From: Myxococcales bacterium
Lineage (GTDB): Bacteria > Myxococcota_A > UBA9042
Length of the DNA: 32,010 bases
Assembly (NCBI GenBank): GCA_023954815.1
Contig: JAGSHB010000059.1
Coordinates: forward strand, 1 to 32,010
Reading direction: 5' to 3'
In this document: piece by piece, positions 1 to 32,010 of the stretch
How the letters are laid out: each line of letters opens with the position of its first letter
How positions within the stretch are numbered: the first letter of the stretch is position 1
Notes under the pieces: generated by a model
The model's input: the letters and a program-made list of their open reading frames with translations, nothing else
Databases searched by the model: none
Told to the model about the DNA's origin: nothing
Position numbers and translations under genes: made by a program

Positions 1-1
1 C

Positions 2-712
2 GGCGGTAGCAACAAGGGCGCTGTGGGCTATCACGCGGGCCGCGAGAAGCAGCTGACCCTCGAGATCAGCCGCGTCCTCAAGCGGTACATCGAGTCACGC
101 AGCAACGTGCGGGTCACCCTTACCCGGCACGCCGATGTGGATCTGGCCCTGCGTCATCGCCCGCGCTTGGCCAACAAAATCGGCGGGGATGCGCTCATCA
201 GCGTGCACTGTAACGCCAGCGTGAAGAGCACCGTCCGCGGTATGGAAGTGTGGTTCTTGACGGCCGATAGCAGCATGCGGGTCATCCACGACATCGTTCG
301 CCGTGAAGAAGGGGTGCCGGATACGGGCCCGGAGGTCGCGCGCCAGTGGACCGCACAAGGCGTCGTTGAAACCCTGCGGCACGCCCAGGCCCATCGGGCT
401 TCGCAAGCCTTCGCCATCGCCCTGCGCCACGGCCTGATGCGTGCCCGCCCGAAGACCCGTTTTCGGGGGATCAAGCAGGATGCGTTCGGCGTGTTGAAAG
501 AAGCGCGGATGCCGGCGGTGGTGCTTGAGGTGGGCTACATCACCCATCCTGAAGAGTCCTTGGAGCTGCTCAAGCCCAAGACGCAGCAGGCCATTGCTCG
601 GGGCGTGCTGATCGGCCTATTGCGGCTCGATCAGGACCGCGAGCGTCTGCGCCGTAGCCCCAGCAAGGGCACCAACGGTCGACCTCAGGCGCGTAAGCCC
701 ACGAAGCGTTAG
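2..712 (+). CDS. N-acetylmuramoyl-L-alanine amidase (Amidase_3), 5'-truncated by window
   Basis: This is a zinc-dependent peptidoglycan amidase that cleaves the bond between MurNAc and the stem peptide L-alanine. The frame is open to the window edge. Codons from base 2 read GGSNKGAVGYH, which fits the end of the Amidase_3 zinc motif GHGGxxxGA, so the GTG at 23 is internal and the true start lies upstream. The second metal ligand is probably the Glu in GREKQLTLE. The SVHCNAS block carries the later zinc His, and VVLEVGYITHPEE carries the catalytic Glu typical of the family. A basic tail of about 30 residues follows the catalytic domain and could bind the wall or DNA-like polyanions; this is a guess. 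The gene is convergent with coaB and the two stop codons overlap by 4 bases (709-712). Any N-terminal signal peptide or AMIN domain would be outside the window. Confidence 0.9.
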   Translation, partial: GGSNKGAVGYHAGREKQLTLEISRVLKRYIESRSNVRVTLTRHADVDLALRHRPRLANKIGGDALISVHCNASVKSTVRGMEVWFLTADSSMRVIHDIVRREEGVPDTGPEVARQWTAQGVVETLRHAQAHRASQAFAIALRHGLMRARPKTRFRGIKQDAFGVLKEARMPAVVLEVGYITHPEESLELLKPKTQQAIARGVLIGLLRLDQDRERLRRSPSKGTNGRPQARKPTKR

Positions 713-1488
713 CCGCGCCCTGAGCTGAGCGATGCGATGGCGTCCACCAACGCCCGGGCCAGCACGTCGACGCTGGTGCCGCCGCCCAAACTCATGATCG
801 GCTGCCCATCAGGCCCCCGAAGCACGCCCCGGCGAATCCCCTGCCGGTAATCGACCATGTCGTTGCCAAAGACCCACTGCGCCCCAGCACGTTCGGCCAG
901 GAGGCGGGCCGCTGCGATGTGCTGCGCCTCAGTGGCACCGGACAGCAGCTTGAACCCCAGCAGTCGGGTGCTTGGACTGGCCCGCTTGACCTCATCGATG
1001 ACCTTGGCGGTCGGAAACAGCTCCAGGGTCAGCGTTTGGGCCGTACCGTTTGGGCGCGACGAGAGCTTTCCGGCTGTTTTCTCAGGCGAATAGTCGGCTA
1101 CGGCCATGGCACACGCCGCAATATCAGGCGACCAAGTCGCGGCCACCGACCTCACTTTTAGCGCGGCGTCGGCTGCGGTATCGATGGGATGAATCACCAA
1201 CGAACCCGCTGCACAACGCGCATGCCGCTCACTCGCCGCAGCCGCGATGGCCTGCAGTCGCTGCTTCAGTGCGGCGGCGCTGAGACCATGCACGTTGAGT
1301 TGCGGGGCCACTTGCCCGGGCACGCGCGCACCGGGACCAGCGATGTAGTGCACCGTCGCTCCCAGCGAGAGCCAGTGTTCGGCCATGTGCTGTGGCAGCT
1401 GGCCACTGGCGACGTTCGCGATGTGCCGCACGTCGTCGATGGGCTCCCGCGTGCCACCGGCGGTGATCAGAACAACCGGCGGACTCAC
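709..1488 (-). CDS. coaB: Stand-alone phosphopantothenoylcysteine synthetase (CoaB-type)
   Basis: The protein resembles the CoaB half of the bacterial coenzyme A enzyme CoaBC, which joins 4'-phosphopantothenate to cysteine. The nucleotide-binding start VVLITAGGTREPID, the HIANVASGQ block (Asn and SG kept), the AVADYSPE block and the following Lys in AGKLSS all fit CoaB. The usual CoaC flavoprotein decarboxylase domain is absent, so it is monofunctional. The open frame extends to a TTG at 1515, but the GTG at 1488 is preferred. It is preceded by GAGAGG six bases upstream, overlaps the uppP stop as GTGA, and puts the conserved beta strand right at the N-terminus, giving 259 residues. It is the second gene of a uppP-coaB operon. 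It could also be a paralogue next to a full CoaBC elsewhere in the genome. Confidence 0.82.
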   Translation of the reverse strand: MSPPVVLITAGGTREPIDDVRHIANVASGQLPQHMAEHWLSLGATVHYIAGPGARVPGQVAPQLNVHGLSAAALKQRLQAIAAAASERHARCAAGSLVIHPIDTAADAALKVRSVAATWSPDIAACAMAVADYSPEKTAGKLSSRPNGTAQTLTLELFPTAKVIDEVKRASPSTRLLGFKLLSGATEAQHIAAARLLAERAGAQWVFGNDMVDYRQGIRRGVLRGPDGQPIMSLGGGTSVDVLARALVDAIASLSSGRG

Positions 1489-2318
1489 GCCGCGCCTCTC
1501 AGAAGCGTCCACCAAACGAGCCCAGCGAGCAGGATGCGGTAGACGCCAAACGGACTGAGCCCCTTAGCGACGATGATGCGCAAGAACACTGAAATCGACG
1601 CCCACCCGACCACGAAAGAGGCGACGAGGCCCACAATCATGGCTTGCCAGCCGATGTGCAGACTCATCACGTGCCATTCTTTGAGCAGCTCGTACGCCGT
1701 GGCAGAACCGAGGACCGGGATCGCCAGCAGAAAGCTGAAGTCCGCCGCCGCACGGGCGCTGAGACCGGAAGCCATGCCGCCGATGATGGTCGACATGGAG
1801 CGCGAGGTGCCCGGAATGAGCGCGAAACACTGCGCCAGCCCCACCACCATGGCCTGCCGCATGGTCATTTGATCGAGATTGTCGATCGCATCTTCGCGTT
1901 TGAGCCGATCGGTAAACAGCATCACCACGCCGCCAATAGCTAGGGCGATGGCGACGGGCAGCGGCCCGAATAAGACCGCTTTGATCGCCTTGCGAAAGAG
2001 CAGGCCAACGATGACCACCGGCACAAACGCGACCATGAGATTGATGATGAGCCGCCAGCCCGTGACCATCTCCGAGACGTCATCAGAGAACACACCTGCG
2101 AGGCGCTTGCCGATGTAGCGCATATAGTACAGGCAGCAGGCGAGCCAAGCGCCGGCCTGGATGACGATATCGAACGCGTCGACAGCGGCTTTTTGATCTG
2201 CGGTGACGTCGAGCCCCAGCCACGCGCTCGTCAAAATGAGGTGACCCGTGGATGAGACAGGCACGAACTCGGTCAGCCCCTCGACGATTCCCAAAACTAG
2301 CGCTTGCCACCACTCCAT
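1485..2318 (-). CDS. uppP: Undecaprenyl-diphosphatase UppP (BacA family)
   Basis: This integral membrane phosphatase recycles undecaprenyl pyrophosphate to undecaprenyl phosphate, the lipid carrier for peptidoglycan and other surface polymers. The signature EGLTEFVPVSSTGHLIL is near the N-terminus and the second active-site motif, LIPGTSRSMS, sits in the middle. The remainder is a series of hydrophobic helices, with basic residues at loops such as FTDRLKRED. The open frame begins at 2354, but the ATG at 2318 (MEWWQALVLGIVEG) matches the usual UppP N-terminus and gives a normal length of 277 residues. The gene overlaps coaB by 4 bases, so the pair is probably translated together. It is divergent from the cyclophilin-murJ pair, with about 180 bases between the two starts. 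Confidence 0.95.
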   Translation of the reverse strand: MEWWQALVLGIVEGLTEFVPVSSTGHLILTSAWLGLDVTADQKAAVDAFDIVIQAGAWLACCLYYMRYIGKRLAGVFSDDVSEMVTGWRLIINLMVAFVPVVIVGLLFRKAIKAVLFGPLPVAIALAIGGVVMLFTDRLKREDAIDNLDQMTMRQAMVVGLAQCFALIPGTSRSMSTIIGGMASGLSARAAADFSFLLAIPVLGSATAYELLKEWHVMSLHIGWQAMIVGLVASFVVGWASISVFLRIIVAKGLSPFGVYRILLAGLVWWTLLRGAA

Positions 2319-2499
2319 GGTCCGGGGTGTAGCGCAGCGCGTGAAGCCGGGCAAGGGAATCAGGGGTCAAGTGTACGGGTTGATGGGCGAGATCTCGCCG
2401 CAGCGGCCGGTGCGCCAAAAAATGGCGGCGATGCCCGCAGACTCTACGATGACTCGTCGCGCTACCACTCGCCTGGCGATGGAAAATTGGAGCACCCGC

Positions 2500-3183
2500 A
2501 TGCCTACATCTCGCCCTCATAACTCGCTAAAAGCACAGAAAATCAAGCTGATCATGATCGCGGCGACCGCAGCATTGGCAACCGCCTGCGTCACGCCCTC
2601 TGGTTCGGAAGGGGGCGCTGTGGCTACTTCAGGCGCCGATGCGGGGGCCGATGCTGTGGACGCCGGACAGGCAGCGCCAGGCACTGTTCAGGTGATTATT
2701 GAGACGAGTGAGGGCACAATTGAAGTGTCGCTCGATAAAGAAAATGCGCCGATTACGACCGCCAATTTTGTCGGCTACGTCGGCGACAAGTTCTACGACG
2801 GGTTGCTCTTTCACCGCGTCATTGCCGGATTCATGATTCAGGGCGGCGGGATGGACAAGTCCGGTGCTCAGAAGGCGACCAAGTCCGCGATCAAGAACGA
2901 AGCAACCAATGGCCTGAAGAACCTGCGCGGAACCATCGCAATGGCTCGCACCAACGTGATCGACAGCGCCACCAGTCAGTTCTTCATCAATCTGAAGGAC
3001 AACGCGTTTCTCGATCACAAGAATGACAAAGACTACGGTTACGCGGTCTTCGGCAAGGTGACCGCCGGCATGGATGTGGTCGACAAGATCGCCGCCGTGA
3101 AGACCACAGGAAAGAGCAGTTCGCCGCAGGACAAGCCGCTGACGGACATCCTCATCAAGACCATCCGTATCAAGGGTCAGTAG
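2500..3183 (+). CDS. Peptidyl-prolyl cis-trans isomerase, cyclophilin type, lipoprotein
   Basis: This is a predicted exported, lipid-anchored cyclophilin that would isomerise Xaa-Pro bonds of envelope proteins. The N-terminus has a basic region, a hydrophobic stretch and a lipobox-like LATAC, with Cys30 as the candidate lipidation site. A linker rich in Gly, Ala and Asp precedes a full cyclophilin domain (about residues 65-227). It contains GLLFHRVIAGFMIQGGG (catalytic Arg106), FFINL and YAVFGKVTAGMDVV. The Trp that makes eukaryotic cyclophilins cyclosporin-sensitive is not seen, as is usual in bacteria. The frame is open from 2248, but the ATG at 2500 has GGAG seven bases upstream and begins the signal peptide. 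The stop is one base from the murJ start, so the two genes are probably cotranscribed, suggesting a role in folding cell-wall machinery. Confidence 0.9.
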   Translation: MPTSRPHNSLKAQKIKLIMIAATAALATACVTPSGSEGGAVATSGADAGADAVDAGQAAPGTVQVIIETSEGTIEVSLDKENAPITTANFVGYVGDKFYDGLLFHRVIAGFMIQGGGMDKSGAQKATKSAIKNEATNGLKNLRGTIAMARTNVIDSATSQFFINLKDNAFLDHKNDKDYGYAVFGKVTAGMDVVDKIAAVKTTGKSSSPQDKPLTDILIKTIRIKGQ

Positions 3184-3184
3184 C

Positions 3185-4786
3185 ATGGCCACCGGTGGCG
3201 CCTCGTCCGCTCGCACCCTCCGCGTTGTCACCATTTTGTTGGCGGCCAGCGCGCTCTTGTCGCGGCTCATGGGCTACGGGCGGGATCTACTGCTCAACAG
3301 CCTCTACGGTGCTACCGAACTCACCGACATCTACCGGGCCTCCTTCACCGTGCCCGACATGCTCAACTACCTGCTGGCCGGTGGGGCGCTGACCGTCAGC
3401 TTGCTGCCGCAGATGAGCCGAGTGTACGCCCGCCTCGACGCCGCACAGCCAGCAGGTTCCCCGCCGGTGACCCGCCACCCAGACGTCGACCGGGTCTTCT
3501 CGAAGATCGCCTCCACGTTGCTGGTCGCTGTCACCATCGGTGTCATCATCGGCGAGATCTTCACCGAAACGCTCGTCGGCAAGATCGTTACGGGCTTTTC
3601 AGCCGAAGAAATCAAGGAAACAGCGCGGTTGACGCGTATCGTCTTGCCCGCGCAGATCGCCTTTATCTTTGGCGGCCTGGTCCAGGCGACGCTGCTCTCC
3701 AGGCAACGATTTGGCGCCCTCGCTCTCACTCCGCTGCTGTACAACGGCGGCATCATCGTAGGTGGGGCCATCGGAGCGTATTTCGATGCCATCGAGGGCT
3801 TTTCGTGGGGGGCGCTGATCGGTGCTGTCGTGGGTGCATTGATCGTCCCCGTCGTCGTCGCCCGAGATCAGGTGCGTTTTCGGCCGCAGCTGCCCTCGCT
3901 CAACAAGGAGGTGCGCACCTTCCTGTGGACTGCCGCGCCGCTCATGATCGGCGTCAGCCTGACCACGGTGGACGAGTGGCTCGGGGTCCATTTTGGATCT
4001 CATCTGGCAGAGGGCTCGATCTCCTGGCTCAACAGCGCTCGGCGGCTCATGTTGGTGCCCATTGGGCTCATCGGTACCGCTGCGGGTCAGGCCACTGGCG
4101 CCTACGTCGCGCGCCTGCATGCCGAGGGGCAGCGCGACGAGCTGGCGAAGCTGCTCGGTACGTCGCTGGCGGCGGTTGCGGCGCTGTCCCTGGTCGTCTC
4201 CGCCTTCATGATGGCCGTGCCCACGCCGATCGTCGGGTTGCTATTTGAGCACGGACGCTTTGGCCCTGACGATACGTTGCAAACCGCCGCCGCCCTTGTT
4301 CCCTTGAGCGCTGGCATCGCCGCGTGGTCGGCTCAGGCGGTGCTGGCTCGGGCGCTCTATGGCGTCGGAGATACGTGGCGGCCCATGTTCGCCACATCGG
4401 CCGTGACGCTGGCTATTTTCCCGATTTATTCGTGGTCCGCGCGCTTTGGCATCGTTGGTCTGGCGGCCGCTGGCAGCCTCGGCATGCTGTTGCAGGTGCT
4501 TACGTTGGCTTGGCTCGCTCGTCGCCGTTTGGGGCTGGATGTGCGTGCCATCGGGGTAGGGGTGCTTCGCGCTATTCCGGTCGCCGCGTTGGCGGCGCTC
4601 GCCGCGTGGGGGGTGGAGTCGGCGCTCGTTGGCGAGCTGCACGGTCTCGGAAGCTCTCTGACGTACGGGGTTCGCCTCGTCTCTTCAGGGCTCGCTTGGC
4701 TGCTCGTTGTCGCCGTGATGGGAACATGGCTCGGCCTACCCGGGTTACAGACCGTGAAAGGGCGCTTGCTCAGGCGGTTTATGTAA
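3185..4786 (+). CDS. murJ: Lipid II flippase MurJ (MviN)
   Basis: This is a MOP-superfamily polytopic membrane protein that moves lipid II across the inner membrane for peptidoglycan synthesis. At 533 residues with about 14 hydrophobic segments, it has the family length. The N-terminal part shows the MurJ pattern: RLMGYGRDLLLNSLYGA, then FTVPDMLNYLLAGGAL and a SLLPQMSRV block. The region around LSRQRFGALALTPLLYN also matches the family. A polar insert of about 25 residues, rich in Pro and Ala (near residues 80-105), lies between the second and third hydrophobic segments. The ATG at 3185 follows the cyclophilin stop after one base. With uppP and the amidase nearby, this end of the window is an envelope-biogenesis neighbourhood. 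Confidence 0.93.
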   Translation: MATGGASSARTLRVVTILLAASALLSRLMGYGRDLLLNSLYGATELTDIYRASFTVPDMLNYLLAGGALTVSLLPQMSRVYARLDAAQPAGSPPVTRHPDVDRVFSKIASTLLVAVTIGVIIGEIFTETLVGKIVTGFSAEEIKETARLTRIVLPAQIAFIFGGLVQATLLSRQRFGALALTPLLYNGGIIVGGAIGAYFDAIEGFSWGALIGAVVGALIVPVVVARDQVRFRPQLPSLNKEVRTFLWTAAPLMIGVSLTTVDEWLGVHFGSHLAEGSISWLNSARRLMLVPIGLIGTAAGQATGAYVARLHAEGQRDELAKLLGTSLAAVAALSLVVSAFMMAVPTPIVGLLFEHGRFGPDDTLQTAAALVPLSAGIAAWSAQAVLARALYGVGDTWRPMFATSAVTLAIFPIYSWSARFGIVGLAAAGSLGMLLQVLTLAWLARRRLGLDVRAIGVGVLRAIPVAALAALAAWGVESALVGELHGLGSSLTYGVRLVSSGLAWLLVVAVMGTWLGLPGLQTVKGRLLRRFM

Positions 4787-4869
4787 CGCGGATCACCGAC
4801 CTTGCCGCGCGCTCTTGTGCGGCCGGGCCGGGCTCCCGCACAATGGCGAGGCCCGCACAAGGAGCTTTT

Positions 4870-5535
4870 GTGGCCAAGATCCCGATTCCAATCCGCAGCT
4901 GGTCAACCTCCCTGTGTATTCTGACAGCTCTCGTGAGTGTCGGATGTTCCACCGGGCACGTGGTTCGAACGACCGAGGCTCCCAAAGACGCCGAGGGGCT
5001 GTCCCGCAAGGCCACGGCCGGACGTCCGGGCAGGGCGCCGGTTCGCAGACCGGATCTGGCGCAGCCGCCCACTCGCAAATCTGCCAGTGCGGGCCAGGTT
5101 CCCGCCCTCTCTCCCGAGACCCTCAAGCGTCTGGCCAACTACCGGCTCGCTCTCCGCAACGCCGCTCGTCGAGACCGAGAGATGGAGCGCACCATGCGCA
5201 CCTACATGGTCATCACCCACGAGGTCTTTCGGCGGCTCCGCAGCTCGGGTGCCAGTGGTCCCGGCGCTGTCGCCTACGATCCCACGCCGACCTGGCGCTT
5301 TCAGGCCCAAGTCCGTCGGGACTTCGTATCGCTGGCGGCCCGAGCTGGCGTCATCGAGCGACATCTGGGTGATTTGGCCCAGAAAACCAACCCGAAAGCT
5401 GATCGCCGCGGCGAGCGAATCGCATTGTATCGCTCCATTTTCACCTGTATCCGCGGCGATACGTGGCACCGCTCGAAACACGGCAAGGCTTGGCTCGATA
5501 GACCGTCTTCTCAACCTGTATCTGAGCCTGCGTAG
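4870..5535 (+). CDS. Predicted lipoprotein of unknown function
   Basis: No family was recognised. The protein begins with a basic, hydrophobic signal (RSWSTSLCILTALVSVGC) whose Cys fits a lipobox, so it is probably anchored to the outer or inner membrane. After a Pro/Arg/Lys-rich linker of about 70 residues comes a compact, probably alpha-helical region with many Arg residues (LRNAARRDREMERTMRTY, then FRRLRSSGAS), and a second helical block around RRDFVSLAARAGVIERHL. The GTG at 4870 is chosen because AAGGAG (4859-4864) stands five bases upstream and the signal peptide starts at once. The frame is also open far upstream, but that part overlaps murJ and has murJ-shadow composition. It lies 83 bases after murJ and may belong to the same transcript. 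Confidence 0.7.
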   Translation: MAKIPIPIRSWSTSLCILTALVSVGCSTGHVVRTTEAPKDAEGLSRKATAGRPGRAPVRRPDLAQPPTRKSASAGQVPALSPETLKRLANYRLALRNAARRDREMERTMRTYMVITHEVFRRLRSSGASGPGAVAYDPTPTWRFQAQVRRDFVSLAARAGVIERHLGDLAQKTNPKADRRGERIALYRSIFTCIRGDTWHRSKHGKAWLDRPSSQPVSEPA

Positions 5536-5631
5536 CGCACGCGCCTGTATCACCACGAGCTGAAGATGATGCGGACGTCGGTGCGTTGTTCGACGCTGAT
5601 CGCCAGCCGTCGCGCGCGGCGGTAGCGGCCG

Positions 5632-6507
5632 ATGCCCGAGCTCCCCGAAGTCGAAACCGTACGCGCTTGGCTCGCACCATCTCTCATAGGCGCGACCCTT
5701 CAGCGCGTGCAGCTGCAGCGGCCCGATCTGCGCTACCCCATCCCAGTCGATGCGGTTCATCACCAAGTCGGCCGGGCGATTGGGGCCGTACGGCGGCGGG
5801 CCAAATACCTACTCATCGATCTCGTAGATCCGTCCAAAGCCGAGACGGAGCGCGACGGCGATGTCTCGTCCCTGCTCATTCATCTCGGCATGTCCGGGCG
5901 ATGTTGGCTTGACGTCACCCCTACGCCCGATCCGCCTTGGCGCAAGCACGAACACTGGCGCATGTGGTTTTCCCACGCGGACGGGACCGCGCTGCTGCGC
6001 TACCAGGACGCGCGCCGCTTCGGTGCCTTGGACGTCGTGCGCGATCCAGCCAGTCACAAACTGCTGACCAAACTGGGCTATGAGCCCTTCGATCCGGCCT
6101 TTTCGGGCGCATGGCTCTATGAGGCCACACGTGGTCGCAAAGTCGCCATCAAGTCGTGGTTGATGGATAGCCGCCGTGTCGTCGGCGTGGGCAACATCTA
6201 CGCAAGCGAAGCCTGTTGGCGGGCGCAGGTCGATCCGTTCAAATCGGCAGGGAAAGTCGGGCGAAAAGCTTGTGATCGGCTCGTGATTGCCGTGGTGGAC
6301 GTGCTGCAAGAGGCCATTGCGGCGGGCGGGTCAACGCTCAAGGATTTTGTCGGCGGCGACGAGAACCCGGGCTACTTCCAGCAGCGACTCGATGTGTATG
6401 GCCGAGAGGGGCAGCCGTGCCATCGCTGCGAGGATGCGGAGATCGTGGTGGCGCGCCGCGTCTTGCTGGGCCGGGCGACCTTTCTCTGTCCACGGTGCCA
6501 GCGCTAG
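5632..6507 (+). CDS. mutM: Formamidopyrimidine-DNA glycosylase
   Basis: This is a base-excision repair enzyme that removes 8-oxoguanine and formamidopyrimidines and nicks the strand by beta,delta-elimination. The N-terminus MPELPEVETVRAWL is the family signature, giving the catalytic Pro2 and Glu3 after Met removal. RRRAKYLLIDL carries the conserved Lys, and LLIHLGMSGR follows. The helix-two-turn-helix GVGNIYASEACWRAQVDP and the C-terminal zinc finger (CHRC ... CPRC) are both intact. At 291 residues it is slightly longer than usual because of two short inserts, near residues 63-75 and 90-105. An unconserved 96-base gap separates it from the lipoprotein gene. It converges on the minus-strand gene at 6511 with only three bases between the stops. 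Confidence 0.96.
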   Translation: MPELPEVETVRAWLAPSLIGATLQRVQLQRPDLRYPIPVDAVHHQVGRAIGAVRRRAKYLLIDLVDPSKAETERDGDVSSLLIHLGMSGRCWLDVTPTPDPPWRKHEHWRMWFSHADGTALLRYQDARRFGALDVVRDPASHKLLTKLGYEPFDPAFSGAWLYEATRGRKVAIKSWLMDSRRVVGVGNIYASEACWRAQVDPFKSAGKVGRKACDRLVIAVVDVLQEAIAAGGSTLKDFVGGDENPGYFQQRLDVYGREGQPCHRCEDAEIVVARRVLLGRATFLCPRCQR

Positions 6508-6510
6508 CCC

Positions 6511-6828
6511 CTACTTCATCCGCTTCTTGTAGGCTTCATTCGTCTTGCCAGCACCACCAGCGGATGTGCTGTGTGCCTGATTGCCGATCGCCTTGGCGCG
6601 CAGACTTGCGGCATCGAGCTTGCCCGTCGCTGCCTCACTGACCACGCCGACGGCGCTCTTCTTGATCACACCCTCGTGATACGACACGCCAACGAGGCCC
6701 AGGATGAGAAACACCGGCGCGAACCAGCGGCGACCGGCGTGGCGGTGGAAGTAGACGGCGAGCAGAATCACGACCCCAGCTTCCATCAGAAAGCGCGTCG
6801 TCATGTGGCTGGTGCTGATGTGGTCCAT
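6511..6828 (-). CDS. Small membrane protein, unknown
   Basis: This 105-residue protein was not recognised. Two hydrophobic segments (about residues 12-28, LMEAGVVILLAVYF, and 36-50, APVFLILGLVGVSY) flank a short basic loop HRHAGRRW. The C-terminal half is polar and rich in Ala, Lys and Gly and ends in KKRMK, so it is probably soluble or in the cytoplasm. The ATG at 6828 is used; an ATG at residue 9 is possible. It lies 30 bases downstream of the phosphoglucose-isomerase-like gene on the same strand and looks like the last gene of that operon. Confidence 0.6.
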   Translation of the reverse strand: MDHISTSHMTTRFLMEAGVVILLAVYFHRHAGRRWFAPVFLILGLVGVSYHEGVIKKSAVGVVSEAATGKLDAASLRAKAIGNQAHSTSAGGAGKTNEAYKKRMK

Positions 6829-6858
6829 GGCATTGTCCCCTGCGCGGCTAGTCGTCTG

Positions 6859-8370
6859 TCATCCTACTACTTCAGCGACCGTCACGTCATGGCCGATGGC
6901 CTGTAAGAACGCCAGTGCCTGGTCGCTACGCGTTCGGGTGAACGTCGCCAACTCCTTTTCGAGGGGGTCCGATGGCGTTGTTTCAGCGTCTCGAATGAGC
7001 ACAATTTGGCTATCGGCGCTGCTGATTGCTGACAGCTGCGCTGCGTCAGAAGTGACAACCACGGCGCTCGCCGTCGCTGCCTGCAGTCGCCGGATGAGAG
7101 CGGCCAGCCTATGACCATTGGCTTCAGTATCGGCGACATGTGACAACACGACCAACGTGTCCTTCGCTTCCCCTTCAGCCTGTCTTTTGAGCTCGTTGGA
7201 CAGCTGTCCACCGAGGGCCTTGATCGAGGGCACTGCCAATGTGCGACCGGCTTCAGATCCAGGGTTCGTTGGACGCTGGGAGGCTGAAAAATCAGGCTGA
7301 GTCACCCGAAACGCGCTGCCATCGGTCAGCTCGGAGAGGATGAGTGTGGCCATCTGCCAGCGGACGGCCTCCGACCACAGATCGTCGGCGGCCGGCATAA
7401 CCACATGGCTGGTGGGAGAGCCCGCGCCGTCGCCCGCCTCAACCAGTGAATCGTCAGGATGAGCGAATGTCGTGGAGGAAACCACGGCCGTCGAGCGCCA
7501 TTGCTCCTGCGACAGCGCCGCATCTGCCTCAGCGAGCCACGGCACCAAGCCGCCCAGTCGGGGACCAGCGCCTGCGGTCAGTGTCTCCGCAATCCAGGTC
7601 GAGAGCGCGCGCACATCTTTGCTCGTGCTGATCAGCAGGTGGCGATGGCCGACAGCCCCAGCGGCTGCCAGGAACGCTGCCAGGGTGGCCGCCGGGTTGA
7701 GATCGGCCGCTGGCTCCCGCGTCTCCGCGAGCATCTCTTCAACCCGTGCCAGGGCGTCCCGTACGACGACGCCCGCGAGCACGGCAGGCACCAAGCCAGA
7801 GACGCTGGTCGCCGTGAAGGGGCCCAAAATGTCGGCCGACTCGGTGAAGAACTCACGAAATTCAGCGCTGCGCTCCGATAGGGCTGCCCCGCGTCGACCC
7901 ACGCCGACGTAGTGCTCATTGCCGGGCGCTTGTCTGCGACAGGCGCGGTACAACAGCTCGGTCTTCGCCCAATCGTCGTCAGCGATCACCACGAAGAGCG
8001 CCTTGCCCTTGTTGGCCCATGCCAGGGCTTCGGCGATAGCGCGCGGGTGGGCCGCGGTGAGCTGACGGAGGCGCATCCCGCGCCGTCCGCGCAGGTGCTG
8101 ATCGATGACTGTCGGCCAGGAACTTTGGCCACCCAAGATCAGCGCGCGATCGTAGCCTAGCCTTTCGGTCACCCGAGCCAGCACGGTTATTCGGGGTAAC
8201 TGTTCTTGCAGCGTTGGCAGGTGGTCGAGCCAGCCGAGCTGCCGCGATTGCGGTGTGTCCAGGGCGGACAGGTTGCCGTCCCTGCGCACCAAACGCTCGA
8301 TGACTTTGTCGTCGGATAGCCGCTGTAAGGCACGAGCGATAGCGTCGTCTGACGTTGCGAGTGCATTCAT
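6859..8370 (-). CDS. Degenerate phosphoglucose-isomerase-like (SIS fold) protein
   Basis: The 503-residue protein aligns by eye along its whole length with the glucose-6-phosphate isomerase half of Tal-Pgi fusion enzymes. Shared blocks are RALILGGQSSW (79-85), SVSGLVPAVLAG (189-200), the NPAATLAAFLAAAG stretch (225-238), LSTWIAETLTAGAG (256-269), EAVRWQMATLIL (334-345) and a final segment around ELATFTRTRSDQALAFLQAI. The residues needed for catalysis look lost. The serine-rich phosphosugar loop (SKSGT type) is ADDDWAKT (130-137), and the late GPRxxHSTGQ motif is replaced by SDAAQLSAISSAD. It may bind a ligand or be structural; activity is doubtful. The ATG at 8370 overlaps the upstream HEAT gene stop as ATGA. 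The frame is open further upstream, but that part is a shadow of the HEAT gene. No transaldolase domain is present. Confidence 0.6.
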   Translation of the reverse strand: MNALATSDDAIARALQRLSDDKVIERLVRRDGNLSALDTPQSRQLGWLDHLPTLQEQLPRITVLARVTERLGYDRALILGGQSSWPTVIDQHLRGRRGMRLRQLTAAHPRAIAEALAWANKGKALFVVIADDDWAKTELLYRACRRQAPGNEHYVGVGRRGAALSERSAEFREFFTESADILGPFTATSVSGLVPAVLAGVVVRDALARVEEMLAETREPAADLNPAATLAAFLAAAGAVGHRHLLISTSKDVRALSTWIAETLTAGAGPRLGGLVPWLAEADAALSQEQWRSTAVVSSTTFAHPDDSLVEAGDGAGSPTSHVVMPAADDLWSEAVRWQMATLILSELTDGSAFRVTQPDFSASQRPTNPGSEAGRTLAVPSIKALGGQLSNELKRQAEGEAKDTLVVLSHVADTEANGHRLAALIRRLQAATASAVVVTSDAAQLSAISSADSQIVLIRDAETTPSDPLEKELATFTRTRSDQALAFLQAIGHDVTVAEVVG

Positions 8371-9539
8371 CGGGAACTCCCAGACCGCTCGGCGGCCGAA
8401 GACGTGAGTTGGTTGGGCGGGCCGTGCCACGCTAGCCCTTCCTTGGCGCTGGCGCCGACGACGAGCGCCGGGCCAATGCCGAGCGGATCGTTCGCCCGCC
8501 TGTTGTCCTTCCGCAGCGCTCGCAGCTGCGTGATTGCACGGTTCGAACTCGTCACGGCCGCGAGGGCGCGAATCGCCGCGAGTCGCCCAACTGCAGACCG
8601 CCCTTTTGCCAGCCGTAAGACCGTAGGAGGCGCCACGCCGGTGATGCGCGCGAGTGCCACTGTCGCCTCCGCTCGTACGACCGGCGCCTTGTCGCGCAAG
8701 AGTTGGCGCAGCGTTGGCTCGGCTGGGGCCCAACCGAGCAGTCCCACGCCGCGGGCAAATAGGGCGCGAAGACTCGGCTTCTTTTCTGTCGTCTCAATGT
8801 GTTTCGCCAAGATTTGCATCAAGCCGCGATCGCCGAATTGGCCGGCGGTGAGCAGGACTCCGCGGATCGTGACGCGCCGCACAGCCGGCCGTACGTGCTC
8901 GAGTCCCGTCATGGCGTACAGCGCCGGGGTGTCACAGCGAGCGGCCAAGCTCATACGAACCGCAGCTTGCGCAAGTTGGGTGTTTGGTGACGTCAGATCT
9001 CCAGCCACGAAGCCAGCTAGGCGCGGGTGCCGACCGATCAGCTCAGTCGCCGCTTGGAGGGCGGCAATCCGGGCCTTTTCGCCGTTATGCAGCAAGGCAA
9101 GCCGCGCCAAAGCGGGCCCGTGAGGACCTCGAAATAGGGCTTGAATCTCAGCCGTGTACTGCCGGGTCGCGCTGGCGGTGCGGCTGAGCTCCAGGTGCTT
9201 GAGCGCCGCCGCAATCTTGGCGCGCAAACCCTCCGGCGCGCGATGAAAAAGTGGGTCTATCGACATGGGGGCGGGCTGCGTTGCGGCGACGTGTACGGCT
9301 AGATCGCACCAACGCCGTCTTCCTGCAGGTGTGGCTCGGATTCGAGCACCGGCGATGACCGTCCAGCCAAGTGGGTCCGGTTGTTTGGCCGCGCCGACGG
9401 GGGCTGGTTCTGCGCGGGCCGATTTCGTCCGGGACGATGCGCTCGTATTCGTGCCGGAGAATAGGCCCGTACAAAGCAGGAGAACCACCGCAATCAGGTG
9501 GGTAGGCCGGCGTTGTAGGTTGGCGAGGGAGATGATCAC
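8367..9539 (-). CDS. Exported HEAT-repeat protein
   Basis: The N-terminus has a signal-peptide pattern (basic NLQRRPTH, then LIAVVLLLCTGLFSG, then NTSA), so the protein is probably periplasmic or surface exposed. After a linker rich in Arg, Pro and Ala, roughly residues 120-360 form repeated helical pairs of about 30-35 residues of the HEAT/PBS-lyase type. Examples are RLALLHNGEKARIAALQAA, PAVRRVTIRGVLL and KAPVVRAEATVALARITG. Such solenoids usually bind other proteins. No enzyme motif is seen. The GTG at 9539 is preferred because it puts the signal peptide at the N-terminus, giving 390 residues. A TTG at 9587 extends the frame, and neither start has a good ribosome site. It is the first gene of the minus-strand operon and is divergent from the AI-2E transporter gene. 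Confidence 0.72.
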   Translation of the reverse strand: MIISLANLQRRPTHLIAVVLLLCTGLFSGTNTSASSRTKSARAEPAPVGAAKQPDPLGWTVIAGARIRATPAGRRRWCDLAVHVAATQPAPMSIDPLFHRAPEGLRAKIAAALKHLELSRTASATRQYTAEIQALFRGPHGPALARLALLHNGEKARIAALQAATELIGRHPRLAGFVAGDLTSPNTQLAQAAVRMSLAARCDTPALYAMTGLEHVRPAVRRVTIRGVLLTAGQFGDRGLMQILAKHIETTEKKPSLRALFARGVGLLGWAPAEPTLRQLLRDKAPVVRAEATVALARITGVAPPTVLRLAKGRSAVGRLAAIRALAAVTSSNRAITQLRALRKDNRRANDPLGIGPALVVGASAKEGLAWHGPPNQLTSSAAERSGSSR

Positions 9540-9760
9540 CGCGGCAGAGTAGGGCGTCGCAACGCCGCTTGCCAGCACCTCCTCCAATCAACGCACGATC
9601 CGCCGATCGCTATCGTCCCCCCACTCCGCTTCCGCACGCCGACTCGGCTACTACCAGCTCTTGCGGCTCAACTCGCCGAATATTGTCGACGCCCACGACT
9701 CATGTACTGTGCAAATACCGACCGCATGAGCGCTGTGCAGGAACGTGACGTGGAGATGAG

Positions 9761-10885
9761 GTGAACAGGGACGCCGCCTGGTGGCAGAAACTCTTCTATC
9801 AAGTGATCTTGCTCGGCGGCGCGCTGAGTTTGGTGCTATGGGTCACGATCCGGTTGAAGGTCGTCACCGCTCCGGTAATCGTCGGTTTCTTCATCGCTTA
9901 TGCACTCAATCCGCTAGTTATTTGGCTGCGAAAACATCATGTTCCCGCCTTCGTTGCCCTAACCCTGCCACTCGCGTTGGTGATCGCGGTCGGGATCTTG
10001 CTTATCGTGGTGGTCATCCCCGGGCTCGCATCGGAGCTGCTCAGCGCCTCCCAGACCTTCCCCGCTCGACTCCAAGCGCTGCTCGTCGATCTGGACCCAA
10101 TCTGGCAGCGCAACTTTGGCATCAAACCCAGCTCCTACTTTGAGCCAGCCACCCTCCGAGACAATCTGCAGCGGGTCGTTGTGGAGCTGGCAGGCCCTGC
10201 TACGTCGGTCGTGGGCTGGCTGTTGAGTAGCGCGCGTGATCTGTTCCTAGCCGCGGCCAACGTACTGCTCGTCTTTGTCGCCGCCGCCTTCATGATCGAC
10301 GACTACGACCGCATCGTCGCCCGCTGCGCGAGCCTCATCCCTCCCCGCGAACGCCCGCAGATCACCCGGATCGTCACCCGGATTGACGAGATGATGAAGG
10401 GCTTTCTCGGCGGCGAACTCGTCCTGTTCCTGCTGGCGAGTATCTCATTTACGTCCGGCCTGCTGATCCTCAACGTCCCCTTCGCGGGACTCATCGGGTT
10501 CGCTGCCGCGCTCATCTATTTGGTGCCCTACATCGGCATCATCTTGGGCGCTGCTCTGGCGGTTGCGTTTTCGCTACTTGAAGATCCCAGTCTCGCCACG
10601 GTCAGCGGCGTTTTGGCTGTGTTTGGCACCTTCTACGTCATCGACTTGCTATTTATCACCCCCCGCATCATTGGCGGACGGGTCGGGCTCACGCCGCTGG
10701 TCGTGCTCCTCGGGATCATCGCGGGCGGAGAGTTATTCGGCATCATCGGCGTGTTGTTGGCGATTCCGTGCCTTGCTGTCGCCCGAATCCTGCTTGTAGA
10801 GTTGGTTGACGCGTATCAACGCTCAACTGCGTTTCGAGGACGCCAAACGAACTCTCCCCTCCCTGCTGACGAGGACGGTGCATGA
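9761..10885 (+). CDS. AI-2E family transporter (PerM/TqsA-like membrane protein)
   Basis: This is a polytopic membrane protein of the AI-2E (UPF0118) family, which includes the autoinducer-2 exporter TqsA and Na+/H+ antiporter-like members. Substrates therefore cannot be deduced from family alone. It is 374 residues long with about seven or eight hydrophobic segments. Recognisable parts are APVIVGFFIAYALNPLVIWL near the N-terminus, the long amphipathic middle with the RQ/RL-rich segment, GFLGGELVLFLLASISF, and the late IIGGRVGLTPLVVLLGIIAGG motif, all typical in order. The start is GTG at 9761 with GGAG five bases upstream. Its stop overlaps the kinase ATG as ATGA, so the two are translationally coupled, suggesting that the kinase regulates or senses through the transporter (inference). 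Confidence 0.87.
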   Translation: MNRDAAWWQKLFYQVILLGGALSLVLWVTIRLKVVTAPVIVGFFIAYALNPLVIWLRKHHVPAFVALTLPLALVIAVGILLIVVVIPGLASELLSASQTFPARLQALLVDLDPIWQRNFGIKPSSYFEPATLRDNLQRVVVELAGPATSVVGWLLSSARDLFLAAANVLLVFVAAAFMIDDYDRIVARCASLIPPRERPQITRIVTRIDEMMKGFLGGELVLFLLASISFTSGLLILNVPFAGLIGFAAALIYLVPYIGIILGAALAVAFSLLEDPSLATVSGVLAVFGTFYVIDLLFITPRIIGGRVGLTPLVVLLGIIAGGELFGIIGVLLAIPCLAVARILLVELVDAYQRSTAFRGRQTNSPLPADEDGA

Positions 10886-12351
10886 CCCCGCCGAATGACA
10901 TTCCACCTCCCCCTTCAGCGCCACGCCGGACGATGAAATCGGCTGTCTTTCGCTCCTCATCTGTTGGCGCGGATGGCCGCCCCGTGTGGAGTCGACTCGG
11001 AATTTTCCGTGGGCTCCCCATGGACATGCTCCACGAGATTCGCGCCGCGATGACCGACGCTGTGTTTGAGCCCGGCGACCGCATTTTGGAGCAAGGTGAG
11101 TACGGCGATGAGATGTTCCTGCTCGATCGCGGCAGCGTGAAGATCCGTGTTCGCGGGGACTTGGCGAACACCGTCTTCGAGCGCGTGCTGACCGCCCCGG
11201 CGCTGTTTGGCGAGATGGCGCTGATCACCAGCGAGCCTCGGTCGGCCACCGTTCATGCAGAGACGCGGACTCGCTGCTTCCGCATCAATCGCGCCACATT
11301 CGAAGAAGTGGTCAACCGCAATCCGCAGGCGTCGGTCTTCTTGACTAAAATCGTCGGTGAGCGGCTCATGGAAGCCGGCAACATTCGCACGGTCGGCAAA
11401 TACGAGGTACAGGGCCGTCTGGGGGCCGGGGCAGTCGCGACGGTTTTCGAGGCGGTCCACCCCGAGTTGGGCCAAGAAGTGGCCCTGAAGATGTTGAGCC
11501 ACGCGCTCGTCTTTCATCCCGGTTTTGCCGAGCAATTTCGAACCGAGGCCCGCCTCGTCGCCAGCCTGAGCCATCCCCACATCGTTCGGGTCTTGGACAC
11601 AGCGCAGGCGTACGGCACCCATTTTATCGTGATGGAGAAGCTCACCGGCACACTTCTCGAGCACATCGTCGAGCAAGGCGAGCGGCTGCCCTGGGGCATG
11701 ATCCGCCGTATTTGCAAGGAGATTGCGCTGGCGCTGGCCTACAGTCACAGCAAGAATCTGCTCCACCGGGACATCAAACCATCCAACGTCTTCCTGACCG
11801 AAGATCGCCGTGTGAAGATCCTCGACTTCGGTATCGCCGTCAGCGCTGAGAGCTCGGCCTCGTCGTCGGGTCACCTGCTCGGCACCCCGTATTATATGGC
11901 GCCTGAGCAGATCTTGGGTCACCAGCTCGATGGCCGCGCCGACCTCTATTCGCTCGGCGTCATGGCCTACGAGCTCTGCACTTTTGAGGTGCCATTCGAC
12001 GCTGAGACCCTCGACGATCTGTTGCGTCTCCACCTGCATACGCCGATGCCCGATCCGCGGCGCTTACAGCCCGATATTCCAGACGATCTGGTGCAGTTTA
12101 TCGAGATGGCGACGGCGAAGAAGCCCGACGATCGTTTCTCGAGTTGCGATGAGGCCGCAGCGTTTTTACAGACCGCGGCAGAGCTGCCGTTGGTGCGCAA
12201 ATTGGAGCTGTCGACCTTGGCCATCAGCTACCATCCGAGTCGTCGGGCGGTGGTTGCGACGGCGCTGCGCGAGCTCCACGCGAAATTGAGCAATACGCCC
12301 GGCATTTCTCTGCTATACGGCCATCAGGCCAGCGAGACCATGGACGAGTAG
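10882..12351 (+). CDS. Cyclic-nucleotide-binding domain / Ser-Thr protein kinase fusion
   Basis: The first part (about residues 38-160) is a cNMP-binding domain. Its phosphate-binding cassette, LFGEMALITSEPRSATVHA, keeps Glu111 and Arg120, so cAMP or cGMP binding is plausible. The second part (about 174-435) is a Hanks-type kinase with all key elements: the Gly-rich loop LGAGAVATVFEA, Lys203 in VALKML, HRDIKPSN (295-302, catalytic Asp297), DFG with Asp315, and APE at 340-342. About 50 unassigned residues follow. No transmembrane segment is visible, so the enzyme should be cytoplasmic. The layout resembles eukaryotic PKG, with the regulatory domain before the kinase. It overlaps the AI-2E transporter gene by 4 bases (ATGA). 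Confidence 0.92.
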   Translation: MTPPNDIPPPPSAPRRTMKSAVFRSSSVGADGRPVWSRLGIFRGLPMDMLHEIRAAMTDAVFEPGDRILEQGEYGDEMFLLDRGSVKIRVRGDLANTVFERVLTAPALFGEMALITSEPRSATVHAETRTRCFRINRATFEEVVNRNPQASVFLTKIVGERLMEAGNIRTVGKYEVQGRLGAGAVATVFEAVHPELGQEVALKMLSHALVFHPGFAEQFRTEARLVASLSHPHIVRVLDTAQAYGTHFIVMEKLTGTLLEHIVEQGERLPWGMIRRICKEIALALAYSHSKNLLHRDIKPSNVFLTEDRRVKILDFGIAVSAESSASSSGHLLGTPYYMAPEQILGHQLDGRADLYSLGVMAYELCTFEVPFDAETLDDLLRLHLHTPMPDPRRLQPDIPDDLVQFIEMATAKKPDDRFSSCDEAAAFLQTAAELPLVRKLELSTLAISYHPSRRAVVATALRELHAKLSNTPGISLLYGHQASETMDE

Positions 12352-12418
12352 TCCGCCCGCGATCGCCGATTGCCTTTGCCCCTTTTGCTACGCGTGACTC
12401 CACTCGCTCAGGTGCCAA

Positions 12419-12796
12419 ATGCCCGCCGTTCCCCCTCCTTCCAGCGACGCCGCAATTGAAAGCGGCGCACCGGTCCCAGCAAAAAACGGCGGCGTGATGC
12501 ACTGGATCATCGTGCTCGTGGTCTTCAGCCTCACCGGCTCCCTCGCGGTGTTCGTCAGCCGCTTGGTTCTCAAAGATTTGCTGGGCCTCGAAGGCTCATT
12601 CTGGGGCGGTCCGTGGTCGTATCGTTTGACCTATCTCGTCCTAATTCCACCGGCTTATTCGGCGCTGCTGGCGACGATCGGCACCCTTTTGGGCAAAGGC
12701 CCCTACTTCCGCCAGCGGGTGGTCAAGATGTGGCGAAGATTGCTGCCGAGCTTCGTCGCAAATCGCATTTTTGGCGCGCCCAAAGAGAACCGATAA
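12419..12796 (+). CDS. Small two-helix membrane protein, DUF6787-like
   Basis: The 125-residue protein has two hydrophobic segments, VMHWIIVLVVFSLTGSLAVF and YRLTYLVLIPPAYSALLATI. They are joined by a conserved-looking loop GSFWGGPWSYR and followed by GTLLGKGPYF and a basic tail ending RRLLPSF... This order, FWxGPWSYR then a helix and GTLxGxxxxF, recalls the small uncharacterised family DUF6787; this is from memory and unverified. The function is unknown. The start ATG at 12419 has a weak AGG about six bases upstream. It lies 67 bases after the kinase gene and could share its transcript. Confidence 0.65.
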   Translation: MPAVPPPSSDAAIESGAPVPAKNGGVMHWIIVLVVFSLTGSLAVFVSRLVLKDLLGLEGSFWGGPWSYRLTYLVLIPPAYSALLATIGTLLGKGPYFRQRVVKMWRRLLPSFVANRIFGAPKENR

Positions 12797-12919
12797 TTTT
12801 GCCCGTCGCCAACATCCCATTGCTGTTGAGGTTTATGGGGCTGCTAGTAGACATTTGACACTTATCAAGTCCTGATCGATCGATCGACGTACACGAAGCG
12901 CGCCAATGTTGGCCGTGGG

Positions 12920-13510
12920 ATGGTCGGATCGACAATGGATTTTGAATCCCTACTCGACAGCTATCGACTGATCACCGGTGCAGTGGTCGATCTTCGACAA
13001 GTGCCGCCGGATGCACGCCTGTTCCTCAGTGACCTCGCCCTGCGACTCGCTCAGGGGCAGGGCTATGGCGAGCTCGTGGGTCGTGTGCTGTCGCCGACGT
13101 CGATTGTCTACGGTGGTATGAGCCCGCTCGCGCCAGGTGCCCAAGAGCTGCCGGCTGTGCGGGTGGCGCGGGACTTGGTCTATCGTGCGGGTGTGGCTGA
13201 GGGCGCCATTGTGCCAAGCCCGGCCGAGCAAGAGGCGCTGCCCAGGGGGCTCCGCACGGCCAGAGACGAGCAAGGGGAACTCAAGGAAGTAGCGGGAGCC
13301 CCACCCACCCTGACGCGAGAGCAGATTGTGACGGTCGGTGAGTCGATGAAGCTGCTAGGGATCACCCGGCAGGCGGTCATCAACGCCGTACGGGCGGGTA
13401 AAGTTCGCGGCGAACAGCACGGAAAGCTCTGGTTGCTGTCCCGAGAGGACGTCCTGCGCTATCGTGCGGACCGCGCCCAACGCGCAGGCCGTCAGTCGCG
13501 GAGTCGATAA
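12920..13510 (+). CDS. Protein with C-terminal excisionase/MerR-type helix-turn-helix
   Basis: The last 75 residues hold a helix-turn-helix of the excisionase/MerR (helix_turn_helix type 17) kind. VGESMKLLGITRQAVINAVR gives the two helices, and GKVRGEQHGKLWLLSREDVL gives the beta wing and following helix. The N-terminal 110 residues, with VVDLRQVPPDARLFLSDLAL and VYRAGVAEGAIV, were not recognised. The tail is basic (RAQRAGRQSRSR), fitting nucleic-acid binding. An ATG at 12935 (MDFESLLDS) is an equally good start. The stop is directly followed by the ATG of the exported HEAT gene, so the two are probably cotranscribed. There is no integrase or other mobile-element gene nearby, so a regulatory rather than excisionase role is more likely. 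Confidence 0.68.
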   Translation: MVGSTMDFESLLDSYRLITGAVVDLRQVPPDARLFLSDLALRLAQGQGYGELVGRVLSPTSIVYGGMSPLAPGAQELPAVRVARDLVYRAGVAEGAIVPSPAEQEALPRGLRTARDEQGELKEVAGAPPTLTREQIVTVGESMKLLGITRQAVINAVRAGKVRGEQHGKLWLLSREDVLRYRADRAQRAGRQSRSR

Positions 13511-15925
13511 ATGATGTTCCCCCGTTGCTTCCCCCTCACCTCGCGCGCAGTGCTGTGCATGGCGTTGATCGCCGGTACGTTGGCAGCGCCGCTGACCACC
13601 GTCGCTCAGCCTGGTGACGCAGCTAAGCCAGCCCCCACGGCTGAAGAGAAAAAGGCCGCCGCTGCGAAGGCGCGCGCCGAGCTAAAAGTCCGCAAGAAAG
13701 CCGCAATCATCGTACGAAAGGTCATTTCAGCGCCGCCCGGAACCGATCGCTACCGGCTCGTCGATCAGCTGATCGACCTAGGGGACGCGGCATGGCCCGT
13801 CGTCGACGGCGCCATCGCCAAGTTCATCGCCCTGAAGGAAGGGGAGTCAGTCGCGGTCGATCTGCTGCTGGGCTTTATGGACTTGAGCTACAGCGCGGTC
13901 GAGCGCCACGTGGCCGGTTTTTCTCCCCCTGCCGCCCGGCGGGTGGTGAAATTCGTGCTGCGTCTCGACGCCGACAAACGGCAGCTCGGCGTGCTGCGTA
14001 AACTGGTCCCCAGCAAGGACGCCGACGTCCTGCTCATGGTCCTACCGGCCCTGCTCCAACACGAGCGGGGCATGGTCATGGCGCGGCTCGTGGAGATCGT
14101 CGACGACAAGCGTGAGTCCCTGTCCTCATGGGCCATCGACACCATCGCGACCCATCGTCACGCTCCGGCATTACCGACCCTGGTGCGGCTCATGGGTATC
14201 GAGAAGCGTCGGGCCACAGCGCGCAATTTCGATCGTCGCCGCAAGTTGATTCACGCGATCTCTCGTATCGGTGGCGAGGCTGCAGTGCCGCCGTTGCTGG
14301 AAGCTTTGAGCATCCCCGATCAGCGTCCATCGGTGTACGAGGGCATGCGCATCGTCGGACAACCGGCGGTGCTCGCCGCCCTGTTTATGCTGCGTACGGC
14401 GACCGGCCCGCGCATTGCCATCGCCATGAACATGCTGGCCCACATGCGCCACGAGGCAGCGCCGCACCTGGTCACGCTTCTGAGCCGCGGCGACCGCAAC
14501 ACCCGCGATCTGGCCTTGGATGTGCTCACGCGCATCGCCACACCGGATGTTCGGCCCCAACTGCTGAAGATGGTCAGAGAGAAGAAGTTCGCTGATGTGC
14601 GTGATGGCGTTCGGCTGCTGGTGACCCTGTACAACGCCGATGTTCGCAGCTTGATGTTTGGCTTGTTGGAGCACAAGAACCCGGAAATTAGGCGGTTCAT
14701 CGTCGAGCAGTTCTGGCGTTTACGCGATCCAAAGACCTTCCGTGTTCTTCGCGTCGTCGCCGCCCAAGACAGCGACAGGCAGGTTCGCATCGATGCGGTG
14801 AGAGCCGTCGCCGGCGTGGGTGATCCAGCGGGACCGGAGCTACTTGAGCGCATGGTCGCCGACACGGATTCGTTGGTTCGGCTCGAAGTGGTCGAGCAGC
14901 TCAGTCGCGTCGGCAATTGGCGCACCGCAGTGAACGCCATGGCGACCTTGCTCGCCGATCCCAACGACGAGATCTTCCGGGCGACGCTGGCCGCATTGCA
15001 GCGCATGACGTTTTCGCGCAAGCGCCGCCGGGCGGCCTCGTGGCGTGGTTGGGTCGCCGCAGAAAAAGCCCGCAAGCCAGCCGCTTTTGAGGGGCTGACA
15101 CCAGACGAAGTCGCCTTTTCCGCTGGAAAATGGCGCTTTGCGGCACAGCAGGCCGGCACTGATGGACCGACAATCTTGGTGGTCTCTGGACCGCCGTTTC
15201 GTGATGCGACCCATATGGCGCCCTACATCTGGCAGCTGCGCGGGGCGGCTCGTGTCGTCGTCATGCGCCGGGCCCCGGGCACCTTCCGGTCCGCCACGAT
15301 GACACAGCGGATTTGGTCGCGGGAGCTCGATGCCATGGCACGGGCGGTGGGTGCGCGGCGCTACACCGTCCTCGCCGACGCAGCCGGTGCGGCCTATGCC
15401 TTGCGCCACGCAGCAGCGCGCAAGTCTGTGCAGTCCGTGGTGATCGAAGGTGGCTGGCTGCCGAGTCGAGCGGCGTTGCGAGCGCTGCCAGAGCAATTGA
15501 AGAAGACCATGGGCCCGCTCGGGCTTGCGGATTGGACGTGGGCGCAACAGGCCCAGTGGCAGCTGCACCCCGGCGTGCGTCGCCGCATCGCCCTGCGGGG
15601 CGTCTGGCGCGGCCTCCTCGGCGCCACCGCAATGGGCATCCGGTTGCCCCTCGACGGTGTGCTAGCCAGTGATGCGTTGACCGACGCCGTCCGACACCGC
15701 GTGGCGGGAATCGTCGACGGTGTGCGCCTACGCCGCGTGAAACAGCGCGTGCTGCTCTTGATGGGAAGCAAGGCGCCTTGGGCAAAGACGACCGAAGAAG
15801 CCGTCAAAACCCTCGGCAAGCGAAGCAAAGTTCAGGTGAAGACGATCGTGGGTGCGGGCGCGCTGCCGCTGTTTGAGCGTGGATCGGCGAGCGTGGATGC
15901 GATCGGCGAGTTCGTTCAGCGATAG
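13511..15925 (+). CDS. Exported HEAT-repeat protein with degenerate alpha/beta-hydrolase domain
   Basis: A signal peptide (SRAVLCMALIAGTLAAPLTTVAQ) leads into a Lys/Ala-rich coil and then a HEAT solenoid from about residue 75 to 510 (for example RQVRIDAVRAVAGVGDPAG and DSLVRLEVVEQLSRVG). The last 260 residues resemble an alpha/beta hydrolase: VVSGPPFRDATHMAPYIWQL, ARVVVMRRAPGTFRS, a nucleophile-elbow-like stretch, the strand VLLLMG, and a final block KTIVGAGALPLFE. At the elbow (GxSxG in active enzymes) it reads ADAAG with Ala624 in the nucleophile place. Where GH is expected near the end it has Gly783-Ala784. The fold may therefore be a binding module rather than an enzyme. The ATG at 13511 follows the HTH gene stop directly and has GGAG (13500-13503) seven bases upstream. 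An ATG three bases later is possible. Confidence 0.75.
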   Translation: MMFPRCFPLTSRAVLCMALIAGTLAAPLTTVAQPGDAAKPAPTAEEKKAAAAKARAELKVRKKAAIIVRKVISAPPGTDRYRLVDQLIDLGDAAWPVVDGAIAKFIALKEGESVAVDLLLGFMDLSYSAVERHVAGFSPPAARRVVKFVLRLDADKRQLGVLRKLVPSKDADVLLMVLPALLQHERGMVMARLVEIVDDKRESLSSWAIDTIATHRHAPALPTLVRLMGIEKRRATARNFDRRRKLIHAISRIGGEAAVPPLLEALSIPDQRPSVYEGMRIVGQPAVLAALFMLRTATGPRIAIAMNMLAHMRHEAAPHLVTLLSRGDRNTRDLALDVLTRIATPDVRPQLLKMVREKKFADVRDGVRLLVTLYNADVRSLMFGLLEHKNPEIRRFIVEQFWRLRDPKTFRVLRVVAAQDSDRQVRIDAVRAVAGVGDPAGPELLERMVADTDSLVRLEVVEQLSRVGNWRTAVNAMATLLADPNDEIFRATLAALQRMTFSRKRRRAASWRGWVAAEKARKPAAFEGLTPDEVAFSAGKWRFAAQQAGTDGPTILVVSGPPFRDATHMAPYIWQLRGAARVVVMRRAPGTFRSATMTQRIWSRELDAMARAVGARRYTVLADAAGAAYALRHAAARKSVQSVVIEGGWLPSRAALRALPEQLKKTMGPLGLADWTWAQQAQWQLHPGVRRRIALRGVWRGLLGATAMGIRLPLDGVLASDALTDAVRHRVAGIVDGVRLRRVKQRVLLLMGSKAPWAKTTEEAVKTLGKRSKVQVKTIVGAGALPLFERGSASVDAIGEFVQR

Positions 15926-15986
15926 CGGTGCGAACAGGCCGCGTCTCAGTCCGGGCGCGACGGGTTGCCACATGTCGGTCACCTAC

Positions 15987-16005
15987 TGAACATTACAACT
16001 GTTCA
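15987..16005. promoter_or_regulatory. Palindrome TGAACA-N7-TGTTCA, possible operator
   Basis: Two perfect 6-base half-sites in inverted orientation are separated by seven bases. They stand just upstream of a possible -35 element and about 90 bases before the start codon of the giant Cys-rich protein. The symmetry fits a dimeric regulator, probably an activator by position. No known regulator is assigned. Confidence 0.35.
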
Positions 16006-16015
16006 CGCGGTCTGC

Positions 16016-16044
16016 TTGTGGCTGTGGCAGTGGGCTCGTAACCT
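16016..16044 (+). promoter_or_regulatory. Candidate promoter of the giant Cys-rich gene
   Basis: TTGTGG (16016-16021) and TAACCT (16039-16044) are separated by 17 bases, a weak sigma70-like pair in the 168-base gap before the gene. Transcription would begin near 16051. Both hexamers depart from consensus, so this is only a candidate. Confidence 0.25.
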
Positions 16045-16093
16045 ACTTCCCTACTCACGGGTCGCGTGCGCACGCGCAGGGAAAGGTGACACA

Positions 16094-19000
16094 ATGGTGG
16101 TCCCAACAAGCGCTTTGAGCTGCTCAAACCGCCGCCAACCCGCGACTTTTACCGCAGTTTTGCGGTTGATTAGCGCCATTTTGGCTGCGCTCACCGTGGT
16201 TGCTGCAGGTACCGGGTGCCAGGGCAGCGAGGTGAGCACTGGTGCGATGCCGGTGGTGCAGTCGCTCGACACGACCGGCGGCAAGATCTCCGATCCGTTG
16301 TGGCCCGACCCGACCTGCGTCGCTGATTCCGATTGCGCCGCGCTCATCACCAACCCGTGCGCACGGGCCATCTGCAACCCAAAATCCAATCGCTGCGAGG
16401 CCGGCACGCTGCCCGACTTCTCGGTTTGCTCCGGCGGCGGGCCGTGCGCTGCGGAAGCTGCGTGCTTGTCGGGCGTCTGCGTGCCGCTCAAGACCGACGA
16501 CTGCAACGACGACAACCCGTGCACTCGAGACGAGTGCGATCCCGCCAACGGCTGCACACACAGCCCCAAAACCTTGGCGCCCTGCAGCGACGGAAACCCA
16601 TGTACGGCAGGTGACCACTGTGCCGATGGCGCGTGTAAAGCTGAGCTCGATCTCTGTGAATGCAGCGCCGATGCAGACTGCGCAGGCGCGTCGAACCCCT
16701 GCCTTGGCAAGCTGATTTGCTCGGCTGGCGCGTGTGTGGTGGATGCTGCGACCGCCGTCGATTGTGACGATGGGAATCCCTGTACGACCGACGGCTGTGA
16801 GGCAGGCAAGTGCACCCACGACGCGAGCAAGGACAACACCCCGTGTGACGATGGCAACCTCTGCACCCAGGGCGAACGCTGCCTCTCGGGGAGCTGTGAA
16901 GGCTCCTCGAAGCTGCCGTGCGCGGTCAATAGCGACACCTGCCCCACCGAGACCTGCGACCCCAAGTTGGGTTGTGTCCCGGCAACTGACGGCAGCAGCT
17001 GTGACGACGGAAACGCCTGCACCAAGGACGACGCCTGCACCAAAGGCGTCTGCGGTGGCACTTCGACCTGCTCCTGCACCAAAGACGCCGATTGCGCCGG
17101 GGAGGCCGATGTTCCGGCCTGTTTCGGGCAGTTGGTCTGTCGGGCGGGAACTTGCGAGGTCGATCCCAACACAGCTGTGCCCTGCGGACCCTCAGGCCAG
17201 CCGTGCATGATGAATCTGTGCACCGCCGCTGGCTGTAAGCTGACTTCCGCGCCCGCGGGATCGCCTTGTGAGGACGGAACCGCCTGCACCTGGGGAGATG
17301 CGTGCACCGGCGGCGGGTCCTGTCAGGGCGGTGCGGCACCGTCGTGCGATGACGGGATCACCTGCACCAACGACGCGTGCATCCCTTCTGTTGGCTGCAT
17401 CAACGGCCCTGGTAGTGATGGCATCGCTTGCGACGATGGCTTGGCCTGCACGACCGGCGACGCTTGCAAGGACTTGACTTGCAGCGGGACGCCAACCGGC
17501 TGCGATGATGGCGACCCTTGCACGACCGACTACTGCGGCCCATCGGGCGCGGGCTGCATCAACAAGCCGGTGGCCGAAGAGGCGGCTTGTGACGATGGCG
17601 ACCTGTGCACCAGCGGCGAGCGCTGCACGTCGGGGCTGTGCACACCGCTGATCATCCAGGATTGCGATGACGGCAACGTGTGCACCTTGGATTTGTGTGC
17701 CGGCGGAGACGTGTGCAGTCACCCTGCGGCGGTGACCGTGACCACATGCGACGACGGCGACAGCTGCACCACAGAAGACACGTGCACCGATGGTCAGTGC
17801 AGCGGCAAGGATGGCGGGTGCCAGTGCAAGAGCAACGCAGACTGCGGCGCGTTCGAGGATGCCGACCTGTGTAACGGGCTGCTCATCTGCCAAAATAACA
17901 GCTGCGTGGTCGACCCAGCGACGACCGTGACATGCACCGATAGCGACAACCCCTGCGTGACCGTCGCGTGCCAGCCGCAGACGGGGCTTTGCAGCGAAAA
18001 GGCCGCGATCGCGGGCGATAAGTGCGATGACGGCAACGCGTGCACCCAGGGTGAGACCTGCCTCGCCGGGGGTTCATGCGGCGCTGGCAAGGCGGCGGTT
18101 TGCGACGACAAGGACAGCTGCACGAGCGACACCTGTGATCCGACAACCGGGTGCAAACACACGCCGGTGAAGGCCTCGGCTGGGGTGCCTTGTGATGACG
18201 GTAACGCGTGTACCCAGGGTGACGTGTGTGATGCGGGCGGTTGCAAGGCGGGCAAGTACACCTGCCAATGCGAAAAGGATGCGGACTGCGCCGCCTACGA
18301 CGACGACAACCTGTGCAACGGCGGGCTGGTTTGTGAGGCCGGGGCGTGTGTCTCCGATGGCAAAGCGGTGACCTGCGATACGACCGGGCAGGGGCCGTGT
18401 ACCGACGTCGTCTGTCTGCCGCAGACCGGCACCTGCACCACCGCGGTCAAGGGCGATGGTGAGGCATGCAAGCTGGACGGCGCTTGTGGGCAGGGCGGCA
18501 CCTGCCAGGCCAACCAGTGTGTCTCCAGCAGCCAATCCCCCTGCGATGACGGCAATGGTTGCACGGTTGATAGCTGCGAAAATGGCACGACCTGTAAACA
18601 CACGATCAAGCCGGGGCTGTCCTGCGATGATGGCGACGAATGCACGGAGGGTGATGTCTGTGCGGACACGGGGGCGTGCGGTAGCGGCAAGGACGTCTGC
18701 AGCTGCACAAAGGACGCTGACTGCCCGGACGACGGCGATCTCTGCAATGGCGTTCAGGCCTGCATCGCCGGCAAATGTGCGGTGAAAGTTGGCTCGCCCG
18801 TGTCCTGCGATACCTCGGGGGATGGCGCCTGCAAGACCACGGCGTGTGTTGCGGCGACAGGAAAATGCAGCACCACCGTCGCGCCAGCGGGCACAGGTTG
18901 CGATGACGGGGACGCGTGTACGTCGGACTCGGTGTGCGGCGCGGGCGATTGCGCTGGCGGCGCGAAAGTCGACTGCGATGACAACAAACCCTGCACCGAT

Positions 19001-22000
19001 GATGGCTGCAATCCGGTCAGCGGCTGCTACCACACCAACAGCATCAAGGGCTGTGACGATGGCAATGTGTGCACCACGGGCGATGTCTGTGCTGGCGGCG
19101 TTTGCCAGAGCGGGCCGAACACCTGCGAGTGCAAAACGAAGGCCGATTGTGCGAGCAAAGACGACGACAACCTCTGCAATGGGGTGATGGACTGTACCGG
19201 CGGCAAGTGCGCGCTCGATCCGAACAGCTTCGTGGTCTGCGATGGCGCTGGCGACACCGATTGTGCGGCGAATCTCTGTGAGCCCAAGACCGGCAAGTGT
19301 TCGCAGACGCCCTTCCCCAACGGCACGGCGTGTACGGACAACTCAGTTTGCTCGGCGAAAGATCAGTGCACGGATGGCAAGTGCACGGGCGATGCGGTGA
19401 GCTGCGATGACGACAACCCGTGTAGCGATGATAGCTGTGACGCACAGACCGGCTGCAAGAACGTCGCGAATCAAGCGGCTTGTGATGATGGCAACGCGTG
19501 TACCGAGGGCGATATCTGCACGGGCGGATCTTGCAAAGCTGGCAAGGACACCTGCGGGGAGTGCACGACAGATAGCGATTGTGCTGACAAGGACGACGGC
19601 GATTTGTGCAACGGCACCCTGATTTGTCAGGCGAAAAGCTGCCAACTCGCTGCTCCGGTGACGTGTACGGATGATGGCAACGCCTGCACCACAGCGCAGT
19701 GTCAGAAGACCAACGGCAAGTGTGAGCAGATCGTCGCGATCGACGGCGCGGCATGTGACGACAACACCCTCTGCACCGGGTCGAGCAGCTGCCTGAGTGG
19801 GTCGTGTGTGGGCGCCAACCCGGTCGATTGTGATGACGGCGAGTCGTGTACGGCTGACGCGTGCGATCCTGCCGAGGGCTGCACGCACGCTGCCCAGATT
19901 GGCCAGCCCTGCTCTGACGGCAACGCCTGCACGCAGCCGGACCTCTGTGGACCTCAGGGATCGTGCGTCGGCGGCATCAACACCTGTGAGTGCAAAGTCG
20001 ATAGCGACTGCAAAGACGATGGCGACCTGTGCAATGGCACGTTGGCTTGTGTGAGCAACACCTGCCAGATCAAGACAGGGTCGGTGGTGGTCTGTGATCC
20101 GAGCCAGAACACGCCGTGCCGTGACAATGTGTGCGTCAAGACGACCGGCAAGTGCGAACTGCAGACCGAACCGCAGAGCACGCCGTGCAATGACGGAAAC
20201 CTCTGCACGCAGGGCGACACCTGCTTCAAGGGCGCGTGCGCGGGCGAGCCGATTCAGTGTGGCGATGACAACGTCTGCACCTTCGACAGCTGCGATAGTA
20301 AGAAGGGCTGCACACAGATCCCGCAGGATGGCGTCTTTTGTGATGACGGCAACGTCTGCACCAAGAATGACGTCTGCAAGGGCGGCACCTGTGAGGGCGG
20401 CGACAACGCCTGCGAGTGCAAGACGACGGCTGACTGCGCCGCGCTCGAAGACGGCAACCTCTGCAATGGCACGCTGATTTGCGACAACACCCAGTGCGTT
20501 GTCGACGCCAAGACGGTGGTGGTGTGCGGCACGCCCGGGGTCTGTCAGGCCAACGCCTGCGAGCCCAAGACGGGCAAGTGCAGCAGCGGACCTGCCAAGG
20601 ACGGCATCGCGTGCGGCGGTGATGCGCTGTGCGGCGGCGTGGGCACCTGCCAAAAGGGCAGCTGTGCCGGTGACCACGGCTGCGCTGACGACGGCAATCC
20701 GTGTACGTCGGCGGCGTGCGACGGCGAGGGTAACTGCACCACAGAACCGAAGAATGCACCCTGTGATGACGGCGATTTGTGCACGGTTGGAGATGTGTGC
20801 ACGGGCGGAAAATGCGCGCCAGGCAACAACGAATGCCAATGCAAGACAGATGGCGACTGCACCGGCTTTGACGACGGCAACCTCTGCAACGGGATCTGGC
20901 GCTGCGGCGCAGGCGGAAAATGCGCCTTCGACCCGAAATCTCAGGTCGTTTGCGCGCCATCAGCTGATCTGTGCGCCACCAATGCGTGCGCGACCAAGAC
21001 TGGCAAATGCGTGCTGCAGAGCAAGCCCAACGGCGCCTCGTGTGCCGATTCGGACGCCTGTACGACCGACGAGCAGTGCTTCGCTGGCAAGTGCGCGAAG
21101 AAGTCACTGGATTGCGACGACAACAACACCTGCACCAATGACAGCTGCGACAAGCAGACCGGCTGCGTCAACGCGCCCACGGGCGGCATCTCGACGTGTG
21201 ATGACGGCGACAAGTGCACCCCGGTGTCGTTCTGTCAGGGTGGCAAGTGCGTGGCGCCGATCAACACCTGCTTCTGCCAAAAAGATACCGATTGCTCAGA
21301 CGACAACAACCTCTGCAATGGCACGCCGACTTGTCAGGGCAACCAATGCAAGACCGATCCCAAGACCATCGTGACGTGCGACACCAGCGGCGATGGGCCG
21401 TGCGAGAGCTCGCAGTGCGTCCCTGTGACCGGCAAGTGCATCAAGACGCCCAAAGCGCCCGGCACCGGCTGCAACGACGGCAGCGCTTGTACGGCGGCGG
21501 ATGTGTGCACCATCGGCATCTGCGTCGGCATTCCGCTTAGCTGTGACGATAAGTTGAGCTGCACCAAGGACGCCTGCGATCCAAAATCGGGCTGCACGAC
21601 CGTGCCCGACGACAAGGCCTGCGACGACGGCAACCCTTGCACGACCGACGCTTGCGACAAGCTCGCTGGTTGCGTGGCCACGCCATCGGTCAATGAGCCC
21701 TGCGACGACGGCAACGCCTGCACCACCGATGAGCGCTGTTTGCTAGGCGCCAAGGGCGTGAGCTGCACCGGCGGGGCGAGTCTCGACTGTGATGACGGCG
21801 AGATCTGCACGACCAACAGCTGCGACAAGGCAAAGGGCTGCGTCACGACGTCGCTGCCTGGTAAGACCTGCGCAAAGCCCGATGGCTGCAGCAAGGGTGG
21901 CACCTGCGACGTGGCGGGCGATTGTGTGGTGACGGCCGTGTTGTGCAACGACGGCAACAGCTGCACGGACGATAGCTGCGATGTGAACAAGGGCTGTGTG

Positions 22001-23545
22001 TTCTTGCCCAATCAGGTGAGCTGCTCCGATGGGGACGCGTGCACCAACGGCGATGCCTGTGATTCAGGAACCTGCAAGGCCGGACCGAAATCCGACAACT
22101 GCTGCGCCAAAGACGCCGATTGCACAGATGATGCGTGCGAGGTGGCTGTGTGCAAGGCGGGGCAGTGCACGACCACGGGACCGGTCGATTGCGACGACGG
22201 CAACGCGTGCACCACCGAGGTCTGTGAGTCGGGCAAGGGCTGCGTTGTGGTCAACAACAGCCTGCCCTGCGATGACGGCGACAACTGCACCAAACCGGAC
22301 GCTTGCTCGGGCGGTAAATGTACGGGCAGCAAGATCAGCTGCGACGACGGAAACTTGTGCACAAACGACGCGTGCGGGGCCTTAGGCTGCACCCAGACGC
22401 CGAACACCAACCTGTGTAACGACGGCGATCCGTGCACGCTACTCGACCGCTGTCAGGCCGGAAAATGCACCGGACAGTTCAAAATCAACTGTGATGACGG
22501 CAAGGTTTGCACCGACGATAGCTGCGGACCGGTGGGTTGTGTCAACGCGAACAACAGCGCGGTCTGCAACGACAACAATCCGTGTACAAGCGGCGATAAG
22601 TGCGCGGGCGGCAGCTGCAAGGGCACCACGACGAACTGTGATGACGGCAACGGCTGCACGACCGATGTGTGTGACGCCAGCAAGGGCTGTCAGCATGTGC
22701 CCAACGCCGCGCCGTGCTCGGATGGATCGCTCTGTACCGGGCCTGATGTGTGCGCGAAGGGCAACTGTGTCGGCAAGGCGATTAGCTGCGATGACGAGAA
22801 CGTCTGCACGCAGGATGTGTGCACGGCGTCGGGTGGCTGCAACAACACGGCGATGAGCGATGGGACGGCATGCGGAAAATCGGGCATTTGCCTGTCGGGG
22901 ACGTGTTCGGTTGGCTCCGACATCAACCCGGCGCTGTCGTGCAAGGACGTGCAGAGCAAGGTGCCGGGCGCTAAGAGTGGCAGCTACTTCCTCGATCCGG
23001 ACGGCAAGGGGCCGGGGGCTGTCTACGACGTCAAGTGCGACATGACGCGCTTTGGCGGCGGTTGGATGGTGCTCGATGTGGCGGAGGTCCACCGCTTGAT
23101 GGCGATGAAGACCCTCGTGGCCGGGGGCATGTGCACGTTGACGAGCTCCGAGTGGAAGACGTGGGACCAATTCGATGGTGCGACGGCTAACAACCACTTC
23201 TGCGTCGCTGAACCGAAGGCAGGGATCGCTTGGCCGACCTACACCGAGATGCGGATCGACGGCGTCAACCTCATTGGCTACACCGGCGGCGGCAACAACA
23301 CGTTCGATGCCTACTCGAACTGCTACGGCGCGTCGTGGCAGGGCAACTTCTGTGTCGGGCCGAGCCTGGAGCTTAAGCCGATGAACTCGAGCGATATTCA
23401 GCTGAGTAACGGTCAGGTCTCGCCGACGTACAACGCGAGCTTTACGTTGAGCCAGCCGCGCACTGAGTTTCAGGTCCGCACCCGCGAGGAAGGGCCGCAA
23501 CTCGAAGGTGTTCGCTGGCAAACGGGTGCGATTTTACTGCGCTAG
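16094..23545 (+). CDS. Giant CTDC-repeat Cys-rich surface lipoprotein with fibrinogen-like C-terminal domain
   Basis: The protein has 2483 residues. A signal (FTAVLRLISAILAALTVV) ends in AAGTGC, with Cys42 as a possible lipid-anchor site. From about residue 70 to 2270 it is made of modules of the C-D-D-G-N-x-C-T-x-D-x-C type, matching the Dictyostelium CTDC repeat (Pfam Dicty_CTDC). By eye there are about 51 modules, 28 with exact CDDG. They are grouped in a larger unit marked by a DxDC...NLCNG block. The C-terminus (about 2283-2483) begins SCKDVQSKVPGAKSGSYFLD and contains KCDMTRFGGGW (Cys2315, Trp2324), the bacterial fibrinogen-like YCDxxxxGGGW domain. The rest of that domain lacks an obvious fibrinogen calcium site. 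The ATG at 16094 has AAAGG seven bases upstream and starts the signal. The frame is open from 15965. The likely role is a long disulphide-rigid stalk carrying a binding head; substrate and function are unknown. Confidence 0.85.
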   Translation: MVVPTSALSCSNRRQPATFTAVLRLISAILAALTVVAAGTGCQGSEVSTGAMPVVQSLDTTGGKISDPLWPDPTCVADSDCAALITNPCARAICNPKSNRCEAGTLPDFSVCSGGGPCAAEAACLSGVCVPLKTDDCNDDNPCTRDECDPANGCTHSPKTLAPCSDGNPCTAGDHCADGACKAELDLCECSADADCAGASNPCLGKLICSAGACVVDAATAVDCDDGNPCTTDGCEAGKCTHDASKDNTPCDDGNLCTQGERCLSGSCEGSSKLPCAVNSDTCPTETCDPKLGCVPATDGSSCDDGNACTKDDACTKGVCGGTSTCSCTKDADCAGEADVPACFGQLVCRAGTCEVDPNTAVPCGPSGQPCMMNLCTAAGCKLTSAPAGSPCEDGTACTWGDACTGGGSCQGGAAPSCDDGITCTNDACIPSVGCINGPGSDGIACDDGLACTTGDACKDLTCSGTPTGCDDGDPCTTDYCGPSGAGCINKPVAEEAACDDGDLCTSGERCTSGLCTPLIIQDCDDGNVCTLDLCAGGDVCSHPAAVTVTTCDDGDSCTTEDTCTDGQCSGKDGGCQCKSNADCGAFEDADLCNGLLICQNNSCVVDPATTVTCTDSDNPCVTVACQPQTGLCSEKAAIAGDKCDDGNACTQGETCLAGGSCGAGKAAVCDDKDSCTSDTCDPTTGCKHTPVKASAGVPCDDGNACTQGDVCDAGGCKAGKYTCQCEKDADCAAYDDDNLCNGGLVCEAGACVSDGKAVTCDTTGQGPCTDVVCLPQTGTCTTAVKGDGEACKLDGACGQGGTCQANQCVSSSQSPCDDGNGCTVDSCENGTTCKHTIKPGLSCDDGDECTEGDVCADTGACGSGKDVCSCTKDADCPDDGDLCNGVQACIAGKCAVKVGSPVSCDTSGDGACKTTACVAATGKCSTTVAPAGTGCDDGDACTSDSVCGAGDCAGGAKVDCDDNKPCTDDGCNPVSGCYHTNSIKGCDDGNVCTTGDVCAGGVCQSGPNTCECKTKADCASKDDDNLCNGVMDCTGGKCALDPNSFVVCDGAGDTDCAANLCEPKTGKCSQTPFPNGTACTDNSVCSAKDQCTDGKCTGDAVSCDDDNPCSDDSCDAQTGCKNVANQAACDDGNACTEGDICTGGSCKAGKDTCGECTTDSDCADKDDGDLCNGTLICQAKSCQLAAPVTCTDDGNACTTAQCQKTNGKCEQIVAIDGAACDDNTLCTGSSSCLSGSCVGANPVDCDDGESCTADACDPAEGCTHAAQIGQPCSDGNACTQPDLCGPQGSCVGGINTCECKVDSDCKDDGDLCNGTLACVSNTCQIKTGSVVVCDPSQNTPCRDNVCVKTTGKCELQTEPQSTPCNDGNLCTQGDTCFKGACAGEPIQCGDDNVCTFDSCDSKKGCTQIPQDGVFCDDGNVCTKNDVCKGGTCEGGDNACECKTTADCAALEDGNLCNGTLICDNTQCVVDAKTVVVCGTPGVCQANACEPKTGKCSSGPAKDGIACGGDALCGGVGTCQKGSCAGDHGCADDGNPCTSAACDGEGNCTTEPKNAPCDDGDLCTVGDVCTGGKCAPGNNECQCKTDGDCTGFDDGNLCNGIWRCGAGGKCAFDPKSQVVCAPSADLCATNACATKTGKCVLQSKPNGASCADSDACTTDEQCFAGKCAKKSLDCDDNNTCTNDSCDKQTGCVNAPTGGISTCDDGDKCTPVSFCQGGKCVAPINTCFCQKDTDCSDDNNLCNGTPTCQGNQCKTDPKTIVTCDTSGDGPCESSQCVPVTGKCIKTPKAPGTGCNDGSACTAADVCTIGICVGIPLSCDDKLSCTKDACDPKSGCTTVPDDKACDDGNPCTTDACDKLAGCVATPSVNEPCDDGNACTTDERCLLGAKGVSCTGGASLDCDDGEICTTNSCDKAKGCVTTSLPGKTCAKPDGCSKGGTCDVAGDCVVTAVLCNDGNSCTDDSCDVNKGCVFLPNQVSCSDGDACTNGDACDSGTCKAGPKSDNCCAKDADCTDDACEVAVCKAGQCTTTGPVDCDDGNACTTEVCESGKGCVVVNNSLPCDDGDNCTKPDACSGGKCTGSKISCDDGNLCTNDACGALGCTQTPNTNLCNDGDPCTLLDRCQAGKCTGQFKINCDDGKVCTDDSCGPVGCVNANNSAVCNDNNPCTSGDKCAGGSCKGTTTNCDDGNGCTTDVCDASKGCQHVPNAAPCSDGSLCTGPDVCAKGNCVGKAISCDDENVCTQDVCTASGGCNNTAMSDGTACGKSGICLSGTCSVGSDINPALSCKDVQSKVPGAKSGSYFLDPDGKGPGAVYDVKCDMTRFGGGWMVLDVAEVHRLMAMKTLVAGGMCTLTSSEWKTWDQFDGATANNHFCVAEPKAGIAWPTYTEMRIDGVNLIGYTGGGNNTFDAYSNCYGASWQGNFCVGPSLELKPMNSSDIQLSNGQVSPTYNASFTLSQPRTEFQVRTREEGPQLEGVRWQTGAILLR
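16655..22200 (+). repeat. Tandem super-repeat inside the giant gene, period about 143 codons (430 bp)
   Basis: A CxC..DxDC...NLCNGxLxC marker block starts at residues 188, 326, 576, 724, 869, 1011, 1154, 1298, 1440, 1581 and 1726. A shortened copy lies at 2003. From 576 to 1726 the spacing is 141-148 residues in every interval. Each unit contains the marker block, a CTxGDxC module, a CTxDxCDxxxGC module and another CTxGDxC module. Copies are diverged at the DNA level, apart from short shared runs such as tgtgatgacggcaac. Confidence 0.8.
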
Positions 23546-23598
23546 GAGCGTGCTGCGTAATTAAAATTACTGTCGCAGCACGCTCCTAGTTTTCTTTT
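23542..23598 (+). terminator. Rho-independent terminator of the giant gene
   Basis: The arms 23542-23557 and 23574-23589 are a perfect 16-bp inverted repeat (ctaggagcgtgctgcg). The 16-base AT-rich loop contains its own 5-bp pair. TTTTCTTTT follows. The left arm includes the stop codon of the giant gene. Confidence 0.9.
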
Positions 23599-23623
23599 CA
23601 ATTGGGGGGCTACGAGCGCCCCC

Positions 23624-23643
23624 AGTCGCGGCAAGCCGCGACT
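23624..23643. repeat. 20-bp perfect palindrome (9-bp stem, AA loop)
   Basis: The arms agtcgcggc and gccgcgact form a tight hairpin directly after the terminator of the giant gene. It may be a second termination or RNA-stability element, or a REP-like repeat. Only one copy is in the window. Confidence 0.5.
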
Positions 23644-23741
23644 TCCCCATCCCAGCAGACAGCGCCCCATGGCGTGCGTCTCCAAAAAGAACGAGAAAGA
23701 ACGCAGTCTGATAATTGCCCGAATTCGGCTCTATTCCCACG

Positions 23742-23770
23742 TTGACAAAAGATTCTTGTCTTGCAGTCAT
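23742..23770 (+). promoter_or_regulatory. Candidate promoter of the somatomedin-B gene
   Basis: A perfect TTGACA (23742-23747) is followed after 17 bases by AGTCAT, a poor -10 match. It is the only consensus -35 in the gap and lies 170 bases before the start codon. Confidence 0.25.
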
Positions 23771-23911
23771 GCAATCGTGTACTTTCCGCCGCCTCGCGCC
23801 ATTTGCTGGAGGCGAGCCCCGCCATTTTGTAGGGTGCAACCGGGTTTCCCAACCCGCGTGCCCAGACCACTTCGCCGCGCCCATCAGCGGCATACCACGG
23901 AGACAGCGATA

Positions 23912-25012
23912 ATGAAGCGCTACCTACTACCCGTATTGCTCGTGACGTTGTTCGCGGCCCCTGCCTTTGCTGAGTCCGCTGGAAATCAGACTGACGCTGG
24001 CACGACCCTTCCCGCCGACACGACCGGCACCTCTGACGCGGTCACGCCTCCGGATGATACGACCGGCACGACCGACCCGCTGTCCTGCATGGGTCGCTGC
24101 GGCGCCTACGTCAAAGAAGCGAAGTGCCAGTGCGACAGCGCTTGCGAGAAAGAAGGCGACTGCTGCAAGGACATCAAGACCATCTGCGTCGCGGGTGTCT
24201 GCGGCAACGGCAAGTGCGAGGCCGATAAGAAGGAAGACGAGACCACCTGCAAGATCGACTGCTTGGTCTGCGGTGACTTCATCTGCTCGAAGGGTGAAGA
24301 GAAGACCTGCGCGAAGGATTGCGACAACGGTGGTCAGTTCAACGACATCAAGTGCTGGGACGAAAAGTGCGTGAAGGAAACCAAGGCGTGCAAGGACGAC
24401 GCGGACTGCAACAAGTTCGTGAAATGCATCAACAGTGGTGCTGAGAAGTGCGAAGAGAAGCTCGGCTTCAGCAAGGAAGTTAGCGAAAAGGTCGGCAAGC
24501 TCTTCGACGCCCTCCAGAAGTGCGGTTACGCCGCTTGCACCGACCCCACCGGCGACAGCTGCAAGGACCGCTGCGGCAAGTACGACAAGGCGAAGGCCTG
24601 CCAGTGCGACGACGGCTGCGGTGATTTCAAGGACTGCTGCTCGGACTACGAGAAGCTCTGTGGCGGCTCGGCGTGCAAGCCTGAGTGCACCGGCAAGGCC
24701 TGTGGCGACGACGGCTGTGGTGGTAAGTGCGGTACCTGCGACGCGACGTCGACGTGCAGCGCTACGAACCAGTGCGTGCCCACCGGTGGCTCTGCTGATG
24801 CTGGTAGCTCGGCCGACACTGGCACGTCGACCACGACGGACGCTGGTACGGCTACCGACGCTGGCACCGGCGGCACGGGCGGCGGCACCACGGCTGCACC
24901 CAAGTCGAGCAGCGGCTGCACCGCAGCACCGACAAGCAACGGCGCCCTGCCGTTCGCGCTCGTGTTGAGCCTGCTGGCCGGCGCGCTGCTGCTTCGTCGT
25001 CGCGACGCGTAG
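23912..25012 (+). CDS. Exported protein with two somatomedin-B domains and MYXO-CTERM-like tail
   Basis: A clear signal peptide (KRYLLPVLLVTLFAAPAFA) is followed by a Thr/Asp-rich linker. The first somatomedin-B domain spans about residues 59-93 (CMGRCGAYVKEAKCQC ... DCCKD) and the second about 217-250 (CKDRCGKY ... CQCDDGCGDFKDCC). Between them are a CGNGKCE/CGDFICSKGEE pair and a spacer with four cysteines. A CGDDGCGGKCGTC motif, common in this bacterial group, comes after. The C-terminus has Cys336, a hydrophobic stretch (345-361) and RRR (362-364). This resembles the MYXO-CTERM sorting tail of myxobacteria, so surface attachment by processing at the Cys is likely. The ATG at 23912 has GGAG nine bases upstream and begins the signal peptide. 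Somatomedin-B domains in animals mediate protein binding (vitronectin, ENPP). The ligand here is unknown. Confidence 0.85.
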   Translation: MKRYLLPVLLVTLFAAPAFAESAGNQTDAGTTLPADTTGTSDAVTPPDDTTGTTDPLSCMGRCGAYVKEAKCQCDSACEKEGDCCKDIKTICVAGVCGNGKCEADKKEDETTCKIDCLVCGDFICSKGEEKTCAKDCDNGGQFNDIKCWDEKCVKETKACKDDADCNKFVKCINSGAEKCEEKLGFSKEVSEKVGKLFDALQKCGYAACTDPTGDSCKDRCGKYDKAKACQCDDGCGDFKDCCSDYEKLCGGSACKPECTGKACGDDGCGGKCGTCDATSTCSATNQCVPTGGSADAGSSADTGTSTTTDAGTATDAGTGGTGGGTTAAPKSSSGCTAAPTSNGALPFALVLSLLAGALLLRRRDA

Positions 25013-25036
25013 CTAAATCGGATAATTATCCGCGAG

Positions 25037-25073
25037 CGCGCCCGTCACCTCTCGGTGGCGGGCGCGTTTGTTT
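25037..25073 (+). terminator. Rho-independent terminator after the somatomedin-B gene
   Basis: The arms 25037-25048 (cgcgcccgtcac) and 25055-25066 form a 12-bp GC-rich stem with one G-U pair and a six-base loop. TTTGTTT follows. It separates the surface-protein gene from the globin gene. Confidence 0.85.
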
Positions 25074-25084
25074 GGAGCAGAGTC

Positions 25085-25528
25085 ATGAGCACACCGAGCG
25101 ATTTTGAGCGGGTTGGCGAGGCGCGCCTCCGGCAGATCATCGACGAGTTTGTCGCCGAGATGGTCGGCGATACGATGATCGGCTACTTCTTCGCCACGAC
25201 CGATACGGCAAAGCTTGCGCAGCACGAGTACCAGTTCACCGCGCGGGCCCTGGGCGCGCAGCTGGCCTACGAGGGCAAACCGATTCGGCGTGCGCACGCT
25301 GGCCATCGCATCATGGGCGGCCAGTTCGCCCGCCGGGCGTGGATCTTGCGACAGACCTTTGAGCGCCACGGCGTCGACGCAGACATCGTCGGGCGCCTGA
25401 TGGCGCACATCGAGAAGTTGCGTCCACTGGTGACGGCGCAGCCCGGATCGAGCTGTCTCTCTGGCGACGACGGTGGTCCGCTGATCAGTTCCTGGGCACC
25501 GGCGGACGGTGACGACTCGGCGCAGTAA
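25085..25528 (+). CDS. Truncated (group 1-like) haemoglobin
   Basis: This is a small haem protein of the 2-over-2 globin type; such proteins bind O2 or NO and serve in NO detoxification or redox sensing. The 147 residues contain the usual order: an N-terminal helix LRQIIDEFVAEMVGD, then IGYFFATTD, then the E-helix region HEYQFTARALGAQLAY, and a block IRRAHAGHRIMGGQFARRAW in which His71 is the likely proximal haem ligand. RLMAHIEKLRPLVTA closes the fold. About 25 extra residues, polar and rich in Gly, Ser and Asp, follow. The ATG at 25085 has GGAG seven bases upstream; the frame is open from 25055, inside the terminator. It stands alone between a terminator and a tRNA gene. Confidence 0.82.
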   Translation: MSTPSDFERVGEARLRQIIDEFVAEMVGDTMIGYFFATTDTAKLAQHEYQFTARALGAQLAYEGKPIRRAHAGHRIMGGQFARRAWILRQTFERHGVDADIVGRLMAHIEKLRPLVTAQPGSSCLSGDDGGPLISSWAPADGDDSAQ

Positions 25529-25547
25529 AAAACTGCCGAACTGGGGC

Positions 25548-25576
25548 TTGACGGGAGCATTGCCCGGACTCATATT
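25548..25576 (+). promoter_or_regulatory. Candidate promoter of tRNA-Leu
   Basis: TTGACG (25548-25553) and CATATT (25571-25576) are separated by 17 bases. They lie about 78 bases before the tRNA, which would give a leader of about 70 bases. The -10 matches consensus at four of six positions. Confidence 0.4.
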
Positions 25577-25653
25577 GCCGCCTCGACGAGGGCAGCTAGC
25601 CCATCACTCCCTCGCCGACTGAATGAGCGCCTTCGGGCCTGATTCGACCACAT

Positions 25654-25741
25654 GCGAGGATGGCGAAATTGGTAGACGCACTAGCTTGAGGGGCTAGCGC
25701 CCGCTTAGGGCATGGGGGTTCAAGTCCCCCTCCTCGCACCA
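25654..25741 (+). tRNA. tRNA-Leu (anticodon GAG), CCA encoded
   Basis: The acceptor arms gcgagga and tcctcgc pair fully. The anticodon stem ctagc/gctag encloses the loop TTGAGGG, giving anticodon GAG, which reads CUC and CUU. A long variable arm (class II), a TTCAAGT T-loop with a ggggg/ccccc stem, and an encoded CCA (25739-25741) complete a normal tRNA-Leu. Confidence 0.97.
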
Positions 25742-25769
25742 GAGGCCACAGGCCATCATGAAGACTACG

Positions 25770-25817
25770 CACCCCGGCCGGACGCTCACGCAACCCGCCG
25801 GGGTGTTGTGTTTTTTG
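25770..25817 (+). terminator. Terminator of the tRNA-Leu transcript
   Basis: The arms caccccggc (25770-25778) and gccggggtg (25797-25805) form a 9-bp GC-rich stem with an 18-base loop. TTGTGTTTTTT follows. Because it lies about 30 bases after the tRNA, the ATG at 25758 that opens a long frame here is unlikely to be a real start. Confidence 0.85.
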
Positions 25818-25849
25818 TCGGCTGATTCGGGTTTGTCGGCTGACTCGGG
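25814..25849. repeat. Two tandem 18-bp direct repeats
   Basis: The copies at 25814-25831 and 25832-25849 (tttgtcggctgattcggg, with c for t at one position) are identical except for one base. The first begins in the T-tract of the tRNA terminator. This may be a simple duplication; no integrase or matching att site was seen. Confidence 0.7.
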
Positions 25850-25901
25850 CCGCCTGTGTCGACTTGGGACTTCTCGACACGCCTCGTTCAGTGGGGTTGG
25901 G

Positions 25902-26282
25902 TTGAGTCGATTTTTCGCTAAACCACTGGTTTTACTAGTTCTTTTTGCTGGTTTCGCTTGCCAGTCGGGTCCCGAAGCCTTTCCATCGCAGCTGGATGCG
26001 GCCCTCGCCACGGGCAAGCTGGATGACGTTCTGCCGCTACTGACGGAAAACAGCCGCTCCGCCGTGGGCGCCATGCGTCTCGCGAAAGGTGAGGGGGCCA
26101 ACCCGTTCCTGCCAGTCGCAGGTGGCAAGGCAACGGAGCTGCTGAGTCTGCGGACGGTGCAAGAGGGCGTGCTCGCCAAGGTCAAGTGCGGCGACAAGAC
26201 GGCGCAATGGGTCCTGCGGCAGGAGCACGGCAAGTGGCGGCTCGATCTGCTGGCCACATCGAACCGCCGCTCGCTGCTGTAG
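25902..26282 (+). CDS. Small predicted lipoprotein, unknown
   Basis: This 126-residue protein begins with SRFFAKPLVLLVLFAGFACQ, in which Cys20 after a hydrophobic core is a plausible lipidation site. The mature part (QLDAALATGKLDDVLPLLTE, then AKVKCGDKTAQWVLRQEHGK and WRLDLLA) looks like a small alpha+beta domain of the NTF2/DUF4878 kind, though this is only a resemblance. The frame is open from an ATG at 25758. However, that stretch contains the tRNA terminator and the tandem repeat, so a downstream TTG at 25902, which begins the signal peptide, is preferred. Its ribosome site is weak (GGGGTTGGG). The gene is convergent with the SDR gene. Confidence 0.55.
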   Translation: MSRFFAKPLVLLVLFAGFACQSGPEAFPSQLDAALATGKLDDVLPLLTENSRSAVGAMRLAKGEGANPFLPVAGGKATELLSLRTVQEGVLAKVKCGDKTAQWVLRQEHGKWRLDLLATSNRRSLL

Positions 26283-26324
26283 ATTGGCGCTCATGACCAG
26301 CGTTTCCCGATCGTCAATCGCTCC

Positions 26325-27089
26325 CTATTTGGGTGGCATCCGCAGCGCGCCGTCGAGTCGAATCGTCTCGCCGTTGAGCATCCCGTTTTCGATGATGTGC
26401 TGCACCATGTGGCCATACTCGTCGGGATCGCCTAGCCGCGGCGGGAAGGGCACCAGGGCTTCGAGGGCCGTGCGCGCCTTTTCGGGCAGACCCGCGAGCA
26501 TGGGCGTGGCAAAAACACCGGGCGCGATCGTGCAGATGCGGATGCCCTTGGGAGCGAGATCGCGTGCGATGGGTAGGGTCATGCCGACCACCGCACCCTT
26601 GGATGCCGAATAGGCAGCCTGGCCGACCTGTCCGTCGAAGGCCGCCACGCTGGCTGTATTGACGATCACACCGCGTTCGGCGCCGTCGTTGGGCTCGTTT
26701 TCAGCCATGCGCGTCGCCGCTAGCCGGATGACATTGAACGTGCCGCCTGCGTTGACCATCAGGATCTTCTGAAAGGATGCCAGGTCATGGGTGCCGCGGC
26801 GTGACAGCGTCTTGCGCGCGATGGCGATACCCGCGCAGTTGATCACGGCGTTGACCCGGCCGAAGCGTTCCTCAGCGAGATCCAGTGCGGCGTTGACCTG
26901 ATCTTCGTTTGTCACATCGCAGTGGGCAAAGGCTGCGTTGTCGCCCATGGCCGCGGCTGCTTCCGGTCCATGCGCGGCCAGATCAGCCAGCACAACCTTG
27001 GCGCCCATCCGCACCAAACGAGCGGCTGTAGCGTTGCCGAGGCCTGAAGCGCCTCCGGTGACGAGGGCGATGGTCTCATTGAGCTTCAT
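26325..27089 (-). CDS. SDR-family 3-hydroxyacyl-CoA dehydrogenase (HSD17B10-like)
   Basis: This short-chain dehydrogenase has the NAD-binding TGGASGLG motif near the N-terminus, the NCAG motif, and the catalytic triad Ser, Tyr and Lys in [14 protein letters not shown] and [19 protein letters not shown] and a C-terminal [10 protein letters not shown] block, together with the length of 254 residues, match type II 3-hydroxyacyl-CoA dehydrogenases (HSD17B10), which act in branched-chain amino acid and fatty acid oxidation. The position beside the liu operon supports this. The ATG at 27089 has GGAG seven bases upstream. It is divergent from liuB, with about 170 bases between the starts holding the promoters of both; no operator was recognised. 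An acetoacetyl-CoA or other SDR substrate cannot be excluded. Confidence 0.87.
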
Positions 27090-27258
27090 AGGGCAACTCC
27101 GGTGGGAAAGGGCTGGGTCACGACAAGGGATAGCGGGCCGCAGAGTCCCGCAGGGGAGCCGTAGCCGTCAATCGCGCTAGCCGCCGATGGATGGGTTCCG
27201 CCAATGGCCCGCTCGTGGCATGCTCCGCGCCCCACATTTCTGCCCGAGAGACATCGCC

Positions 27259-28866
<1,608 letters not shown>

Positions 28867-28906
28867 GACCGACGGGCGCTGCTGGCCCCGCCGTTGGAGG
28901 CATCAG

Positions 28907-29719
28907 ATGACTGTAGAGCTCAAAAAGCGCGGAGGCGTTTGGACCCTGTGGCTGGCTCGGCCTGGCAAACACAACGCCTTCCACGGGGAGATGCTTGGCG
29001 AGATCGAGGCCGCAATTACGGCCGCTGAGCGCGAAAGTAGCTGTCGGGTCTTGGTGTTGGCTGGGCAGGGTAAGTCTTTCTGTGCGGGCGCTGATCTTGG
29101 CTGGATGGCGGCGCAAGCCAAAGAAGGCGCCCAGGCCAACCTGGCGTCCGCTGAGCGCATGGGCGGCATCTTTCATCGCCTCTCTCAATGCGCCAAACCG
29201 ACGATTGCCCGGGTGCACGGCGCTGCCATGGGCGGCGGGGTTGGGCTGGCCTCTGCCTGTGACTTCGTAGTCGCCACAGAGCGTGCCTTCTTCGCGTTGA
29301 GCGAGGTGCGTCTAGGGCTGGTGCCTGGCGTCATCAGCCCCTTTGTCGTGCGCCGCGTCGGGCCAGCGAAGGCCCGCGCCCTGTTCATGTTGGGCGACCG
29401 TGTGCCAGGTGCTGAGGCGCTCACCCTCGGGCTTGCCGATCGCTGCGTTGCGCACGATTCGGAGCTATTGGAACTCGACGCAGCCGTGGCCAAGCTCACC
29501 GCCAAGCTGCTGCGCGGCGGCCCCCATGCGCTCCAGGCCTGCAAGGCGCTGGTAGACGGCGTGCAATATCAAGATCCAGGCGCTGTCTTGGCGTTTACGG
29601 CGCGCGCCATCAGTGAGCGTCGGGCGTCGGACGAGGCGCGTGCCGGCATGGCCGCGTTCCTCAACAAGAAGCCAGCCCCGTGGATTCCAACCGCCGACGA
29701 GAGCGGAGGTGCAGCGTGA
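28907..29719 (+). CDS. liuC: Enoyl-CoA hydratase, probable methylglutaconyl-CoA hydratase
   Basis: This crotonase-family enzyme has 270 residues. Its oxyanion-hole segments are FCAGADLGWMAAQAKEG and HGAAMGGGVGLASACDFVVA, and the expected Glu-containing segment ALSEVRLGLVPGVISPFVV follows. The position between the two MCC components and HMG-CoA lyase indicates hydration of 3-methylglutaconyl-CoA to HMG-CoA; the sequence alone shows only a crotonase hydratase. The ATG at 28907 has GGAGG (28896-28900) six bases upstream. Its stop overlaps the start of the next gene as GTGA. Confidence 0.87.
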   Translation: MTVELKKRGGVWTLWLARPGKHNAFHGEMLGEIEAAITAAERESSCRVLVLAGQGKSFCAGADLGWMAAQAKEGAQANLASAERMGGIFHRLSQCAKPTIARVHGAAMGGGVGLASACDFVVATERAFFALSEVRLGLVPGVISPFVVRRVGPAKARALFMLGDRVPGAEALTLGLADRCVAHDSELLELDAAVAKLTAKLLRGGPHALQACKALVDGVQYQDPGAVLAFTARAISERRASDEARAGMAAFLNKKPAPWIPTADESGGAA

Positions 29720-31281
29720 CCCAGACTTTTCCAGCGCCAACCGGTGGCCGCAACATCAGGCGCGTTCTCATCGCCAATCGCGGTGAAATCGCAGTGCGGA
29801 TCGCGCACGCTTGCGCCATGGCCAACATCGAGAGCGTGGCCATCTATTCTGACGCGGATGCCGACGCACTCTTCGTTCGTCACGCGACCATGGCCGTGCA
29901 TGTCGGTCCTGCTGCTGCGGCTGAGAGTTACCTGAACATCGAGCGCATCTTGGACGCGGCCGAGCGCAGCGGCGCGGACGCTGTCCATCCTGGGTACGGG
30001 TTTCTCAGCGAGAACATGATGTTTGCCCGCGCCGTCGCAGACGCTGGTCTGGTCTGGATCGGGCCGCCGCCCGAGGCCATTGGCGGCATGGAGAGCAAGA
30101 CCGACGCAAAGCAGGTCGCTGAGCAAGCTGGCGTGCCGGTGACCCCGGCGCAGCGCCTGACCGACCTGAGCGAAGCAGCGTTGTTGGCGGCCGCCGAGGC
30201 CGTTGGTTATCCCGTGCTGGTCAAGCCGGAGCACGGCGGCGGTGGCAAGGGCATGCAGCGGGTCGACGAGCCTGGTGAGCTCATCGCTGCGGTGGCCACC
30301 GCACGTCGCGTGGCCCAGGCGGCTTTCAACTCTGACGCCCTATTTATCGAGCGTTACGTGGAAAATGCGCGGCACGTTGAGGTGCAGGTCATCGCCGACG
30401 GTCACGGTGATGTGCGCCACGTGTTTGAGCGGGAATGCAGTCTGCAGCGTCGCCACCAGAAGGTCGTCGAAGAGGCGCCGTGCGCAGTGCTGAGCGATGC
30501 CGAGCGCGCCGCGATCTGTGAGAGTGGCCGTGCATTTGCGGCACAGGTGGGCTACGTCGGCGCTGGAACGGTCGAGTTCCTATTCGATCCCATTCGCCGC
30601 GAGCACTACTTCCTCGAGATGAACACGCGCCTGCAGGTGGAGCATCCGGTCACCGAGTTGGTCAGTGGTGTCGATCTGGTGGTGACCCAACTGCGCGTGG
30701 CACAGGGCGAGCGTTTGGCCGACATGGCCGCGTTTTCTAGCCCGGTTTCCCTGCGCGGCCATGCAGTCGAGGTGCGTATCTACGCCGAAGATCCAGCTGC
30801 CGGTTATCTGCCGCAGGTGGGTACGTTGGAGCGGCTTCGCTGGCCCCATGCGCCCTTCGTTCGCGTCGATAGCGGCGTGGCAGAGGGCGACACCATCGCC
30901 ATGCACTACGACCCCATGCTCGCCAAGATCATCGCTTGGGGCGCCGATCGCTCAGAGGCCATCGCCCGCCTCCAGTCCGCCTTGCGGGCGACCGTCATCC
31001 ACGGCGTCAACACCAACCTCGCCATGCTCATCGAGGTGCTCGATCGCGCCGAGGTGCGCTCCGCCGACCTGCACACCGGCTCTCTTGGTCATTGGTACGG
31101 CGACGCCGGCCCGGGAATGCCGCCTCGGGACGACGACATGACCCTGGTGGCGCTCGCCTCTGCGGCTGGTGGTGCGACGCCGGCGACTGCAAGCGGCGAG
31201 ACGGCCGCAGGACTGGGGCCGCACGATCCTTGGGCGACCTTGGCTGGCCGCGGCTTTCGGGCCAACGGAGGTGCCGCATGA
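29716..31281 (+). CDS. liuD: Biotin carboxylase chain of methylcrotonyl-CoA carboxylase (no BCCP)
   Basis: An ATP-grasp biotin carboxylase begins RRVLIANRGEIAVRI and has VLVKPEHGGGGKGMQ, ECSLQRRHQKVVEEAPC, the active-site FLEMNTRLQVEHPVTE, and AVEVRIYAEDP. The catalytic domain ends near residue 455. The remaining 65 residues are a Gly/Ala/Thr-rich linker and DPWATLAGRGFRANG, which looks like the start of the BT domain that follows in normal MCC-alpha. There is no biotin-carrier domain; it is in the next gene. The GTG at 29716 is preferred: it overlaps the liuC stop and has GGAGG six bases upstream. An upstream ATG at 29680 lies inside liuC. The length is 521 residues, against about 660-700 for a complete alpha chain. 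Confidence 0.9.
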   Translation: MTQTFPAPTGGRNIRRVLIANRGEIAVRIAHACAMANIESVAIYSDADADALFVRHATMAVHVGPAAAAESYLNIERILDAAERSGADAVHPGYGFLSENMMFARAVADAGLVWIGPPPEAIGGMESKTDAKQVAEQAGVPVTPAQRLTDLSEAALLAAAEAVGYPVLVKPEHGGGGKGMQRVDEPGELIAAVATARRVAQAAFNSDALFIERYVENARHVEVQVIADGHGDVRHVFERECSLQRRHQKVVEEAPCAVLSDAERAAICESGRAFAAQVGYVGAGTVEFLFDPIRREHYFLEMNTRLQVEHPVTELVSGVDLVVTQLRVAQGERLADMAAFSSPVSLRGHAVEVRIYAEDPAAGYLPQVGTLERLRWPHAPFVRVDSGVAEGDTIAMHYDPMLAKIIAWGADRSEAIARLQSALRATVIHGVNTNLAMLIEVLDRAEVRSADLHTGSLGHWYGDAGPGMPPRDDDMTLVALASAAGGATPATASGETAAGLGPHDPWATLAGRGFRANGGAA

Positions 31282-31769
31282 AACGGCAATTCACCAGTAT
31301 TGACGGCGTTATCTACACCCTGGCGGAGCTCGGCTCCGAGCAGTGGATGTTCAGCACCGAGGCGTCGGATCGACAGGCAACGGCGAGCATTCGGCGGGCA
31401 CCAGATGGCACGCTGCTCATCGAGTCGGGCGGCATTACCCGGCCTGCCCATGTGTCGAAGTCGGGCGATACCACTTGGGTCACAACATCTGAGGGGACGA
31501 CGAAGTGGCAGCGCTACGAGAAGCGCCGCGGCGGGGATGTGGCGACTGGCGATGTGGTGCTATCGCCCATGACCGGCAAGGTCGTTGTGGTTCATGCCTC
31601 CGTCGGCCAATCGGTCAGCAAAGGGGACGTGCTGGTCGTCGTTGAGGCGATGAAGATGGAGCAACCGCTGGCAGCTCCGCGCGATGGTGTGGTCGCCAAG
31701 GTGAGCTGTGCCACGGGCGACTTGGTCGACGGTGGAATCGTCTTGGTCAGCCTGGAGCCTGCGTCATGA
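31278..31769 (+). CDS. Separate BCCP chain of methylcrotonyl-CoA carboxylase (BT remainder plus biotinyl domain)
   Basis: The 163 residues begin with a beta-rich stretch (FTSIDGVIYTLAELGSEQ, then HVSKSGDTTWVTTSEGTT) that could complete the BT domain linking the alpha and beta subunits. They end in a biotinyl domain, LSPMTGKVVVVHASVGQ, with EAMKMEQPL; Lys126 is the biotin attachment site. Together with the preceding gene this sums to 684 residues, equal to one full MCC alpha chain. The ATG overlaps the stop of the biotin carboxylase gene as ATGA and has GGAGG six bases upstream, so the split looks genuine and coupled rather than a sequencing frameshift. Its own stop overlaps the HMG-CoA lyase ATG. 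Confidence 0.87.
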   Translation: MKRQFTSIDGVIYTLAELGSEQWMFSTEASDRQATASIRRAPDGTLLIESGGITRPAHVSKSGDTTWVTTSEGTTKWQRYEKRRGGDVATGDVVLSPMTGKVVVVHASVGQSVSKGDVLVVVEAMKMEQPLAAPRDGVVAKVSCATGDLVDGGIVLVSLEPAS

Positions 31770-32010
31770 GCCAATCCCCACCCGCTATCGGCGCCGCTGC
31801 TGGGGCGGATGCCGTTCGTATCGTCGAGGTCGGACCCAGAGATGGTCTGCAAAACGAGCGTGTGTTCGTGAGCACCCAGACCAAGATTGGCTTCGTCGAA
31901 GCCCTGGTCGCATCTGGCCTCCGTGACGTTGAGGTATCGAGCTTCGTTCATCCGCGTGCGGTGCCGCAGCTTCGCGACGCGGAGGCTGTATTTGCGGGGG
32001 TTCAGCGCCA
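31766..32010 (+). CDS. liuE: Hydroxymethylglutaryl-CoA lyase (start only, cut by window end)
   Basis: The first 81 residues are visible. After a short variable N-terminus they read VRIVEVGPRDGLQNERV, the strongly conserved HMG-CoA lyase motif, with VEVSSFVHPRAVPQLRDA further on. Arg and Asp of the RDGLQNE motif are in place. The enzyme splits HMG-CoA into acetyl-CoA and acetoacetate, the last step of leucine degradation. The ATG overlaps the BCCP gene stop as ATGA. The frame is open to the edge of the window. Confidence 0.9.
   Translation, partial: MSQSPPAIGAAAGADAVRIVEVGPRDGLQNERVFVSTQTKIGFVEALVASGLRDVEVSSFVHPRAVPQLRDAEAVFAGVQR

Follow-up and report, generated by a model that had tools for sequence, protein, structure and literature searches.

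A giant predicted lipoprotein of CTDC repeats with a partly fibrinogen-like head, and the expansion of CTDC repeats in its class of Myxococcota

Results

The gene and its surroundings

We analyzed a window of 32,010 nucleotides (positions 1 to 32,010 of contig JAGSHB010000059.1, forward strand) from the Myxococcales bacterium assembly GCA_023954815.1. The window holds a complete gene for a 2483-aa CTDC-repeat protein at 16094..23545 (+), with an ATG at 16094 and a stop codon ending at 23545; the ORF, its length and its coordinates are as given in a preliminary description of this DNA. The mature part of the protein has a calculated mass of ~243 kDa and a pI of ~4.05. A Shine-Dalgarno-like AAGGTGA lies just 5′ of the start. 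A sigma-70 promoter scan found none, and a plasmid search was likewise empty. Directly 3′ of the stop is an intrinsic terminator (23541..23590, +), a hairpin with a 17-bp stem (−34 kcal/mol, z −7.6) followed by TTTTCTTTTC and its T run, which the terminator scan overlooked because of a 16-base loop.

Upstream, at 13511..15925 (+), is a conserved HEAT-repeat protein whose C-terminal part looks alpha/beta-hydrolase-like by eye. Downstream, at 23909..25012 (+), a separate transcription unit encodes a conserved protein that combines two somatomedin-B domains with a MYXO-CTERM tag. Both neighbors belong to a syntenic block: a full-length ortholog (L048/L160) lies in full synteny, which runs from HEAT, transporter and kinase genes on the upstream side to those for somatomedin-B, SDR and carboxylase on the downstream side, some of them named by eye. 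Somatomedin-B is an animal-type module, and this neighbor is kept beside the CTDC gene in relatives with a sequence only ~37% identical. Ordinary genes recognized by eye elsewhere in the window include a MutM-like glycosylase (5632-6507) and a MurJ-like flippase (3185-4786).

Residues 1-42 (16094..16219, +) form a signal peptide with a lipobox, Cys42 being the predicted acylated residue of a conserved CQGSEV. The preliminary description had called this lipobox possible. This copy has Gly at position −3, an uncommon residue there, and the site aligns with clear lipoboxes in two orthologs, VAGC and LSGC, with QGS after each. The protein is thus predicted to be a bacterial lipoprotein, from its signal peptide and a lipobox Cys conserved in orthologs. 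A short linker follows (residues 43-74; 16220..16315, +), with no Cys between 42 and 75.

Repeats, cysteines and constraint in the stalk

The whole protein contains 348 Cys (14% of residues) and 285 Asp. It had been described as carrying about 51 C-D-D-G-type modules with 28 exact CDDG; we counted the same 28 and, with different search patterns, between 50 and 54 four-Cys modules. Shuffles that preserve the composition of the protein had 1.2 modules on average and never more than 5, against 50 observed. Dicty_CTDC (PF00526), the model of the 24-aa CTDC repeat, matched the whole protein in 22 stretches with 124.9 bits against a gathering cut-off of 27 (E 1e-36). This was the sole match in a Pfam scan of all 2483 residues, in which no EF-hand or TSP3 model matched.

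The stalk (residues 75-2280) has 340 Cys and the head (residues 2281-2483) has 6, both even numbers. By its Cys positions, a first stalk block spans residues 75-187 (16316..16654, +). It is followed by eleven super-repeats led by CxC, or in one case CxxC (residues 188-1868; 16655..21697, +), of ~143 aa and 22 Cys each. Ten of them measure 138-148 aa with exactly 22 Cys, and the second, with an extra four-module block, has 250 aa and 38 Cys. Simple alternating four-Cys CTDC units, recognized by PF00526 matches and the module pattern, then run up to the head (residues 1869-2280; 21698..22933, +). This 143-aa order of modules had been missed in the preliminary description, as had the existence of dozens of such proteins in the genome.

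Super-repeats are 38-53% identical among themselves, but each shares 55-69% identity with its positional counterpart in the G055 ortholog, whose super-repeats are colinear with these one to one. Since positional identity exceeds identity within the protein, the array is older than the split of the two species, and recent tandem duplication of the super-repeats is ruled out. In a second relative, G239, the CxC-led super-repeats number only six, so stalk length varies by whole units.

We compared stalk residues between these proteins. All 316 aligned stalk Cys are conserved in G055 at a stalk identity of 65.5%, and 255 of 258 are conserved in G239 at 52% identity. For other stalk residues the figures in G055 were 80% for Asp, 82% for Gly, 51% for Asn and 37% for Lys. 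The retention of Asp and Gly above Asn and Lys, together with the low pI and the number of Asp residues, would fit a rod stabilized by calcium, in which the Asp and Gly of C-D-D-G-N bind Ca2+ much as thrombospondin type-3 repeats do, and stiffness comes from calcium and not from disulfides between modules. Conservation of Cys is complete, however, and exceeds that of Asp, and the models for known calcium-binding repeats of this kind, EF-hand and TSP3, found nothing in the protein. We regard calcium as the determinant of stiffness as somewhat unlikely; a calcium-stabilized rod is in any case compatible with, and does not exclude, an adhesin on a disulfide rod.

Predicted shape of the stalk

The structure predicted for three super-repeats is not globular, with beta-hairpins following one another in a chain (pLDDT 76, pTM 0.28), which bears out the extended repeat block that the preliminary description had expected from modeling. 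Because the repeat model is only of moderate quality (pTM 0.28), straightness and stiffness of the stalk are tentative. When the model was compared with the PDB, only four structures had E values below 0.001, and all were the Entamoeba Gal/GalNAc lectin heavy chain (E 1e-5). The Foldseek TM was ~0.1, so the match to the amoebal arm is local, and a PDB profile search with the CTDC repeat sequences returned no match and no sequence relation to that arm.

In the Gal/GalNAc lectin, the arm consists of 20-35-residue modules with four Cys each; the first and fourth Cys are bonded to each other inside a module, and the second and third link it to the modules before and after it, which makes the arm rigid (PMC12948311). 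CTDC units match these modules in size and in Cys number. We offer it as a hypothesis, not a result, that by analogy CTDC units may pair between modules in the same way.

The C-terminal head

The head (residues 2281-2483; 22934..23542, +) has a fibrinogen/intelectin-like N-terminal subdomain with the motif KCDMTRFGGGW, followed by a diverged beta-rich part. An NCBIfam scan of the whole 2483-aa protein returned nothing, so the head has to be scanned apart; alone, it matched GGGWT_bact (NF040941), a 46-position fibrinogen-like YCDxxxxGGGW domain, with 54.7 bits against a cut-off of 30. Both models that the preliminary description had proposed as a check, Dicty_CTDC and GGGWT_bact, therefore match.

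Beyond this subdomain the fibrinogen likeness fades. The full Fibrinogen_C model (PF00147) reached 18.6 against a gathering score of 22 and covered no more than residues 29-74 of the head stretch, and the COLFI model fell below its cut-off. A profile search with the head found intelectin-1 (E 4e-7), fibrinogen beta and procollagen propeptides, in nearly every case through the N-terminal subdomain, and the ligand-binding half of intelectin was not covered. The structure model of the head is good (pLDDT 89, pTM 0.74). With it, Foldseek found the procollagen C-propeptide and carbohydrate-binding modules (CBMs) at E 1e-5 to 1e-3 and TM ≤0.5, and none of the solved fibrinogen-fold structures superposed well (TM ≤0.44). 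The fibrinogen-like terminal domain proposed earlier thus holds for residues ~2281-2340 and fails for the remainder. After roughly its first 60 residues, the head is, to judge from the model, a diverged beta-rich fold that plausibly serves as a binding module.

Head identity exceeds stalk identity in both comparisons, at 80% versus 65% in G055 and 66% versus 52% in G239. Nineteen heads from the genus and family could be aligned, each with CTDC units directly before it. Among 379 sampled genomes of the phylum, matches to the full head (E <1e-40) came from 17 of the 22 genomes of its own family, and the matches listed include none from elsewhere; outside the family mostly only the first ~75 head residues matched. 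A head more conserved than its stalk, together with the retention of nearly all aligned stalk Cys, is what a disulfide scaffold with a fixed binding head would predict.

The same figures bear on the idea of a kin-discrimination receptor, in which a polymorphic head would sort self from non-self like TraA. Myxococcus TraA does have the same plan, a lectin-like domain with a Cys-rich stalk (PMC3325183). Here, however, the head is alignable across genera and the protein is without PA14, TIGR04201 or MYXO-CTERM, and kin recognition through a variable receptor is disfavored, since a polymorphic receptor would be expected to show the opposite, a head less conserved than the rest. We consider it very improbable.

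CTDC proteins across the genome and the class

A scan of genome contigs with the whole 2483-aa protein yielded no more than three named loci. A catalog drawn from selected stretches of the 6.4-Mb genome lists ~84 CTDC-rich ORFs, 55 of them complete and 29 cut by contig or stretch ends, and some of the cut ORFs may be parts of one gene. Together they contain 1638 module matches, compared with 20 in shuffles, and amount to ~117,000 residues, ~5% of the genome. A lipobox-like motif is present in 44 of the 55 complete ORFs. Heads or inserts on the paralogous rods include NHL and RCC1 propellers and LamG/concanavalin-like, MAM-like, legume-lectin-like and CARDB domains. With dozens of rods carrying different heads in one genome, the rod appears to be a generic display arm. 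We also noted three CTDC proteins in tandem on contig C147 (L055), each of ~2000-2170 aa with a C-terminal region of ~1140 aa; the one scanned with Pfam (L055:7986-11417) gave no match.

The preliminary description had suggested searching Myxococcota for the same architecture. Besides the full heads in the family, PF00526 matches occurred in 52 of 52 sampled genomes of the class. First-look candidates numbered 77-2969 per class genome, with a median of 303 per Mb in the protein's own family versus 4.3 per Mb in a hand-transcribed set of 50 genomes outside the class (~70 times the density of other Myxococcota); these counts are loose, and in the protein's own genome all 150 candidates that were scored passed the cut-off. 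The combination had been called unusual at this scale, which does not hold within its own lineage, given the number of CTDC-rich ORFs and the family-wide head. Dictyostelid genomes encode 7-17 CTDC proteins each (PMC4931340, Table 4). No paper on a bacterial CTDC expansion turned up in the literature searched; such papers may exist elsewhere. The expansion across the class is more surprising than the architecture of the 2483-aa protein itself.

So large a dose of rods per genome could also mean matrix glue: whether shed or anchored, the rods would become cross-linked to form a coat outside the cell or a biofilm matrix, like EcmA and EcmB in the Dictyostelium sheath and stalk, with the head serving assembly. 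The Dictyostelium CTDC proteins do belong to the matrix (PMC4931340), and one of the best fold matches of the head is to an assembly domain, the procollagen C-propeptide. The lipobox in most copies, on the other hand, points to anchoring of single molecules, and the many different heads, mostly of binding-domain type, fit recognition better than one uniform sheet. On balance we think this explanation unlikely.

Disulfide-forming enzymes

We found 33 DsbA matches in the genome. Three are triple-DsbA proteins in which each domain has an intact CPFC or CPYC site (L175:2370-4493, −; L176:3-1832, −; L178:5023-7356, +), and the first of their genes lies just upstream of a 3568-aa CTDC ORF on contig C58, on the same strand. 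Three further ORFs of 841-900 aa, on G000 contigs C194, C34 and C212 (L174:2663-5185, L180:3347-6046 and L181:4338-6869), join VKOR to DsbA. Pfam scans of two of these gave the order VKOR, DsbA, FGE-sulfatase-like and thioredoxin (AhpC/TSA), and the third is alike by eye. Such fusions amount to an unusual all-in-one oxidoreductase.

DsbA density was 4.3 per Mb in the family versus 2.8 outside the class in a comparison that ignores phylogeny, and within the class it correlated with CTDC density (rho 0.50, phylogeny again ignored). Other Myxococcota have many DsbA copies too. Because the tests ignore phylogeny and the rest of the phylum is rich in DsbA, the enrichment is support, not proof, for reading the stalk as a disulfide rod.

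A protein with this much Cys might instead sequester Cu, Zn or other soft metals as a giant extracytoplasmic metallothionein, and one paralog stretch has weak Cu-binding_MopE similarity. But the Cys are spaced at 5-6 residues with hairpins and not clustered in CxC/CxxC pairs, their counts per super-repeat are even, and the protein is exported in a genome rich in DsbA. Metal binding as the function is hard to credit.

Discussion

On its sequence, the 2483-aa protein is a real, well-conserved giant rod lipoprotein, and we give a probability of about 0.6 to its being a surface adhesin made up of an anchor, a disulfide rod and a ligand-binding head. The lipidated N-terminal Cys42, as predicted, would tie the protein to a membrane, most likely the outer membrane. 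The four-Cys CTDC modules are predicted to fold as a chain of beta-hairpins, which disulfides within and between neighboring modules, made by the expanded DsbA/VKOR machinery, may stiffen. The stalk would then hold the fibrinogen/intelectin-like head off the cell, where it could bind a conserved ligand that is most likely a glycan or glycoprotein on prey, on neighbors or in a shared matrix. A rigid, disulfide-dense stalk with a terminal recognition domain was the earlier interpretation as well; with matches to both models and a predicted hairpin chain it stands as the best reading, minus the kin role through a variable receptor.

A broader proposal is more tentative, possible but short of probable. 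It holds that this class of Myxococcota turned the CTDC module into a general-purpose disulfide-ladder display arm, filling ~5% of the genome with dozens of long rods and interchangeable heads and relying for them on dedicated multi-domain DsbA and VKOR-DsbA oxidases, and that CTDC repeats and the amoebal Gal/GalNAc lectin arm share one inter-module-disulfide architecture in amoebae and bacteria. CTDC repeats have been discussed as a feature of the Dictyostelium matrix, their structure unsolved (PMC8078820, PMC4931340). If the proposal is true, the largest users of the module would be uncultured bacteria and not slime molds (~84 CTDC-rich ORFs versus 7-17 proteins per dictyostelid). It would also supply a structural hypothesis for the CTDC repeat and a bacterial route to very long and stable extracellular rods, account for the unusually high count of DsbA-family oxidases, and open to testing whether the parts common to matrix proteins of amoebae and bacteria go back to descent, to transfer or to convergence.

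Judged by score, the protein is a member of PF00526 and of GGGWT_bact. The dictyostelid CTDC proteins (EcmA, EcmB, PsiA and PsiF) belong to the same repeat family by HMM and are likewise secreted, Cys-dense and extracellular, some of them also with a lectin-like PA14 domain. Unlike them, the protein described here is bacterial and a predicted lipoprotein, bears a GGGWT head, and has its modules ordered in a 143-aa super-repeat. The intelectin and fibrinogen-related domains (FReD) share the CDMxxxGGGW of the N-terminal subdomain of the head, which gave the intelectin-1 match. The C-terminal part of the head matches neither intelectin nor fibrinogen models, and the fold similarity over the full length is weak.

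The arc and arm of the Entamoeba histolytica Gal/GalNAc lectin heavy chain are, like the predicted stalk, a chain of small beta modules. That lectin differs in being a transmembrane-anchored heterodimer with its sugar site in the light chain, and has no detectable sequence similarity to CTDC repeats.

TraA, an outer-membrane receptor of Myxococcus xanthus, is an example from Myxococcota of a like plan, with a lectin-like domain on a stalk of Cys-rich repeats. Its authors noted a resemblance to the slime-mold PF00526 and proposed a rigid Cys-rich stalk (PMC3325183). In TraA a PA14 head is N-terminal, the repeats are TIGR04201 and a MYXO-CTERM anchor is C-terminal, whereas here a lipobox anchor is N-terminal, the repeats are PF00526 and the fibrinogen-like head is C-terminal. 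Membership in the TraA family is ruled out by scans of the whole 2483-aa protein with Pfam, for PA14, and NCBIfam, for TIGR04201 and MYXO-CTERM; TIGR04201 scored above its cut-off only in the C58 paralog. As far as sequence can tell, then, the protein works like TraA, yet is no TraA.
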